NCBI RefSeq assembly: GCF_041435115.1
Contig: NZ_CP108046.1
Span: 7,192,001-7,256,000, forward strand
Origin: Streptomyces sp. NBC_00289
Lineage (GTDB): Bacteria; Actinomycetota; Actinomycetes; Streptomycetales; Streptomycetaceae
Length of the DNA: 64,000 nt
Reading direction: 5' to 3'
Made by a program: the position numbers and the translations under genes
Shown: positions 1 through 64,000 of the stretch, piece by piece
Layout of the letters: each line of letters opens with the position of its first letter
Position numbering within the stretch: position 1 is the first letter of the stretch
Notes under the pieces: model-generated
Told to the model about the DNA's origin: nothing
The model's input: the letters and a program-made list of their open reading frames with translations, nothing else
The model's database searches: none

Positions 1-128
1 GCGGAGTCCTTCGCCCGCGAGGCCACCGCCACCACTTCCGCGTCCGGCAGATCCACCAGGTCCGCCGTGAACGCGGCCGCGATCCCACCGGTCGCCAGGA
101 CCCCCCAGCGCACCCTCTGCTCCGTCAT
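1..128 (-). CDS. Gfo/Idh/MocA-family oxidoreductase, N-terminal fragment
   Basis: Only the first 42 codons lie in the window; the gene runs off the left edge. The reading begins MTEQRVRWGVLATGGIAA and continues with VVAVASR, the usual start of a Rossmann fold in NAD(P)-dependent sugar or inositol dehydrogenase-like enzymes (G-x-x-G-x-A, then a beta strand ending in SR). The ATG is at 126-128. The gene is divergent from the MFS gene at 215. The substrate cannot be inferred. Confidence 0.7.
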   Translation of the reverse strand, partial: MTEQRVRWGVLATGGIAAAFTADLVDLPDAEVVAVASRAKDS

Positions 129-214
129 CCCGGCTCACCCTCGCTCACCTGACCATCGCCACTGCGTACGAGCTGAGAGCATAGGTGGCGGACCACTCGG
201 AGAGGGAGGGGCAC

Positions 215-1618
215 ATGCCCGAGCCTGGGGCGCCGACACCGGACACCCGGCAGGCGGCGGACGCGGCGGACGCGGCGGCGCGGGGACCGGCCGCCGTGCC
301 GGACCCGCGGCGACCGGAGGCGGCGGAGCAACGGCCGTCGGTCGAGTTCGACCAGCGGCCTTCCGTCGTGTCCGACCAGCGGCCGGACGCCCGTACGGCC
401 GGGCGTACCGGTCTGCTCGTGATGCTGATCCTGGGCGGCCTCACCGCCACGCCTCCGCTCGCGATGGACATGTACCTGCCCTCGCTGCCGGAGGTGACCG
501 ACGCCCTGCACGCCCCCGCCGCGACGGTCCAGCTCACGCTCACCGCGTGCCTGGCCGGTATGGCGCTGGGGCAGCTCGTGGTCGGCCCGATGAGCGACCG
601 GTGGGGCCGCAGGCGCCCGCTGCTCGCCGGCCTCGCCGTGTACGTCGTCGCCACCGTGCTGTGCGCCTTCGCGCCCACCGTCGAGTTCCTGGTCGCCTTC
701 CGGCTCGCGCAGGGCCTCGCGGGCGCCGCCGGCATCGTGATAGCGCGAGCCGTCGTCCGTGACCTGTACGACGGCGTGGCCATGGCCCGGTTCTTCTCCA
801 GCCTCATGCTGATCTCCGGAGTCGCCCCGATCGTCGCACCGCTCATCGGCGGCCAGATCCTGCGCGTCACGGACTGGCGGGGGGTGTTCGTCGTGCTCAC
901 GGTCGTCGGCGTGCTGCTCGCCGGGGTCGTCTGGGCGAAGCTTCCCGAGACACTCGAACCCGCCGAACGCCACGCCGGCGGTGTCGGCGAGGCCCTGGGT
1001 TCCATGCGCCGCCTGCTCTCCGACCTCCCCTTCACCGGCTACATGCTCGCCGGCGGCTTCGCCTTCGCCGCCCTCTTCGCCTACATCGCGGCCTCGCCGT
1101 TCGTGATCCAGGAGATCTACGGCGCGTCCCCGCAGACGTTCAGCCTGCTGTTCGGTCTCAACTCGGTGGGCCTGGTCGTCGTCGGCCAGATCAACGGCAA
1201 GGTCCTGGTCGGACGGGTCAGCCTGGACCGGGTGCTGGGCGCGGGCCTCCTGGTGGTCATCGCCGCCGCGACCGTCCTGCTGCTGATGTCGGCCGGCGCC
1301 TTCGGCGAGGTCGGCCTCGCCCCCGTCGCCGCGGCCCTGTTCGTGCTGATGTCCGCGATGGGCGTCACCCTCCCCAACAGCCAGACGCTCGCCCTGATGC
1401 GCACCAGGCACTCGGCCGGCTCCGCGTCCGCCCTCCTCGGAACGACCTCCTTCCTCATCGGCGCCATCGCCTCCCCGCTGGTCGGGATCGCCGGGGACCA
1501 CACCGCCGTCCCGATGGCCGTCGTCCAACTTGCCGCCGCACTGGTGGCACTGATCTGTTTCGTGGGAATGTGCCGTCCCTGGAACAAGCGTGCGAGTGTG
1601 GAGGGAGTCGAGAGCTGA
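215..1618 (+). CDS. MFS drug-efflux transporter, Bcr/CflA type
   Basis: Twelve-helix major facilitator, 467 aa from the ATG at 215. That start has a strong GGAGGG-type ribosome site at 201-211; an in-frame GTG at 185 has none. The first 65 residues are a hydrophilic, repetitive tail unusual for the family. Then come GLLVMLILGGLTATPPLAMD (helix 1), the PMSDRWGRRRPLL motif between helices 2 and 3, and SAGSASALLGTTSF in the C-terminal half. The Bcr/CflA subfamily expels drugs such as bicyclomycin and chloramphenicol by proton antiport; the substrate here is unknown. It overlaps the start region of the serine hydrolase, so the two are probably co-transcribed. Confidence 0.85.
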   Translation: MPEPGAPTPDTRQAADAADAAARGPAAVPDPRRPEAAEQRPSVEFDQRPSVVSDQRPDARTAGRTGLLVMLILGGLTATPPLAMDMYLPSLPEVTDALHAPAATVQLTLTACLAGMALGQLVVGPMSDRWGRRRPLLAGLAVYVVATVLCAFAPTVEFLVAFRLAQGLAGAAGIVIARAVVRDLYDGVAMARFFSSLMLISGVAPIVAPLIGGQILRVTDWRGVFVVLTVVGVLLAGVVWAKLPETLEPAERHAGGVGEALGSMRRLLSDLPFTGYMLAGGFAFAALFAYIAASPFVIQEIYGASPQTFSLLFGLNSVGLVVVGQINGKVLVGRVSLDRVLGAGLLVVIAAATVLLLMSAGAFGEVGLAPVAAALFVLMSAMGVTLPNSQTLALMRTRHSAGSASALLGTTSFLIGAIASPLVGIAGDHTAVPMAVVQLAAALVALICFVGMCRPWNKRASVEGVES

Positions 1619-2745
1619 GCGCACCGCGACTGCGCAACGACACACCGGAGCGGGCCGGACTCGACTCCGGGGAACTCGCCCGTCTCGTCACCGGCGTCCG
1701 CGCCCTCACCGCCGGCCAGCGGCCCTGGGCGTCCGGCGCCGTCGTCGTCGCCGGGCGCGGTCCCGTGATCGCCGTCGAGGAGGCGGTGGGCTGGGCCGTG
1801 CGCTACACCGCCTACGACCCGCGGACGGACGCGGGCGTGCAACTGCCGCCCGCCGCACGGGTCCGTACGACCGTCACCACGCCCTTCGACCTGGCCTCCC
1901 TCACCAAGCTGTTCACGGCCGTCGCCGCGGTCCAGCAGATCGAGCGGGGCACACTCGGCATCGACGCGCGGGTGGGCGCCTACCTGCCGGAGTTCCGCGC
2001 GGCCGCCAAGCACGGCATCACCGTACGAGAACTGCTCACCCACACTTCCGGGCTCCGCCCCGAGCTCCCGCTGTACGACTGCGCCGACGACACGGAACGG
2101 CTCGCCCTGCTGCGGGCGGAGCGGCCGGTCGGCGCGCCCGGCACCTACACCTACTCGGACCTCAACCCGCTGCTGCTCCAGCACGTCCTGCAACGCGTCA
2201 CCGGCCGGCCCCTCGACGTCCTCGTGCACGAGGGGATCACCAGGCCGCTCGGCATGACCGCGACCGGCTTCGGGCCGTGCCCCGGCGCGGCGGCCACCGA
2301 GGACCAGCGGCGGCCGTGGGCCAAGGCCGACCGCGGGATGCTGCGCGGCGAGGTGCACGACGAGAACGCGTGGGCGCTGGGCGGGGTGGCGGGACACGCG
2401 GGCCTGTTCTCCACGGGACGGGACCTGGCGGTGTTCTGCCGCACGCTGCTGGCGGGCGGCTCCTACGGGCCCGCCCGGATCCTCGGCCCCGACTTCGTCG
2501 AACTCCTCCTCACCCCGCCGGGACTCGGCTTCGCCCTCGACCAGCCGTGGTTCATGGGCGAGCTGGCCGGGCGGGGGGCGGCGGGACACACGGGGTTCAC
2601 GGGGACCTCGCTGGTCCTCGACCCGGCGACGGACACGTTTGTCGTGCTGCTGGCCAACACGGTTCATCCCCGTCGGCGGCTGCCCGACAGCCGGCCCCGG
2701 GCGGAGGCGGCGACGCGGGTGGCGCGGGCGGTGCGGGGCCGCTAG
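1615..2745 (+). CDS. Serine hydrolase, beta-lactamase / class C PBP fold
   Basis: The protein has the three active-site elements of the family: SLTK (nucleophile Ser and Lys, within LASLTKLFTAVAA), a tyrosine motif YTYSDLN, and HTGFTGTS near the C-terminus. No signal peptide is visible, so it is probably a cytoplasmic esterase or peptidase rather than a true beta-lactamase. The start is uncertain. An in-frame GTG at 1570 lies inside the MFS gene without a ribosome site, whereas GGAGGG at 1600-1605 precedes an in-frame CTG at 1615 that overlaps the MFS stop. I use 1615 and regard the operon link as likely. Confidence 0.8.
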   Translation: MSAPRLRNDTPERAGLDSGELARLVTGVRALTAGQRPWASGAVVVAGRGPVIAVEEAVGWAVRYTAYDPRTDAGVQLPPAARVRTTVTTPFDLASLTKLFTAVAAVQQIERGTLGIDARVGAYLPEFRAAAKHGITVRELLTHTSGLRPELPLYDCADDTERLALLRAERPVGAPGTYTYSDLNPLLLQHVLQRVTGRPLDVLVHEGITRPLGMTATGFGPCPGAAATEDQRRPWAKADRGMLRGEVHDENAWALGGVAGHAGLFSTGRDLAVFCRTLLAGGSYGPARILGPDFVELLLTPPGLGFALDQPWFMGELAGRGAAGHTGFTGTSLVLDPATDTFVVLLANTVHPRRRLPDSRPRAEAATRVARAVRGR

Positions 2746-2952
2746 CGCGGGGCTCCGTCGTCGGGTGCGGTGTGATGTCTGCCGGGGGCTCCGCCCCCAG
2801 ACCCCGGGTCGGCCCTGAACGGGCCTCGTCCTCAAACGCCGGACGGGCTGAAATGCCCCTGGACCGGCTTCGTCCTCAAGCGCCGGACTGGCTGAGATGC
2901 GTGGACCTGGACCGGGGCCGGAGTGTGTGGTTCGCGCATTTAGAATCGGTGG
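2746..2952. repeat. Intergenic region with dispersed CTCAAACGCCGGA repeat
   Basis: Contains GGGGGCTCCGCCCCC (hairpin-forming), then two copies of a CTCAA(A/G)CGCCGGAC(G/T)GGCTG element at about 2830-2850 and 2874-2894. Related copies recur at 29847-29866 and 29898-29917. Elements of this kind are common after genes in Streptomyces; their function is not known to me. They probably also end transcription of the serine hydrolase gene. Confidence 0.6.
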
Positions 2953-3948
2953 GTGGACGACCCCCTGCCTCCGGCCGAAACCCTCCGTGCCGCTCTCGCC
3001 GGTCTGCTTGACGGGCTTCCGGCTCGGCAGGCCGCCGGGGCCGTGGAGCGGCTGATCGCCAGTTATCGGGGGGCGACCCCCACGGACGCCCCGATCCTGC
3101 GGGACCGTGCCGACGTGGCCGCCTACGCCGCGTACCGGATGCCCGCGACCTTCGAGGCCGTACGGTCGGCGCTGGAGGCGTTCGCGGACGCCGTACCGGA
3201 GTGGGTGCCCGCCGGTCATGTGGACGTCGGTGGCGGCACCGGCGCGGCCACCTGGGCCGTCAGCGCGACCTGGGCCGGCGCCCGGCCGGTGACCGTGCTC
3301 GACTGGGCCGAGCCGGCGCTCGCCCTCGGCCGGGAGATCGCCGCCGCCAACCCGGCGCTGCGGGACGTTCGCTGGCAGCGGTCCCGGATCGGGGCGGAGC
3401 TCGCCCTGGACAGCACCGACCTGGTCACCGTGTCCTACGTACTCAACGAGCTGGCCGTCCCCGACCGCGCCCGTCTGGTCGACGCCGCCGCCGGCGCGGC
3501 GCGGGCCGTGGTGATCGTCGAGCCGGGCACCCCCGACGGGTACGCCCGGGTCATCGAGGCCCGCGACCGCCTGATCGCCGCCGGCTTCCACGTCGCTGCG
3601 CCCTGCCCGCACAGCGCCGCCTGCCCCATCGTCCCCGGCGAGGACTGGTGCCACTTCTCGGCCCGGGTCAGCCGCTCCTCCCTGCACCGCCAGGTCAAGG
3701 GCGGCTCCCTCGCCTACGAGGACGAGAAGTTCAGCTATGTCGCCGCCACCCGCGTGCCCGTCGCGCCCGCCCCGTCCCGCGTGGTCCGGCGCCCGCAGAT
3801 CCGCAAGGGCCAGGTCCTGCTCGACCTGTGCGAGGCCGACGAGGCGTTGCGGCGGACGACGGTCACCAAGCGCCACGGCGATCTGTACAAGGCGGCCCGG
3901 GACGCGGACTGGGGCGACGCCTGGCCGCCGTACACCGCACCGGCGTAG
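2953..3948 (+). CDS. Small ribosomal subunit Rsm22-like methyltransferase
   Basis: 331 aa from a GTG. SAM-binding glycine motif HVDVGGGTGAATWA lies at about residues 91-104, followed by LDWAEPAL and VTVSYVLNELA. The C-terminal half has the cysteine cluster CPHSAACP and GEDWCHFSAR, then KGGSLAYEDEKFSY. This order is characteristic of the Rsm22 family, whose mitochondrial members act on the small ribosomal subunit and carry metal-binding cysteines. The bacterial substrate is not established. The last codons fall inside a 15-bp tandem repeat that also supplies the stop codon. Confidence 0.8.
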   Translation: MDDPLPPAETLRAALAGLLDGLPARQAAGAVERLIASYRGATPTDAPILRDRADVAAYAAYRMPATFEAVRSALEAFADAVPEWVPAGHVDVGGGTGAATWAVSATWAGARPVTVLDWAEPALALGREIAAANPALRDVRWQRSRIGAELALDSTDLVTVSYVLNELAVPDRARLVDAAAGAARAVVIVEPGTPDGYARVIEARDRLIAAGFHVAAPCPHSAACPIVPGEDWCHFSARVSRSSLHRQVKGGSLAYEDEKFSYVAATRVPVAPAPSRVVRRPQIRKGQVLLDLCEADEALRRTTVTKRHGDLYKAARDADWGDAWPPYTAPA

Positions 3949-4010
3949 ACCGCACCGCCGTACACCTCACCGCCGTAGACCTCACCCGCGTGAACCTCTC
4001 CGGCGTGGAC
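3930..4010. repeat. 15-bp imperfect tandem repeat across the rsm22-like stop codon
   Basis: Units begin at 3930, 3945, 3960, 3975, 3990 and 4005, starting GTACACCGCACCGGC, GTAGACCGCACCGCC, GTACACCTCACCGCC and so on. The first unit encodes the last residues of the methyltransferase; the TAG in the second unit ends it. Because the unit is five codons long, later units would extend the same protein if the TAG were mutated. Confidence 0.85.
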
Positions 4011-4074
4011 GAGCCGCACGCCCCGCGGAGCTACGGCGAGACGCCCCGTCTCACCCGCTTGGTACGGTCGGACC

Positions 4075-4704
4075 ATGGTCAAGCAGCCCGCCCCCGACAG
4101 GCAGACCCCGAACGCGACCCGGCGCAGCGAGAGGTCGCGCCGTGCCATCTACGACGCCGCCCTCGCCCTCGTCGCGGAGGCCGGCTACCCGAAGACCACC
4201 ATCGAGGGCATCGCCGCCCGCGCCGGCGTCGGGAAGCAGACGATCTACCGGTGGTGGGGGTCGAAGGCGGACGTCCTGCTGGAGGCGTTCCTCGACCTCG
4301 GCGCGCAGGCGGAGGACGAGGCGGGCGGGCAGCCGTACGCCATCCCGGACACGGGCGACCTCGCCGCCGACCTCAAGGCCGTGCTGCGGGCCACCGTCGA
4401 CCAGTTGACGGACCCCCGGTTCGACGCGCCCGCCCGGGCCCTGGCCGCCGAGGGCGTGGTCAACGAGCAGGTCGGCCGGGAGTTCACGGCCAAGCTCCTG
4501 GAGCCGAACCTCCAGCTGTACGTGAACCGGCTGCGCTCCGCGCAGGAGGCCGGGCAGGTGCGCCCCGAGATCGACCCGCGCATCGCGCTCGAGTTCTTCG
4601 TCTCGCCACTCGCCCAGCGCTGGCTGCAGTACACGGGCCCGCTCTCCCACGAGTACACCGACACCCTCGTCGACTACGCGCTGCACGGACTCGCACCCCG
4701 GTGA
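4075..4704 (+). CDS. TetR/AcrR-family transcriptional regulator
   Basis: 209 aa. The N-terminal helix-turn-helix is clear: SRRAIYDAALALVAEAGYPK, then TTIEGIAARAGVGKQTIYRWWGSK, at about residues 23-65. The C-terminal ligand-binding domain ends FVSPLAQRWLQYTGPLSHEY, like TetR proteins of the TetR_C_33-like group. It stands alone between the Rsm22-like gene and a Prim-Pol-like gene, so its target cannot be deduced from neighbours. Confidence 0.9.
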   Translation: MVKQPAPDRQTPNATRRSERSRRAIYDAALALVAEAGYPKTTIEGIAARAGVGKQTIYRWWGSKADVLLEAFLDLGAQAEDEAGGQPYAIPDTGDLAADLKAVLRATVDQLTDPRFDAPARALAAEGVVNEQVGREFTAKLLEPNLQLYVNRLRSAQEAGQVRPEIDPRIALEFFVSPLAQRWLQYTGPLSHEYTDTLVDYALHGLAPR

Positions 4705-4875
4705 GCGCCCGCGCCATCAGGCGGGTAAATCGTGACAGATCGGGTGATGCCGTGCCGTCGAGGAACTGATGTGCCCCGGTCCGTCCACCCCGGTTGTCGG
4801 CTCCGGCTCCCCGCAGCGCAGGATGGTGGGAGCATGGAGCGAGCTGCTTGGCACGACAGCGGGGCGAGGAGATAG

Positions 4876-5610
4876 ATGAGCGCGGAGTTCGGCGGTCGGA
4901 CCGGCCGGCAGGGCAAAATCTCCCAGTGGCTGCGCGGACGCCGCCCGAAGGAGGCCACCGACGACGGCGGCCGGGAGGCCCTGCTGCTCGCCGCCGCCGG
5001 AGCGGGACTGCCGCTCGCGCCCGCCGCGTACCCCGCCGCCGGCTACCGGTGCTCCTGCGACCGCGTGGGCTGTCCCACCCCCGCCCGGCACCCGGTGTCG
5101 TTCGCCTGGCAGACCCAGTCGACCACCGACCGCACGCAGATCGAGCGCTGGGCCCGGCATCAGCCGCAGGCCAACTTCATCACCGCGACCGGCATGGTGC
5201 ACGACGTCCTCGACGTGCCGCTGGAGGCCGGCCGTGAGGCCCTGGAGCGCCTGCTCGCCGCGGGCATCGAGGTCGGCCCGGTCGCCGAGAGCGACGACGG
5301 GCGGCTCCTCTTCTTCACCCTCACCCGTGGCACCCCCGAGGACGAGGACGAGTGGTGGCCCTGCGAGCTGGACTGCCACCCCGAGACGATGGACGAGCAC
5401 CCGGGCCTGCGCTGGCACTGCCGGGGTTCCTACGTCCTCATGCCCCCGGCCCGCCTCCCCGGCGAGGACCAGTCGGTGCACTGGGTCCGCGGCCTCGAGC
5501 ACCCGCTGCCCGACCCGCTGAGCGTGCTCGAGGTCCTCACGGACGCCTGCGCCCGGCACGTCGGGGCGGAGCCGGACCACGCGAGCTCGGCGTGGCCCAC
5601 CCGGCTGTGA
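4876..5610 (+). CDS. Prim-Pol-like (bifunctional primase/polymerase N-domain) protein
   Basis: 244 aa from an ATG preceded by GAGGAG. The pattern LAAAGAGLPLAP, then CSCDRVGCPTPARHPVSF and TTDRTQIERWARHQPQANF, matches the N-terminal part of archaeo-eukaryotic primase-like Prim-Pol domains seen in plasmid and phage proteins. No helicase domain follows. The usual catalytic acidic motif is weak (HDVLDVPLEAG), so catalysis is doubtful. Stand-alone copies like this are chromosomal in Streptomyces; function unknown. Confidence 0.65.
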   Translation: MSAEFGGRTGRQGKISQWLRGRRPKEATDDGGREALLLAAAGAGLPLAPAAYPAAGYRCSCDRVGCPTPARHPVSFAWQTQSTTDRTQIERWARHQPQANFITATGMVHDVLDVPLEAGREALERLLAAGIEVGPVAESDDGRLLFFTLTRGTPEDEDEWWPCELDCHPETMDEHPGLRWHCRGSYVLMPPARLPGEDQSVHWVRGLEHPLPDPLSVLEVLTDACARHVGAEPDHASSAWPTRL

Positions 5611-5652
5611 GGCACTGAGCCACGCAGGCGACCCGCGCCGCCCGCGACCCGT

Positions 5653-5694
5653 CGCCTATGAACCCTCGCCTACCAACCCTCGCCTACGACCCCT
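5653..5694. repeat. 14-bp tandem repeat over the lipoprotein stop codon
   Basis: Three units, CGCCTATGAACCCT, CGCCTACCAACCCT and CGCCTACGACCCCT, fill the gap between the convergent genes ending at 5610 and 5684. The third unit contains the leftward gene's TAG stop (CTA at 5684-5686 on this strand). Confidence 0.8.
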
Positions 5695-6682
5695 CCGCCG
5701 AGGTCAGTCCCTCGATGCGGCCCAGGACCTTCACCTTGCCGCCGTCCGAGCCCCGCGGCGGGTCCAGCGCGACCTGGTTGGAGACGAACTCCATCGTCAG
5801 CGACTGCTTGATCTCGCCGGTCGTCAGGGCCCGCACGTTGTCGTTCGGGGTGGGGATCGCGGCGCCCGCCGCGGCGGTCTGCTTCTGGTAGCGGCGGGTG
5901 GTGAAGAACACCAGCGCGCCGCCGTCTGTGGTGCGCAGCGCCAGCGGGGCGTAGTCGCCGTTGGTCAGCGGGTCGTCGATGTACTGCGTGGCGAGGCCCG
6001 GCTTGGTGCCCGCCGCACGCTGCGCCCGCCACTCGCTGGTGTGCGTGCCCGCGGCGAAGGACTTCCCGCCGCTCTTCAGATAGGTCGCGTAGTCCTGGCT
6101 CAACGTGCCGGGTGTGAGGGCGAGTTGTGTGGTGTTCGCGGGCACCGCCTCGGCCCAGCCGTCCGCGTCCTGCTTGAACTTCGGTACGTCGTCGGGGGCG
6201 ACGAGCGTCAGATACGCCGCCTGCCACGGGTCGCCCAGGGCGTTGCGGGTGAACACCAGCAGCCAGCGCAGGTCGCCGCCCTTGTTGCCGTGCGCGTCGG
6301 CGACGAACCAGCGCGGCCAGCCCGCCTTCTTGGGGATCGTGAAGCGCGCGTCCGACAGCTCCAGCGGCGAATGCCCGGGATTGCCGTCGGGGTTGTTGAT
6401 GTGCCCGGCCTTCAGCCGGGCCGCGTCGATGTCGCCGAGGGCGCCCGTGACATGGTCGGCGTCGGCTGAACTGTCGTACTCCTCGTCCGCCTTGTTGTAC
6501 GCGGCGGTGAACTGCTGGAGCGCCTTCGCGGCCTCCGCCCGGGTGGTCGCGGGGAGTACCTCCTTCTCCCCGTGCACCACCACGCAACCACTCGCCGTCA
6601 ACGACAGAGCGGTCAGCGAGGCCGCCGTCAGCGCGCTCCGGTCAAGCCTGCGGAGCCTTCGAGGGCTGCGATCCCTGCTCAT
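5684..6682 (-). CDS. Lipoprotein of the efe iron-uptake operon, unknown function
   Basis: 332 aa. Basic N-terminus (SPRRLRRLDR), hydrophobic stretch and lipobox TASGC with Cys at residue 33, so it should be exported and lipid-anchored. The rest is hydrophilic with no family I recognise. The start lies inside efeU: the genes overlap by 41 nt, so translation is probably coupled. As the fourth gene of efeO-efeB-efeU it may assist iron capture at the cell surface, but that is inference from position only. Confidence 0.75.
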   Translation of the reverse strand: MSRDRSPRRLRRLDRSALTAASLTALSLTASGCVVVHGEKEVLPATTRAEAAKALQQFTAAYNKADEEYDSSADADHVTGALGDIDAARLKAGHINNPDGNPGHSPLELSDARFTIPKKAGWPRWFVADAHGNKGGDLRWLLVFTRNALGDPWQAAYLTLVAPDDVPKFKQDADGWAEAVPANTTQLALTPGTLSQDYATYLKSGGKSFAAGTHTSEWRAQRAAGTKPGLATQYIDDPLTNGDYAPLALRTTDGGALVFFTTRRYQKQTAAAGAAIPTPNDNVRALTTGEIKQSLTMEFVSNQVALDPPRGSDGGKVKVLGRIEGLTSAEGS

Positions 6683-7514
6683 CAGGTGCCTTCACCTTCC
6701 CCTTCCCGGAGGCGAACCCTACCGGGGCGAAGAAAAAGACGAGCGTCGGGACCAGGTACAGCAGCCACACCGTGACCTGGAGGACCGTCGGGTCGGGCTG
6801 GAAGTTGAAGACGCCCTTCAGGAGGGTGCCGTACCAGCTGTCCGGCGCGATGGTGTCGCTGATGTCGAAGGCCAGGTTCCGCAGCCCCGGGACCCAGTTG
6901 GCCTCCTGCAGGTCGTGGACGCCGTACGCCAGTACGCCCGCCGCGACCACCACCAGCATGGCGCCGGTCCAGGTGAAGAACCTGGCCAGGTTGATCTTCA
7001 GGGCGCCGCGGTAGAACAGCCAGCCCAGCAGGATCGCCGACGCCAGGCCCAGGGCCACGCCGATCAGCGGGCGCGGGGTGCCGTCGCCGGCCGCGTGCAC
7101 CGAGGCCCACACGAACAGGGCCGTCTCCAGGCCCTCGCGGCCCACCGCGAGGAACGCCGTGGCGACCAGCGCGCCGGTGCCCATCGCCAGGGCCGCGTCC
7201 AGCTTGCCGTGCAGCTCCGACTTCAGGTGCCGGGCGGTGCGCCGCATCCAGAACACCATCCACGTCACCAGCCCCACCGCCACGATGGACAGGCTGCCGC
7301 CGAGCGCCTCCTGCGCCTCGAACGTCAGCTCCTGGGAGCCGAATTCGAGGACACAACCGAAGCCCATCGCGATCAGGACCGCGACGGCGACGCCGGTCCA
7401 GATCGGCCTGAGGGCGTCCCGGCGGCCGGTCTTGACCAGGTAGGCGATCAGGATGCAGACGACGAGGCTGGCTTCCAGGCCCTCGCGCAGACCGATCAGG
7501 TAGTTGGAGAACAC
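6642..7514 (-). CDS. efeU: EfeU, FTR1-family iron permease
   Basis: 290 aa membrane protein with about seven helices. Both iron-binding signatures are present: REGLEA in GLREGLEASLVVCI at about residues 10-15, and REGLET in VGREGLETALFVW at about 148. Start: GTG at 7512-7514 with AAGGAGG just upstream. EfeU transports iron across the membrane with EfeO and EfeB. The gene order here is efeO, efeB, efeU (leftward), with only 2 nt between efeB and efeU, and the C-terminal tail is hydrophilic (KGKVKAPDEQG). Confidence 0.93.
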   Translation of the reverse strand: MFSNYLIGLREGLEASLVVCILIAYLVKTGRRDALRPIWTGVAVAVLIAMGFGCVLEFGSQELTFEAQEALGGSLSIVAVGLVTWMVFWMRRTARHLKSELHGKLDAALAMGTGALVATAFLAVGREGLETALFVWASVHAAGDGTPRPLIGVALGLASAILLGWLFYRGALKINLARFFTWTGAMLVVVAAGVLAYGVHDLQEANWVPGLRNLAFDISDTIAPDSWYGTLLKGVFNFQPDPTVLQVTVWLLYLVPTLVFFFAPVGFASGKGKVKAPDEQGSQPSKAPQA

Positions 7515-7516
7515 GG

Positions 7517-8779
7517 CTAGGCCTCCTTGGAGAACAGCGTCCGGCCCCACCAGTCGTCCTTGTCGCGGACGCCGGGCGGGACGGCGAAGTGCGCCGAACC
7601 CACGTGCTGGATGTACTCGTTGAGCGCGTCGGCGCCCAGACTGCGCTGGATCGGGATGAATCCCGTACGGACGTCCCGCTGGTAGGCCAGGAAGAACAGG
7701 CCCGCCTCCAGCCGGCCGAGGCCGTCCGTGCCGTCGGTGAAGGAGTAGCCGCGGCGCAGGATCGTCGCCCCGTGGTTGGAGTCGGGGTGCGCGAGCCGGA
7801 CGTGCGCGTCGGGCTTCATCGCCTTCAGGAACGGCTTGTCGCGCTCCTTGGCCCGGCCCACCGGGGCGCCCTCGCCCTTGTCGCGGCCGAAGACGTCCTC
7901 CTGCTCCTGGAGGGAGGTGCGGTCCCAGGTCTCGATGTTCATGCGGATGCGGCGGGCGACGAGGTAGGAGCCGCCGGCCATCCAGTCGGAGCCGTCCTTG
8001 GCGTCGGCCCACACGAACTTCTCGAGGCGATCGCTCTCCGTCCCCGCGATGTTGCGGGTGCCGTCCTTGAAGCCCATCAGGTTGCGCGGGGTCTGCGCGT
8101 CCGGGGTCGTGGACGAGGTCTTGCCGAAGCCGAGCTGGGACCAGCGGATGGCGACCTTGCCGAAGCCGATGCGGGCCAGGTTGCGGATCGCGTGCACGGC
8201 GACCTGCGGGTCGTCCGCGCAGGCCTGGACGCACAGGTCGCCGCCGCTGCGGTTGCGGTCGAGGTTCTCGCCGGGGAACGTCGGCAGGTCCACCAGTGCC
8301 TCGGGGCGCCGGTCGGCGAGCCCGAACTTCTCGAACAGGGACGGACCGAACCCGATCGTCAGGGTCAGCCGCGAGGGCTTGAGGCCCAGCGCCTCGCCGG
8401 TGTCGTCCGGCGGCGCCTCGGCCAGCCCGCCGTAGGCGCCCTCGCCGACGGCGTGCCCGCCGGTCATCCGGCGCGCGGCCGCCGTCCAGTCCTTGAGCAG
8501 CTGGACGAACTCGGCGCGGTCGTCGGTCTTCACGTCGAACGCGGCGAAGTGCAGCCGGTCCTGCACCGGCGTGGCGATGCCGGCCTGATGCGTGCCGTGG
8601 AAGGCGACCGCGGCGCCCGACTCGGCGGCTGTCGGCTCCACGTCGTCGCCGGTGCGGGCCATCGCCACCGCGCCGCCGGCCGCGGCGGCACCGAGCGCGA
8701 GCCCGGCACCGCCCCAGCCGATCAGCGAACGCCGGGAGGGGGCGGCCGGGGTGGCTTCCTCAGCAGGAGTGTCGGTCAT
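7517..8779 (-). CDS. efeB: EfeB, Tat-exported Dyp-type heme peroxidase (deferrochelatase)
   Basis: 420 aa. A twin-arginine signal (SRRSLIGWGGAGLALGAAAA) sends the folded heme protein through the Tat pathway. The Dyp signature GFKDGT, with catalytic Asp near residue 239, and the proximal-His region HPDSNHG are intact. In the EfeUOB system this peroxidase is thought to act on ferrous iron or heme outside the membrane. It follows efeO by 9 nt and precedes efeU by 2 nt. Confidence 0.93.
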   Translation of the reverse strand: MTDTPAEEATPAAPSRRSLIGWGGAGLALGAAAAGGAVAMARTGDDVEPTAAESGAAVAFHGTHQAGIATPVQDRLHFAAFDVKTDDRAEFVQLLKDWTAAARRMTGGHAVGEGAYGGLAEAPPDDTGEALGLKPSRLTLTIGFGPSLFEKFGLADRRPEALVDLPTFPGENLDRNRSGGDLCVQACADDPQVAVHAIRNLARIGFGKVAIRWSQLGFGKTSSTTPDAQTPRNLMGFKDGTRNIAGTESDRLEKFVWADAKDGSDWMAGGSYLVARRIRMNIETWDRTSLQEQEDVFGRDKGEGAPVGRAKERDKPFLKAMKPDAHVRLAHPDSNHGATILRRGYSFTDGTDGLGRLEAGLFFLAYQRDVRTGFIPIQRSLGADALNEYIQHVGSAHFAVPPGVRDKDDWWGRTLFSKEA

Positions 8780-8788
8780 GGTCGCCCC

Positions 8789-9925
8789 CTACTTCACGAC
8801 AGCCGCGGCGAGCTTGGACAGCGGCTCCGCGAGCGCGTTCACCGCGTCCGAGAGCTCCTTCTGCTGGTCCTTGCCGACCTTGTCGTAGGAGACGAAGTCG
8901 TACGACGTCTTGTCCGCGCGGTACTTGTCGAGCAGCGTGTTCAGCGCGGCGAACTGCTTGTCGAGCTCGGTGGTCAGCGCCGCGTCGTTCTCCTTGGCGA
9001 CCGGCTTGAGCAGCTCGTACGACTTCTGGGCGCCCTCCACGTTGGCCTTGAAGTCGACCAGGTCGGTGTGCGAGTAGCGCTCCTCCTCGCCGGTGACCTT
9101 GCCGGTGGCGACCTCGTCGAGGAGTTCCTTGGCGCCGTTGGCCATGGAGGTCGGGGTGATGTCGGCCTTGCCGACCCGCTTCTGCCAGTCCGTGAGGTCG
9201 GTGACCAGCTGGTCGGCGAGGGTCTTCTCCTCGGCGCCGATCTTCTTGTCCTGCCAGAGGGCCTTCTCCAGCCGGTGCCAGCCCGTCCACTTCTGGCCGT
9301 CCTCCAGGCCGTCCGCGCGGACGTCGACCTTCGGGTCGATGTCACCGAAGGACTCGGCGACCGGCTCGGTCCGCTCCCAGCCGATGCGGGAGGGCGCGTA
9401 GGCGGCCTTGGCGGCGGCCAGGTCGCCGGCCTTGACGGCCTTCACGAAGGTCGCGACCTCGGGCAGCGTCGCGTCGGCCTGCTCCTGCGCGTACTCGCGG
9501 TAGGCGGCGACCGCCGCGTCCAGGCGCGGGTCGCGCTTGGCGACCTTGCCGCCGGTGGCCTTGACCGCCTGGCGGATGCCCTTGCCCTTCATGCCCGGCT
9601 TGCAGGCGATCGTGTAGTCGCCCGACTTCACCTCGGCGGTGACCGTCTGCTTGGTGCCGGGGCCGATGTTCTCCCGCTCGCTGACGATGCGGTCGTCGGG
9701 GAAGAGGATGTAGACCTCGGTGACCTTGGAGCCCTTGTTCTGGATGTCGAGCTCGATGTGGCCGGCCGGGAACTCCTTCTTGGACACCTCGCACTTGGAG
9801 TCGGTGGCGGTCACCTTGATGGCGCCGGCACCTTTCCCGTCGCTCTTCTCGGCGCACCCCGTGACGGCGGTCAACGCCGCCGCGGTGGCGACGGCGGTGA
9901 CGACGGAGAGTCTGGCGGCTCGCAT
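8789..9925 (-). CDS. efeO: EfeO, iron-binding lipoprotein (cupredoxin + M75/imelysin)
   Basis: 378 aa from the ATG at 9923-9925, which has GGGAG upstream and places basic residues next to the signal helix; an in-frame ATG ten codons earlier is less likely. Lipobox VTGC puts Cys24 as the lipidated residue. Residues of about 35-125 form a cupredoxin-like domain (KVTATDSKCEVSKKEFPAG), and the rest is the imelysin-like M75 domain with the metal motif HRLE (HxxE) in GWHRLEKALW. It delivers iron to EfeU. First gene of the operon, behind an iron box. Confidence 0.93.
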   Translation of the reverse strand: MRAARLSVVTAVATAAALTAVTGCAEKSDGKGAGAIKVTATDSKCEVSKKEFPAGHIELDIQNKGSKVTEVYILFPDDRIVSERENIGPGTKQTVTAEVKSGDYTIACKPGMKGKGIRQAVKATGGKVAKRDPRLDAAVAAYREYAQEQADATLPEVATFVKAVKAGDLAAAKAAYAPSRIGWERTEPVAESFGDIDPKVDVRADGLEDGQKWTGWHRLEKALWQDKKIGAEEKTLADQLVTDLTDWQKRVGKADITPTSMANGAKELLDEVATGKVTGEEERYSHTDLVDFKANVEGAQKSYELLKPVAKENDAALTTELDKQFAALNTLLDKYRADKTSYDFVSYDKVGKDQQKELSDAVNALAEPLSKLAAAVVK

Positions 9926-9977
9926 TCGGGCTCCCGAGGCTGGCTGAAAAATCACGTGACGAGGTTCACAGGATTGG

Positions 9978-9996
9978 TGAGGCTCGCCTAACTTAT
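9978..9996. promoter_or_regulatory. DmdR/IdeR-type iron box upstream of efeO
   Basis: TGAGGCTCGCCTAACTTAT, read on the reverse strand, matches about 14 of 19 positions of the actinobacterial iron-repressor consensus TTAGGTTAGGCTAACCTAA, with the core GTTAGGC intact. It lies about 55-70 bp before the efeO start, where iron-loaded DmdR1/IdeR would block transcription. Confidence 0.65.
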
Positions 9997-10014
9997 CGAA
10001 GGCTTACCTGCGTA

Positions 10015-10516
10015 ATACCCCCGCAGTCCGTGATTCACCTCTCATAGACGCTGTAAGGGCACGACCAGGTCACGGTGTCTCAAACCAAAGGCCAAGGGAA
10101 GGTCAAAGGAGATTCAAAGATTCCGCTTCCCGGTCACCAGGTCCGCCCGGGTCTGGGGATGCGAGAGCGCCTCCACGGCTGGTCGCAGACCTCCGACAGC
10201 AGCCGCGCCGAGAACACCACGGCCGGCGGCCCCCCGGCCGCGACACGACCGGCGCACAGGGTCGCGACCCGGTGCGCGTGGGTCGCCGTGAGCCCGAGAA
10301 CGTGTGGGCGGTCCGATCGGTGGCCACCACGGGCGGCGCGGGCACGACCACCGGTGGCGTCACCGGTGGACTCGCCGCCACCGGCCGGTTCCTGCCGGCC
10401 GCGACGCCGGGCACGACGGCCGCGGTCACCGTGGCGACGGGGCACGGGCGTCGTCCACGCGATGGGCGGGCGGCGCACGGCCGCGGAGTGATCCTGTTCA
10501 GTGCTTCAATGCCCGC
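10015..10516. other. 560-bp efeO-phzF intergenic region without a convincing gene
   Basis: The region between the divergent efeO and PhzF genes begins with the efeO promoter. Beyond about 10070 it is high-GC, with open frames on both strands but no ribosome site, recognisable domain or normal amino-acid composition. The best leftward frame (10134-10478) is arginine-rich but ends with a more protein-like stretch (GLTATHAHRVATLCAG, then VVFSARLLSEVC), so a decayed gene is possible. Confidence 0.4.
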
Positions 10517-11161
10517 GTGACTGATTACGACGTGCTCCGGGTCTTCTGCGGACCCCGTGGTGGATACGGCAACGAGCTCGCCGTGGTCCGCGAGGGCTCG
10601 GTGATGCCGGACCCGGAGGAGCGGCAGGCGTTCGCCGCGAAACTCGGGTTCAGCGAGACCGTGTTCGTCGACGACCCGGAGCGCGGCGTCATCGACATCT
10701 ACACGCCCGCCCTGCGCCTCCCCTTCGCCGGCCACCCCTGCGTCGGCACGGCCTGGCTTCTCGACGTCCCCGAACTGGTCACCCCCGCCGGAGTGGTGGG
10801 TGTCCGTCTGGACGGCGAGTTCAGCTGGATTGAGGCGCGCGCGGAGTGGGCCACGCCGCGCACGCTCCGCCGGTACGCGACGCCCGCCGAGGTCGACGAT
10901 CTGGCGGTCCCGCCGGCGGGGGAGTGGATCTACGCCTGGGCCTGGGAGGACGAGGCGGCAGGCCGGGTCCGCGCCCGCGCCTTCCCCGGCCGCGACGACG
11001 GCATCGAGGAGGACGAGGCGACGGGCGCGGCGGCCATCCTGCTCACGGACCAGCTGGGGCGGGCCCTGAACATCACGCAGGGCGCGGGCTCCCAACTCCT
11101 GACGGCTCCGCAGCCGGGGGGCTGGGTGGAGGTCGGGGGACGAGTACTCCTGGAGCGCTGA
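10517..11161 (+). CDS. PhzF-family isomerase/epimerase, short form
   Basis: 214 aa from a GTG at 10517. It carries the PhzF signatures: a Glu in GFSETVFVD (catalytic position in the family) and PFAGHPCVGTAWLL, with a second-half counterpart DEATGAAAILL and ITQGAGSQLL. PhzF proteins are two-lobed isomerases of about 260-300 aa; this one is shorter but has parts of both lobes. Only phenazine-cluster members have a known reaction, and no phenazine genes are here, so the substrate is open. Confidence 0.8.
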   Translation: MTDYDVLRVFCGPRGGYGNELAVVREGSVMPDPEERQAFAAKLGFSETVFVDDPERGVIDIYTPALRLPFAGHPCVGTAWLLDVPELVTPAGVVGVRLDGEFSWIEARAEWATPRTLRRYATPAEVDDLAVPPAGEWIYAWAWEDEAAGRVRARAFPGRDDGIEEDEATGAAAILLTDQLGRALNITQGAGSQLLTAPQPGGWVEVGGRVLLER

Positions 11162-11170
11162 GCCGGCGCC

Positions 11171-11217
11171 CGGGCGGGCCGGGACTCGGGCGGGCCGGGA
11201 CTCGGGCGGGCCGGGGA
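11171..11217. repeat. 16-bp tandem repeat after the PhzF gene
   Basis: CGGGCGGGCCGGGACT occurs at 11171-11186 and 11187-11202, with a third near-copy from 11203. It starts 9 nt after the PhzF stop in the 140-bp gap to the convergent heme oxygenase gene. Confidence 0.8.
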
Positions 11218-11301
11218 TCGGCGTGGGGTGGTGTCGGCGGGCCGGGTGGTGTCGGCGTGCGGGTGGCTTCGGCAGGCCGAGTGGTGTCCGCGTGCCGGAA
11301 C

Positions 11302-11949
11302 TCAGGCGCTGAGCGGGAACTCCTCGCCCAGCGCCCGGAACACGCCGGTGTTCAGGGCGAACGCCCGCTTGCACTCGGCGACGATCCGCTGCTTCTCCAG
11401 GTCGTCCGCGCGGACCTCGTCCAGAAGTTCGCGGTAACTCCGCTTGAACGCGGCCGGGTTGGCGATCTCCTCGAAGACGTAGAAGCGGACGCCGTCGCCC
11501 TTGCGGGTGAAGCCCCACGTCTTCTCCGCCCTGTCGCGGATGATCTGGCCGCCGGAGAGGTCGCCGAGGTAGCGCGTGTAGTGGTGGGCGATGTAGCCAG
11601 CCGGCCACGCGCGGGCGCACTCGGCGACCCGGTCCGCGTACGCCCGTGTCGCCGGAAGCGCGGACAGCCCCGCCCGCCACTCCGGCCCCCGCAGATGCGT
11701 CAGGTCCCGCTCCAGCGCGGCCAGCCGGAACAGCTCGGGCCGGACGAAGGGCCCGGCCACCGGATCCGAGGCCAGCCGCTCGGCTCCCGCTTCCAGCGCC
11801 TCGTACACGAACCACAGTTGCTCGGTGTACCGCGCGTACGCCTCGACGTCGAGCCGGCCGCCGAGCGGGTCGCTCATGAAGGTCGAGGTCTCCGCCTCCA
11901 CGTGCTGTTCGTGGGAGGCGGTGCGGATGAGGGCCGAGAAGGAGTCCAT
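11302..11949 (-). CDS. Biliverdin-producing heme oxygenase
   Basis: 215 aa, the normal size of bacterial HmuO/HO enzymes. The N-terminus SALIRTASHEQHVEAE contains the proximal-histidine region, and YLGDLSGGQ is the distal-helix signature with the flexible glycines over the heme. It cleaves heme to biliverdin, CO and ferrous iron. A palindromic iron box sits 18 nt upstream of the start, so it should be expressed under iron starvation together with efeOBU. Confidence 0.93.
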   Translation of the reverse strand: MDSFSALIRTASHEQHVEAETSTFMSDPLGGRLDVEAYARYTEQLWFVYEALEAGAERLASDPVAGPFVRPELFRLAALERDLTHLRGPEWRAGLSALPATRAYADRVAECARAWPAGYIAHHYTRYLGDLSGGQIIRDRAEKTWGFTRKGDGVRFYVFEEIANPAAFKRSYRELLDEVRADDLEKQRIVAECKRAFALNTGVFRALGEEFPLSA

Positions 11950-11967
11950 GAGTCCGGATTCTTTAAG

Positions 11968-11981
11968 TTAGGTTTACCTAA
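11968..11981. promoter_or_regulatory. Iron box upstream of heme oxygenase
   Basis: TTAGGTTTACCTAA, with perfect TTAGGT / ACCTAA arms around TT; 12 of 14 positions match the right part of the DmdR1/IdeR consensus. It lies directly before the heme oxygenase ATG (leftward gene), consistent with repression by an iron-loaded DtxR-family regulator. Confidence 0.75.
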
Positions 11982-12031
11982 GTCAATAGTTTGCCGACGT
12001 CCTGTCGGTAAAAGCGTACGGGTAAGAGGAA

Positions 12032-12058
12032 GGGCCCGCTCCACGAGGAAGCGGGCCC
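12032..12058 (-). terminator. Stem-loop terminator downstream of map
   Basis: GGGCCCGCT and AGCGGGCCC pair perfectly (9 bp) around a 9-nt loop, 45 nt past the map stop codon. No T-tract follows, as is usual in Streptomyces. Confidence 0.6.
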
Positions 12059-12102
12059 GAGCGTACGGAGCCACGTGGCTCCGCCGCGACAAGACGGTGG
12101 CG

Positions 12103-12960
12103 CTACGGCAGCGTGAGGATCTCCGTGCCCGTCTCCGTCACCACCAGCGTGTGCTCGAACTGGGCCGTGCGCCTGCGGTCCTTGGTCACGACCGTCCACC
12201 CGTCGTCCCACATGTCGTAGTCGTGCGTCCCGAGGGTCAGCATCGGCTCGATCGTGAACGTCATCCCGGGCTGGATGACGGTCGTCGCGTGCGGGCTGTC
12301 GTAGTGCGGGATGATCAGGCCGGAGTGGAACGACGAGTTGATGCCGTGCCCCGTGAAGTCGCGGACCACGCCGTAGCCGAAGCGCTTGGCGTACGACTCG
12401 ATGACCCGCCCGATGATGTTGATCTGGCGGCCCGGCCGGACCGCCTTGATCGCGCGGTCGAGGGACTCCCGGGTGCGCTCGACGAGCAGCCGGCTCTCCT
12501 CGTCCACGTCCCCGACCAGGTAGGTGGCGTTGTTGTCGCCGTGCACCCCGCCGATGTACGCCGTGACGTCCAGGTTGACGATGTCGCCGTCGCGCAGGAC
12601 CGTCGAGTCCGGGATGCCGTGGCAGATGACCTCGTTGACCGAGGTGCACAGGGACTTGGGGAAGCCGCGGTAGCCGAGCGTCGAGGGGTAGGCGCCGTGG
12701 TCGCACATGTACTCGTGCGCGACCCTGTCCAGCTCGTCGGTGGTGACCCCCGGCGAGATCAGTTTCGCGGCCTCCGCCATCGCCTGCGCGGCGATCCGGC
12801 CGGCGCGGCGCATCGCCTCGATGGTCTCGGGCGTCTGCACCTCCGGGCCGGTGTACGGCGTCGGCGCGGGCTTGCCGACGTACTCGGGGCGGCGGATGTT
12901 CCCGGGCACGGAACGGATGGGGGACAGCTCCCCTGGGACGAGCAGCGACTGGCCAGACAT
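12103..12960 (-). CDS. map: Type I methionine aminopeptidase
   Basis: 285 aa from the ATG at 12958-12960 ([12 protein letters not shown]); an in-frame ATG 24 codons upstream looks spurious. All metal ligands of the family are visible: Asp in [11 protein letters not shown] and in VHGDNNATY, His in [11 protein letters not shown], Glu in FTIEPMLTL and Glu in AQFEHTLVV. It removes the initiator methionine from nascent proteins. The roughly 45-residue N-terminal extension before the pita-bread domain is usual for the second actinobacterial MetAP. Confidence 0.95.
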
Positions 12961-13018
12961 GCCAGCGAGTCTAACCAGCGGCGATGGGGGAACATGTCGG
13001 TGGCGAGAGGAGCTGGTC

Positions 13019-13249
13019 ATGGCCCTGTTCAAGAAGCGGACGGTCGGTAAACCGGGCGAGTGGTTCTACTGCCTGGAGCACAAGAAGGTCGAGGAGGGCC
13101 CGGACTGCCCCGGCAAGGACCGTTTCGGTCCGTACGCCACCCGCGCGGAGGCCGAGCACGCGATGGAGATCGCCCGCGAGCGCAACCTGGAGTGGGAGAA
13201 CGACCCCAAGTGGCACGACGCGCCGGCGGGCGGCGCGGACGAGGGCTGA
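13019..13249 (+). CDS. Small conserved actinobacterial protein, unknown function
   Basis: 76 aa from the ATG at 13019 with GAGAGGAG upstream. Reads [20 protein letters not shown], then a second cysteine in [14 protein letters not shown] and a helical stretch [20 protein letters not shown]. Two cysteines about 12 residues apart could bind metal, but no family is assigned. Divergent from map. Confidence 0.8.
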
Positions 13250-13271
13250 GCGGACCCCCTGCCGGGGGACG

Positions 13272-14627
13272 TCAGCCCCGCACCGGTGCGGCCGCCTTCC
13301 GCTGGTCGCGCAGCCGCACCGCGTGCTCGTTCGTCCGTACGTCGTACGTCATCAGCCCGGGCAGGCACAGGGCCAGCAGCCCCACCGCGCCCACGCACAG
13401 CAGCCCGCCCGACCACACCGACGTCCGCACCCCGGCCCACGCGGCCACACCTCCCGAGCGGACCTGGCCCAGCTGCGGGCCCACCGAGTAGGACAGCAGC
13501 TCGATCCCGGCGAGCCGGCCGCGCAGCTCGTCGGGGATCGTCTGGTTCCACATGGCGCCGCGGAAGATGCCGCTGACCATGTCGCAGCCCCCGCCGACGG
13601 CGAGGAAGAACAGCACGAGCCACACGTTGCCGGTGGCGCCGGCGGCGGCGATCGCCAGGCCCCACAGCGCGGCCGCGAGCACCACCATCCGGCCGTGCCG
13701 CCGCACCCGCGAGGTCCAGCCGCTGGTCAGGCTCACCACCAGGGCTCCGGCCGGAGCGGACGCGTACATCAGGCCGAGCGACCAGGGGGCGTGCAGCTCG
13801 TCGGCCAGGAAGGGCAGCACGGCGAGCGGCATCGCGAGGAACATCGCGGCGAGGTCGATGGCGTAGGTGCCGAGGAGTTCCTTGCGGCCCCAGGCGTACC
13901 GGGCGCCCTCGGCGATGGACCGCAGGGAGGGCTTCGGCGACGCGTGCGAGGCGGGCGCCGCGGCGATGCGCATCACGAAGACGACGGAGACGACGAAGGT
14001 CACCAGGTCCACGGCGTACGCCCAGCCCAGCCCGGCGAACGCGACGACCACGCCCGCCAGGGCGGGGCCCGCGACCCCGCCGACCGTCCAGCGCAGCGAG
14101 TTGAGCGAGGCCGCGGCCGGCAGATGCTCGTGGGCCACGATCCGCGGGGTGAGCGCGTCGAGCGCGGGGCGCTGGACGGAGCCGAGCGCGGAGGAGAACG
14201 CGGCGACCACGTACAGCGGCCAGACGGCGGGGTGCGGCACGAGCGCGTTGAGCAGCAGAGCCGCGCACAGCAGACCCTGGCCGGCCTCCGTCCACAGAAT
14301 CAGCTTCCGCTTGTCCCAGGCGTCCGCGAGGGCGCCGCCGTACAGCCCGAACACGATCAGCGGTACGAGTTCGACGGCGCCGATCGCTCCGACGGCCGCG
14401 GCGGAGTGTGTGAGCTCCTTCATCTGCACCGGCAGCGCGACGAAGGTCAGGAAACTCCCGAAGTTGGTGACCAGGCCCGACAGCCACAGCCTGCGGAAGT
14501 CGACGGAGGCCCGCCAGGGCGCGAGGTCGGGAAGCAGGGCACGAAGACCGGAGGGAGGACCGTCGGAAGGGTTGTCGGAAAGGTCGTCGGAAGGGCCTTC
14601 GGAAGGGCTGTCACCGTCGTGCGTCAC
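13272..14627 (-). CDS. MFS transporter (enterobactin-exporter-like MFS_3 type)
   Basis: 451 aa from a GTG at 14625-14627. After a hydrophilic 40-residue N-terminus come DFRRLWLSGLVTNFGSFLTF (helix 1), the GGALADAWDKRKLIL loop motif and TPRIVAHEHLPAAASLNS, typical of exporters of the EntS/MFS_3 group. Substrate unknown. The N-terminal tail is encoded by a 12-bp tandem repeat. An in-frame start much further upstream would give a low-complexity extension and was rejected. Confidence 0.8.
   Translation of the reverse strand: MTHDGDSPSEGPSDDLSDNPSDGPPSGLRALLPDLAPWRASVDFRRLWLSGLVTNFGSFLTFVALPVQMKELTHSAAAVGAIGAVELVPLIVFGLYGGALADAWDKRKLILWTEAGQGLLCAALLLNALVPHPAVWPLYVVAAFSSALGSVQRPALDALTPRIVAHEHLPAAASLNSLRWTVGGVAGPALAGVVVAFAGLGWAYAVDLVTFVVSVVFVMRIAAAPASHASPKPSLRSIAEGARYAWGRKELLGTYAIDLAAMFLAMPLAVLPFLADELHAPWSLGLMYASAPAGALVVSLTSGWTSRVRRHGRMVVLAAALWGLAIAAAGATGNVWLVLFFLAVGGGCDMVSGIFRGAMWNQTIPDELRGRLAGIELLSYSVGPQLGQVRSGGVAAWAGVRTSVWSGGLLCVGAVGLLALCLPGLMTYDVRTNEHAVRLRDQRKAAAPVRG
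14572..14619. repeat. 12-bp tandem repeat in the MFS N-terminus
   Basis: Four units: GTCGGAAGGGTT, GTCGGAAAGGTC, GTCGGAAGGGCC and TTCGGAAGGGCT. On the coding strand they make the tetrapeptide-like tail SEGP-SDDL-SDNP-SDGP ahead of the first membrane helix. Confidence 0.85.
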
Positions 14628-14710
14628 GACCGGCCATGCTCGGCCCGGACGGCTGCCGGAGGCAACCGGTTTTCGCGCGGACCGGTACCGCCACCACCTG
14701 CTCGGCGGGG

Positions 14711-15313
14711 CTACCAGCGTGCCGGTGGGGGCGCCGTCAGGTGGTGGGTCAGGGTGGAGAGGCGGTCGCGGAAGCGGCGGCGGCCGCGTGGGGCGGGCAG
14801 GGAGTTCTCCCCGGCTGCGGCGCTCACCAGGTGCTGCACGCTGTCCAGGTCGAGCTCGGACCCGTCGGCCACGGTCAGCGACTCGTGCGCCATGGCCGTC
14901 AGCTCGTCCCCGCCGTCGCCGAGCGCCAGCACCGTCGCCCCGGCCCGCCGGGCGTCGTGCACCCCTTCCAGCAGGTCGCCGCCGGGTCCCCGCGGTGTCA
15001 CCACGAGCAGCGTCTCGCCCCGCCGTGCCGCCGCGAGCCGTCCCGGCCCGACCGCCAGATGCGCCGGATCCGACGCGCACGCGTCATGCCGGACCAGTGT
15101 CGGGGCCAGCTCGGGCGTCCCCGACCAGGCCGCCTCGTCCACCAGGTGGGCCGCCAGATGCCACGGCTCGTACTCCGGTGTGCCCACCAGCAGCAGCCCG
15201 CCCCCGTGCGACACCACGGACCCCCGCAGCACCCCCGCGAACCGGCGGGTGGACCCCAACCACTCGGTCCCGGCGAGCACTTCGCGCAACAGCGCCACCC
15301 GTACGGCATCCAT
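14711..15313 (-). CDS. SIS-like sugar-phosphate-binding protein, unknown function
   Basis: 200 aa. Two segments follow the alternating strand-helix pattern of a SIS domain: GGGLLLVGTPEYEPWHLAAH at about residue 36, and GETLLVVTPRGPGGDLLEGV followed by ARRAGATVLALGDGGDEL at about 98-135. SIS domains bind phosphorylated sugars in isomerases and regulators. No extra domain is present, so enzyme versus sensor is open. Confidence 0.6.
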   Translation of the reverse strand: MDAVRVALLREVLAGTEWLGSTRRFAGVLRGSVVSHGGGLLLVGTPEYEPWHLAAHLVDEAAWSGTPELAPTLVRHDACASDPAHLAVGPGRLAAARRGETLLVVTPRGPGGDLLEGVHDARRAGATVLALGDGGDELTAMAHESLTVADGSELDLDSVQHLVSAAAGENSLPAPRGRRRFRDRLSTLTHHLTAPPPARW

Positions 15314-15405
15314 ACGCCGGCATCCTGCCGCAACCGGCCGCTCCGAGCCCGCGGTTCACCACGAATTCCCCCGAACCGGGCACGAACCCACGGCCGTTCC
15401 GCCAC

Positions 15406-15449
15406 CGGCCCACGCGGCCCACGCGGCCCACGCGGCCCACGCGGCCCAC
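15406..15449. repeat. 9-bp tandem repeat CGGCCCACG, almost five copies
   Basis: CGGCCCACG repeats from 15406 with perfect 9-bp spacing, ending in a partial fifth unit. It lies about 93 bp upstream of the SIS-like gene's start. Confidence 0.85.
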
Positions 15450-15576
15450 CGACCACCGCCGCCCTCCCTCTCGGCCACGACCTCACCCCTGACGGCTGGC
15501 GCCCCCAAGGGCTGCCTCACCTCGTGGCGGGGCCAAGTCCCGCCCGCCTCACGCACCCGCCTCGCCTCCGGCGGGG

Positions 15577-15916
15577 GGCCAGGGTGCGCCTCCGCGGCGA
15601 GTCCGTCGGCCGCGGTCGGACCCGCGCTGGGTGCCCGGCCGACGGCGGGCCGGCGTCAGCCTTCGGCATTTGCCCCGCCTCTGGCGGCCTGGCCAGGGTG
15701 CGCCTCTGCGGCGGCTTCGTCGGCGGCGGTCGGACCCGCGCTCGGGCCCGGCAGACGGCCCGCAGGCGCCCGCCTCCGGCATTCGCCTCGTCTCTGGCGG
15801 CCTGGCCAGGGTGCGCCTCTGCGGCGGCTTCGTCGGCGGCGGTCGGACCCGCGCTCGGCGCCCGGCCGACGGCCCGCCGGCGTCAGCCTCGCCTCCGGCG
15901 GCCCGGGCCCTGGCCC
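15577..15916. repeat. 113-114-bp non-coding tandem repeat, three copies
   Basis: Copies start at 15577, 15691 and 15804 with GGCCAGGGTGCGCCTC. Copies two and three are nearly identical through CTGCGGCGGCTTCGTCGGCG and GGTCGGACCCGCGCTCGG; copy one is more diverged. The unit length breaks the reading frame, so it is not a protein repeat. Confidence 0.85.
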
Positions 15917-16073
15917 CTTCGCACGTCTCGACCAGCGATGGTCGGGCCCGCTTCCCGGTCCCCGGCCGGCGGCCCGCTCGCTCGCCGTCCGTCGCGGTGG
16001 GCGGCGGAGGCAACCCGTCCCGTGACGCGGCTCACCTGGCCGGTGAGGGGTGTCCGGACCGTAAAGTCGGGCC

Positions 16074-16799
16074 ATGACCTCTACCGACAGTGCACAGCAG
16101 CCCTCGGGAGCGCCGGCGAAGGCCCCCGCCAAGGATCCCTGGGACCTTCCGGACGTCTCCGGGCTCGTCGTCGGCGTGCTCGGCGGCACCGGGCCGCAGG
16201 GCAAGGGCCTCGCCTACCGGCTCGCCCGGGCCGGACAGAAGGTGATCATCGGCTCGCGGGCCGCCGACCGCGCGCAGGCCGCCGCCGAGGAACTCGGTCA
16301 CGGTGTCGAGGGCGCCGACAACGCCGAGACCGCGCAGCGCAGCGACATCGTGATCGTCGCCGTGCCCTGGGACGGTCACGGCAAGACGCTCGAGTCGCTG
16401 CGCGAGCAGCTGGCGGGCAAGCTCGTCGTCGACTGCGTCAACCCGCTCGGCTTCGACAAGCAGGGCGCCTACGCGTTGAAGCCGGAGGAGGGCAGCGCCG
16501 CCCAGCAGGCCGCCGTCCTGCTGCCGGACTCGCGGGTGACGGCCGCCTTCCACCACCTGTCGGCGGTGCTGCTCCAGGACCCGGAGATCGCCGAGATCGA
16601 CACCGACGTGATGGTCCTCGGCGAGGAGCGGGCCGACGTCGAGATCGTCCAGGCGCTGGCCGGCCGTATCCCCGGCATGCGCGGTGTCTTCGCCGGCCGG
16701 CTGCGCAACGCCCACCAGGTGGAGTCGCTGGTCGCCAACCTGATCTCGGTGAACCGCCGGTACAAGGCGCACGCGGGACTGCGCGTCACGGACGTGTGA
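16074..16799 (+). CDS. npdG: NADPH-dependent F420 reductase
   Basis: 241 aa. After an Ala/Pro-rich 28-residue leader comes the NADP-binding Rossmann motif VGVLGGTGPQGKGLAYRLA, then IIGSRAADRA, DIVIVAVPWDGH, VVDCVNPLGF and AFHHLSAVLL, the order seen in F420H2:NADP+ oxidoreductases. The enzyme passes hydride between NADPH and coenzyme F420 to supply reduced F420 to cytoplasmic oxidoreductases. Confidence 0.92.
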   Translation: MTSTDSAQQPSGAPAKAPAKDPWDLPDVSGLVVGVLGGTGPQGKGLAYRLARAGQKVIIGSRAADRAQAAAEELGHGVEGADNAETAQRSDIVIVAVPWDGHGKTLESLREQLAGKLVVDCVNPLGFDKQGAYALKPEEGSAAQQAAVLLPDSRVTAAFHHLSAVLLQDPEIAEIDTDVMVLGEERADVEIVQALAGRIPGMRGVFAGRLRNAHQVESLVANLISVNRRYKAHAGLRVTDV

Positions 16800-16872
16800 G
16801 GGGATGGGGGACACTGGTCGGCACGAGCTGTTCCAGCAGTGCCAGCAGTGTCCCCCGACAGGAGCCGACCAG

Positions 16873-17061
16873 ATGTCCCGCCTCGCCCTCTACGCCCTCG
16901 TCGTCTGTCTGCTCGCGGTGGCCGCGGCGGTCGTCTCGTTCGTCCAGGGCAGCTGGCTGGGAATCGTGTGGGTGCTGCTGGCCGGGCTGTCGTCCAACAT
17001 GTGCTGGTACTACCTCAAGCGCGGCAGGATCGACCAGCGGGGCCCGTCGGTCAGGGGCTGA
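16873..17061 (+). CDS. Small two-helix membrane protein
   Basis: 62 aa from the ATG at 16873, chosen over an earlier in-frame start because AGGAG lies 9 nt before it. Two hydrophobic helices, LYALVVCLLAVAAAVVSFVQ and GIVWVLLAGLSSNMCWYYL, are followed by a basic tail. Function unknown. Its stop overlaps the stop of the convergent protease gene by 11 bp. Confidence 0.65.
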   Translation: MSRLALYALVVCLLAVAAAVVSFVQGSWLGIVWVLLAGLSSNMCWYYLKRGRIDQRGPSVRG

Positions 17062-17851
17062 CCTGGCAGAACTCGTTCGTGCCCTGCCAGAAGCGGTAGA
17101 ACTCCTGACCGCAGTACGTGTCGAACTCGTTGATCCCCAGCGACCTCAGGATCGAGTCGATCACGTCGAAGAACACGCTGTTCACCGACGGCACCCACAG
17201 CAGGGCGAACACGAACAGCAGGCCGAACTGCGCGAACGGCTCCACCTGCCGCTTCACCTTGTACGACAGCCAGGGCTCGATGATGCCGTAGCCGTCCAGG
17301 CCCGGCACCGGCAGGAAGTTCAGGAGCGCCGCCGTGACCTGGAGCAGCGCCAGGAACGCCAGCGCGAACCGGAAGTCCCGGGGCACCCCGTCGAGCGCGT
17401 GGAGCCAGAACGGCGCCGTGCACACCACCGCGAACAGGACGTTCGTCAGCGGTCCCGCCGCCGAGATCAGGCTGTGCTTCCAGCGGCCCTGGATCCGGCC
17501 CCGCTCGATGAACACCGCCCCGCCCGGCAGGCCGATCCCGCCCATGATCACGAAGATCACCGGGAGGACGATACTCAGCAGGGCGTGGGTGTATTTGAGC
17601 GGATTGAGCGTCAAGTACCCTTTCGCGCCCACGGAGATGTCGCCGCTGTGCAGGGCGGTACGCGCGTGCGCGTACTCGTGGAGGCACAGGGAGACGATCC
17701 ACGCCGCCGTCACGAACAGGAACACGGCGACGCCCGGCTGCTCGGCGAACCCGGTCCAGGTGGCCCAGCCGGTCACCGCCGTGACAGCCATGATCCCCAC
17801 GAAGACGGGGCTGATCCGCCGGTCACTGTGGCGGGTGGTGGCGGTGGTCAT
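17051..17851 (-). CDS. Site-2 protease family (M50) zinc metallopeptidase
   Basis: 266 aa membrane protein. The zinc motif HEYAH (HExxH) lies in the second helix (IVSLCLHEYAHARTAL) and the distant aspartate ligand in LLNFLPVPGLDGYGI, the N-x-x-P-x-x-x-LDG signature. Start at 17849-17851 with AGGGAG upstream. No PDZ domain, so it belongs to the compact group that cuts membrane proteins within the bilayer; the target is unknown. Confidence 0.88.
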   Translation of the reverse strand: MTTATTRHSDRRISPVFVGIMAVTAVTGWATWTGFAEQPGVAVFLFVTAAWIVSLCLHEYAHARTALHSGDISVGAKGYLTLNPLKYTHALLSIVLPVIFVIMGGIGLPGGAVFIERGRIQGRWKHSLISAAGPLTNVLFAVVCTAPFWLHALDGVPRDFRFALAFLALLQVTAALLNFLPVPGLDGYGIIEPWLSYKVKRQVEPFAQFGLLFVFALLWVPSVNSVFFDVIDSILRSLGINEFDTYCGQEFYRFWQGTNEFCQVSP

Positions 17852-18167
17852 GGGGCTCCCTGGACTCTCGGACACGCATCGGGACGCCCGACCGTACCGG
17901 GCGCACGAGGAAAACGTCTCGCGGTCGGCCGGGGGTTCCGGTAAAGCTGGGTGGCTTCGGCGAGGCTGTGATCGGATGCGGCGGGACGGGCATCCGCTTC
18001 GCCGCCGCCGCCACCACCGCGATCGACCTCGGCACGCACACCCGCGTCCGGCCCGCGCCCGCGAAGAGGTACGGCACCGCTGATGGCGTCCGGCACCGCG
18101 GCTTCGCTCCGGCAAGACCCGCCCGACCGACCCAACCCCGTGACCGGCCCCGACGCCAACAGAGACA
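17852..18167. other. 316-bp divergent intergenic region
   Basis: Separates the leftward protease gene from the rightward AfsR-like gene and should hold both promoters. No clear gene, repeat or hairpin was recognised. Open frames across it on both strands have biased, arginine- or proline-rich composition. Confidence 0.4.
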
Positions 18168-21100
18168 ATGGACCCCGTGCGCTACCGCATTCTCGGCACC
18201 ACCCAGGCACTTCGCCCCGACGGCACGGCCGTCCCGGTCGGCGGGGCACGGCTGCGCGCCCTGCTGGCCGTGCTCGCCCTGCGGCCCGGCCGGACCGTGC
18301 CCGTGCGCCTGCTGGTCGACGAGGTGTGGCGGGACGACCCGCCCGCCGACGCCACCGGCGCGCTCCAGGCGCTGATCGGGCGGCTGCGCCGGGCGCTCGG
18401 CGCGGACGCCATCGCCTCCGTGGACGGCGGCTACCGCCTCACGGCCCCGGCCGACGACATCGACCTGCACCGCTTCGAGCGCCTGGCCGGCGAGGGCACC
18501 CGCGCGCTGGCCGACGGCGACCCCGCCAAGGCGGCCGTCGTCCTCGACGACGCCCTCGCACTGTGGCGCGGCCCGGTCCTCGCCGACCTGCCCGACCGCA
18601 CCTCCGAGGTGGCCCGCTGGGAGAGCCGGCGTCTGGACGCCCTGCGCGCCCGCCACGCGGCGGCCCTCGCCCTCGGGCACGCCGACCAGTCCCTGCCCGA
18701 GCTGATCGCCCTGTGCGACGCCCATCCGCTGGACGAGTCCCTCCAGGCCCTCCGGCTGCGCGCGCTGCGCGACGCGGGCCGTACGGCGCAGGCACTGGCC
18801 GCGTACGAGGACGTACGCCGGGTGCTCGCCGACCGCCTCGGCTCCGACCCGGGACCCGAACTGCGGGAGCTGCACGGGGACTTGCTCGGCTCGGGTGACA
18901 CGGCGACCCAGCCGGGACCCGAGAGCGCGCGGTCGGAACAGCCCGCAGGGCGGCCGGAAGAGGCCCCGGCCTCCACGCCGTCCGCCGGGAACCTGCGCGC
19001 CCGCCTCACCTCCTTCGTCGGCCGGGAGGCCGACATCGAGGCGATCCGGGGTGATCTCGCGGCGGCCCGGCTCGTCACACTGCTCGGGCCCGGCGGGGCC
19101 GGGAAGACGCGGCTGTCGCAGGAGGCCGCCGAGACCGCGCGGCACGCGGCACGGGACGGGGTGTGGCTGGCCGAGCTGGCGCCCGTCGACGACCCGGACG
19201 CCGTACCGGAGGCCGTGCTCACCGCTGTCGGCGCCCGCGAGACCGTGCTCTACGGCGCCGGCGCGGAGGCGATGCGGGCCGGGGCGGACCGCCACGACAG
19301 CCCCGTCGAACGTCTCGCCGAGCACTGCGGCAGACGCCGCATGCTGGTCGTCCTCGACAACTGCGAACACGTCATCGACGCGGCCGCCCGGCTCGTCGAG
19401 GAGCTGCTGGAGCGCTGCCCCAACCTGACCGTGCTGGCAACCAGCCGCGAACCCCTCGGAATTCCGGGGGAGTTGCTGCGTCCCGTGGAGCCGCTGCCGG
19501 AGCCGGTCGCGCTGCGACTGCTCGCCGACCGGGGAGCGGCGGCCAGGGCCGGCTTCCGGATCGAGGACGATCCGGAGGCGGCCGCGGAGATCTGCCGCCG
19601 CCTCGACGGCCTGCCCCTCGCCATCGAACTCGCCGCGGCCCGGCTGCGGATGCTCACACCACGGCAGATCGCCGACCGGCTCGACGACCGTTTCCGCCTG
19701 CTCACCTCCGGCAGCCGCACCGTCCTGCCCCGCCAGCAGACGCTGCGGGCCGTCGTCGACTGGTCCTGGGAACTGCTCGACGAGGACGAACGGGACGTCC
19801 TGGGCAGGCTGTCGGTGTTCGCGGGCGGCTGCGACCTGGCCGCCGCCGAGGCGGTGTGCGGACCGGTCGCCCTGGAGGCGCTCGGCTCGCTCGTCGACAA
19901 GTCCCTCGTGGTGGCCTCCCCCTCCACGAACGAGGGACGCGAGGGGGAGATGCGCTACCGGCTCCTGGAGACCGTCGCCGAGTACGCGGGGGAGCGGCTG
20001 GAGGAGGCCGGCGGGCGGGCGGATGCCGAGCGCGCGCATCTGACGTACTACCGCGAACTCGCCCGCACCACCGACCCGTTGCTGCGCGGCTCCGGACAGC
20101 TCGCCGCCATCGGACGGCTGGAGCGCGAGTACGAGAACCTGCGCACCGCCCTGCGCCACGCCGTGGCGCTGCGCGACGAGCAGGAGGGGCTGTGCCTGAT
20201 CCTGTCCCTCGCCTGGTACTGGCAGATGCGCGACCTGCGCATCGAGGCCCGCAACTGGTCCCGGGAGGTGCAGGAGCTCGGCCCCGACCCGTTCGCCCCG
20301 CCGGCCCGCCCGGCCGCGCCGCTGTGGGAGCGCTGCACGGACGAACCCTTCCCCTGGACCGGAGAGCTTCTCGAAGAGGCCCGGCGAGGCGCCCATCTCG
20401 TCCATCTCGCCTGTATGGACACCGAGTTGGAGGCCTGGCAGACGCCGCAGGCGCAGGAGAAACTGCGTGTCATCACCCTCACCTACGAACCCGGACTCCC
20501 GCAGGTCTGCCGCAGCCCGGGCTCCTACTGGTTCTTCGCGGTGATGCTGAGCGGCGACATGTCCCGGCTGAGCGACATCATCGACGGGAGCGTCAACACC
20601 TGCCGTACGGCCCCGGGTTACGAGTGGGAGCTCGCCGCGAGCCTGCACATGCGCGCCAACATGCTCGCCAACCGCAGCGACTGGGCCGGCGACGCAGCCC
20701 GCGACGCGGACGAGTCACTGGAGATCTACCGCCGCATCGGAGACCTGTGGGGCACCGCCGAGGCGCTCTCCTCGCGCGGCGAGGCCAACGAACGCCAGGG
20801 CCACTACCTGGCCGCCGCCGCCGACTACGAGGCCGCGCGGGAGTACGCCCGACGACTCGGCGCCCGCGCTCAACAGGGCGTGCTCACCGCCCGCCTGGGC
20901 AGCGCCCTCCTGGAGGCCGGTGAGTTCGAGCGGGGCGAGGGCCTGCTGCGTGAGGTGATCGCCCAGCGGACCGGCCCCGCGGGCGAGGCGATGTCCGCCG
21001 CCCGGCTGTTCCTGGCGGCCCGGCTCGGCATCACCGGCCGGATCGCCGAGGCGCGCGAGCAACTGCGGCTGCTCCGGGAGGAGTTCGCGATCGCCCACTT

Positions 21101-21497
21101 CGTCATCTTCGACGCGATCATCCTCGGGGCGGAAGCCGCGCTGGACGCGGCCGACGAGCGCCACGAGGAGGCCCTCACCAAGATCCGGCGGGCCCTGAAG
21201 CGGGCCGCCGACCCGCTGTCGCGGACCATAGCGCCCCACATGCGCTCCGGATATCTGACCATCGCCGCGCTGGCGCTCGCCGGTGTCGACGGCGGTGGCC
21301 GGGCCCGGGACGCCGCCCTGTGTATCGGCGCCGCCGACGCGGACCTGCCGTCCTCGCATGTGCCCGCGTCCCTGGAGCGCGAGGTGCGCGCCCGGGCCGG
21401 GGCCGCGGCTCGCGCGGCGCTCGGCGACGAGGAGTACGAGGCCGCGTACGCGGAGGGCGGCGGCCTCTCCCCGGAGGAGGCCGCCGCCCTGGTCTGA
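18168..21497 (+). CDS. AfsR/SARP-family regulator (HTH-BTAD-NB-ARC-TPR)
   Basis: 1109 aa. Residues 1-95 are an OmpR-type winged helix (RYRILGTTQALRPDG, then LRALLAVLALRPGRTVPVRL), and about 95-240 the BTAD domain. The NTPase domain has Walker A LLGPGGAGKTRL near 306, Walker B MLVVLDNCEHV and sensor TSREPLGIPGE. The C-terminal 500 residues are helical TPR-like repeats. SARP-STAND proteins switch on antibiotic or stress genes when bound nucleotide and partners change. The start could also be the GTG at 18177. The target is unknown. Confidence 0.9.
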   Translation: MDPVRYRILGTTQALRPDGTAVPVGGARLRALLAVLALRPGRTVPVRLLVDEVWRDDPPADATGALQALIGRLRRALGADAIASVDGGYRLTAPADDIDLHRFERLAGEGTRALADGDPAKAAVVLDDALALWRGPVLADLPDRTSEVARWESRRLDALRARHAAALALGHADQSLPELIALCDAHPLDESLQALRLRALRDAGRTAQALAAYEDVRRVLADRLGSDPGPELRELHGDLLGSGDTATQPGPESARSEQPAGRPEEAPASTPSAGNLRARLTSFVGREADIEAIRGDLAAARLVTLLGPGGAGKTRLSQEAAETARHAARDGVWLAELAPVDDPDAVPEAVLTAVGARETVLYGAGAEAMRAGADRHDSPVERLAEHCGRRRMLVVLDNCEHVIDAAARLVEELLERCPNLTVLATSREPLGIPGELLRPVEPLPEPVALRLLADRGAAARAGFRIEDDPEAAAEICRRLDGLPLAIELAAARLRMLTPRQIADRLDDRFRLLTSGSRTVLPRQQTLRAVVDWSWELLDEDERDVLGRLSVFAGGCDLAAAEAVCGPVALEALGSLVDKSLVVASPSTNEGREGEMRYRLLETVAEYAGERLEEAGGRADAERAHLTYYRELARTTDPLLRGSGQLAAIGRLEREYENLRTALRHAVALRDEQEGLCLILSLAWYWQMRDLRIEARNWSREVQELGPDPFAPPARPAAPLWERCTDEPFPWTGELLEEARRGAHLVHLACMDTELEAWQTPQAQEKLRVITLTYEPGLPQVCRSPGSYWFFAVMLSGDMSRLSDIIDGSVNTCRTAPGYEWELAASLHMRANMLANRSDWAGDAARDADESLEIYRRIGDLWGTAEALSSRGEANERQGHYLAAAADYEAAREYARRLGARAQQGVLTARLGSALLEAGEFERGEGLLREVIAQRTGPAGEAMSAARLFLAARLGITGRIAEAREQLRLLREEFAIAHFVIFDAIILGAEAALDAADERHEEALTKIRRALKRAADPLSRTIAPHMRSGYLTIAALALAGVDGGGRARDAALCIGAADADLPSSHVPASLEREVRARAGAAARAALGDEEYEAAYAEGGGLSPEEAAALV

Positions 21498-21526
21498 CAC
21501 CCGCCGGCGCACGGCGCGCCCGCCGG

Positions 21527-22399
21527 TCAGCTCTTGGTGCGGAACTTGTGGATGGCGATCGGCGCCATCACCGCGGTGAGCGCCACCGACCAGGCGAGGG
21601 TGACCCACAGGCCGTGTGCGACCGGGCCGCCGACCATCAGTCCGCGCGCCGCGTCGGCGAGCGAGGACAGCGGGTTGTAGTCGGTGAAGGTCTGCAGCCA
21701 GCCGGGCATGGACTGGGTCGGCGCGAAGATCGAGGAGCCGAACTGGAGCGGCATCAGGACCAGGAAGCCCATCGCCTGGACGGACTGCGCGCTCTTCATG
21801 ATCACGCCGAGGGTGAGGAAGACCCACATCAGGGCCGAGCCGAACACCGCGGACAGGCCCACGGAGGCCAGCAGGCCGGGCCAGTTGGTGATGTGGAAGC
21901 CGACCAGGACGCCGATGACCATGAGGACGGCGGTCGCGATCAGCATGCGCATGAGCTCCACCGCGATCTTGGCGAACAGCACCGAGCCGCGCCCGATCGG
22001 CAGCGACCGGAACCGGTCCATGACACCGCTGTTGAAGTCCGTGTTGAATCCGGTGCCGACCCCCTGGGCCATGTTCATGCCCATCATGGCCATCAGCCCG
22101 GGCACGATGTACTGGACGTACGCTTCCTGGCCGCCGCCGAGCGACTGCCCGATGGAACCGCCGAAGACGTACACGAACAGCAGGGTGAAGATCACCGGGA
22201 ACAGGATGGCGTCGAACATCGACTCCGGGTCCTGCCGGATCCACAGCAGGTTGCGGCGGATCAGCGCGCCGGTGTGACGCAGATGGGCGCGCGGCGAGAT
22301 GGGCGCGTCGGCCTGGGAACCGGCCGCGGTGAGAGTGCTCGAAGGGGCGGCGCGACGCGCCTTGTCCAGGGTGGCGGTGGGCGACGGCTGGGCGCTCAT
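21527..22399 (-). CDS. ABC-2 type permease, DrrB-like
   Basis: 290 aa with about six membrane helices (AILFPVIFTLLFVYVFGG, MLIATAVLMVIGVLVGF and others). The segment LPIGRGSVLFAKI and the late DYNPLSSLADAARGL match daunorubicin-resistance type permeases. Its ATG overlaps the TGA of the ATPase gene (ATGA at 22396-22399), so the pair is translationally coupled and forms one exporter. Confidence 0.9.
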   Translation of the reverse strand: MSAQPSPTATLDKARRAAPSSTLTAAGSQADAPISPRAHLRHTGALIRRNLLWIRQDPESMFDAILFPVIFTLLFVYVFGGSIGQSLGGGQEAYVQYIVPGLMAMMGMNMAQGVGTGFNTDFNSGVMDRFRSLPIGRGSVLFAKIAVELMRMLIATAVLMVIGVLVGFHITNWPGLLASVGLSAVFGSALMWVFLTLGVIMKSAQSVQAMGFLVLMPLQFGSSIFAPTQSMPGWLQTFTDYNPLSSLADAARGLMVGGPVAHGLWVTLAWSVALTAVMAPIAIHKFRTKS

Positions 22400-23415
22400 A
22401 CGGCGACCTCCTCGCGGTCGAGGGTGGGCGTGGTGTCCTGCGGGGCGGAGGCGCGGTGGCCGGTGAGGGACAGGAACACCTCGTCCAGGCTGGGCAGTTC
22501 GGTGGTGATGGAGGCGAGCGTGATGCCTCGCGCGGTGATCGCGCCGACGATGGCGGTCAGCTGTTCGTCGCTGAGGACCGGCACCAGGAGGGCACCGCGT
22601 TCGGCGTCCACGGTCGTGGAGGCGAGCCCGGTGATGCCGAGGCTGTCGAGGGCGGCGGCGAGCGGGCGCAGCTGGAGCGGGTCGGCGGGTCGGACGCGCA
22701 GGGTGCGGCCGCCGACCTTCGCCTTCAGTTCCTCGATGCCGCCGCTCGCGATGACCTTGCCGCGGTCGACGACGGTCAACTCGGAGGCGAGCTGCTCGGC
22801 CTCCTCCATGTACTGGGTGGTGAGCAGCACGGTCACGCCCTCCCCGACCATGCGCTTGACCTCCTGCCACACCTCGTTGCGGGTGCGCGGGTCGAGGCCG
22901 GTGGTCGGCTCGTCCAGATAGAGGACGGCGGGCCGCCCGATCATGGAGGCGGCCAGGTCGAGCCGCCGCCGCATCCCGCCCGAGTACGTCGATGTCGGGC
23001 GCTTGGCTGCCTCGGTGAGCGAGAAGCGCTCCAGCAGTTCGTCGGCGCGGGCGCGGGCCTCCTTGCGGGGCAGGTCGAGCAGCCGGCCGATCATGTAGAG
23101 GTTCTCCCAGCCCGGGAGCTTCTCGTCCACGGAGGCGTACTGTCCGGTCAGCCCGATCACCCGGCGCAGCTGCCGGGGCTGCCGTACGACGTCGTAGCCG
23201 GCCACGGTGGCCTGCCCAGCGTCCGGGGCGAGGAGGGTGGAGAGTATGCGCACCAGTGTGGTCTTGCCGGCCCCGTTCGGGCCCAGCACACCCATCACGG
23301 TGCCCTCACGGACGTCCAGGTCGACGCCGTCCAGCGCCTTGGTCTCGCCGTAGTGCTTGACCAGTCCCCGCACGGTGACGGCCACGCCATTGGCGTTCTT
23401 GTCGATTCGCGTCAT
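22396..23415 (-). CDS. ABC transporter ATP-binding protein, DrrA-like
   Basis: 339 aa. Walker [11 protein letters not shown], signature [12 protein letters not shown] and Walker [14 protein letters not shown] are complete. The C-terminal 90 residues form the extra DrrA-type domain. Such ATPases drive export of drugs or lipids with an ABC-2 permease, here the next gene. The upstream 250 bp contain two degenerate copies of ACCGACAGCCCGCC. Confidence 0.93.
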
Positions 23416-23665
23416 GCCGATGACGGTGCCAGGGGCGACCGACAAACCACCGACAGCCCGCCGACAGTACGGCGAACCCACCGACAGCCCGCCTACAGCC
23501 CGTCGGCAGCCCCCGACCAGCGCCGGCGACCAGCGGGATCTCCCGGCTGGGCGCGGCACGCGACAGCCCCGCCGACGGGGGAAGATCGGCGGGGCTGGGT
23601 GGTGCCGCAGTGGCTCGGTGCGCAGTGGCTCGGTGCCGCAGTGGCAAGTACTCGGTGCTCAGGTC
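23416..23665. repeat. Intergenic region with short degenerate repeats
   Basis: Two copies of an approximately 30-bp CCACCGACAGCCCGCC... unit lie at about 23444-23510, beside the ABC gene's promoter. Near 23608-23645 GCAGTGGCTCGGTGC-like units repeat just past the panB stop. No gene is seen. Confidence 0.5.
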
Positions 23666-24532
23666 TCAGTGGACGGAGTGCTCCTCCAGCGGGAACGTTC
23701 CGCCGACGACGTCCTCCGCGAACGCCTTCACCGCGCCGCCCATCACCTCGCGCAGGTCGGCGTACTGCTTGACGAACTTCGGCACCCGCCCGGGGGTGAG
23801 TCCGAGCATGTCGGTCCACACCAGGACCTGCGCGTCCGTCTCGGGGCCCGCGCCGATGCCGACCGTCGGAATGTGCAGCACGCGCGTCACCTCGGCGGCC
23901 AGCTCGGCCGGAACCAGCTCCAGCACGACCGCGAACGCGCCCGCGTCCTGCACGGCCTTCGCGTCCCGCAGCAGCTGCTGCGCCGCCTCCTCGCCACGGC
24001 CCTGCACGCGGTAGCCCATCGCGTTCACGGACTGCGGGGTCAGGCCGATGTGCGCCATCACCGGGATGCCGGACTCCACCAGGAGCTCGATCTGCCGGTG
24101 CGAGCGCTCGCCGCCCTCCAGCTTGACCGCGCCGACCCCGGCGTCCTTCACCAGACGGGTCGCCGAGCGCAGCGCCTGCACCGGACCCTCCTGGTACGAA
24201 CCGAAGGGCAGGTCGCCGACGATCATGGCCCGGCTGGTGCCGCGTACGACCGCGGCGGAGAGCATGGTCATCTCGTCGAGGGTGACGGGCACGGTCGTCT
24301 CGTACCCGAGGTGACAGTTGCCCGCCGAGTCCCCGACCAGGAGCACAGGGATCCCGGCCTCGTCGAAGACGGAGGCGGTCATCGCGTCGTACGCGGTGAG
24401 CATGGGCCACTTCTCGCCGCGCTCCTTGGCGGTGGCGATGTCGCGAACAGTGATGCGGCGTGTGCCCTTCCCCCCGTACAGCGCCTTGCTGCCGTCGGAG
24501 GGCTTGGTGTGGGCAGCCGAAAGCTGCGTCAT
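23666..24532 (-). CDS. panB: 3-methyl-2-oxobutanoate hydroxymethyltransferase
   Basis: 288 aa from the ATG at 24530-24532 with AAGGAG upstream. Family motifs in order: [33 protein letters not shown] (metal-binding Asp), [27 protein letters not shown] and LELVPAELA (catalytic Glu). It adds a hydroxymethyl group from methylene-THF to ketoisovalerate, the first committed step to pantothenate and coenzyme A. No other pan gene is adjacent. Confidence 0.95.
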
Positions 24533-24787
24533 TGCAACGGCTCCTTCGTCATCTCGAGGCGCCCTGACGGCGTCCCCGGATCCCCTCCATGGTGGCACCT
24601 CGTGCCAGGGACGGCTAGGGGACCCCGGTGTGACGGATTTCCCGTCGGCGGCCGGGTCCTCCGGGCCGTCTTCCCGGCTGTCCTTCCGGCCGTCCTTCGC
24701 CCGTCTGCCGCCCCTCGTTCCGCCGTCCGGTCCGCCCGTGGGCCCGCCCCCACCGCCGGCCTGTGTAAGACCTCGGTAAAGGATTTC

Positions 24788-24810
24788 CGATACGGACCGG
24801 TCTCGTATCG
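24788..24810. promoter_or_regulatory. Palindromic operator before the DHA2 exporter gene
   Basis: CGATACG and CGTATCG form perfect 7-bp arms around a 9-nt centre that itself contains GACCGGTC. It ends 22 bp before the ATG at 24833, in the promoter. Position and symmetry fit a TetR-family operator, and a TetR gene follows the exporter. Confidence 0.6.
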
Positions 24811-24832
24811 TAATTGGCCTAAACTCGACGCC

Positions 24833-26422
24833 ATGAGTACACCTGCCTACCCCGTCTCCAGGATTCCGGAAGCGGTGCACCGCCGTCGCTGGGCGATTCT
24901 CGGCGCCCTGATGCTGAGCCTGCTGATCGTGGTGCTCGACAACTCGATCCTGAACGTCGCGATCAAGACCATCTCCACCCCCGCTCCGACCGGCCTCGGC
25001 GCCACCCAGAGCGAGCTGGAGTGGGCGATCAACGCCTACACCCTCGTCTTCGCGGGCCTGCTGTTCACCGCCGGCCTGCTCGGCGACCGGCTGGGGCGGA
25101 AGAAGGTCCTGCTCGGCGGACTCGCCGTGTTCGGCATCGGCTCCGCCCTCGCCGCCTTCTCCGGCTCGCCGAACGAGCTCATCGCCTTCCGCGCCCTGAT
25201 GGGCCTCGGCGCCGCCTTCGTGATGCCGGCCACCCTCGCCGTCCTGATGAACGTCTTCGAGCGCGAGGAACAGCCGAAGGCCATCGGCATCTGGGCCGGC
25301 GGGGTCGGCCTCGCCATCGCCATCGGGCCCATCACCGGCGGTGTGCTCCTCGACCACTTCTGGTGGGGTTCGGTCTTCCTGGTCAACGTGCCGATCGTGC
25401 TCCTGGCGCTCGCGCTGATGCTGTGGCTGGTGCCCGACTCCCGCGACCCGAAGCCGGGCCGCGTCGACCCCGTCGGCGTCGTGCTGTCCGTGGTCGGCCT
25501 GGTCCTGCTCGTCTACGGCATCATCAAGGGCGGCCAGCTCGCCGACTTCACCGACCCGCAGGTCCTGGCGACCATCGGCGCGGGTCTCGCCGTACTCGTC
25601 GGCTTCGTCGTGTTCGAGAAGCGCAGCGACCACCCGTCCATCGACGTCACCTACTTCAAGAACAAGGTGTTCTCGGCCGCGATCGCCGCCATCGCCCTGG
25701 TCTTCTTCGCACTGATGGGCGTGACCTTCTTCTCGGTCTTCTACACCCAGAGCGTGCGCGGCTACTCGCCGCTGCAGACCGGTCTGCTGATGCTGCCGCT
25801 GGCCGCCGCCCAGATGATCTTCGCGCCGCGCGCCCGGCTGCTCGTCGACCGCTTCGGCAACCGGGCCACCACCACGGCGGGCATGGTGATCATCGCCGCG
25901 ATGCTGGCCGCCTTCGCCGTCCTGGACGCGGACACGCCGATCTGGCTCCTGGAGGTCATCTTCTTCCTCATGGGCACCGGCATGGCGCACATCATGACGC
26001 CGACCAGCGTCGTCATCATGCAGGCCCTGCCCCGCGAGAAGGCCGGTTCCGCCTCCGCCCTCAGCAACACCTTCCGCCAGCTCGGCGGGGCCCTCGGCAT
26101 CGCCGTCCTCGGCTCGGTGCTGTCCACGGCGTACCGCAACGGCATCGAGGACAAGCTCGGCCTGGTCCCCGCCGGGCTGCGGCACACCGCCGGCGAGTCC
26201 ATCGAGGCCACCCTCGGCGTCGCCGAGAAGCTGGGCCCGCGCGGGCAGGCGCTCGTCGGCCCGGCCAACGACGCGTTCCTGCACGCCATGCACGTCACGG
26301 CGCTGTGGGGAGCGGGTGTCGCGGTCGTCGGCGCGGTGGTCGTCGCCCTGTTCCTGCCGGGGAAGCCGGCCGCCTCCCAGCAGGGCGAGAACGAGGAGGA
26401 GTTGGTGACGGCGGGGGAGTGA
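24833..26422 (+). CDS. DHA2-family (EmrB/QacA) MFS multidrug exporter
   Basis: 529 aa, about 14 helices. Helix 1 has the family signature [15 protein letters not shown], loop 2-3 has [13 protein letters not shown], and helix 5 has the antiporter motif [18 protein letters not shown]. The next gene, 73 bp downstream, encodes a TetR repressor and a palindrome sits in the promoter, suggesting inducible drug export. Substrate unknown. Confidence 0.92.
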
Positions 26423-26495
26423 CGCCCGTCCGTCGCCCGGCGGTGCCGGGCACGGGGGAGAATCCTCTTCCAGCGAGACGAAGGGACGGAGCAGA

Positions 26496-27137
26496 GTGAG
26501 CCCCGCCGAAAGCCGGACCTCCCGAGTCGGCGCGACCAAGGGACGCCCCCGCAGCGAGGCCGTGGAACGGGCCATCCTGGAAGGCGCGATGAAGCTCATG
26601 GAGGAGGGCGTGCCGCTCGCGGAGCTCTCCATCGAGCGCATCGCCCGCACCGCCGGCGTCGGCAAGGCCACCATCTACCGTCGCTGGAGCGGCAAGGAGG
26701 AACTCTTCGTCGACCTGTTGCGCGCGGCCGAGCCGGCCGACCCGGAGCTCACCGGCACGTCGATGCGCGCCGACCTGGTCGTCCTGCTCGAGTCGCTGCG
26801 GCAGCGGGGCGTGCTCAGCCGCCGGTCGGCGATCCTGCACGGCGTCTACGCCCAGATGAAGAGCAGCCCGAAGATCTGGGCCGCGTACCAGAACACGGTG
26901 ATCGCCCCCCGGCACCGGCTCGGCCTCGAAGTCCTGCGCCGGGGCCAGGAGAACGGCGAACTGCGCGCGGACGTCAACATCGAACTCCTCAACGACCTGT
27001 TCGTCGGGCCGATGCTCGTCCGCGCCGTCCTGCGCCCGGACGCCGAACTCCCCGACGGACTCGCCGAGCAGATCGTCGACACCCTGCTCGAAGGGCTACG
27101 GCCCGTCAGTTCGCCGTCCGGCGAGCACTCCGCGTAA
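26496..27137 (+). CDS. TetR-family regulator of the adjacent exporter
   Basis: 213 aa from a GTG. The HTH region is LSIERIARTAGVGKATIYRR, followed by WSGKEELFVDLL. The C-terminal domain (LLNDLFVGPMLVRAVL) is like the TetR_C_16 group. Co-oriented with the exporter gene just upstream, it is the natural candidate to bind the palindrome at 24788-24810. Its last codons are duplicated downstream in a 29-bp repeat. Confidence 0.9.
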   Translation: MSPAESRTSRVGATKGRPRSEAVERAILEGAMKLMEEGVPLAELSIERIARTAGVGKATIYRRWSGKEELFVDLLRAAEPADPELTGTSMRADLVVLLESLRQRGVLSRRSAILHGVYAQMKSSPKIWAAYQNTVIAPRHRLGLEVLRRGQENGELRADVNIELLNDLFVGPMLVRAVLRPDAELPDGLAEQIVDTLLEGLRPVSSPSGEHSA

Positions 27138-27165
27138 GTTCGCCGTCCGGCGAGCACTCGGCGTA
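27108..27165. repeat. 29-bp tandem duplication across the tetR stop codon
   Basis: The 29-bp unit starting AGTTCGCCGTCCGGCGAGCA occupies 27108-27136 and recurs at 27137-27165 with 28 of 29 bases identical. The TAA stop sits at the junction (27135-27137). Confidence 0.9.
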
Positions 27166-27383
27166 GGTCTGCCCGGCCGGCGCACCGGGCAACTCCGGGT
27201 GCGAATGTGCGCGTTTCGTCACAGAGGGGGTCGCGGACACGCGTCGGCGGAACTCGGAACAGCGAGTTGTTCGTCATGGAGCCCGTACGGCCGTCGAGGG
27301 ACGGCGAGAACGGAACCGTTCATCCCCTAGGGTCGTAGGCACAGGGGGAGATCGGTGCGCAGGGCAAGCAGTGAGGCGACGGT

Positions 27384-28439
27384 ATGGCGCAGCAGGCATT
27401 CATGGCGGATACGGACAACGGCGGTTCGGGGCCCGAGCGCCCGGGAGCCCGGCTCCGACGCCTGATGAACCGCCTGTTCGCCGGCTGGCGCGGTGACCGG
27501 CGGATCTGGCGTCGGGGCCTCGTCGTCGCCTCGCTCGCGATCCTGCTCGCGCTGGTGATGCTGCTGCACGCGCAGATCCCGAACCGGATCGGCAACCTGG
27601 GCAGTCTCATCGAGACGTTCCTGCCGTGGGTGGGCGTCGTCGTGCCGGTGCTGATCGTCCTCGCCTTCGTCCGCAAATCGGCGACCGCGCTGATCGCGGT
27701 GCTGCTGTCCACCGTCGTGTGGCTGAACCTCTTCGGCGGTCTCCTCACCGACAAGGCGGACGGCACCGGCGGCGACCTCACGGTGGCCACGCACAACGTC
27801 AACGCCGACAACGCTGACCCGGCCGGCACCGCCCGGGACGTGGCCGCGTCCGGCGCGGACGTGCTGGCCCTGGAGGAGCTGACGACGTCGGCGGTGCCGG
27901 TCTACGAGAAGGCGCTGGCGTCGACGTACAAGTACCACTCGGTGCAGGGCACGGTCGGGCTGTGGAGCAAGTACCCGCTGACCGGGGTCCGGGCCGTCGA
28001 CATCAAGCTCGGCTGGACGCGGGCGATGCGCGCCATGGTGACGACGCCCGCCGGGCAGGTCGCGGTGTACGTCGCCCATCTCCCGTCGGTGCGGGTGAAG
28101 CTGGAGGCCGGGTTCACGGCCAGGCAGCGGGACAAGAGCGCGGACGCGCTGGGCGAGGCGATCGCCCACGAGAAGGTGACGAGGGTCGTGCTGCTCGGCG
28201 ACCTCAACGGCACGATGAACGACCGCTCGCTCAACGCCGTCACCGCCCAGATGCGTTCCACGCAGGGCGCGGCGGGCAGCGGGTTCGGGTTCAGCTGGCC
28301 GGCGTCGTTCCCGATGGCGCGGATCGACCAGATCATGGTGAAGGACATCGAGCCGGTGAGCTCGTGGACCCTGCCGGAGACGGGCAGTGACCATCTGCCG
28401 GTGGCGGCCCGTGTGAACGTCGCCACATCCTCCTCGTGA
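27384..28439 (+). CDS. Membrane-anchored endonuclease/exonuclease/phosphatase-fold protein
   Basis: 351 aa. Three N-terminal membrane helices (about residues 45-65, 78-95 and 98-118) are followed by an extracytoplasmic EEP domain with its conserved points: THNVNADN, VLALEELT, VGLWSKYPL, VVLLGDLNGT, ARIDQIMV and GSDHLPVAA. EEP proteins cut phosphodiester bonds in DNA, lipids or inositol phosphates; the substrate here is unknown, though a wall or lipid phosphodiester is plausible from the topology. Confidence 0.85.
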   Translation: MAQQAFMADTDNGGSGPERPGARLRRLMNRLFAGWRGDRRIWRRGLVVASLAILLALVMLLHAQIPNRIGNLGSLIETFLPWVGVVVPVLIVLAFVRKSATALIAVLLSTVVWLNLFGGLLTDKADGTGGDLTVATHNVNADNADPAGTARDVAASGADVLALEELTTSAVPVYEKALASTYKYHSVQGTVGLWSKYPLTGVRAVDIKLGWTRAMRAMVTTPAGQVAVYVAHLPSVRVKLEAGFTARQRDKSADALGEAIAHEKVTRVVLLGDLNGTMNDRSLNAVTAQMRSTQGAAGSGFGFSWPASFPMARIDQIMVKDIEPVSSWTLPETGSDHLPVAARVNVATSSS

Positions 28440-28516
28440 ATCCGCACCTCAGCGGCCTGATGACAGGGACCGGCACCCCCCGGTCAACCTGATGGAATAC
28501 TGGGCCTGAGAGGCTT

Positions 28517-28559
28517 TGTTCCGTACGTGAACATAAGCATTGGCTTCATGTACGGAACA
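28517..28559. promoter_or_regulatory. Long inverted repeat upstream of the DHA1 exporter
   Basis: TGTTCCGTAC (28517-28526) and GTACGGAACA (28550-28559) are perfect 10-bp arms 23 nt apart, and a third half-site, GTGAACA, follows the first arm. The ATG is 33 bp further on. It looks like a tandem operator for a dimeric regulator; none is encoded next to it. Confidence 0.6.
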
Positions 28560-28591
28560 CCGCTCTCTTTCGAAAGGCAAAAGGCTCCCTC

Positions 28592-29806
28592 ATGCCCCTG
28601 GCCCTGCTCGCCCTCGCCGTGGGCGCCTTCGGCATCGGTACCACCGAGTTCGTGATGATGGGCCTCCTGCCCGACGTCGCGGCCGACCTGCACATCTCGA
28701 TCCCCGTCGCCGGCCACCTGGTCTCGGCGTACGCGCTGGGCGTGGTGATCGGGGCGCCGCTCCTCGCCGCGGTCACCGCGCGCATGTCCCGCCGCAAGGT
28801 CCTTATCGGCCTGATGGTCCTGTTCGTCGCGGGCAACGCGCTGTCGGCCCTCGCACCCGACTACCACTGGCTGCTGGCCGCCCGCTTCCTGAGCGGTCTG
28901 CCGCACGGCGCCTTCTTCGGCGTCGGCGCCGTGGTCGCCACCACGATGGTGGCGCCCGAACGCAAGGCCCGCTCGGTCTCCCTGATGTTCCTCGGCCTGA
29001 CCGTCGCCAACATCGCGGGCGTGCCCGTCGCCACCCTCATGGGCCAGCAGCTCGGCTGGCGCGCCACCTTCCTCGGCGTCGGCGCGATCGGTCTCGCGGC
29101 GATCGCGGCGCTGGCCCTGCTGATCCCGCACGACCACACGCACGCCCCCGCCGCGGGGCTGCGCGGCGAGCTGGCGGCCCTGCGGTCGCTGCCCGTCTGG
29201 CTGGCACTCGGTACGACCGTCGCGGGCTTCGGCGCGCTGTTCGCCGCGTACAGCTACATCACGCCCATGCTCACCGACGCCGCCGGGTACGCCGACGGCA
29301 GCGTGACGCTCCTGCTGGCCCTGTTCGGTGTCGGCGCCACGGCGGGCAACCTGCTGGGCGGCCGCCTCGCCGACCACGCGATGCGGGCCACCCTCTTCGG
29401 CGGCCTCGGCTCACTCGTGGCGGTGCTGGCCCTGTTCCCGGTGCTGATGAGCACGCAGTGGACCGCGGCGCTGGCGGTCGTCCTGCTCGGCATGGCGGCC
29501 TTCGTCACCGGGTCGCCGCTGCAACTGATGGTCATGGAGAAGGCCGCCGCGGGCCCGTCGCTGGCGTCCTCCGCCAACCAGGCCGCGTTCAACCTGGCCA
29601 ACGCCGGGGGCGCGTGGATCGGCGGACTCGCGCTCGCCGCGGGCTTCGGGGTGACGTCCCCGGCGGTGGCCGGGGCGGTGCTGGCCGTGCTTGGTCTCGC
29701 GGTCGCGGGCACGGCGGCCGTGGTCGACCGGCGGCGGGTCGCTCCGCGGGCCGCGCGGGTGGTCGCGGGACATGTCCCGCAGGCTTCCGAGGCGCTGCAC
29801 TCCTGA
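28592..29806 (+). CDS. DHA1-family MFS exporter (AraJ/arabinose-efflux-like)
   Basis: 404 aa, 12 helices. Starts MPLALLALAVGAFGIGTTEF, the strong signature of this subfamily, with VSAYALGVVIGAPLLAA and RMSRRKVLIG in the first half and SSANQAAFNLANAGGAWIGG late. Such proteins export sugars or drugs. The promoter contains a long inverted repeat. Confidence 0.9.
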   Translation: MPLALLALAVGAFGIGTTEFVMMGLLPDVAADLHISIPVAGHLVSAYALGVVIGAPLLAAVTARMSRRKVLIGLMVLFVAGNALSALAPDYHWLLAARFLSGLPHGAFFGVGAVVATTMVAPERKARSVSLMFLGLTVANIAGVPVATLMGQQLGWRATFLGVGAIGLAAIAALALLIPHDHTHAPAAGLRGELAALRSLPVWLALGTTVAGFGALFAAYSYITPMLTDAAGYADGSVTLLLALFGVGATAGNLLGGRLADHAMRATLFGGLGSLVAVLALFPVLMSTQWTAALAVVLLGMAAFVTGSPLQLMVMEKAAAGPSLASSANQAAFNLANAGGAWIGGLALAAGFGVTSPAVAGAVLAVLGLAVAGTAAVVDRRRVAPRAARVVAGHVPQASEALHS

Positions 29807-29818
29807 CGGCCGGAGTAC

Positions 29819-29945
29819 AGGGGCTCTGCCCCCTGGACCCCCGCTCCTCAAACGCCGGAGGGGCTGGATTTCGGGGGCTCTGCCCCCGGGCCCCCGCTCC
29901 TCAATCGCCGGAGGGGCTGGATGGTCCGGACGCCGGAGGGGCTCA
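29819..29945. repeat. Two 53-bp repeats with CTCAA(A/T)CGCCGGAGGGGCTG element
   Basis: Two tandem copies, from about 29819 and 29872, each with GGGGCTCTGCCCCC-type hairpin followed by CCCCGCTCCTCAAACGCCGG (or TCAATCGCC), then a partial third copy ending at 29945. They fill the gap between the convergent exporter and nadE genes and probably end transcription from both sides. Confidence 0.75.
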
Positions 29946-29953
29946 CTCGTCTC

Positions 29954-31708
29954 TCAGGCCGATTCGCGCCAGCCGTTGGTGATCGGCAGGCGGCGGTCCT
30001 TGCCGAAGCCCTTCGCTGAGATCTTGGTGCCCGGCGGGTACTGGCGCCGCTTGTACTCGGCCGTGTCCACCATCCGTAGGGTCTTGGCGACCAGGGCGGG
30101 GTCGAAGCCGGCCGCGACGATCTCGTCGGCGCCCTTGTCGCGGTCGACGTAGAGATCGAGGATCGCGTCCAGGACCGGGTAGTCGGGCAGCGAGTCCGTG
30201 TCGACCTGGCCGGGACGCAGCTCGGCGCTCGGCGGCTTGGTGATCGAGTTCTCCGGAATGGGCGGGGTGTGCCCCCGCTCGGCCGCCGCCCGGTTGCGCC
30301 ACTCGGCGAGGCGGAAGACCCACGTCTTGTACAGGTCCTTGATGGGGCCGTACGCGCCCACCGAGTCGCCGTAAAGCGTCGAATAGCCCACCGCCAGCTC
30401 CGACTTGTTGCCGGGGGCGAGCACGATGTGTCCCTCCTGATTGGAGAGCGCCATCAGGAGCGTGCCGCGCAGCCGGGACTGGAGGTTCTCCTCCGCGAGG
30501 CCGGACAGGCCCAGCGCGCCCATGTACGCGTCGAACATCGGCTCGATCGCCACGGTGCGGAAGTTCAGGCCGGTGCGGCGCGCCAGCTCCGCCGCGTCGC
30601 CCTTGGAGTGCTCGGAGGAGTACTTCGACGGCATCGACACGCCGTACACGTTCTGCGCGCCCACCGCGTCGCACGCGATCGCGGCCACCAGCGCCGAGTC
30701 GATGCCCCCGGACAGGCCGATCAGGACCGACGTGAAGCCGTTCTTCGCGACGTACGCCCGCAGGCCCACGACCAGCGCCGAGTAGACCTCCTCCTCGTCG
30801 TCGAGCCGCTCCGCGTAGCCGCCCTGGAGCTCCGGCTCGTACGGCGGCAGCGGGTCCTCGGACAGCACCACGCGGTCGATCCGCAGACCGTCGGCCACCA
30901 CACCCGTCGGCGCCTCGGGCGAGGCCGCCGGCAGCTCCAGGTCCAGGACCACGCATCCCTCGGAGAACTGCGGGGCCCGCGCGACCACCTCGCCGTCCCG
31001 GTCCACCACGATCGAGTCGCCGTCGAAGACCAGCTCGTCCTGCCCGCCGATCATGGCGAGGTAGGCGGTGGTGCAGCCGGCCTCCTGGGCCCGCTTGCGG
31101 ACCAGTTCCAGCCGGGTGTCGTCCTTGTCGCGCTCGTACGGCGAGGCGTTGATGGAGACCAGCAGTCCGGCCTCGGCCGCGCGCGCCGCCGGGACGCGCC
31201 CGCCGTCCTGCCACAGGTCCTCGCAGATCGCGAGCGCCACGTCGACGCCGTGCACGCGGAGGACCGGCATGGTGTCGCCGGGCACGAAGTAGCGGAACTC
31301 GTCGAAGACGCCGTAGTTCGGCAGGTGGTGCTTGGCGAAGGTGAGCACGACCTCGCCGCGGTGCAGCACCGCCGCCGCGTTGCGCGGCGCGCCGGCCGGC
31401 TGGCCGTACTTCGGCTGGTCGGTCTCGGACCGGTCGAGGTAGCCGACGATCACCGGAAGCTCTCCGAAGCCCTCGTCGGCGAGACGGCCGGCCAGGTCGC
31501 GCAGGGCCGCGCGGGACGCCGTCACGAAGGACGACCTGAGGGCCAGGTCCTCGACGGGATACCCGGTCAGCGCCATCTCCGGGAACGCCACGAGGTGCGC
31601 TCCCTGCTCGGCGGAGTGCCGGGTCCAGCGGACGATCGTCTCGGCGTTCTGGGCGAGGTCGCCGACGCGCGAGTCGATCTGGTTCAGGGCGAGACGTAGT
31701 TGAGGCAC
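29954..31708 (-). CDS. nadE: Glutamine-dependent NAD+ synthetase
   Basis: 584 aa from the GTG at 31706-31708. The N-terminal nitrilase-type amidase has its triad: Glu in AFPEMALTGYP, Lys in LTFAKHHLPNYGVFDE and Cys in ALAICEDLWQ. The C-terminal synthetase has the PP-loop GLSGGIDSALVAAIA and ends KRRQYPPGTKISAKGFGKD. It amidates nicotinate adenine dinucleotide to NAD+ with glutamine nitrogen. The start has only a weak ribosome site. Confidence 0.95.
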   Translation of the reverse strand: MPQLRLALNQIDSRVGDLAQNAETIVRWTRHSAEQGAHLVAFPEMALTGYPVEDLALRSSFVTASRAALRDLAGRLADEGFGELPVIVGYLDRSETDQPKYGQPAGAPRNAAAVLHRGEVVLTFAKHHLPNYGVFDEFRYFVPGDTMPVLRVHGVDVALAICEDLWQDGGRVPAARAAEAGLLVSINASPYERDKDDTRLELVRKRAQEAGCTTAYLAMIGGQDELVFDGDSIVVDRDGEVVARAPQFSEGCVVLDLELPAASPEAPTGVVADGLRIDRVVLSEDPLPPYEPELQGGYAERLDDEEEVYSALVVGLRAYVAKNGFTSVLIGLSGGIDSALVAAIACDAVGAQNVYGVSMPSKYSSEHSKGDAAELARRTGLNFRTVAIEPMFDAYMGALGLSGLAEENLQSRLRGTLLMALSNQEGHIVLAPGNKSELAVGYSTLYGDSVGAYGPIKDLYKTWVFRLAEWRNRAAAERGHTPPIPENSITKPPSAELRPGQVDTDSLPDYPVLDAILDLYVDRDKGADEIVAAGFDPALVAKTLRMVDTAEYKRRQYPPGTKISAKGFGKDRRLPITNGWRESA

Positions 31709-31739
31709 GGGGCCAGTGTAATCGTCAGAGCGACGCGAT

Positions 31740-31776
31740 GGGGTGGCGTGAGGCGAGGACCACTTCACGCCACCCC
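31740..31776 (-). terminator. Stem-loop terminator after the S53 peptidase gene
   Basis: GGGGTGGCGTGA (31740-31751) pairs with TCACGCCACCCC (31765-31776): a perfect 12-bp stem with a 13-nt loop, located 18 nt past the peptidase stop and before nadE. Confidence 0.75.
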
Positions 31777-31793
31777 TTCGCGTCAGTGCCGGA

Positions 31794-33734
31794 TCAGTGC
31801 CGGCGGTACGACTCGACGTAGCCGCCCGCGGGCGTGCCCACGCCGGTGACGTCGTCGTATCCCTTCACTGCCTTCAGCGAGCTGTCCTTGCCGAGGCTGC
31901 GGACGGAGGTCAGCAGACCGTCGGCCGCGTCGAAGGCGTTGGCGAAGTCGACGCGCGCCACGGCGAGTCCGGAGCCCGTGGGGTTGTCCGTGACGTCGTG
32001 GTACGCCTTCGTGCCGTACTTCGAGTAGATCGACGGGTTGGCGAAGCCGATCGCCTTGCCGCCGCGCGCCTCCTGGGCCAGGGCCTGCACGGCCGCGATC
32101 ACCGGCGCGGCGAGCGAGGTGCCGCCGATCCGGTACTCGCTGTACTGCGCGGACCCGTCCGGGAAGGTCTGGGTCTGGCCGACCTTGAAACCGGTGTTCG
32201 GGTCGGCGATCGCCGAGATGTCCGGGACCACGCGGTTGCCGGTGGCGCTGTTGGCCGTGGCGAGCGCGTTCGGGACGACACCCTTTTGGTAGAAGGGCTC
32301 GGCGACCGTCTTGCTGGTGCCGCCGCCCGCACCCGAGGTGAACGCGCCGGGGAAGCTCGTCCAGCTCTTGCCGTCGTCCGACAGGGCCGCCTTCTGGGTG
32401 CCCCAGCCGGTCTCCCACAGGTACTTGTCGCCCTTGCCGACCGCCAGCGAGGTACCGCCGACCGCCGTCACCCACGCCGAGTTGGCCGGGGTGTCGACCT
32501 GCTTCACACCGGTGTTGGCGACCTCGTCGCCGTTGTCGCCGGAGGAGAAGTAGAAGCCGATGCCCTCGACCGCGCCGAACTGGAAGACCTGGTCGTAGGC
32601 GGCCGCGAGGTCGGGCGTCTGGTTGGCCTCGATGTCGCCCCAGGAGTTGGAGACGATGTCGGCCAGGTGGTCGTCGACGACCTTGCTGAGCGAGTCGAGC
32701 AGGTCGTCGTCGTAGCAGGAGGCGCCGCCCACGTACGTGACGTGCGCGTCCGGCGCGACCGCGTGCACGGCCTCGACGTCGAGGGTCTCCTCGCCGTACC
32801 AGCCGGCCGCCCCGCACTCCTCGGTCTTCGTGTAGCCGTCGGGCAGCACCTGGGTGAGCTGGCCCGTCTTCCAGCCGGCGTCGCCGTGCTTCTTCGCGTA
32901 CGTGGCCGCGTCGTAGGCGATCGTCGGCGAGGCGTACGCGTCGGTGATGGCGACCCGGACGCCCTTGCCCGTGTACTTCCCGGCGCCGTAGGCGGCACGC
33001 AGCTGCTTGCCGGTGTAGCCCTTGACGGCGTACGGGATCTTCTTGCCGTACGCGTCCGGCAGCGTGGTCGCGGTCTTCGAGCCGTAGTACGAGGAGAACG
33101 GCCCGGAGTTCTTGAACACGGCGTCCGGCGGGGGCAGCGTGTCGCTGTGGGTCGCCTTGTGCGGCGCGTTGTCCAGGCCGGTGACGGTCAGGACGGCACC
33201 GTCCAGGGCGTCCGGCGCGGAGGCCGTCTTCGCCGGGGCGCGGTAGGTCTTCGACCCCTTGGCGTAGTTGTGCAGCTGGGTGCCGAACGCCTTCTCGGCG
33301 GCGGCCACGTCACCGGTGACGGAGACGTAGTGCCGGGTGACGCCGGTGACCTTCAGGCCCGCGGCCGACAGCCAGGACTTCACCGCGGCGACCTGCGCCT
33401 TGGTGGCGCCGAAGCGCGCCTGGGCCTGACCTGCGCTCAGGTACTTGCCGTACGCCGCCGAGGTCGGGTCCGACACGGCCTTCGCGTACGCGGCCAGACC
33501 GGAGGCGTTCCGGCCGGCGAGGTAGACCCGGGCGGAGACCTGGGCGCCGTTCGCGGTCGCGCCCTTGTCGGCCTTGGCCGTGGCCCAGGCGGGCTTGGTG
33601 CCCGCGAGCGTGTCCCGGCCCGGGTTGTCCGCGGCGTGCGCCGCGGGTATGCCGAGCGCCAGCGCGCCGGCGAGCATGGGCAGTGTGGCCGCCATGCTCA
33701 CCCCGGCGCGCATCGTGGCGCGGTTGGATCTCAT
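31794..33734 (-). CDS. Secreted S53-family (sedolisin/kumamolisin-like) peptidase
   Basis: 646 aa. Signal peptide to about residue 35 (ending IPAAHAADN), an inhibitory pro-domain to about 230, then the catalytic domain. The carboxyl-serine triad is present: Glu and Asp in GEETLDVEAVHAVAP (about 314-318), oxyanion Asp in SSGDNGD (about 399) and Ser in GGTSLAAP (about 539). DVTGVGTPAG at the C-terminus is the calcium site. These are acid-active, self-processing extracellular proteases. Monocistronic, with its own terminator. Confidence 0.93.
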   Translation of the reverse strand: MRSNRATMRAGVSMAATLPMLAGALALGIPAAHAADNPGRDTLAGTKPAWATAKADKGATANGAQVSARVYLAGRNASGLAAYAKAVSDPTSAAYGKYLSAGQAQARFGATKAQVAAVKSWLSAAGLKVTGVTRHYVSVTGDVAAAEKAFGTQLHNYAKGSKTYRAPAKTASAPDALDGAVLTVTGLDNAPHKATHSDTLPPPDAVFKNSGPFSSYYGSKTATTLPDAYGKKIPYAVKGYTGKQLRAAYGAGKYTGKGVRVAITDAYASPTIAYDAATYAKKHGDAGWKTGQLTQVLPDGYTKTEECGAAGWYGEETLDVEAVHAVAPDAHVTYVGGASCYDDDLLDSLSKVVDDHLADIVSNSWGDIEANQTPDLAAAYDQVFQFGAVEGIGFYFSSGDNGDEVANTGVKQVDTPANSAWVTAVGGTSLAVGKGDKYLWETGWGTQKAALSDDGKSWTSFPGAFTSGAGGGTSKTVAEPFYQKGVVPNALATANSATGNRVVPDISAIADPNTGFKVGQTQTFPDGSAQYSEYRIGGTSLAAPVIAAVQALAQEARGGKAIGFANPSIYSKYGTKAYHDVTDNPTGSGLAVARVDFANAFDAADGLLTSVRSLGKDSSLKAVKGYDDVTGVGTPAGGYVESYRRH

Positions 33735-33914
33735 GGAACCCCCTGTGTGCGGTTCGTCGCGAGTGGATCACTCGCAGGGGTCACTCTTTCGATGAACCGT
33801 TCATGCCAGGGGAATGGAAAGACCAAGAAGAGCCCAAGTGGCCGCAACCAGGGCGGATTTGGCGGTTACGCCCGCGAACTCTAGGGAAAACCCTATGGCT
33901 CGGTGGTCATCCTC

Positions 33915-34535
33915 CTACGACCGAGCCCGCGCCCCGCGCTCCTTGAGCATGCCCGCCATCAGATCGATCTCCGACTGCTGGGCTTCGACCATGCCCTGCG
34001 CGAGCCGCTTCTCCACCCCGACCGTGCACCGGGCGACACAGCCCTCGGCCATGTGGATACCGCCCTGGTGATGGTCCGTCATGAGCTGGAGGTAGAACAC
34101 CTCGGCCTGCTTGCCGTCGAGCGTGCCGAGCTTCTTCATCTCGGTGTTGGTCGCCATGCCGGGCATCAGCGCGCCGTCCTTGCCGGAGGCCATGCCGCCC
34201 ATGTCCATCCAGGTCATCGGCGCCTTCGCCGACACCTTCGGCAGCTCCCACAGATCGAGCCAGCCCAGCAGCATGCCGCGCTGGTTGGCCTGCGTCTGCG
34301 CGATGTCGTAGGCGAGCCGCCGTACGTCCGCGTTCTTCGTACGGTCGCGCACGATGTACGACATCTCCACGGCCTGCTGGTGGTGCACCGCCATGTCGCG
34401 CGCGAACCCGGCGTCCGCGGAGTCGGCCGCCGGGGTGTCACTCGAACCGCCGTCCTCGGCGACCGCGTACGTCACCGCGCCGGCCGCGACGAGCGCCGCG
34501 GCCGCGGCCCCCGCGATCCAGCCGGCGTGCCTCAC
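33915..34535 (-). CDS. DUF305 (ferritin-like) membrane-anchored protein
   Basis: 206 aa from the GTG at 34533-34535. One N-terminal helix, then two His-rich repeats diagnostic of DUF305: FARDMAVHHQQAVEMSYIVR and LMTDHHQGGIHMAEGCV, with a Met-rich segment MTWMDMGGM between. The histidines are probably metal ligands, perhaps for copper, outside the membrane. GTGA overlap with the DUF3105 gene shows coupling. Confidence 0.88.
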   Translation of the reverse strand: MRHAGWIAGAAAAALVAAGAVTYAVAEDGGSSDTPAADSADAGFARDMAVHHQQAVEMSYIVRDRTKNADVRRLAYDIAQTQANQRGMLLGWLDLWELPKVSAKAPMTWMDMGGMASGKDGALMPGMATNTEMKKLGTLDGKQAEVFYLQLMTDHHQGGIHMAEGCVARCTVGVEKRLAQGMVEAQQSEIDLMAGMLKERGARARS

Positions 34536-35191
34536 TGCCCCAGCCCGCCCGTGCACGCGGCGCCGGGCTCGGGCGTCTGCTTTCCCTGCACGAACTGCTC
34601 GAAGAACGTGTCGACGTTCGCGTCGCTCGCGCTCTTCACCGTGCGCTGGTGGCCCCACGCCGTCAGCATGATCGGGGCGGTCTGCTTGTCGTCCGGGCTC
34701 ATCAGCGTGTACGGCGTCTTCTTCACCTTCGCCGCCAGCGCGTCGACGTCGGCCTTCGAGGCCTTGTCGGTGTACGTCACCCACACCGCGCCGTGCTCGA
34801 GCGAGTGCACGGCGTTCATGTTGTTGAGCGCCTTGGTGTACACGTCGCCGTTGCAGTTCATCCAGACCTGGTTGTGGTCGCCGCCGACCGGGGGCTCGGT
34901 CGGGTACGTGACCGTCTTGGTGACGTGGGTGCGTCCCAGCGTGCCCTTCCAGGTCTTCACACCGTCCTTGCCGGTGACGAAGTGCCCCGCGGTCTTCGCG
35001 TCGGCGGCCGTGCTGTCGTCCTTCTGCGACCTGACGACGAAGACGCCCCCGACGACGAGACCGGCGACGACCACCACACTGGCCGCGACGGTGAGAAGGC
35101 GGCGGCGCCGCTCCGCGGCCTGCTCGGCGCGCCGCATCTCCTCTATCCGCGCTTTGCGTGCCGTGCTGCTGCTCTTCTTGGCGGAGGCCAT
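34532..35191 (-). CDS. DUF3105 membrane-anchored protein
   Basis: 219 aa. Cytoplasmic basic N-terminus (RKARIEEMRRAEQAAERRRR), one helix at about residues 35-55, then the DUF3105 domain: TYPTEPPVGGDHNQVWMNCN and VHSLEHGAVWVTY. The HSLEHG and GGDHN histidines suggest a metal site. It is the first gene of a two-gene unit with DUF305, a pairing often seen in actinobacteria; function unknown. Confidence 0.88.
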   Translation of the reverse strand: MASAKKSSSTARKARIEEMRRAEQAAERRRRLLTVAASVVVVAGLVVGGVFVVRSQKDDSTAADAKTAGHFVTGKDGVKTWKGTLGRTHVTKTVTYPTEPPVGGDHNQVWMNCNGDVYTKALNNMNAVHSLEHGAVWVTYTDKASKADVDALAAKVKKTPYTLMSPDDKQTAPIMLTAWGHQRTVKSASDANVDTFFEQFVQGKQTPEPGAACTGGLGQ

Positions 35192-35555
35192 GAGGTGTGT
35201 CCTTCTGGGGAAAGGGGGGCCGGTCGAGTCCGCTGATCGTAATGGGGAAGCGGCCGCCGCTCGTAGGGAGGGCACAGGAAAGGCCGGGTCGCTGCGACGG
35301 CCGCAAACTGAACGGGAGTGGCGTCGCTCACTGCGACAGGGGGTGGGCGGCCATGACGGATGTCGGTGCGAGCAGGCAAGATGGGCTGCGGAGCGGTACA
35401 CCCGCCGTACGTGAGGCGTTCACGCCGAGGTCAGCCGGACGATCAAGGTGCGCAACGCGCACGAAATGGTGTTGTGGTGGGATGCTCAGGTGCCCGACCG
35501 CCTCCCGTGGTACGGGAGACAGGCGGCCTGACCAGCAAGGATGGGGAAGCGGAAG
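35192..35555. promoter_or_regulatory. Divergent promoter region of DUF3105 operon and glnA2
   Basis: No gene. Contains GTGCGC-AAC-GCGCAC (35448-35462) and CTCCCGT-GGT-ACGGGAG (35502-35518), the second only 38 bp before the glnA2 start. Either could be an operator, or the second an RNA hairpin in the leader. No GlnR-type box was recognised. Confidence 0.4.
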
Positions 35556-36917
35556 ATGGACAAGCAGCAGGAGTTCGTGCTCCGGACATTGGAGGAGCGC
35601 GACATCCGTTTCGTACGGCTGTGGTTCACGGACGTGCTGGGCTTCCTCAAGTCCGTCGCCGTGGCCCCCGCCGAGCTGGAGCAGGCCTTCGACGAGGGCA
35701 TCGGCTTCGACGGCTCGGCGATCGAGGGCTTCGCCCGCGTATACGAGTCGGACATGATCGCCAAGCCCGACCCGTCGACCTTCCAGGTCCTGCCGTGGCG
35801 CGCGGAGGCTCCCGGCACCGCCCGCATGTTCTGCGACATCCTCATGCCGGACGGCTCCCCGTCCTTCGCGGACCCGCGCTACGTCCTCAAGCGCGCCCTG
35901 GCCCGTACCTCCGACCTCGGCTTCACCTTCTACACCCACCCCGAGATCGAGTTCTTCCTGCTGAAGGACCGCCCGCTCGACGGCTCACGCCCGACGCCCG
36001 CCGACAACTCCGGGTACTTCGACCACACCCCGCAGAACATCGGCATGGACTTCCGCCGCCAGGCGATCACCATGTTGGAGTCGATGGGCATCTCGGTCGA
36101 GTTCTCCCACCACGAGGGCGCCCCGGGCCAGCAGGAGATCGACCTCCGCTACGCCGACGCGCTCTCCACGGCGGACAACATCATGACGTTCCGCCTGGTC
36201 ATGAAGCAGGTGGCGCTCGAGCAGGGGGTCCAGGCGACCTTCATGCCGAAGCCCTTCAGCGAGCACCCCGGCTCCGGCATGCACACGCACCTCTCCCTCT
36301 TCGAGGGCGACCGGAACGCGTTCTACGAGTCCGGTTCGGAGTACCAGCTCTCCAAGGTCGGCCGCTCCTTCATCGCGGGCCTGCTGAAGCACGCGGCGGA
36401 GATCTCCGCCGTCACCAACCAGTGGGTGAACTCCTACAAGCGCATCTGGGGCGGCTCCGAGCGCACCGCCGGCGCCGGTGGCGAGGCCCCCTCGTACATC
36501 TGCTGGGGTCACAACAACCGCTCCGCCCTGGTCCGCGTCCCGATGTACAAGCCCGGCAAGACCGGCTCGGCCCGCATCGAGGTCCGCTCCATCGACTCCG
36601 GCGCCAACCCGTACCTCGCCTACGCGATGCTGCTCGCCGCCGGCCTCAAGGGCGTCGAGGAGGGCTACGAACTCCCGCCGGGCGCCGAGGACGACGTCTG
36701 GGCCCTCTCCGACGCGGAGCGCCGCGCGATGGGCATCGAGCCGCTCCCGCAGAACCTGGGCGAGGCCCTGACCCTGATGGAACGCAGCGACCTGGTCGCC
36801 GAAACCCTCGGCGAGCACGTCTTCGACTTCTTCCTGCGCAACAAGAGGTCGGAATGGGAGGAGTACCGCAGCGAGGTCACGGCCTTCGAGCTGCGGAAGA
36901 ACCTGCCGGTGCTGTAG
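35556..36917 (+). CDS. glnA2: GlnA2-type glutamine synthetase-like ligase
   Basis: 453 aa from ATG 35556 (MDKQQEFVLRTLEERDI), in line with S. coelicolor GlnA2 as I remember it. GS motifs: GFDGSAIEGFARVYESDM, THPEIEFFLL, NSYKRIWGG (ATP loop) and NNRSALVRVPMYKPG. GlnA2 of S. coelicolor is reported as a gamma-glutamylpolyamine synthetase rather than the main glutamine synthetase, so polyamine use is the likely role. The region matching the adenylylation loop reads EGYELPPGAEDD, unlike the normal PPEE motif. The last 97 bp are duplicated at 41586-41682 by an integrated island. Confidence 0.93.
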   Translation: MDKQQEFVLRTLEERDIRFVRLWFTDVLGFLKSVAVAPAELEQAFDEGIGFDGSAIEGFARVYESDMIAKPDPSTFQVLPWRAEAPGTARMFCDILMPDGSPSFADPRYVLKRALARTSDLGFTFYTHPEIEFFLLKDRPLDGSRPTPADNSGYFDHTPQNIGMDFRRQAITMLESMGISVEFSHHEGAPGQQEIDLRYADALSTADNIMTFRLVMKQVALEQGVQATFMPKPFSEHPGSGMHTHLSLFEGDRNAFYESGSEYQLSKVGRSFIAGLLKHAAEISAVTNQWVNSYKRIWGGSERTAGAGGEAPSYICWGHNNRSALVRVPMYKPGKTGSARIEVRSIDSGANPYLAYAMLLAAGLKGVEEGYELPPGAEDDVWALSDAERRAMGIEPLPQNLGEALTLMERSDLVAETLGEHVFDFFLRNKRSEWEEYRSEVTAFELRKNLPVL

Positions 36918-36926
36918 GGGCAGGTC
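36830..36926. repeat. attL-like copy: glnA2 3' end supplied by the island
   Basis: 94 of 97 bases match 41586-41682; the last 42 bp (36885-36926) are identical. This copy completes glnA2 and encodes NKRSEW where the distant copy has NKKSEW. A gene tail restored at the left and displaced at the right is the usual result of site-specific integration into a gene's 3' end. Confidence 0.85.
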
Positions 36927-36954
36927 AGAGCGCATGTCGCCGCTGCGGATCGCC

Positions 36955-36983
36955 GGGGCCGACAGTCTTGGACTGTCGGCCCC
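36955..36983 (+). terminator. Strong stem-loop terminator after glnA2
   Basis: GGGGCCGACAGTC and GACTGTCGGCCCC form a perfect 13-bp stem around TTG, 38 nt past the glnA2 stop. A diverged counterpart lies at 41712-41740, after the displaced glnA2 tail. Confidence 0.85.
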
Positions 36984-37097
36984 GTGGCGTCTCACCCGAT
37001 CCTGGGCCGCCCGTGGGCCGTCAGACGTGGGAGCCCCTATCGCCGTAGCCGCGAAGCGCGCGGGGCGGCGCACTCGCGTGCACGAACTGCTGCGGCG

Positions 37098-37166
37098 CTG
37101 GCTGAGGGCCAGTCCCATGGCAATCCTGCGGGACCAGGAGCCGGTCATAGCTGGTCCAACGGCCCT
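37098..37166 (+). ncRNA. Possible structured RNA or leader before the reverse transcriptase
   Basis: Nested complementary segments: AGGGCC (37105) with GGCCCT (37161), GTCCC (37112) with GGGAC (37130), GGACCA (37131) with TGGTCC (37152), and CTGGC with GCCAG (37098-37112). Some are mutually exclusive. Many defence-associated and retron RTs have a structured RNA next to the gene; this is only a candidate. Confidence 0.25.
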
Positions 37167-37237
37167 GGAGCGGGGGCCCATCATGCCGGTAACCTACGTC
37201 TGACTAACAGCACTTGACGGGGCGGCAGGGAACACGC

Positions 37238-38710
37238 GTGGCCAAAGCGGAGTACTTGGATGCGGTGGCCAGCCGCTTGTTCAACGTTGAGAGCCGCCAA
37301 GAACTCCCTGACATCATCAATTTTCGCGACGTCAGTTCCAATTGGGACGAGGGCTACCGTGACGAGATGTTGGGACATATATCCAACGCTCACTGTGGGC
37401 CTAATAGGGTCGAAATTATCGAGCACCCCAAGGACCCAATCTCGGTGCGGCCGCTCGCACGCTTCGATATCAAGGATCGCTTGACCTATGAGGCTATAGT
37501 CGCGGAGATAGTAGAGACGGTCGATAGTCTCGTACCAGAGAACGTCTACAGCTACAGGGCTAATCGAAGCCAGATTCACTCCGTAGATGACTGGTTGGAA
37601 TGGCGAAATCAAGCGCGCAAGATCCTAGACGCTAACCCTCGGCTCGCAATGGCAAAGACAGATGTTGCCAATTTCTATGAAAACATAGATATCGACATCC
37701 TCAAGCTAGACCTCGCGCAGGCCGGAATCCGCGAACCGCTCTTGAGTCAAATTCATTACTTCCTGCAACGATTCGAGCAGCAATCAGGCGCCTGGGGACT
37801 CCCTCAAGGATCGAGCGCGTCAGGCGCGCTGTCCAATGTCTACTTGCTTCCTTACGATGAGCACATTAGACAATTCGGTGCGCAGCATGTTCGTTATTCA
37901 GATGACACATATATATTCGGCTATAGCTGGGAACAGCTACGTTCTGTGTTGGCTGGAGCGAATCAGGCCCTTCGTGCGAGGCGTCTGACAATAGCCGCAA
38001 GGAAGACTGAGATATTCGATCGGCCTGGAAGCCTGGGCCACCTAGATGACTCGTCTCGCGACCGTATTTCCTACCTCTACTATCGGGGTGTGCCGCAGGC
38101 CAAGAAGCTCCTCACTGAGCTTTTCACTGAGGCGACAGCTCTAGGGCCGGTAGGGGAGCGTGATGTCAGGTTCTCCCTGACGCGCTTCAAGTGGAGGAGA
38201 GACGCCACCGCGGTTGACTGGGCCCTCGGCAATCTCAAGGATTTGCATCACCTCTCGGATCAGATCCTCCGCTACGCCGAGGCCTTGCCTAGGCGCCGAT
38301 GTGAGTTGATCAACACCCTTGAGGCGACGGTCCTTGACTTCGACCTGGTTGACTACGCCTACCTTGAAAGAAATATATTTCACTCGGCACTGCGCCGGAA
38401 AATCAGATCCAAAGTACTCAAAGATAATGCATGGGCTATTCTGCGTGACAGGAACCGCTCCAATTACCCACGCGAATTTGCGGCCCGATATATCGGGCGT
38501 TTCTCGGAAATTGCGGACGGCCCCCTTCTGCGCATGCAGTATGAGGCCGAGGGGAGCGAACCGGTCCAGCGAGCGTTACTTGTCGCTCTCTATGAATGTC
38601 AGTACCTCCCGCCGAAGCTTCTCCCCTCTCTGTCGCAATCCCTCTCTGACTTGAAATGGACCGCTCGGTACCTGCTCAGGAATCCCCCCATTGTGCCGCT
38701 CCCGAAGTGA
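37238..38710 (+). CDS. Reverse transcriptase of the Abi/UG (defence-associated) type
   Basis: 490 aa from a GTG with AGGG upstream. The palm motifs are clear: KTDVANFYENI (first catalytic Asp about 142), WGLPQGSSASGALSNVYL (LPQG at 188-191), RYSDDTYIFGYS (catalytic YSDD at 220-223) and AARKTEIFD. No maturase X/thumb or HNH domain of group II introns follows; instead there are about 230 helical residues, as in abortive-infection and unknown-group RTs. It forms a two-gene unit with the Nudix gene 10 nt downstream. GC is low (33 of 60 at 37681-37740) and codon 447 is the rare TTA. Confidence 0.85.
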   Translation: MAKAEYLDAVASRLFNVESRQELPDIINFRDVSSNWDEGYRDEMLGHISNAHCGPNRVEIIEHPKDPISVRPLARFDIKDRLTYEAIVAEIVETVDSLVPENVYSYRANRSQIHSVDDWLEWRNQARKILDANPRLAMAKTDVANFYENIDIDILKLDLAQAGIREPLLSQIHYFLQRFEQQSGAWGLPQGSSASGALSNVYLLPYDEHIRQFGAQHVRYSDDTYIFGYSWEQLRSVLAGANQALRARRLTIAARKTEIFDRPGSLGHLDDSSRDRISYLYYRGVPQAKKLLTELFTEATALGPVGERDVRFSLTRFKWRRDATAVDWALGNLKDLHHLSDQILRYAEALPRRRCELINTLEATVLDFDLVDYAYLERNIFHSALRRKIRSKVLKDNAWAILRDRNRSNYPREFAARYIGRFSEIADGPLLRMQYEAEGSEPVQRALLVALYECQYLPPKLLPSLSQSLSDLKWTARYLLRNPPIVPLPK

Positions 38711-38720
38711 AAGGTGAGAT

Positions 38721-39509
38721 GTGTCGAGAGTCGTTGCGTATTTCGTCGCTTCGATAGCGCTTTTGGCGCTGGGTTTTTCTTTCCAGAACACTACTATCGG
38801 TGATATTACAACTGGTGGATTCTTGGCCCTCGTCACCCCCGCAATACTTGCTGTTAGCGATGAAAAAGTAGCGATACGCATGCGGTGGTACTCGATGCGC
38901 TACAGGAGTGAGATGGTGCGCATATCTGCGGCCTACTTGTTCCGCATTAAGATCGACGGAAAGTACCTTTTGGTCAAGGGGGTTCGATTTCCTCACTATC
39001 AGCCTGTCGGTGGGGTGTTCAAGGTGTCATCCAAAGGCCGAAGTTTCTTGGTTGGTGTCGGCGCCCAGGACGATGATTTGATCCCTATCGATCAAGCAAG
39101 TGAAGCGGACCTGAGAATTCGAATAAGGGGAGCGCACCTTTCTAGATTTTATAAGTGGTTCGATGGGCGGACGGGGCGTGAAGACGCTCCTTGGCGTGAG
39201 TTCCAGGAAGAGTTGATAGCCACGTCCATCCTCCCGGAGGGAGTCTTTCCGTACATTCTGCATGAGTATCATGGGCGGGTAGTAGACAGGATTCGTTTCA
39301 GTCCCTACGCGGACTCTCGCGAAGTTATTATGGCTGACGTTTACGAGTTGCTTCCAACTCGCGAACAGGAAGAAGCATTGAGGTTGACGCTCTCTGCTCA
39401 GCGCAATGAATTCGGCTGGTTCACCAGTGAAGAGATTCGGCGGCGTGGCGTGCTCCCTGGTATGCCAAATGTTGTGCCTATTGCGGAGCATGCGCAAAAA
39501 ATCGTATAA
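38721..39509 (+). CDS. Membrane-anchored Nudix-domain protein (RT partner)
   Basis: 262 aa from a GTG with AAGGTGAG upstream. Two hydrophobic helices (VVAYFVASIALLALGFSF and TGGFLALVTPAILAVS) are followed by a Nudix-like domain: FPHYQPVGGVFK, then GREDAPWREFQEELIATSIL with REFQEE at 159-164. The Nudix helix normally binds metal and cleaves a nucleoside diphosphate-X bond. A long insert (about residues 105-150) separates the GG strand from the box. The layout resembles two-helix effectors of nucleotide-signalling conflict systems. Function with the RT is unknown. Confidence 0.75.
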   Translation: MSRVVAYFVASIALLALGFSFQNTTIGDITTGGFLALVTPAILAVSDEKVAIRMRWYSMRYRSEMVRISAAYLFRIKIDGKYLLVKGVRFPHYQPVGGVFKVSSKGRSFLVGVGAQDDDLIPIDQASEADLRIRIRGAHLSRFYKWFDGRTGREDAPWREFQEELIATSILPEGVFPYILHEYHGRVVDRIRFSPYADSREVIMADVYELLPTREQEEALRLTLSAQRNEFGWFTSEEIRRRGVLPGMPNVVPIAEHAQKIV

Positions 39510-39515
39510 GCAGTC

Positions 39516-39722
39516 GAGCGGGTCGTCAGACTCGTCTGCGGCCCGCGTCGCGCGCTCGGCAGCGAGCCATGAGATGTCCGATTCACCGATCTCCGCGAGC
39601 GTCGTCGCGGCGAGGTGGTGGGTGCGGGCCGACACTGCCCGGCAGTCGCTACGGTCCTCCCCGCGCCGTGCGGCGCGCTCCTCCAGCTCTTGCTCAGTCT
39701 GGAGGAGCGCGGGAAGTGCGGA
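39516..39722 (-). pseudogene. Fragment of an XRE-type regulator with helical sensor domain
   Basis: The reverse strand reads ALPALLQTEQELEERAARRG, then SARTHHLAATTLAEIGESDI and SWLAAERATRAADESDDP without a stop. This is the middle of the TPR-like half of Streptomyces XRE regulators (the SWLAAERA-RAAD pattern is typical). Both ends are missing: it runs out before the terminator on one side and into the Nudix gene's 3' end on the other. A remnant from island assembly. Confidence 0.55.
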
Positions 39723-39735
39723 GCGTCATCCCCTT

Positions 39736-39778
39736 ATGGCGAAGGGACCCGGACACAGCGTCCGGGTCCCTTCGCCAT
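39736..39778. terminator. Perfect 19-bp stem-loop terminator
   Basis: The 19-nt arm ATGGCGAAGGGACCCGGAC (39736-39754) is complementary to 39760-39778, with ACAGC as the loop. It lies between the convergent RT-Nudix unit and the HEPN-like gene and can stop transcription from either side. Confidence 0.8.
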
Positions 39779-39841
39779 GAGCCACGGCAAGTCACAGTGC
39801 GAGACGTGTGAGGACGCAGCGACGTGGGAGACCGACGCCAG

Positions 39842-41311
39842 TTACATCCTTTTGGCGATCAACATCCCCAGAACATGCCGCACTGCCTCATCCAAACCGT
39901 GCAGGTAGGAATCTTTGGGCTGCCTGGCGAAGGCGGCGTTAACTCGCTGATTCCTGGTGGTCAAATTCTGGACGCTGTCGTTTTCTCTGTAACCGCCCTC
40001 ATGTGCCACGGCGTTTCTGACATCCGTCCAAATCCTTGCCACATCCCAAAGGGATTCGCCGGTGTTAGCGCAGAAGCTTGACTCTGCGACCGAAGCGAGC
40101 ACGGACGCATCCCGGACGGTTTGATAGACCTTTCCGCGAGCTTCCTTGGTTTTAACGTTTCTGAGGATGTTCCTGTTATCTGGTTTTTGGATTACCGCGC
40201 CCGAGAAATCTTTAACCAGGGAGGTGTCGCCGTATCTCTCCAACCCGATTGACTCCAGGAGGTTGAAAAGTCGAAACCACTTAAAGTCCCACCTCTGCTC
40301 GCGAAGGGAGTCGCTGTAGAGGGAAATCCAGAGTTGGATTTTCTCATCGGCTTCAATGGCGTCCCATGATGCCAAAATGGAGTGTTGGTCTTCTCCGGAA
40401 ATGAATCCGCCGATTAGATTTCCGCCATACGGTGCGCCATCGATCCATGCGAGTTCTGGTTTCCATTCCCCGAGCGGGTCGCGAATCTCGGCTACGGCCG
40501 AGATCAATTGAGGTTCTGCCCCGCGAAGCAGCGACATCAGATGCAGAAACGATTGCACTCTATCCCGCACGTACTGAATTGCTGATCCGCCGCTTCCTGC
40601 CTTTACGGATGCCGCGACTGCCACTACCACTGGTCGTCGTCGGGAGTACTCCGCGATCCATTTGGTTGGGTCCATCCTGGAGGGCCAACCAGACTGTGCG
40701 AGCAGCGAATTGAACATCTCAGGAATATCGGAGCCCCGAGTGGAGGCGTTAACCGGGAATAGTACGACACCGGGAATGTAAAGAGAGCGTGTATTGAGAA
40801 CACCGTCGGCGAGGAAAGCAACGCGGTATTCTTTGCTCCCTCCATCGCCTGTGCGCAAGGTGCGATTGACTCGTTCATTCCGAATATCGGCTAGACGCTG
40901 CAATTCGAGGTCCGGCGTGGCCGCGCAATCAGATCCACGGAATTCGTTGTCGCCGATTAGGTGAAGTGACCGCTTGTAGTCGACTCCAGCCTTGAGTGCC
41001 TTTTGCTGCAACGCCTCCCCGGAATTGGCGTCGACCGGAGTCAGAGCAGCCACTTCGACAAGGTGGGGCCACCCCTCATGGACAACATCTGCGGCTCTCC
41101 CTACCCATACATTTCCCTCAGTGAGGGTTAGGTTGACACCTGCGTACCAATCACTAGAAACGTCATCGTGGCCGTAGATGCTCGCAGTGACGTGATGGTC
41201 AGGTGGTGGAAAGGCCCCATCGATTGTTACTTGGATTTCCAAATCTGAATTAACCGAAGCGACTTTGATGGAGAAATTCGAAAGCTCTTCTGCTTCGGTC
41301 ACGTGACTCAC
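39842..41311 (-). CDS. Unknown island protein with C-terminal HEPN-like RNase motif
   Basis: 489 aa from a GTG at 41309-41311. The N-terminal 400 residues match no family I know; residues of about 1-115 look beta-rich. Near the C-terminus ESLWDVARIWTDVRNAVAHE contains R432-N-A-V-A-H437, the Rx4H signature of HEPN RNases, in a helical context (ApeA-like). HEPN proteins are common toxins and RNA-cutting effectors in phage defence. Encoded opposite to the RT unit inside the same island, with the same low GC. Confidence 0.6.
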   Translation of the reverse strand: MSHVTEAEELSNFSIKVASVNSDLEIQVTIDGAFPPPDHHVTASIYGHDDVSSDWYAGVNLTLTEGNVWVGRAADVVHEGWPHLVEVAALTPVDANSGEALQQKALKAGVDYKRSLHLIGDNEFRGSDCAATPDLELQRLADIRNERVNRTLRTGDGGSKEYRVAFLADGVLNTRSLYIPGVVLFPVNASTRGSDIPEMFNSLLAQSGWPSRMDPTKWIAEYSRRRPVVVAVAASVKAGSGGSAIQYVRDRVQSFLHLMSLLRGAEPQLISAVAEIRDPLGEWKPELAWIDGAPYGGNLIGGFISGEDQHSILASWDAIEADEKIQLWISLYSDSLREQRWDFKWFRLFNLLESIGLERYGDTSLVKDFSGAVIQKPDNRNILRNVKTKEARGKVYQTVRDASVLASVAESSFCANTGESLWDVARIWTDVRNAVAHEGGYRENDSVQNLTTRNQRVNAAFARQPKDSYLHGLDEAVRHVLGMLIAKRM

Positions 41312-41585
41312 TTTTCTTCCCTATTCAACCGCTCTGTTGCATTTCGCCTGATCTTATTCATTCGGTGCTCGTCGCGCAGCCGTTTTCGAAGGGAGAGGCC
41401 ATGCAGGTCAGAGCGCATGGATTTTCAGGGCCCGGAGTGCAGGATGAATGGGCCGTCGTGCGGGGCCGTCCGTGGGCCGTCGAAGGGTGGCCCACAGCGA
41501 CCAACAACGACCAATGACCACCGCTCGACCGCAGGTCAGCGCTGCGCCGACGACGATCGCCTGAGGTCGCTCCGGGCCGACGTCA
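41312..41585. other. Right end of the island, no gene
   Basis: Holds the promoter of the HEPN-like gene and a 17-bp sequence (GCAGGTCAGAGCGCATG, 41403-41419) identical to 36920-36936 just after glnA2. Further right, GGGGCCGTCCGTGGGCCGTC resembles GGGCCGCCCGTGGGCCGTC near 37004-37022. These look like arms of a recombination site; no integrase frame is present. Confidence 0.55.
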
Positions 41586-41682
41586 CTTCCTGCGCAACAA
41601 GAAGTCGGAGTGGGAGGAGTACCGCAGCGAGGTCACGGCGTTCGAGCTGCGGAAGAACCTGCCGGTGCTGTAGGGGCAGGTC
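41586..41682. repeat. attR-like copy: displaced original glnA2 3' end
   Basis: Partner of 36830-36926 (94 of 97 identical), including the last 28 codons and stop of glnA2 without a start. It encodes NKKSEW, as I recall for S. coelicolor GlnA2, so this is probably the original chromosomal tail pushed 4,756 bp away by the insertion. Confidence 0.85.
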
Positions 41683-41711
41683 GGGAGACCTTTCCTGCTG
41701 GTTCGGCGTGT

Positions 41712-41740
41712 GGGGCCGACGGCCCTGGACCGTCGGCCCC
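41712..41740 (+). terminator. Original glnA2 terminator
   Basis: GGGGCCGACGG pairs with CCGTCGGCCCC (11 bp, 7-nt loop), 39 nt after the displaced glnA2 stop; homologous in position to 36955-36983. Confidence 0.7.
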
Positions 41741-41774
41741 GTGGTGTCTCACGGTCCCTGGGGGACTTCCGGCG

Positions 41775-42329
41775 CTATGCCGGGTCGCACGTTCTCGACG
41801 CCGAGAAGGAGATGCCCCCTGTGTAAGGGGCCGCCTGCGCTTTGACCTTTTCCGGCAGGGGCCCGACACCCATGAAGCCGCGCCAGCCGCCGGACGTGAG
41901 GTCGGTCGTCACTTCTTTTCCCGCCGTCTTCACGCCCTCCGGGCCCGGAAACTTCCACCCACGCTTCTGCAGACGGCTCACGACAAGGCGGAAGTCCGCC
42001 TTGTCCGGGACCGCGCGGGAGAAAACAGTGGCATCGATCTGGCAGGCGTTGAGGCGCTCTCCCCGGTCGAGGAGGCTCGGGCGTCCCCCGAAGCTCGCGG
42101 TGGCGGAAGTGAAGTCGTTCAATGCCTGGGTCCGGCTCTTCTCCGCTGACGCTGACGACGGCCGGCGCGTTCCGGACGTGGCCGGTGCCTCCTCGGCGCC
42201 TCCACAGCCCGCGAGCAGCAGCATGGCAACGACGCCGACTGCCGTCGTCTGTCTGAGTCCTCCCAATTCCCACCCCTGGTGTGCGGACCTGGCGTCTAAC
42301 ACCAGGTCAGAGGTGGGCAGTCCTGTCAT
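41775..42329 (-). CDS. Small lipoprotein, unknown function
   Basis: 184 aa if the ATG at 42327-42329 is used. Hydrophobic run TTAVGVVAMLLLAGC ends in a lipobox, so it should be lipid-anchored outside the cell. The remainder (QALNDFTSATASFGGRP, GWRGFMGVGPLP) has no family I recognise. The start is uncertain because GGGAGGA lies close to the signal helix; with this ATG, codon 11 is TTA, which would make translation depend on the bldA tRNA. Confidence 0.6.
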   Translation of the reverse strand: MTGLPTSDLVLDARSAHQGWELGGLRQTTAVGVVAMLLLAGCGGAEEAPATSGTRRPSSASAEKSRTQALNDFTSATASFGGRPSLLDRGERLNACQIDATVFSRAVPDKADFRLVVSRLQKRGWKFPGPEGVKTAGKEVTTDLTSGGWRGFMGVGPLPEKVKAQAAPYTGGISFSASRTCDPA

Positions 42330-42369
42330 GCACAAGTCCGCTCTGCCTGACGGTCGCACTGCCCGGTGA

Positions 42370-42753
42370 TCACTTCGACCGGCGGCGTCTGTCCGTCGCG
42401 GTGGACCAGACGGCTCCGGCCAGGAGCAGCGCGCCTCCGGCCGCGAGCCAGAGCCATGGGCTCCACTCGTCCACACACGACTGGCCGGTCGCCGTCGTCG
42501 TGCAGACCGTGCCCGGGCCATGCCGATTCAGATACGCCACGTACAGCAGCGGCAGGCCGACGCCGGAGAGCAGACCGGGAAGCCCGGCCGCACTCCGCCG
42601 ACGGGTGGCCACTCCGAGGGCGGCCGCGACGGAGATCAGCAGCACGTACGGGCCGATGGTCGGGATGGTCAGAACGCCGAGACCGGCGGCGGCGCCGATC
42701 GCGAGCCAGGCGAGGAACCAGGGCCGTGAACTGCTTTCACATGCGCCGCTCAC
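42370..42753 (-). CDS. Small integral membrane protein, unknown function
   Basis: 127 aa with four hydrophobic segments: FLAWLAIGAAAGLGVLTIP, YVLLISVAAALGVA, LLSGVGLPLLYVAYL and WLWLAAGGALLLAGAVW. A loop with two cysteines (TVCTTTATGQSCVDEW) probably faces outside. Similar small proteins are common in Streptomyces; no function assigned. Confidence 0.65.
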   Translation of the reverse strand: MSGACESSSRPWFLAWLAIGAAAGLGVLTIPTIGPYVLLISVAAALGVATRRRSAAGLPGLLSGVGLPLLYVAYLNRHGPGTVCTTTATGQSCVDEWSPWLWLAAGGALLLAGAVWSTATDRRRRSK

Positions 42754-42799
42754 GGTCGCTTCCCTTCGGCCTTCGGCCTTCGGCGTCGGGTGAGCGGCG

Positions 42800-43009
42800 T
42801 CAGCGTCCGGCCGTGTGCGTCACGAAGTCGGTCCACGGCCCGGTCGCGAACGCGAGGTGGGTCCGCGTCCTGTCCTTGGAGTCCCGGACGTGGACTGTTT
42901 CGGGGGTGGGGGCTATCTCGATGCAGTCGGAGCCGGGCTCGTTGCTGCTGTAGCTGCTCTTGGACCAGTTCAGCTCGGAGCCGTCGTCGGCTGCGGACCT
43001 GATGCTCAT
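42800..43009 (-). CDS. DUF397 protein
   Basis: 69 aa. LNWSKSSYSSNEPGSDCIEI and VHVRDSKDR are the signature of DUF397, small actinobacterial proteins encoded next to XRE/DUF5753 regulators. Its ATG overlaps the regulator's TGA (ATGA at 43006-43009). In comparable pairs the small protein is thought to antagonise the regulator, like a toxin-antitoxin-style switch in development. Confidence 0.93.
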   Translation of the reverse strand: MSIRSAADDGSELNWSKSSYSSNEPGSDCIEIAPTPETVHVRDSKDRTRTHLAFATGPWTDFVTHTAGR

Positions 43010-43866
43010 GTCTCTCCCAGCAGTTTCTCGATGAAGGCCATTGATTCCTGCGGCGTATGAGCCTGAGCCCGGATGCTCCCATATTGCATCTCCAGGAGCT
43101 GCACCTCCCTCGGCTCCGAGATCAGGCGGGTGACGTGCTGCACCTCCACGTATCCCAATGCGGCGCCGCCGCGGAGCTTCAGCACCCGGAAGGCGCCACC
43201 CAGGCCGGCGTGGTCCTCCCGGTCCGTGGGCATCACCTGGATCTCGATATTGCGGAACTGCCCTAGTTTCAGAAGGTGTTCGAGCTGCCGACGCCGTACC
43301 ATCTTGCCGCCCAGCGGCCGCCGGAGCGTCACCTCTTCCTGGACGAAGCTGAAGACGGGCTCGGTCCGCGTCCTGTCGACGATCTCCTGCCGCGCCATGC
43401 GAGCGCCGACCTCCCGCTCGATGACGTCCTCGGTGATCAGCGGCCGCCTCATGCGATACGAGACCCGCGCGTACTCCTCGGTCTGCAACAGCGCCTGGAT
43501 GTTGTGGTTGCTGTACGCCCCCAACTCCACCGCCTCGCCCTCCAGCTTCGCCAGATCCCGGAGCTTCTTCGGGTACCGCGCCTCCGCCACGTCCCGCTTC
43601 ATCGCCGCGATGATGCCGCCCGCGTCCAGGAGCTCGTCCGCCTTGTCGAGGAACTCCGGCCTAGTAACGCGGCGCCCGCGCTCGACCGACGACACCAACT
43701 CCTCGCCGTAGCCGATCGACGCCCCGAACTCGCCCTGTGTCAGCGACGCCCGTTCGCGCCATGCCTTGATCTGCCGGCCGACGGCTTTGAGTACGGCCCC
43801 GGAGTCGTCCTCGGAGCCGTTGTCCCAGCCGGGGGCATTCGCGCGCTCGGCCATCGGGTGGTCCAT
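43006..43866 (-). CDS. XRE-family regulator with DUF5753 domain (WhiJ-like)
   Basis: 286 aa from the ATG at 43864-43866, preceded by GGAGG. HTH at about residues 28-80 (GRQIKAWRERASLTQGEFGA, then SIGYGEELVSSVERGRR). The rest is the DUF5753 domain: IQALLQTEEYARV and RQEIVDRTRTEPVFSFVQEE. Family members such as WhiJ act in Streptomyces development with DUF397 and ATPase neighbours, both found here. Confidence 0.92.
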   Translation of the reverse strand: MDHPMAERANAPGWDNGSEDDSGAVLKAVGRQIKAWRERASLTQGEFGASIGYGEELVSSVERGRRVTRPEFLDKADELLDAGGIIAAMKRDVAEARYPKKLRDLAKLEGEAVELGAYSNHNIQALLQTEEYARVSYRMRRPLITEDVIEREVGARMARQEIVDRTRTEPVFSFVQEEVTLRRPLGGKMVRRRQLEHLLKLGQFRNIEIQVMPTDREDHAGLGGAFRVLKLRGGAALGYVEVQHVTRLISEPREVQLLEMQYGSIRAQAHTPQESMAFIEKLLGET

Positions 43867-43990
43867 GCAGCCCGCCTCCGCATCCGGCACGGGGTACTGG
43901 CCGGACAACGCCGGTCGGCACCCGGACAGTAACGCCGCGTCCCGGCGTCGTCACTGTGCAGCGTAGGTGCGGACGGCCACGCTGAGTGAC

Positions 43991-44428
43991 GTGAATCAGG
44001 AAATGACCCACATCTCCGTTACCGCCCGTCAGTTCACCGTGCTGCTCTCGTCCAGGCGACGAGGTGCCCGGCTGGCCCGGTTGCTCACCGTGCAGCAACT
44101 TCTCGACTGGGGACGGCCGTCAGCCGATGCCGCCGCGCAGGTCGTCGCCGAGCTCGCGACAAACGCCGTGTGCCACGGCCGTGTTGCCGGTCGGGATTTC
44201 CGGCTGACGCTCAGGCTGTCTGTCACGGACACGCTCCGGATCGCGGTGACCGACACCCGGGGCGAAGACCTTCCCCGCGTCACTCGACGCGGCGCGTCGG
44301 ACGCCGAGTCGGGACGGGGACTCGTCCTCGTGGAGGCATACGCCGACCGCTGGGGTGTCGAACTGGGGCCCGAGCCCGGGAAAACGGTCTGGGCCGAGCT
44401 CGAACTCGGCCTGCGGCTTGTCCTCTGA
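43991..44428 (+). CDS. HATPase (anti-sigma/SpoIIAB-like) ATP-binding protein
   Basis: 145 aa from a GTG at 43991; in-frame GTG 43967 and ATG 44003 are alternatives. GHKL motifs: VVAELATNAVCHGR (N box), IAVTDTRGEDLP (G1) and GRGLVLVEAYADRWGV (G2). It resembles the single-domain kinases encoded opposite XRE-DUF397 pairs. Divergent from the regulator across a 124-bp promoter region. Confidence 0.88.
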   Translation: MNQEMTHISVTARQFTVLLSSRRRGARLARLLTVQQLLDWGRPSADAAAQVVAELATNAVCHGRVAGRDFRLTLRLSVTDTLRIAVTDTRGEDLPRVTRRGASDAESGRGLVLVEAYADRWGVELGPEPGKTVWAELELGLRLVL

Positions 44429-44487
44429 ACCCCCGCCCCACCGGGTCGTGAGCCTCGGCGGTCCGGCAGACCCCGCCGCCGTCCGCG

Positions 44488-45525
44488 TCACCGAGGAAAC
44501 GCGGCGGACACCCCGGCTGTCAGGATGCGGTGGGGCTTTCCCGAGCCGTCCGACGGGATCGCGTACAGGTCCGCTCCGTAGTCGCCCGGCAGTGCGTAGA
44601 CCACCGTGTGTCCGTCGCGCCAGACCGCCTGGTCGTCGACGCTGCGGGGCTCGGCGAGGGCGGTTTCCCGCTGGGTGCGCAGGTCGAGGACGTACAGGTG
44701 CCAGGGGGCGTCCTTCGGGAGTCCCTTCGCGCGCTTCTTGTACGCGATGCGGGTGCCGTCGGGGGAGAGGGAGGGGCATTCGACGTTCTCGTGGACCGTC
44801 GTCACCGTGCGGGTGTCCAGATCGCCCCTGACCAGGTACGTCCGGCCCTTCGTCGCCAGCGTCGCGTAGAACGTGCGGTCGTCCGACGCGAACGTCACGC
44901 CCCAGAAGTTCCCGTCGGCCGCACGGTAGGGGCGGTCGTCCTTGACGATGCGGAAGGACTCCAGGGACGGGATCAGCTTCCCCGTCCTCGTGTCCACGAT
45001 CGCCGCCCGCGTCGAGAAGTCCGTGCCCGCGTACGAGTCGCCTCCCACGAACGCCGTCCACGCCGCCAGGTGGCCCGTCGGGGAGACGCGGGCCCGGGAG
45101 GGGATGCCGGGGACGGCGTAGTGGGCCCTGGTGTGCAGACGCGCGTCGAGGATCACCGCGCGGTAGGTGTCCGAGACCGTTCCGTGGACCGCCTGGAGGC
45201 ACACTCCCGTGCCCGAGGCGGCGTAGAAGCGCAGGCACTTGACGCCGGACGAGGTGCGGGGGCCCGACGGGTCGGACGACGGGACCGTGGTCAGTTCGTC
45301 GCGGTGCGGGCCCCAGGCCATGTTGCGGAACACCATGCGGCCGGGGGCGGTGAGGGTGACCGTGCCGGACGTGACCTCCGGGCCGCCCGGCACGGCCTGG
45401 TTCCGGCGCTCCGCGCGCGCCGAGGCGTGCAGGACCGAGGCCGCCGCGACCGCCGCGAGGGCGACGATTGCCGAGAGCAGGATCAGGACGCGGGTGCGGA
45501 CGGTCATGCCGGTGCGGACGGTCAT
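44488..45525 (-). CDS. Membrane-anchored TolB/PD40 beta-propeller-like protein
   Basis: 345 aa. One N-terminal helix (VLILLSAIVALAAVAAASVL), then propeller-like repeats: RARVSPTGHLAAWTAF, GVTFASDDRTFYATLA, CPSLSPDGTRIAYKK and DDQAVWRDGHTVVYAL. The SPDGTRIAY pattern is the PD40 repeat; such domains bind partners rather than catalyse. An 18-bp duplication gives two in-frame ATGs (45525 and 45507). Confidence 0.7.
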   Translation of the reverse strand: MTVRTGMTVRTRVLILLSAIVALAAVAAASVLHASARAERRNQAVPGGPEVTSGTVTLTAPGRMVFRNMAWGPHRDELTTVPSSDPSGPRTSSGVKCLRFYAASGTGVCLQAVHGTVSDTYRAVILDARLHTRAHYAVPGIPSRARVSPTGHLAAWTAFVGGDSYAGTDFSTRAAIVDTRTGKLIPSLESFRIVKDDRPYRAADGNFWGVTFASDDRTFYATLATKGRTYLVRGDLDTRTVTTVHENVECPSLSPDGTRIAYKKRAKGLPKDAPWHLYVLDLRTQRETALAEPRSVDDQAVWRDGHTVVYALPGDYGADLYAIPSDGSGKPHRILTAGVSAAFPR

Positions 45526-45528
45526 GCC
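45493..45528. repeat. 18-bp duplication containing the start codon
   Basis: GGTGCGGACGGTCATGCC is repeated exactly at 45493-45510 and 45511-45528, duplicating the start region (protein MTVRTGMTVRTR). Confidence 0.9.
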
Positions 45529-45540
45529 GGTGCCGTGCCT

Positions 45541-45617
45541 TTCGGGCGGAGGGTCGAGACGTCGCCTTCGGACGGAGGGTCGGGACGTCGCTTTCGGGGC
45601 AACGGGTCAGGACGTCC
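45541..45617. repeat. 26-bp tandem repeat across the phosphoesterase stop codon
   Basis: Units at 45541-45566 and 45567-45592 share the pattern TTCGGGCGGAGGGTCGAGAC (second copy with two changes there); a weaker third copy from 45593 reaches into the leftward gene and contains its stop (TCA at 45607-45609). Confidence 0.75.
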
Positions 45618-46500
45618 AGATCCCGGTGATGTCCTTCGCGGAGGCCGCGTTGCCCGCGTGGGTCGCCAGGCCCTGTAAGTCCTCCAGGGTGCGCAGCAGG
45701 TCGTAGTGGTTGTAGGTGGTGGAGGAGGACGAACCCGCTGTCACCGGCTGGCCGTACAGGACCGTCGGAATGCGGTTGCCGCTGAGCCGGTTGTCCTCGT
45801 CGAAGGTGACGACGAGGAGGCTGTTGTGGGTCTTCGCCCAGGTGGCGTACGCGCCGAGCTTGTTCTTGAGCCAGGTGTCGCCGGTCGCCACCGAGCAGTC
45901 GTGCATGTCGCTGCACAGGTTGGGGACGACGAAGGAGACGTCGGGCAGTGTCGTGTAGTCGGTCGGGAACTGCGCGAAGGTCTTCGCGGTCGACGTCGGT
46001 ACGTTGCTGAAGCCGAACCACGGATTGTGCTTGCGGGCGTACGTGCCGCTGCTGCACGTGGTCGAACCCTGGCTGGGCAGCGTCTCGTTGTAGCTCGCCC
46101 ACGTGTGGCCGGCGGCGATCAGCTCGGAGGCGAGGTTGGCGGCCGAGGAGAAGCCGGGGCTGTAGCAGCTGTCGTCCGTGACGCCCTGGGTGGAGCCGGA
46201 GAACAGGGCGAAGTAGTTCGGCTGGCTCGGGTGGGTCTCGGCGTACGCCTGGCTGAGGTTCGCGCCGCCGGTCCTCAGCGAGTTGATGTACGGCGCGCTG
46301 GAGGAGCCGATCACCTGGCTGTAGGCGTGGTTCTCGAAGACCACGACGATCACGTGGTCCGGGCTCGGCACGGCGGCCGCGGCCGCCTGGGCGGACGAGA
46401 GGCCGCCGAGGCCGGTCCAGAGCCCGGCCGCGGCCGCGGTGAAGGCCAGGGCCGAGGCCACGAGGGCACGACTGCGTCGGTACACGGTTCTGCCGGACAC
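45607..46500 (-). CDS. Secreted phosphoesterase (acid phosphatase/AcpA-like family)
   Basis: 297 aa from a GTG at 46498-46500 with GGAGG upstream. Signal peptide to about residue 45 (ALVASALAFTAAAAGLW, ending AQAAAAA). The mature part starts HVIVVVFENHAYSQVIG, the nucleophile region of phospholipase C/acid phosphatases, and has SQPNYFALFSG and LLVVTFDEDN. Likely releases phosphate from organic esters outside the cell. Confidence 0.85.
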   Translation of the reverse strand: MSGRTVYRRSRALVASALAFTAAAAGLWTGLGGLSSAQAAAAAVPSPDHVIVVVFENHAYSQVIGSSSAPYINSLRTGGANLSQAYAETHPSQPNYFALFSGSTQGVTDDSCYSPGFSSAANLASELIAAGHTWASYNETLPSQGSTTCSSGTYARKHNPWFGFSNVPTSTAKTFAQFPTDYTTLPDVSFVVPNLCSDMHDCSVATGDTWLKNKLGAYATWAKTHNSLLVVTFDEDNRLSGNRIPTVLYGQPVTAGSSSSTTYNHYDLLRTLEDLQGLATHAGNAASAKDITGIWTS

Positions 46501-46612
46501 GGGAGACCTCCGGTGGGGGGAGGGGCGGGGGGCGGCGGTGCAGACAGAGCATGCACACGCCAATATTCCCCTGCCCGACCTCATCGAACCGGGCGGATGA
46601 AGAGCGGGTGAA

Positions 46613-47053
46613 CTACTCCTGCGGGCCCGCCAGACCGGCGAGCACCTGGTGCAGGGGTTCCGTCACCCGTCGCCGGTACTCCTGGATCGCCCAGCCGTTG
46701 CCGTCCGGGTCCTTGAAGTACATGAAGGTGGCTCCGTCCTGCGGCGCGAACTGCTGCGGCTCGCTGACCTCGAGACCGCGCGCGGTCAGCTCCTCGTACG
46801 CCGCCTTCGCGTCCGTGACGCACAGCTGCATCCCGTGGTACGTCCCCGGCTGCGGCGTCCCGGTCGGCACCTGGAGCCCGTCCACGAGCGCGATCGAACA
46901 CCCGGAGCCGGGCGGGGTGAGCTGCACGATCCGTACGCCCTCCATCACCTCGCCGTCGAGATCGACGTGGAAGCCGACCTTGTCCCGGTAGAACTCCTTG
47001 GCCCGGTCCACGTCGGAAACCGGCAACAGGATCACTTCGAGCGTCATCTCCAT
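46613..47053 (-). CDS. VOC-superfamily glyoxalase-like protein
   Basis: 146 aa. LEVILLPVSDVDRAKEFYRD at the start and FMYFKDPDGNGWAIQEY at the end are the paired beta-alpha-beta motifs of the VOC fold; His and Glu ligands (YHGMQLCV, IQEY) suggest a metal site. VOC members are dioxygenases, glyoxalases or resistance proteins; no specific reaction can be given. Confidence 0.85.
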   Translation of the reverse strand: MEMTLEVILLPVSDVDRAKEFYRDKVGFHVDLDGEVMEGVRIVQLTPPGSGCSIALVDGLQVPTGTPQPGTYHGMQLCVTDAKAAYEELTARGLEVSEPQQFAPQDGATFMYFKDPDGNGWAIQEYRRRVTEPLHQVLAGLAGPQE

Positions 47054-47344
47054 GGAACGACTCCTTCGTCGTACGCCGGACCTCCGTCAACCGAATCGCC
47101 GCCGTGTCCGGCTGGACGGCTCTCCTCACCGAAGCCGAAAACATGGCCGGGCGCCACCGAGAACGCGAAACCGCCCCGAGGACGTGCCGGGGAAGCGACC
47201 CGCCCCGCGCCTGCCGGACGGCAGGTGACCCGCGGAAACCACTCACCCGCCCCGGCGCTTCCCCGGCGCTCTCCGGTTAGGCTCGACCGGGTACGACCTT
47301 GATCCGACGGCTCGTACGCACGTGATCCAGACGGGAGGCCGAGG

Positions 47345-50300
47345 ATGACGGCGCCGGGGCGCAGGAGCAGTACCTTCACGCGGCTGCTGCGGCACGGCTT
47401 CACCGATCCCTCGGCCGCCGAGCGCCTCCTGGACAGCGTGGAACTCGCCCCCGTGCGCGACGACCCGGTCCTGCTGGAGGCGCTCGGCGCGACCGCCGAC
47501 CCCGACCTCGCCCTGCACGGTCTCGTCCGGCTGCTCGAAGCGCAGCCCGCCCCCACCGCCCGGCGGGAACTGCTCGACACGCTGATAGCGGCCAAGCCGC
47601 TGCGCGACCGGCTGCTCGGCGTGCTCGGGGCGTCCGCCGCCCTCGCCGACCACCTCGCCCGGCATCCGAGCGACTGGCAGGCACTCGTCACCTACGAGCC
47701 GCGGGACCTGCACCCCGGGGTGGAGGAGTTCGAGCGGGGCCTCGCGGAGGCGACCGACCCGGTGTCCCTGCGCGTCGGCTACCGCCGCTGCCTGCTGTCC
47801 ATCGCCGCCCGGGACGTGTGCGGCACCACCGACCTCGCCGAGACCGCAGCCGAACTCGCCGACCTCGCCACCGCGACCCTGCGCGCCGCCCTCGGCCTGG
47901 CCCGCGCCGCCGCGCCCGACGACGCCGCGCTGTGCCGGCTCGCGGTGATCGCGATGGGCAAGTGCGGCGGCCACGAGCTGAACTACGTGTCCGACGTGGA
48001 CGTCATCTTCGTCGGCGAGGCCGTGGAGGGCGCCGACGAGGGCAAGGCACTGCGCTCCGCGACCAAGCTGGCCTCGCACATGATGCGGATCTGCTCCGAG
48101 ACCACCGTCGAGGGCTCGATCTGGCCCGTCGACGCCAATCTGCGCCCCGAGGGCAGGAACGGCCCGCTGGTGCGCACGCTCAGCAGCCACCTCGCCTACT
48201 ACCAGCGCTGGGCCAAGACCTGGGAGTTCCAGGCCCTGCTGAAGGCGCGCCCGGTGGCCGGCGACATCGGGCTCGGCGAGGAGTACGTCGCCGCGCTCGA
48301 ACCCCTGGTCTGGAAGGCCGCGGAGCGCGAGAACTTCGTCGCCGACGTGCAGAAGATGCGCCGCCGGGTCGTCGAGAACATCCCGGCCGCCCAGATCGAG
48401 CGCGAACTCAAGCTCGGTCCGGGCGGCCTGCGGGACGTCGAGTTCGCCGTGCAACTGCTCCAGCTGGTGCACGGCAGAGCCGACGTCTCGCTGCGCAGCG
48501 GCACCACCCTGCACGCCCTGCACGCCCTGGCCACCGGCGGCTACGTCGGCCGCGCGGACGCCGTGCAGCTCGACGAGGCCTACCGCTTCCTGCGCTCCAT
48601 GGAGCACCGCATCCAGCTCTACCGGCTGCGCCGCACCCACCTCGTCCCCGAGGACGAGGCCGACCTGCGCCGCATCGGCCGTTCCCTCGGCCTGCGCGCC
48701 GACCCGGTCGCCGACCTGCGCCGCGAGTGGAAACGGCACACCGGCGTCGTACGGCGTCTGCACGAGAAGCTGTTCTACCGGCCGCTGCTCGACGCGGTCG
48801 CCCAACTCGCCTCCGGCGAGGCCCGGTTGAGCCCGCGGGCGGCCCGGGAACGACTGGTCGCGCTCGGGTACGCCGACCCCGCGGCCGCGCTGCGCCACCT
48901 GGAGGCGCTGGCCTCCGGAGTCAGCCGCAAGGCCGCCATCCAGCGCACCCTGCTGCCCGTCCTGCTCGGCTGGTTCGCGGACTCCGCCGACCCGGACGCG
49001 GGTCTGCTCAACTTCCGCAAGGTGTCGGACGCCCTGGGCAAGACCCCCTGGTACCTGCGGCTGCTGCGGGACGAGGGCGCCGCCGCGGAGAACCTGGCGC
49101 GCGTCCTGTCCGCCGGCCGGCTCGCCCCCGACCTGCTGATGCGCGCACCGGAAGCGGTGGCGCTGCTCGGCGACGGCGACGCCGGTGGCCTGGAGCCACG
49201 CGGAGGCGGCCACCTGGAGCAGGAGATCCTCGCCGCCGTCGGCCGCGCCGAAGGCGCCGCGCAGGCGGTCACCGCGGCCCGTGGCGTGCGCCGCCGCGAA
49301 CTCTTCCGTACGGCCGCCGCGGACATCGTCGGCTCCTACGGCACCGAGGCCCAGCCCGTCGAGGCCGACCAGGGGGCGCTCGTCGACCTGGTCGGCGGCG
49401 CGGTCTCGGACCTGACGGCCGCGACCCTGGCCGGCACACTGCGCGCGGTCGTCCGCGAAGGCTGGGGCGACAGCCTGCCCACCCGCTTCGCCGTCATCGG
49501 CATGGGCCGTTTCGGCGGCCACGAACTGGGCTACGGCTCCGACGCGGACGTCCTGTTCGTGCACGAGCCGCGCGAGGGCGTCGACGAGCGCAAGGCCGCC
49601 GAGGCGGCCAACAAGGTCGTCTCCGAGATGCGCCGCCTGCTCCAGCTGCCCAGTGCGGACCCCCCGCTGCTCATCGACGCCGACCTGCGCCCGGAGGGCA
49701 AGTCCGGGCCGCTCGTACGGACGCTGAAGTCGTACGGGGCCTACTACCGGCGCTGGTCCCTGGTCTGGGAGGCGCAGGCGTTGCTGCGGGCCGAACCCGT
49801 GGCCGGGGACGTGGACCTGGGCCGCCGATTCATCGAGCTGGTCGACCCGCTGAGGTATCCGGCGGACGGACTCGGCGAGGACGCCGTACGGGAGATCCGG
49901 CGCCTGAAGGCCCGGATGGAGTCCGAGCGGATGCCGCGCGGCGCCGACCCCAAGCTGCACACCAAGCTCGGGCCCGGCGGCCTGTCCGACGTCGAGTGGA
50001 CGGTGCAGCTGATCCAGATGCGGCACGGTTCGACGCGGGCCGGGCTGCGCACCACCCGCACCCGTGAGGCCCTGGCCGAGGCGCGCGCCGCCGGGTTCAT
50101 CGGCGAGGAGGACGCCGCGACCCTCGACGAGGCGTGGGTACTGGCGACCCGGGTCCGCAACGCGGTGATGCTGGTGCGGGGCCGCGCCGGGGACACGTTC
50201 CCCTCGGACGCCCGTGAGCTGGGCGCGGTGGGCCGGTATCTGGGCTACGGCCCCGGCCACGTGGGCGACATGCTGGACGACTACCGGCGTACGACCCGCA

Positions 50301-50350
50301 GGGCCCGAAGCGTGGTGGACGAGCTGTTCTACGGGGCCACGGAACGGTAG
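47345..50350 (+). CDS. glnE: Bifunctional glutamine synthetase adenylyltransferase/deadenylase
   Basis: 1001 aa. Two nucleotidyltransferase domains are visible: GKCGGHELNYVSDVDVIFV near residue 206 (deadenylylation) and GRFGGHELGYGSDADVLFV near residue 719 (adenylylation), each followed by DANLRPEGRNGPLV or DADLRPEGKSGPLV and a GPGGLRDVEF or GPGGLSDVEW helix. It attaches or removes AMP on the tyrosine of type I glutamine synthetase according to nitrogen status. The main substrate should be GlnA1, which is outside the window. Confidence 0.97.
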   Translation: MTAPGRRSSTFTRLLRHGFTDPSAAERLLDSVELAPVRDDPVLLEALGATADPDLALHGLVRLLEAQPAPTARRELLDTLIAAKPLRDRLLGVLGASAALADHLARHPSDWQALVTYEPRDLHPGVEEFERGLAEATDPVSLRVGYRRCLLSIAARDVCGTTDLAETAAELADLATATLRAALGLARAAAPDDAALCRLAVIAMGKCGGHELNYVSDVDVIFVGEAVEGADEGKALRSATKLASHMMRICSETTVEGSIWPVDANLRPEGRNGPLVRTLSSHLAYYQRWAKTWEFQALLKARPVAGDIGLGEEYVAALEPLVWKAAERENFVADVQKMRRRVVENIPAAQIERELKLGPGGLRDVEFAVQLLQLVHGRADVSLRSGTTLHALHALATGGYVGRADAVQLDEAYRFLRSMEHRIQLYRLRRTHLVPEDEADLRRIGRSLGLRADPVADLRREWKRHTGVVRRLHEKLFYRPLLDAVAQLASGEARLSPRAARERLVALGYADPAAALRHLEALASGVSRKAAIQRTLLPVLLGWFADSADPDAGLLNFRKVSDALGKTPWYLRLLRDEGAAAENLARVLSAGRLAPDLLMRAPEAVALLGDGDAGGLEPRGGGHLEQEILAAVGRAEGAAQAVTAARGVRRRELFRTAAADIVGSYGTEAQPVEADQGALVDLVGGAVSDLTAATLAGTLRAVVREGWGDSLPTRFAVIGMGRFGGHELGYGSDADVLFVHEPREGVDERKAAEAANKVVSEMRRLLQLPSADPPLLIDADLRPEGKSGPLVRTLKSYGAYYRRWSLVWEAQALLRAEPVAGDVDLGRRFIELVDPLRYPADGLGEDAVREIRRLKARMESERMPRGADPKLHTKLGPGGLSDVEWTVQLIQMRHGSTRAGLRTTRTREALAEARAAGFIGEEDAATLDEAWVLATRVRNAVMLVRGRAGDTFPSDARELGAVGRYLGYGPGHVGDMLDDYRRTTRRARSVVDELFYGATER

Positions 50351-50491
50351 GCCGCCGGCTCTCGCCGCGTGGTCACCGCCGGTGACGTGATGCACCCGGT
50401 GACTTGGGATCCGTGACGGACACGGGGCCCGACGGCGGCCGGAACCGGCCGCCGGTCCTGGTCACAGCCCCGGTCCTGGACCTGTTCCTGG

Positions 50492-51382
50492 TCAGCCCCG
50501 GCCCTGGCTCCGGGCCCGCCCCTTCACCGCCGGCAGCAGCGGTCCCATCGCGTCCTGTGCCGGTGGCGTCGGCGGGAGTGTGTACGGCAGGGCCCCGTAC
50601 CAGACCCGTGCCACCGCGAAGCCGAAGGCCAGGCACAGCATGCCGCCCACCGCGTCCAGCCAGAAGTGGTTGGCGGTGGCGACGATGACCACGAGGGTGG
50701 CCGCCGGGTAGAGCAGGCCCAGCACCCGGACCCACGGGACCCTGGCCAGGGCGAAGATGGTCAGCCCGCACCACAGGGACCAGCCGATGTGCATGGAGGG
50801 CATCGCCGCGTACTGGTTCGACATGTTCTTCAGGTCGCCCGAAGCCATCGATCCCCAGGTCTGGTGGACCATGACGGTGTCGACGAAGTGGCCGCCGGTC
50901 ATCAGCCGGGGCGGGGCGAGCGGGTACAGGTAGTAACCGACCAGGGCGACGACCGTGGTCGCGAAGAGCACCAGACGCGCCGCCGCGTAGCGGCCCGGAT
51001 GACTGCGGTACAGCCACACCAGCACACCCAGCGTGATCACGAAGTGCAGTGTCGCGTAGTAGTAGTTCATCCCGACGATGAGCCAAGTGACCGAGTTGAT
51101 CCCGTGGTTGACGGACTCCTCGACGGCGATGCCGAGGTGGTGCTCGGCCCGCCAGAGCCAGTCGGCGTTGCGCAGCGCCTGTCCCCGCTGCTCCGGGACC
51201 GCGTTGCGGATCAGTGAGTACGTCCAGTAACTCACCGCGATCAGCAGGATCTCGAACCACAGCCGAGGACGGCGCGGGGTGCGCAGCCGGCGCAGGAGAC
51301 CCTGCCCCGCCGCCTCGTTCGTGACGGGGTGCGGAACGGCCTCGGTACGGCCTTCCAGTGTCGTCACGGTCGTATCACCCAT
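50492..51382 (-). CDS. PAP2-family phosphatase/inositol-phosphoceramide-synthase-like protein
   Basis: 296 aa from ATG at 51380-51382; an in-frame GTG 11 codons earlier is possible. Six helices with PAP2 signatures YLYPLAPPRLM, MPSMHIGWSLW and ATANHFWLDAVGG (catalytic His and Asp). Extended helices before the first motif match the PAP2_3 (IPC synthase-like) group. It likely works on lipid phosphates at the outer face of the membrane. Confidence 0.85.
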   Translation of the reverse strand: MGDTTVTTLEGRTEAVPHPVTNEAAGQGLLRRLRTPRRPRLWFEILLIAVSYWTYSLIRNAVPEQRGQALRNADWLWRAEHHLGIAVEESVNHGINSVTWLIVGMNYYYATLHFVITLGVLVWLYRSHPGRYAAARLVLFATTVVALVGYYLYPLAPPRLMTGGHFVDTVMVHQTWGSMASGDLKNMSNQYAAMPSMHIGWSLWCGLTIFALARVPWVRVLGLLYPAATLVVIVATANHFWLDAVGGMLCLAFGFAVARVWYGALPYTLPPTPPAQDAMGPLLPAVKGRARSQGRG

Positions 51383-51512
51383 AGACACGAAGTCTGCCAG
51401 AAAAGCCTTCTTCACCGATCATCCACGGGGCGGGTCCGGGCCGCATGTTCTACGGCGTACGGACTGCCGCGTCTCCTACCGGCGCAGTGGGTGAAACCGT
51501 GACGTCTCCGCC

Positions 51513-52640
51513 CTACGGACGATTTCGGGCCCCAGGGGCCGAAGCCGTCGAACCGCGCACCACCAGTTCCGGCATGAACACGAACTCACTGTGCGGAGCT
51601 GGCGTCCCGCCGATCTCCTCCAGCAGCGTGCGCACCGCCGCCTGCCCCATCGCGGGGACCGGCTTGCGGACCGTCGTCAGGGGCGGGTCGGTGAAGGCGA
51701 TCAGCGGGGAGTCGTCGAAGCCCACCACGGACACGCCCTTGGGGACGTCCAGGCCCCGCTGCCGGGCGGCCCTTATGGCGCCGAGCGCCATCATGTCGCT
51801 GGCGCACACCACCGCGGTGCAGTCCCGCTCGATGAGCGCGCCGGCCGCGGCCTGGCCGCCCTCCAGGGTGTACAGCGAGTGCTGGACGAGCTGCGACTCG
51901 ACGGCCTCCGCGCTCAGCCCCAGCTGGTCCTGCATCGTGCGGACGAAGCCCTCGATCTTGCGCTGCACCGGCACGAACCGCTTCGGGCCCAGTGCCAGGC
52001 CGATCCGGGTGTGCCCCAGGGACACCAGGTGCGTGACCGCGAGGCTCATCGCGGCCCGGTCGTCGGGGGAGATGAACGGCGCCTGCACCTTCGGCGAGAA
52101 GCCGTCGACGAGCACGAAGGGCACGCCCTGCGCCCGCAGCTGCTCGTAGCGCTGCATGTCGGCGGTGGTGTCGGCGTGCAGACCGGAGACGTAGATGATG
52201 CCGGCGACCCCGCGGTCCACCAGCATCTCGGTCAGCTCGTCCTCGGTGGACCCGCCCGGGGTCTGGGTGGCGAGGACCGGGGTGTAGCCCTGCCGCGTCA
52301 GCGCCTGGCCGATGACCTGGGCCAGGGCCGGGAATATCGGGTTCTCCAGCTCCGGCGTTATCAGGCCCACCAGGCCCTCGCTGCGCTGCCGCAGACGCAC
52401 CGGGCGTTCGTAGCCCAGCACGTCGAGGGCGGCCAGCACGGACTGGCGTGTGGTGGCGGCGACGCCCGGCTTGCCGTTGAGGACCCGGCTGACGGTCGCT
52501 TCGCTCACCCCCGCCTGAGCAGCGATGTCGGCAAGCCGTGTGGTCACAGGGGTGGACTGTACCGGTCGACCTTCACCTTGCGCACCAATCGGACGCCGGG
52601 CACGAGCGGTTGAACGGCCCCGTGCGGGTTGCTGCGTCAT
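51513..52640 (-). CDS. malR: LacI-family maltose regulator MalR
   Basis: 375 aa from the ATG at 52638-52640 (GAGGGA 5 nt upstream); a shorter 344-aa form would begin at GTG 52545-52547 just before the HTH. HTH: TTRLADIAAQAGVSEATVSR, then VLNGKPGV. The effector domain has VGLITPELENPIFPA, GIIYVSGLHADT and SVVGFDDSPLIAFTDPPLTT. In Streptomyces MalR represses malEFG and starch enzymes until maltodextrins accumulate. Divergent from malE across 317 bp with CTTGCAG repeats. Confidence 0.93.
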   Translation of the reverse strand: MTQQPARGRSTARARRPIGAQGEGRPVQSTPVTTRLADIAAQAGVSEATVSRVLNGKPGVAATTRQSVLAALDVLGYERPVRLRQRSEGLVGLITPELENPIFPALAQVIGQALTRQGYTPVLATQTPGGSTEDELTEMLVDRGVAGIIYVSGLHADTTADMQRYEQLRAQGVPFVLVDGFSPKVQAPFISPDDRAAMSLAVTHLVSLGHTRIGLALGPKRFVPVQRKIEGFVRTMQDQLGLSAEAVESQLVQHSLYTLEGGQAAAGALIERDCTAVVCASDMMALGAIRAARQRGLDVPKGVSVVGFDDSPLIAFTDPPLTTVRKPVPAMGQAAVRTLLEEIGGTPAPHSEFVFMPELVVRGSTASAPGARNRP

Positions 52641-52689
52641 CGCGTTCCCTCGTGTTCTGGTCGGCGTCTGCTCCGCGCTTCAGCAAGAG

Positions 52690-52715
52690 CTTGCAGAGCT
52701 TGCAGAGTCTTGCAC
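52690..52715. promoter_or_regulatory. MalR operator: three CTTGCAG/C direct repeats
   Basis: CTTGCAG at 52690-52696 and 52699-52705 and CTTGCAC at 52709-52715, spaced about 9-10 bp, i.e. one helical turn. CTTGCAG is the known core bound by MalR/Reg1-type repressors. It lies about 50 bp before malR, so it may give autoregulation. Confidence 0.75.
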
Positions 52716-52801
52716 ATCGGTGGCTCTGCCCGCTCAGAGCCCGGGTCATGCGGTTTCCGGAGGGTCCCGGAGAGGTCACGGCCGGGTAACTCCACGGCCG
52801 T

Positions 52802-52822
52802 CTTGCACTTTTTTGCTGCAAG
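52802..52822. promoter_or_regulatory. MalR operator: CTTGCAC-N7-CTGCAAG before malE
   Basis: An inverted pair of the same 7-bp element around TTTTTTG, about 135 bp before the malE start. With the direct repeats it forms a two-site control region between the divergent genes. Confidence 0.75.
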
Positions 52823-52957
52823 GTCTTTCGCAGGGCTTACATCGCTGTTACGTTCACGTCGCCCGGCGGCGGCAACGGCGCAGTCGGCAAGTCGACAGGA
52901 GCGGCGGACGGGACCGCCTCCTGTGAGCACACGGGCTTTCACCCTCAAGGAGAACTC

Positions 52958-54232
52958 ATGCGGCGTGGCATAGCGGCCACTGCGCTGGTGGCGTCACTCG
53001 CCCTCGCGGCGACGGCCTGCGGCGGGAACGACAGCGGCAGCGACAAGGCGGACGGCCCGGTCACCATCACCTGGTGGGACACCTCCAACGCCACCAATGA
53101 GGCCCCGACGTACCAGGCCCTGGTCAAGGAGTTCGAGGCCGCCAACAAGGACGTCAAGGTCAAGTACGTCAACGTCCCCTTCGACCAGGCGCAGAACAAG
53201 TTCGACACGGCCGCCGGCTCCAAGGGCGCCCCGGACATCCTGCGCTCCGAGGTCGGCTGGACCCCCGCCTTCGCGAAGAAGGGCTTCTTCCTGCCGCTGG
53301 ACGGCACGGAGGCCCTCGCGGACCAGGCCAAGTTCCAGCCCAGCCTGATCGAGCAGGCCAAGTACGAGGGCAAGACGTACGGCGTTCCGCTGGTCACCGA
53401 CACCCTCGCGCTGGTCTACAACAAGGCCCTGTTCAAGAAGGCCGGCATCACCGAGGCCCCCACGACGTGGGACGAGCTGAAGGCCGACGCGGCCAAGGTC
53501 GAGGCCAAGGCCAAGGTCGACGGCTACTGGGGCTCCACCCAGGCCTACTACGCGCAGACCTTCCTCTACGGCGAGGGCACCGACACCGTCGACGCCGCCG
53601 CCAAGAAGATCACCGTGAACTCGGACGCCGCCAAGAAGGGCTACGGCACCTGGCAGAGCCTCTTCTCCGGCAAGGGCCTGCACAAGGCCGACACCACCGC
53701 CGACGCCTACGCCCACATCCAGGAGGCGTTCGTCAACGGCAAGGTCGCCTCGATCATCCAGGGCCCGTGGGAGATCACGAACTTCTACAAGGGCTCGGCG
53801 TTCAAGGACAAGGGCAACCTCGGCATCGCCACCGTCCCGGCCGGCTCCAGCGGCAAGGCGGGCGCCCCGACCGGCGGCCACAACCTCTCGGTGTACGCCG
53901 GCTCGGACAAGGCCCACCAGCAGGCGGCGCTGAAGTTCCTGAAGTTCATGACCTCGGCGAAGTCCCAGGAGACGATCGCCCTGAAGAACTCCACGCTGCC
54001 GACGCGTGACGACGCCTACACCGCCGAGGTCAAGGCCGACCCGGGCATCGCCGGCTACCAGGGTGTCCTGGCCGCCGCCCAGCCGCGCCCGGCACTGCCC
54101 GAGTACAGCTCCCTGTGGGGCCCGCTGGACACCGAGCTGGTGAAGATCGCGGGCGGCAACGAGTCCCTCGACAAGGGCCTCGGCAACGCCGAGCTCGCGA
54201 TCGAGAAGCTGGTTCCGGACTTCAGCAAGTAA
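52958..54232 (+). CDS. malE: Maltose/maltodextrin-binding lipoprotein MalE
   Basis: 424 aa with lipobox AATACGG (Cys21). Typical extracellular solute-binding protein family 1: VTITWWDTSNATNEAPTYQA at the start of the mature part, APDILRSEVGW and GKVASIIQGPWEI. It binds maltodextrins at the cell surface and hands them to MalFG. Start ATG with AAGGAGAAC upstream. First gene of malEFG; the ATPase (MsiK in Streptomyces) is encoded elsewhere. Confidence 0.95.
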   Translation: MRRGIAATALVASLALAATACGGNDSGSDKADGPVTITWWDTSNATNEAPTYQALVKEFEAANKDVKVKYVNVPFDQAQNKFDTAAGSKGAPDILRSEVGWTPAFAKKGFFLPLDGTEALADQAKFQPSLIEQAKYEGKTYGVPLVTDTLALVYNKALFKKAGITEAPTTWDELKADAAKVEAKAKVDGYWGSTQAYYAQTFLYGEGTDTVDAAAKKITVNSDAAKKGYGTWQSLFSGKGLHKADTTADAYAHIQEAFVNGKVASIIQGPWEITNFYKGSAFKDKGNLGIATVPAGSSGKAGAPTGGHNLSVYAGSDKAHQQAALKFLKFMTSAKSQETIALKNSTLPTRDDAYTAEVKADPGIAGYQGVLAAAQPRPALPEYSSLWGPLDTELVKIAGGNESLDKGLGNAELAIEKLVPDFSK

Positions 54233-54334
54233 GCCCGTGTGGCCGTCGGATCCTCCCCCGAGCGATCCGGCGGCCACCGGCCTGTGCGCCGTACTCCCCG
54301 ATCCGCAGCTGCTCCTCACGAAGGTTGTCGAACC

Positions 54335-55339
54335 ATGACAGTCGCCATCGACCGCGCGACCGGAAAGACCCGAGGCGACCACGGGTCACGCCCCGGGCCG
54401 CTCCAGCGGCTCAAGCACGGATACCAGAAGCACTGGTACGCGTACGCGATGATCGCGCCCGTGGTCGTCGTGCTCGGCGTCCTCGTGATCTACCCCCTGG
54501 TGTACGGCCTCTACCTGACCCTCACCGACGCCAACAGCCTCAACACGGCCCGCACGATCGGCGTCAACCACATCGACGCCACCTACCAGTTCATCGGCCT
54601 GGACAACTACGCCGACATCCTGTGGGGTCCGACGGCGTACGACCGCTTCTGGTCGCACTTCGTCTGGACGATCGCCTGGACCGCGCTCTGCGTCACCCTG
54701 CACTACTGCATCGGCCTGGGCCTGGCCCTGCTGCTCAACCAGAAGCTGCGCGGCCGGACCTTCTACCGGCTGGTGCTGATCCTGCCGTGGGCCGTGCCGA
54801 CCTTCGTCACCGTCTTCGGCTGGCGCTTCATGCTCGCCGACGGCGGCATCATCAACACCGCCCTGGACGCGCTCCACCTGCCGTCACCGCTGTGGCTGGA
54901 GGACACCTTCTGGCAGCGGTTCGCCGCGATCATGGTCAACACCTGGTGCGGTGTCCCCTTCATGATGCTGTCGCTGCTCGGCGGCCTGCAGTCCGTCGAC
55001 GCCTCGCTGTACGAGGCCGCCGAGATGGACGGGGCCAGTGCCTGGCAGCAGTTCCGGTACGTCACCCTGCCGGGCCTGCGGTCCGTCAGCTCGACCGTCG
55101 TCCTGCTCGGCATCATCTGGACCTTCAACCAGTTCGCCATCATCTTCCTGCTGTTCGGCAACACCGCCCCCGACGCGCAGATCCTCGTCACCTGGGCCTA
55201 CTACCTCGGCTTCGGACAGCAGCCGCGTGACTTCGCCCAGTCGGCGGCCTACGGCATCCTGCTGCTGGCCATCCTGATCGTCTTCACCTCCTTCTACCGC
55301 CGCTGGCTGAACCGCAATGACCAGCAGCTCGCGATCTGA
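54335..55339 (+). CDS. malF: Maltodextrin ABC permease MalF
   Basis: 334 aa, six helices after a hydrophilic N-terminus (KHWYAYAMIAPVVVVLGVLV). The ATPase-contact loop EAAEMDGASAWQQFRYVTLP is the EAA motif of binding-protein-dependent permeases. It lies 102 bp after malE and 13 bp before malG, in one operon. Confidence 0.95.
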   Translation: MTVAIDRATGKTRGDHGSRPGPLQRLKHGYQKHWYAYAMIAPVVVVLGVLVIYPLVYGLYLTLTDANSLNTARTIGVNHIDATYQFIGLDNYADILWGPTAYDRFWSHFVWTIAWTALCVTLHYCIGLGLALLLNQKLRGRTFYRLVLILPWAVPTFVTVFGWRFMLADGGIINTALDALHLPSPLWLEDTFWQRFAAIMVNTWCGVPFMMLSLLGGLQSVDASLYEAAEMDGASAWQQFRYVTLPGLRSVSSTVVLLGIIWTFNQFAIIFLLFGNTAPDAQILVTWAYYLGFGQQPRDFAQSAAYGILLLAILIVFTSFYRRWLNRNDQQLAI

Positions 55340-55352
55340 GGCAGGAGTTCCC

Positions 55353-56261
55353 ATGAGCACCACCACCGTCGAGACCCCCGGCGCGGACACCGTGCAGGGC
55401 CCCGCCACCGCCCCGGCCCGCCGGGTCCGCCGTGGCGAGACCGGCCCCACCGCGCGCCTCGTCTCCCACGGCCTGCTGATCGTGGCGAGCCTGATCGCGC
55501 TGTTCCCGGTCGCCTGGCTGGTCTACCTGTCCCTCGGCCCGGACAAGGACGACTACCTGCACCCCGGCGGCATCTGGCACAAGATGACGTTCGACAACTA
55601 CGCGTTCGTCCTGCGGCACACGAAGTTCTTCGACTGGCTGCAGACCACGCTCATCGTCACACTCGGCACCACGGCCATCGGTGTGATCATCTCCGCCACC
55701 ACCGGCTACGCGGTCTCCCGGATGCGCTTCCCGGGCTACAAGAAGTTCATGTGGGTACTCCTGGTCACCCAGATGTTCCCGGTCGCCGTCCTCATGGTGC
55801 CGATGTACCAGATTCTCTCCGACCTCCAGCTCATCGACAGCTACCTTGGTCTTGTCCTCGTCTACTGCTCGACCGTCGTCCCGTACTGTGCGTGGCTGAT
55901 GAAGGGCTACTTCGACACCATCCCGTTCGAGATCGACGAGGCGGGACGCGTCGACGGGCTGACCCCCTTCGGCACGTTCGCGCGACTGATCCTGCCGCTC
56001 GCCAAGCCGGGCCTGGCGGTCGCCGCGTTCTACAGCTTCCTCACGGCGTTCGGTGAGGTCGCGTTCGCGTCGACGTTCATGCTGTCCGACACGAAGTACA
56101 CCTTCGCCGTCGGCCTGCAGACCTTCGTCAGTGAGCACGACGCGCAGCGCAACCTCATGGCCGCCACCGCGGTACTGATCGCCATACCGGTCTCCGCGTT
56201 CTTCTACTTCGTGCAGAAGAACCTGGTGACCGGCCTGACCGCGGGCGGCACGAAGGGCTGA
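55353..56261 (+). CDS. malG: Maltodextrin ABC permease MalG
   Basis: 302 aa from an ATG with GGCAGGAG upstream. Six helices (LLIVASLIALFPVAWLVYLS first) and EAA loop DEAGRVDGLTPFGTFARLIL. Pairs with MalF to form the channel. A large hairpin follows at 56299-56341. Confidence 0.95.
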   Translation: MSTTTVETPGADTVQGPATAPARRVRRGETGPTARLVSHGLLIVASLIALFPVAWLVYLSLGPDKDDYLHPGGIWHKMTFDNYAFVLRHTKFFDWLQTTLIVTLGTTAIGVIISATTGYAVSRMRFPGYKKFMWVLLVTQMFPVAVLMVPMYQILSDLQLIDSYLGLVLVYCSTVVPYCAWLMKGYFDTIPFEIDEAGRVDGLTPFGTFARLILPLAKPGLAVAAFYSFLTAFGEVAFASTFMLSDTKYTFAVGLQTFVSEHDAQRNLMAATAVLIAIPVSAFFYFVQKNLVTGLTAGGTKG

Positions 56262-56298
56262 CGCCCACAGACTCCCGCGCGCCTCACCGCGCGCGGGT

Positions 56299-56341
56299 GG
56301 CGGCCGCGGTGCCCATCCGACCCCGCAGCACCGCGGCCGCC
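56299..56341 (+). terminator. Stem-loop between malG and the alpha-glucosidase gene
   Basis: GGCGGCCGCGGTGC (56299-56312) pairs perfectly with GCACCGCGGCCGCC (56328-56341) around a 15-nt loop, 38 nt after malG. It may end malEFG transcripts or reduce read-through into the glucosidase gene. Confidence 0.7.
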
Positions 56342-56439
56342 TCGTCACCTGCCGCCGTACCCCACCGCCATACGACCAGAAGGCCTCCCCGCTCCCGCCT
56401 CCGCCCGAGCGGGGGGACCCCCATCGCTTCAAGGACGCC

Positions 56440-58119
56440 ATGAGCCAGCACTCCGCCGACCCGGCACCGAACTCCGCCGTCGCCACCGTCGCCCAGAGCC
56501 GCGACTGGTGGCGGGACGCGGTGATCTACCAGGTCTACCCGCGCAGCTTCGCCGACAGCAACGGCGACGGCATGGGGGACCTGGAGGGCGTACGGTCCCG
56601 ACTCCCGTACCTGCGCGACCTGGGCGTGGACGCCGTGTGGCTGAGCCCCTTCTACGCCTCGCCGCAGGCCGACGCCGGCTACGACGTGGCCGACTACCGG
56701 GCCGTGGACCCCATGTTCGGCAACCTCCTGGACGCCGACGCGCTGATCCGCGACGCTCACGAGCTGTCCCTGCGGATCATCGTCGACCTGGTCCCCAACC
56801 ACTCCTCCGACCAGCACGAATGGTTCAAGCGAGCGCTGCGGGAGGGCCCCGGATCGGCGCTGCGGGACCGGTACCACTTCCGCCCGGGCAAGGGTGCGAA
56901 CGGCGAGCTGCCGCCCAACGACTGGGAGTCGATCTTCGGCGGCCCCGCCTGGACCCGGGTCACCGAGCCGGACGGCACGCCGGGGGAGTGGTACCTGCAC
57001 CTCTTCGCCCCCGAGCAGCCCGACTTCAACTGGGAACACCCGGCCGTCGGCGACGAGTTCCGCTCCATCCTGCGCTTCTGGCTCGACATGGGCGTGGACG
57101 GCTTCCGGATCGACGTGGCGCACGGCCTGGTGAAGGCGGCGGGTCTGCCGGACCTGGGATCCCACGACCAGGTGAAGCTGCTGGGCAACGATGTCATGCC
57201 GTTCTTCGACCAGGACGGCGTGCACGAGGTCTACCGGCAGTGGCGGACGATCCTCGACGAGTACTCCGGTGAACGTATTTTCGTGGCCGAGGCGTGGACG
57301 CCGACGATCGAGCGCACCGCCAACTACGTGCGTCCGGACGAGCTCCACCAGGCCTTCAACTTCCAGTACCTGGCCACCGCCTGGGACGCCGAGGAACTGC
57401 GCGAGGTCGTCGACCGCACGCTGGACGCGATGCGCCCGGTCGGCGCCCCCGCCACCTGGGTCCTGTCCAACCACGACGTCACCCGGCACGCCACCCGCTT
57501 CGCCAACCCGCCCGGCCTCGGCACCCAGATCCGCCTGGCCGGCGACCGCGAACTCGGCCTGCGCCGGGCTCGCGCGGCCACCCTGCTGATGCTGGCGCTG
57601 CCCGGCTCGGCGTACGTCTACCAGGGCGAGGAGCTCGGCCTGCCGGACGTCGTCGACCTGGCGGACGAGGTGCGCCAGGACCCCGCCTACTTCCGGGGCG
57701 AGGGTCAGGACGGCTTCCGCGACGGCTGCCGGGTGCCGATCCCGTGGACGCGCACCGGCACGTCGTACGGCTTCGGCGGCGGAGGCAGCTGGCTGCCGCA
57801 GCCGGCGGGCTGGGGCGAGCTGAGCATCGAGGCGCAGACGGGGGCGCCGGACTCCACCCTGGAGCTGTACCGGGCCGCCCTGGCGATCCGCCGGACGCAG
57901 CCCGACCTGGGCGCGGGCGACTCGGTGCAGTGGCTGCGGGCGCCCGAGGGCGTGCTCTCCTTCCGGCGCGGGGACTTCGTGTGTGTCGCCAACACCGGCG
58001 GCGAGTCGGTGACGACCCCGGTGTACGGCCGTGTGCTGCTCGCCAGCGGTGAGGTGGCCGAGACGGACGGCGAGGCGAAGGTGCCCGCGAACACGACGGT
58101 GTGGTTCAGCACGGTCTGA
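56440..58119 (+). CDS. aglA: GH13 alpha-glucosidase
   Basis: 559 aa, no signal peptide, so cytoplasmic. GH13 regions in order: DAVWLSPFY, VDLVPNHSSD, GFRIDVAHGL (nucleophile Asp), IFVAEAWTP (acid/base Glu) and VLSNHDVTRH. DWWRDAVIYQVYPRSFADSN at the start is typical of alpha-glucosidases and oligo-1,6-glucosidases. It should convert imported maltose and maltodextrins to glucose; position after malEFG supports this. Confidence 0.92.
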   Translation: MSQHSADPAPNSAVATVAQSRDWWRDAVIYQVYPRSFADSNGDGMGDLEGVRSRLPYLRDLGVDAVWLSPFYASPQADAGYDVADYRAVDPMFGNLLDADALIRDAHELSLRIIVDLVPNHSSDQHEWFKRALREGPGSALRDRYHFRPGKGANGELPPNDWESIFGGPAWTRVTEPDGTPGEWYLHLFAPEQPDFNWEHPAVGDEFRSILRFWLDMGVDGFRIDVAHGLVKAAGLPDLGSHDQVKLLGNDVMPFFDQDGVHEVYRQWRTILDEYSGERIFVAEAWTPTIERTANYVRPDELHQAFNFQYLATAWDAEELREVVDRTLDAMRPVGAPATWVLSNHDVTRHATRFANPPGLGTQIRLAGDRELGLRRARAATLLMLALPGSAYVYQGEELGLPDVVDLADEVRQDPAYFRGEGQDGFRDGCRVPIPWTRTGTSYGFGGGGSWLPQPAGWGELSIEAQTGAPDSTLELYRAALAIRRTQPDLGAGDSVQWLRAPEGVLSFRRGDFVCVANTGGESVTTPVYGRVLLASGEVAETDGEAKVPANTTVWFSTV

Positions 58120-58151
58120 CCGGTTGCCGGAGGGCCGCCCTCCGCTTGTTG

Positions 58152-58163
58152 GCAAGTTCTTGC
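58152..58163. promoter_or_regulatory. GCAAGTTCTTGC palindrome before the terminator
   Basis: A 12-bp perfect palindrome containing two CTTGC half-sites, 33 bp after the glucosidase stop and about 124 bp before the amylase start. Possibly an extra MalR site. Confidence 0.4.
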
Positions 58164-58176
58164 ATCAACTTCATTC

Positions 58177-58204
58177 GGCCCGCTGCCTTTTCAGGCAGCG
58201 GGCC
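58177..58204 (+). terminator. Intrinsic terminator after the alpha-glucosidase gene
   Basis: GGCCCGCTGCC and GGCAGCGGGCC form an 11-bp stem with a TTTTCA loop, followed by TTT. Confidence 0.85.
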
Positions 58205-58228
58205 TTTAACATCTGCGTCACCGCAAGT

Positions 58229-58248
58229 TTGCTGAAAGATTTCAGCAA
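58229..58248. promoter_or_regulatory. Palindromic operator in the alpha-amylase promoter
   Basis: TTGCTGAAA-GA-TTTCAGCAA, a perfect 9-bp inverted repeat 38 bp before the amylase ATG, with GCAAG just to its left. TTGC half-sites and position fit control by MalR or another LacI-type repressor. Confidence 0.6.
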
Positions 58249-58286
58249 GAGCCTTCAACATGCCTTCAACGACGAAGGAACCCCAC

Positions 58287-59660
58287 ATGGCACGCAGAAT
58301 CCTCTCCGGGGCGCTCGCCCTCTCGGCCGCCGCTCTTGTCATGAACCCGACGATTTCGGACGCCGCCCCACCCGGCACCAAGGACGTCACGGCCGTCCTC
58401 TTCGAGTGGAACTTCGCCTCGGTCGCCAAGGAGTGCACCAACACCCTCGGCCCCGCCGGCTACGGATACGTCCAGGTCTCCCCGCCCGCCGAGCACATAC
58501 AGGGCTCACAGTGGTGGACCTCGTACCAGCCGGTCAGCTACAGGATCGCGGGACGGCTCGGCGACCGTACGGCGTTCCGGAACATGGTGAACACCTGCCA
58601 CGCGGCAGGGGTCAAGGTGGTCGCGGACACCGTCATCAACCACATGTCGGCGGGCAGCGGCACCGGCACCGGCGGCTCGTCGTACACGAAGTACGGCTAC
58701 CCCGGCCTGTACTCGTCCTACGACTTCGACGACTGCACCTCCCAGATCTCCAACTACGGCGACCGGTGGAACGTCCAGCACTGCGAACTCGTCGGCCTCG
58801 CCGACCTCGACACGGGCGAGAACTACGTACGCCAGGCCATCGCCGGCTACCTGAACGACCTGCTCACCCTCGGTGTCGACGGCTTCCGCATCGACGCGGC
58901 CAAGCACATCGACACCGCCGACCTCGCCAACATCAAGTCCCGGCTGACCAACCCCTCCGCCTACTGGAAGCAGGAGGTCATCCACGGCAGCGGCGAGGCC
59001 GTCCAGCCCACCGAGTACACGGGCAACGGCGACGTCCAGGAGTTCCGCTACGCCTACGACCTCAAGCGGGTCTTCAACAACGAGAACCTCGCCTACCTGA
59101 AGAACTACGGCGAGGGATGGGGGTACATGAGCAGCTCGGTCGCCGGTGTGTTCGTCGACAACCACGACACCGAGCGCAACGGCAGCACCCTGAACTACAA
59201 GGACGGCGCCAACTACACCCTGGCCAACGTCTTCATGCTGGCTCACCCCTACGGCGCCCCGGACGTCAACTCCGGCTACGAGTGGTCCGACGCGGACGCG
59301 GGCCCGCCCAACGGCGGCACGGTGAACGCCTGCTGGCAGGACGGCTGGAAGTGTCAGCACGCCTGGCCGGAGATCAGGTCGATGGTCGCCTTCCGCAACG
59401 CGACCCGCGGCCAGTCGATGACCGACTGGTGGGACAACGGTGGCGACGCGATCGCCTTCGGTCGCGGCGCCAAGGGCTATGTGGCCATCAACCACGAGTC
59501 GGGCTCCCTGGCCCGCACCTACCAGACGTCCCTGTCGGCGGGCACGTACTGCAACGTCCAGAACAACACGACCCTGACCGTGAACAGTTCGGGCCAGTTC
59601 ACCGCGACCCTGAGCGCCAACACCGCCCTGGCGATCTACGCGGGCAAGTCCAGCTGCTGA
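58287..59660 (+). CDS. Secreted alpha-amylase (GH13)
   Basis: 457 aa with signal peptide [20 protein letters not shown] cut near SDAAPP. GH13 motifs: [22 protein letters not shown] (nucleophile), [11 protein letters not shown] (Glu) and [11 protein letters not shown]. Close to the short actinomycete alpha-amylases that lack a separate starch-binding module. It opens starch outside the cell, supplying maltodextrins for MalEFG. Confidence 0.95.
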
Positions 59661-59681
59661 GCCGCTCCCGCACGGCGCGTG

Positions 59682-59711
59682 CCGCGCGTTGTGACACCTG
59701 GCAACGCGCGG
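59682..59711 (+). terminator. Stem-loop terminator after the alpha-amylase gene
   Basis: CCGCGCGTTG pairs with CAACGCGCGG (10 bp, 10-nt loop), 22 nt past the stop. Confidence 0.75.
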
Positions 59712-59752
59712 TACGCGAGAGGTTAACCGGCCCCCCGGATCGTCTCCTGTCG

Positions 59753-59789
59753 CTGAAACTTCTTTCCAGTGCTTTCAGGACTCTTGCTG
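59753..59789. promoter_or_regulatory. Operator-like repeats before the pullulanase gene
   Basis: CTGAAA (59753) and TTTCAG (59773) are inverted, followed by CTTGCTG (59783-59789). The same CTGAAA/TTTCAG and TTGCTG elements occur in the amylase operator, suggesting shared control. Confidence 0.5.
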
Positions 59790-59862
59790 TAAACCTTTCG
59801 TCGGCGATACGGTCGCGCGGGGTCGGACCCACGAGAGCCGCGATCGCAAGGAGTCCACGTCA

Positions 59863-62800
59863 GTGATACCGAGATGGCCGGCGCCGTCGAGGCGCCGCAG
59901 CGCCCATGCCGGACGAGTCGCCGCGGTCACCGTGACCGCGCTGGCCGCGGCACTCGTCCAGCCCCTCGCCGCCCGGGCCGCCGCCCCGCCGCCGCCCCCG
60001 TCCGACGCCAGGCTGGCCGCCGAGCCCGCCCGGCACGACGACACCCGCGAGCAGTTCTACTTCGTCATGCCGGACCGCTTCGCCAACGGTGACACCGCCA
60101 ACGACAAGGGCGGCCTGACCGGTTCACGGCTGTCCACCGGCTACGCCCCCACCGACAAGGGCTTCTACCAGGGCGGCGACCTCAAGGGCCTGACCGGGAA
60201 GCTCGACTACATCAAGGGCATGGGGACCACCGCCATCTGGATGGCGCCGATCTTCAGGAACCAGCCCGTGCAGGGCACCGGCAGTGACGCCTCCGCCGGC
60301 TACCACGGGTATTGGATCACCGACTTCACCCAGGTCGACCCGCACTTCGGCACCAACAAGGACCTCGAGAACCTCATCTCCAAGGCCCACGCCAAGGGCA
60401 TGAAGGTCTTCTTCGACGTCATCACCAACCACACCGCCGACGTCGTCGACTACCGGGAGAAGTCCTACGGCTACCTTTCCAAGGGCGCCTTCCCGTACCT
60501 GACGAAGGACGGGAAGCCGTTCGACGACGCGGACTACGCGGACGGCACCAAGGGCTTCCCGTCCGTGGACGCGGACTCCTTCCCCCGCACGCCCACGGTC
60601 CCCGCAGCGAAGGAGAACGCCAAGGTCCCGTCCTGGCTCAACGACACGACGATGTACACCAACCGCGGCGACTCCACCTACGCCGGTGAGTCCACCACGT
60701 ACGGCGACTTCTCCGGTCTCGACGACCTGTGGACCGAGCGTCCGGAGGTGGTCAGCGGCATGGAGAAGATCTACCAGCGGTGGGTGCGGGACTTCGGCAT
60801 CGACGGCTTCCGGATCGACACCGTGAAGCACGTGAACATGGAGTTCTGGACGCAGTGGGCGACCGCCCTCGACGCGTACGCGGCCAAGCAGGGGCGCAGG
60901 AACTTCTTCATGTTCGGCGAGGTCTACTCCGCCGACCCGTCGATCACCTCCCCGTACGTCACCCAGGGCCGCCTCGACGCCACGCTCGACTTCCCGTTCC
61001 AGGACGCGGCCCGCTCCTACGCCTCGCAGGGCGGCAGCGCGCGGAAACTGGCGTCGGTCTTCGGTGACGACTACAAGTACACGACCGACAAGGCCAACGC
61101 CTACGAGCAGGTCACCTTCCTCGGCAACCACGACATGGGCCGCATCGGGTACTTCCTGAACCAGGACAACCCGAAGGCCACCGACGCCGAACTGCTCGCC
61201 AAGGACCGGCTCGCGAACGAGGTGATGTTCCTCAGCCGCGGCAACCCCGTCGTCTACTACGGCGACGAGCAGGGCTTCACCGGCTCCGGCGGCGACAAGG
61301 ACGCCCGCCAGACCATGTTCGCCTCGAAGACCGCCGACTACCTCGACGACGACGAGATCGGCACCGACCGCACCCACGCGAGCGCCGCGTACGACACGAG
61401 CGCCCCGCTGTACCGGCAGATCTCCGCGCTCGCCAAGCTCCGCAAGGCCAACCCGGCCCTCACCGACGGCGTCCAGACCGAGCGCTACGCGGCGGACGGT
61501 GCCGGCGTCTACGCCTTCACGCGGACCGGCACCGGCAAGGACACGACCGAGTACGTCGTCGCCCTCAACAACGCCGGCACCGCGCGGACGGCGACCTTCG
61601 CCACCGGTTCGGCGGCCATGACGTACCGCGGGATCCACGGCACCCGCGCCACCGTCACCTCCGACGCCGACAAGAAGATCACCGTCACCGTCCCGGCTGG
61701 CTCGGCCGTCGTCCTCAAGGCGGCCGCCGGGCTCGCCGAGCCGGCCACCAGGCCGACGATCACTCTCCAGGCCCCCGCCGCCGGCGCGACCGGCACCGTC
61801 GAGCTGACCGCCGACGTCCAGGGCGGCCGGCTGAACCGGGTCGTCTTCGCCGCCCAGACCGGCAACGGCAGGTGGCGGGCCCTCGGCTCCGCCGACCACG
61901 CCCCGTACAAGGTCACGCAGACCGTCGGCACGGACGTACCGGCCGGCACGGTCCTGCGCTACAAGGCGGTCGTGATCGACACGGCCGGGCGAACCTCCAG
62001 TGCCACGGCGGCGAGCGTCACCGGCACCCCGCCCGCCGAGGAGATCCCCACCGCCTCCTCCCGCGACTACGCGGTCGTCCACTACAAGCGCACCGACGGC
62101 GACTACGCCGACTGGGGCCTGTACGCCTGGGGCGACCTGGCCGACGGCGAGTCGACCACCTGGCCGGACAGCCACCCCTTCACCGGCCGTGACGCCTACG
62201 GCGCCTTCGCCTACGTGAAACTCAAGCCCGGCGCCTCCTCGGTCGGCTTCCTCGTCATCGACAAGGACGGCGACAAGGACGTCTCCGCCGACCGCACCAT
62301 CGACGTCTCCGCGACCGGCGAGGTCTGGATCGAGCAGGGCGAGGAGGCCGTACAGACGCAGCGGCCCGACTACCCGGCACGGGACGCGACCAAGGCCGTC
62401 CTCCACTACCACCGTGCCGACGGCGACTACGACGGCTGGGGTCTGCACGTGTGGACCGGTGCCGCGAACCCCACGGACTGGTCGAGCCCGCTGCGGCCGG
62501 TGCGGACCGACGCCTACGGCGCGGTCTTCGAGGTACCCCTCACCGACGGTGCCACCAGCGTCAGTTACATCATCCACAAGGGTGACGAGAAGGACCTGCC
62601 CACCGACCAGTCGCTCGACCTCACGGCGAACGGCCACGAGGTGTGGCTGCTGAACGGCCAGGAGAAGTATCTGCTCCCGCAGCCGGCCGGCTCCGCGGCC
62701 GCCCTCGACCCGACCACCTCCAAGGCGGTCTGGATCGACCGGGACACCGTGGCCTGGAACGGCTCCGACGCGGCCGTCTCCACCCAGCTGCTCTCCTCCC

Positions 62801-64000
62801 GCGACGGCTCCATCGCCGTCAAGGACTTCACGCTGACCAGCGACGACGAGCGCTGGCTGCGCCTGTCCAGAACCACGCTCACCGACGCCCAGAAGGCGAA
62901 GTTCCCCCATCTGAAGGACTACACCGCCTGGTCCGTCGACCCCCGTGACCGCGACCGGGTGCGGGAGGCCCTCCGCGGCCAGCTCGTCGCCTCGCAGCGA
63001 GCCGCGAACGGAGCCGTGCTCGCGGCGACGGGCGTCCAGACCGCCGGAGTGCTCGACGATCTGTACGCCGGCGCGACGAAGGCCGAACTCGGGCCGACGT
63101 TCCGGGCCGGCCGTCCCACGCTGGCCGTCTGGGCGCCGACGGCGCGGCGGGTCGCACTGGAGATCGGCGGCTCCACCGTCGCCATGCGACGGAACGGCAC
63201 CACCGGAGTCTGGTCCGTCACCGGGCCCGGGTCCTGGAAGAACAAGCCCTACCGCTACGTCGTGACGGTGTGGGCGCCCAGCGTCCGCAAGCTCGTCACC
63301 AACAAGGTCACCGACCCGTACTCGGTCGCCCTCACCGCCGACTCCGGGCGCAGCCTCGTCGTCGACCTGGACGACAGGTCCCTGGCCCCGGGCGGCTGGT
63401 CGACCCTGGCCAAGCCCAAGGCGGTGCCGCTGCGGGACGCCCAGATCCAGGAACTGCACGTCAGGGACTTCTCCGTCGCGGACCCGACCGTGCCGGCCGG
63501 GGACCGGGGCACCTACCTCGCCTTCACCGACCGGGGCAGCGACGGCTCGAAGCACCTGCGGGAGCTGGCGAGGTCGGGCACGTCGTACGTCCACCTCCTG
63601 CCCGTCTTCGACATCGCCACCATCGCCGAGAAGAAGGCCGACCAGGCGAGCCCCGGCTGCGATCTCGCCTCCTACGCGGCCGACTCCGACAAGCAGCAGG
63701 CGTGCGTCTCCGCGGTCGCCGCGAAGGACGCCTACAACTGGGGCTACGACCCCTTCCACTACACGGTCCCCGAGGGCTCCTACGCCACCGACCCCGACGG
63801 CACCGGCCGTACGGTCGAGTTCCGCCGGATGGTCAAGGCGCTGAACCGGGACGGCCTGCGGGTCGTCATGGACGTCGTCTACAACCACACCGCCGCGAGC
63901 GGCCAGGCCGACACCTCGGTGCTCGACCGGATCGTGCCCGGCTACTACCAGCGGCTCCTCGCCGACGGCTCCGTGGCCGGCAGCACCTGCTGCGCGGGCA
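59863..64000 (+). CDS. pulA: Secreted bifunctional alpha-amylase/pullulanase, 3' end outside window
   Basis: 1379 codons are visible with no stop before the edge. GTG start with AAGGAG 9 nt upstream; signal peptide ends about residue 40. Domains: an entire GH13 amylase ([32 protein letters not shown]; about 60-500), a C-terminal beta domain and a Big-like segment ([10 protein letters not shown]), two pullulanase-associated domains ([20 protein letters not shown] and [19 protein letters not shown]), a CBM48-like region ([16 protein letters not shown]) and the start of a second GH13 domain with the pullulanase signature [10 protein letters not shown] and [11 protein letters not shown]. It cuts alpha-1,4 and alpha-1,6 links in starch. 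Confidence 0.93.

Follow-up and report, generated by a model that had tools for sequence, protein, structure and literature searches.

Several described systems resemble the locus analysed here in part. DRT10 combines a UG17 reverse transcriptase (RT) with a SLATT protein and an ncRNA; according to the sections of the DRT10 paper used here, defence is lost without SLATT, and the authors propose that the cDNA controls SLATT (PMC12632851). The same sections place AbiK, Abi-P2 and AbiA in class 1 of the UG/Abi RTs, whose DNA synthesis is untemplated and primed from protein (PMC12632851). For DRT1, the consulted part of the paper reports that DNA synthesis both activates and restrains the effector, and it mentions Hailong, in which DNA adducts block a channel (PMC13275509). 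In CBASS, Cap16 is a transmembrane (TM) effector with a NUDIX domain, and Cap16 mutated in this domain stays toxic, as described in the excerpt of a CBASS review used here (PMC10419184); this suggests that toxicity resides in the helices and that the Nudix domain acts as a regulator.

The pairing of a UG23 RT with a Nudix protein is itself already catalogued: PADLOC-DB 2.0.0, which dates from 2023, contains the models RT_UG23 and RTasNUDIX. Both proteins of our locus match these models over nearly their full length and no difference from the catalogued DRT UG23 was seen; the models carry no function. Among the papers searched, queries on UG23 yielded no functional study, and those on DRT, SLATT, NUDIX and 2TM yielded no UG23 paper; PMC8934634 covers RTs, and no UG23 function was seen in the part of it that we used. 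The preliminary description of this DNA had not taken the partner of the RT to belong to a characterised system; the pairing is already present in PADLOC as RTasNUDIX and RTasSLATT.

The window, i.e., the whole stretch of 64,000 nucleotides of Streptomyces sp. NBC_00289 that was analysed, carries the RT and Nudix genes as proposed in that description, and their open reading frames were confirmed, 10 nt apart (Table 1). An in-frame TTG upstream, at 37214, is the other possible start of the RT. The pair had also been placed inside an inserted low-GC island; indeed, GC content in steps of 1 kb is 0.547–0.616 over 37001–42000 against 0.655–0.788 elsewhere in the window, and the island lies between repeats that copy a glutamine synthetase 3' end. 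In the host genome (11.0 Mb), this RT occurs once at full length, and three more matches are weak (E 3e-4).

Table 1. Features of the island and its insertion site (positions in the window)
Feature	Position	Strand	Remarks
Glutamine synthetase, host gene	35541..36917	+	458 aa; Gln-synt_C E 6.7e-124; island at its 3' end
Left repeat	36830..36995	+	glutamine synthetase 3' end and the palindrome behind it
UG23 RT	37238..38710	+	490 aa, GTG start; RT domain to ~260, helical C-terminus ~262–480
2-TM Nudix effector candidate	38721..39509	+	262 aa
Two predicted membrane helices	38724..38861	+	codons 2–47 of the Nudix gene
Putative metal-binding helix (REFQEE) in the Nudix domain	39195..39212	+	codons 159–164
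Inverted repeat 3' of the Nudix gene	39733..39781		22 bp (95%), 5-nt spacer; possible transcription terminator
Third island gene, orphan-family protein	39842..41311	-	489 aa; convergent to the pair
Right repeat	41586..41752	+	glutamine synthetase 3' end, second copy

The RT matches the PADLOC model RT_UG23 over positions 3–489 of 489 (E 2.9e-185, 614.5 bits), the second-best PADLOC model being UG32 with 206.1 bits, and Pfam RVT_1 over residues 64–261 (E 1.3e-20). Given this E-value and that of the Nudix protein for Sa_NUDIX, coincidental matches can be set aside. The catalytic motifs first read as intact (D142, LPQG and YSDD) are present: in an alignment of 46 RTs, comprising that of the window and 45 of the 89 homologues found, D142, P189, Q190, Y220, S221, D222 and D223 are invariant, and G191 of LPQG is nearly so. 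The AlphaFold2 model (mean pLDDT 92.2) is helical at approximately 262–480, the long helical C-terminus that had been expected. An affiliation with group II intron or retron RTs, which according to the preliminary description would have refuted the proposal, was rejected, as group_II_RT_mat gives 88.4 bits against a curated cut-off of 300 and retron_St85_RT 35.1 bits against 235, with the UG23 model far ahead of both. Judged by these sequence matches, the RT is an intact member of UG23.

UG23 RTs were found at E<=1e-80 in 15 of the 392 genomes of the genus, among the matches listed and with at most three candidates scored per genome; across the phylum, at E<=1e-60, one of 396 genomes was positive, namely that of the window. 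The gene that follows the RT encodes RTasNUDIX in 9 of the 15 loci, so the Nudix neighbour is conserved to the extent that the first proposal needed, and RTasSLATT, another 2-TM protein, in the other 6 (five of the six were scanned directly, and all six were recovered by the reverse search). Streptomyces speibonae (locus L005), which is outside the 15, also has the RT followed by a Nudix gene, and the protein encoded next shows two hydrophobic peaks in all 15 loci and in this one. The linkage also holds in the reverse direction: among the scored candidates, RTasNUDIX (E<=1e-25) was detected in 9 of 392 genomes, at exactly those nine UG23 places, and RTasSLATT (E<=1e-15; at most nine candidates scored per genome, among the matches listed) in 6 of 392, all beside the six RTs. 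Across the UG23 loci the intergenic distance is -32 to +24 nt when the furthest start is used. One SLATT-linked locus (genome G224) has a TAG at 9495–9497, near the 3' end of the RT frame, with the downstream SLATT gene open; counted from this TAG the gap is +46 nt, and the RT is either truncated or naturally shorter.

In a midpoint-rooted tree of 16 RTs (15 distinct), one branch (99/99) separates the enzymes paired with a Nudix protein (10) from those paired with SLATT (6). The partner therefore tracks the RT, and what the partners have in common is the hydrophobic helix pair, not the Nudix domain. The candidate defence role and the membrane effector suggested at the outset are both supported by the PADLOC family matches, by the two-way linkage and by the presence of another 2-TM effector type where the sister clade would otherwise have the Nudix protein. 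The sample is one genus, and co-transfer alone can link neighbouring genes. Carriage by plasmids or phages was considered and set aside, with no PLSDB match at E<=1e-20 and no INPHARED match at E<=1e-10.

The two repeats that bound the island agree over 97 nt at 97% (41586–41682 in the right copy) and then over 41 nt at 88%, with a start-to-start spacing of 4756–4757 bp. Of the 392 genomes of the genus, 387 contain a match to this 97-mer (E<=1e-8, at most two candidates scored per genome), and, among the matches listed, at least eight genomes carry two copies on one contig, 1.5–26 kb apart: that of the window, G061, G141, G189, G250, G323, G346 and G059. An additional two-copy case, G231, spans 2.6 kb and contains another UG23 pair, RT–SLATT, so that two different UG23 pairs occupy the glutamine synthetase site. 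When empty sites were sought in five relatives (L054–L058), the match stopped at the glutamine synthetase 3' end or directly past it, and the right flank of the window was unmatched past its repeat. In the genus this gene end is a recurrent insertion site (window; L034, L036–L044). Its small islands measure 1.5–4.8 kb; those of the window and L034 hold UG23 pairs, that of L037 an AAA ATPase along with an integrase remnant, and that of L038 a PIN protein.

The large elements at the site (G059, G250, G323 and G346; 16–26 kb) carry at that end a gene of the phage-integrase family, which adjoins the repeat directly in three of the four and lies about 1.8 kb off in G059. Using tblastn (E<=1e-2), the four integrases of elements at the site had no match in the window locus or in L034, L036 and L038, and a C-terminal integrase fragment was found in L037 (genome G189). 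As this search gave no tyrosine integrase next to the att repeat of the window, the cassette was rejected as an AICE (actinomycete integrative element). At C1:5902982–5904238, the genome of the window has a tyrosine-integrase relative with 61% identity to the L040 integrase; that it acts in trans on the island is speculation.

The product of the third island gene had no Pfam match. Its family comprises 12 proteins found, including its own, and in an alignment of 11 of them (its own and 10 of the 11 others listed) R432, N433 and H437 are invariant, an R-N-x3-H motif that we presume to be HEPN-like. The gene was rejected as part of the system, since it lies on the opposite strand and tblastn detected no counterpart at any of the other 15 UG23 loci; it is probably outside the RT–Nudix system, and possibly a separate defence gene or an RNase. 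An open reading frame start at 39515–39635 (minus strand) reads ARTHHLAATTLAEIGESDIS...; its first stretch recurs before the integrase remnant in L037, and it resembles the remnant of a disrupted gene.

The Nudix protein matches Pfam Sa_NUDIX (E 4.8e-64), PADLOC RTasNUDIX over 1–234 of 234 (E 3.8e-97) and also four PADLOC "2TM Effector" models, which we take to represent CBASS effectors. All 48 sequences of an alignment that included the protein of the window and 47 of 120 listed (153 were found) match RTasNUDIX and "2TM Effector" models alike. The two helices and the REFQEE motif of the preliminary description were both recovered: the AlphaFold2 model (pLDDT 92.1) has N-terminal helices at 2–20 and 25–47, the Kyte-Doolittle hydropathy peaks lie at 4–22 and 34–52, and in REFQEE, at 159–164, R159, E160, F161, E163 and E164 are invariant in 48/48, as are Q94, P95, G97 and G98. 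The Sa_NUDIX match, the fold and the invariant REFxEE together identify a Nudix fold with a putative REUxEE metal-binding helix. The canonical Nudix box, GX5EX7REUXEEXGU, is contiguous; this contiguous form is absent here, as GG (97–98) and REFxEE are about 60 residues apart. Because a sequence search of solved chains for relatives of the family gave none, the model offers a starting point for Cap16-type proteins. The arrangement of TM helices and NUDIX domain is like that of Cap16, but, unlike in CBASS, an RT takes the place of the nucleotide cyclase, and a Pfam scan of the three island proteins found no nucleotide cyclase or CD-NTase match.

These residues bear on a rival reading, in which the Nudix protein would be an active membrane-bound hydrolase that destroys either a nucleotide or dNTP on which the phage depends or a signal that holds the system back, the RT being a sensor that triggers or feeds it. 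Their full conservation keeps hydrolysis alive as a rival, and by fold the protein matches ADP-ribose pyrophosphatases, MutT-type enzymes and further Nudix proteins; conservation of the metal-binding residues, as read from the alignment, is compatible with both an enzyme and a sensor. The interrupted box speaks against a hydrolase, as do the six-locus sister clade, whose partner at this gene position is SLATT and lacks a Nudix domain, and the toxicity that the Cap16 NUDIX mutant retains in the excerpt cited (PMC10419184), so we regard this reading as unlikely. Of the two roles offered earlier for the Nudix protein, that of membrane effector is thus supported, while the destruction of a signal is judged less likely on account of the sister clade and of Cap16.

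As for the type of synthesis, the RT model aligns nearly over its full length with DRT6, DRT4 and AbiK, and over the polymerase part only with the class 2 enzymes DRT2 and DRT9. The alignments with AbiK, Abi-P2, AbiA, DRT6 and DRT4/UG15 cover 377–456 residues, at 10–15% identity, and the AbiK-like succession of RT domain and helical domain is present in the model. DRT6 and DRT4/UG15 are presumably class 1 as well. In the predicted structure, the layout is therefore class 1-like (AbiK/DRT4/DRT6), and the near full-length alignment points to class 1 and template-free synthesis. By sequence, however, the polymerase part scores nearer other kinds than class 1: a profile comparison with solved chains ranks group II RTs at the top (5.6e-18), followed by DRT9 (2.4e-12), Drt3a (1.4e-11), DRT2 (2.8e-10), UG15 (1.3e-9) and AbiK (5e-8), and the NCBIfam scores are 61.9 bits for Drt3a and 49.9 for Drt2 against 28.5 for Drt4 and 20.5 for AbiA. 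In Foldseek, the top E-value of the model belongs to a DRT9 chain (2.2e-11, TMq 0.42), and DRT6 and the better AbiK chains reach TMq 0.60–0.64.

Abi-type polymerases are thought to be toxic, their DNA synthesis draining dNTPs or titrating proteins. The UG23 RT may likewise be the toxic component, with the 2-TM protein as its antitoxin, anchor or regulator, and the extended model matches to AbiK, Abi-P2 and AbiA agree with this. We nonetheless consider it improbable, because the partner slot is filled by two distinct families of 2-TM proteins, each with matches to PADLOC "2TM Effector" models, a situation more in keeping with an effector than with an antitoxin. Those class 1 RTs also differ from UG23 in this respect, a 2-TM partner being present at every sampled UG23 locus.

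The scores of the polymerase sequence, nearer to DRT9, Drt3a and DRT2 than to UG15 and AbiK, and the SLATT partner type, common to the UG23 sister clade and DRT10 (PMC12632851, in the sections used), would suit a class 2-like mode of action. UG23 would then copy an unrecognised ncRNA into repeat cDNA, and this cDNA would bind the membrane partner in the way put forward for DRT10 and SLATT. The restriction of class 2 model matches to the polymerase part disagrees with it, and so do the upstream sequences of most loci; flanks were compared in eight pairs of loci. In 5 of the 8, upstream similarity starts only 4–41 nt before the RT (25 nt in window/L005, 31–36 in L022/L025, 19 in L023/L028, 35–41 in L024/L027 and a patchy 4 nt in L021/L030). 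It reaches 102–104 nt in L028/L029; two pairs are uninformative, L025/L026 being near-identical all along and L031/L032 aligning inside the genes only. Downstream, window/L005, L023/L028 and L024/L027 lose their similarity close to where the partner gene ends, but it extends about 320–340 nt beyond this gene in L022/L025, which also have further flanking blocks in common, and in L028/L029. Multiple alignments upstream of the RT gave no clear conserved block (the L005 row has a run of N), and Rfam no match over 36700–41900. With such short upstream similarity and no Rfam match, no upstream template RNA was found; an RNA template may lie within the genes, downstream or at an unlinked place, and we assign the class 2-like mode a low probability. 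In sum, the locus is like DRT10 in having an RT beside a 2-TM effector-type protein, with SLATT as a further partner in the UG23 sister clade, and unlike it in the Nudix partner, the class 1-like layout and the lack of a detected upstream ncRNA.

The reading that we prefer, and hold to be about evenly balanced between right and wrong, is a two-gene anti-phage candidate of the abortive-infection type, belonging to subgroup UG23 of the DRT family. The RT would make DNA in a class 1-like manner, most likely without a nucleic-acid template and primed from protein, and this DNA, its complex with the RT or the RT itself would control the co-encoded two-helix Nudix protein. The latter would be a membrane-damaging effector, its two helices killing or stalling the infected cell, with the Nudix domain sensing or regulating by means of metal and a nucleotide or phosphate ligand. 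From the evidence above we infer, rather than observe, the DNA product, the phage trigger and the control of the effector together with its sign, which may be activating, or restraining until the phage interferes. The comparison with HalB, which is not an RT, suggests a possible common logic by analogy, in which enzyme-made DNA controls a membrane protein.

A bolder form of this reading, which we put forward tentatively and hold to be doubtful, is a modular circuit in which a template-free UG23 RT carries self-attached DNA as a second-messenger-like ligand that gates either the 2TM-Nudix protein or SLATT. In the Nudix branch, the domain would read the DNA end or a nucleotide and open a membrane pore, by analogy with TRPM2, a Nudix-bearing channel tied to ADP-ribose.

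The RT–Nudix pair is thus a real defence candidate, intact and with tight coupling, and its kind is already catalogued. To the catalogue the present analysis adds the two-way linkage, the replacement of the partner, the pairing counts, the clade split and the fold comparison, as well as the class 1-like layout, with its sequence caveat, and a cassette that lies between gene-end repeats and is without an integrase of its own. Unusual DNA is the product of several DRT systems, and the route from DNA to immunity is often open; in the sections of their paper used here, the DRT10 authors call the way DNA becomes immunity a key question left unanswered (PMC12632851). In this regard UG23 is a natural experiment, with one RT family and, in one gene position, two membrane effectors sorted by RT clade. 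If the modular circuit were true, the RT would fill the slot that the cyclic-nucleotide synthase holds in CBASS.
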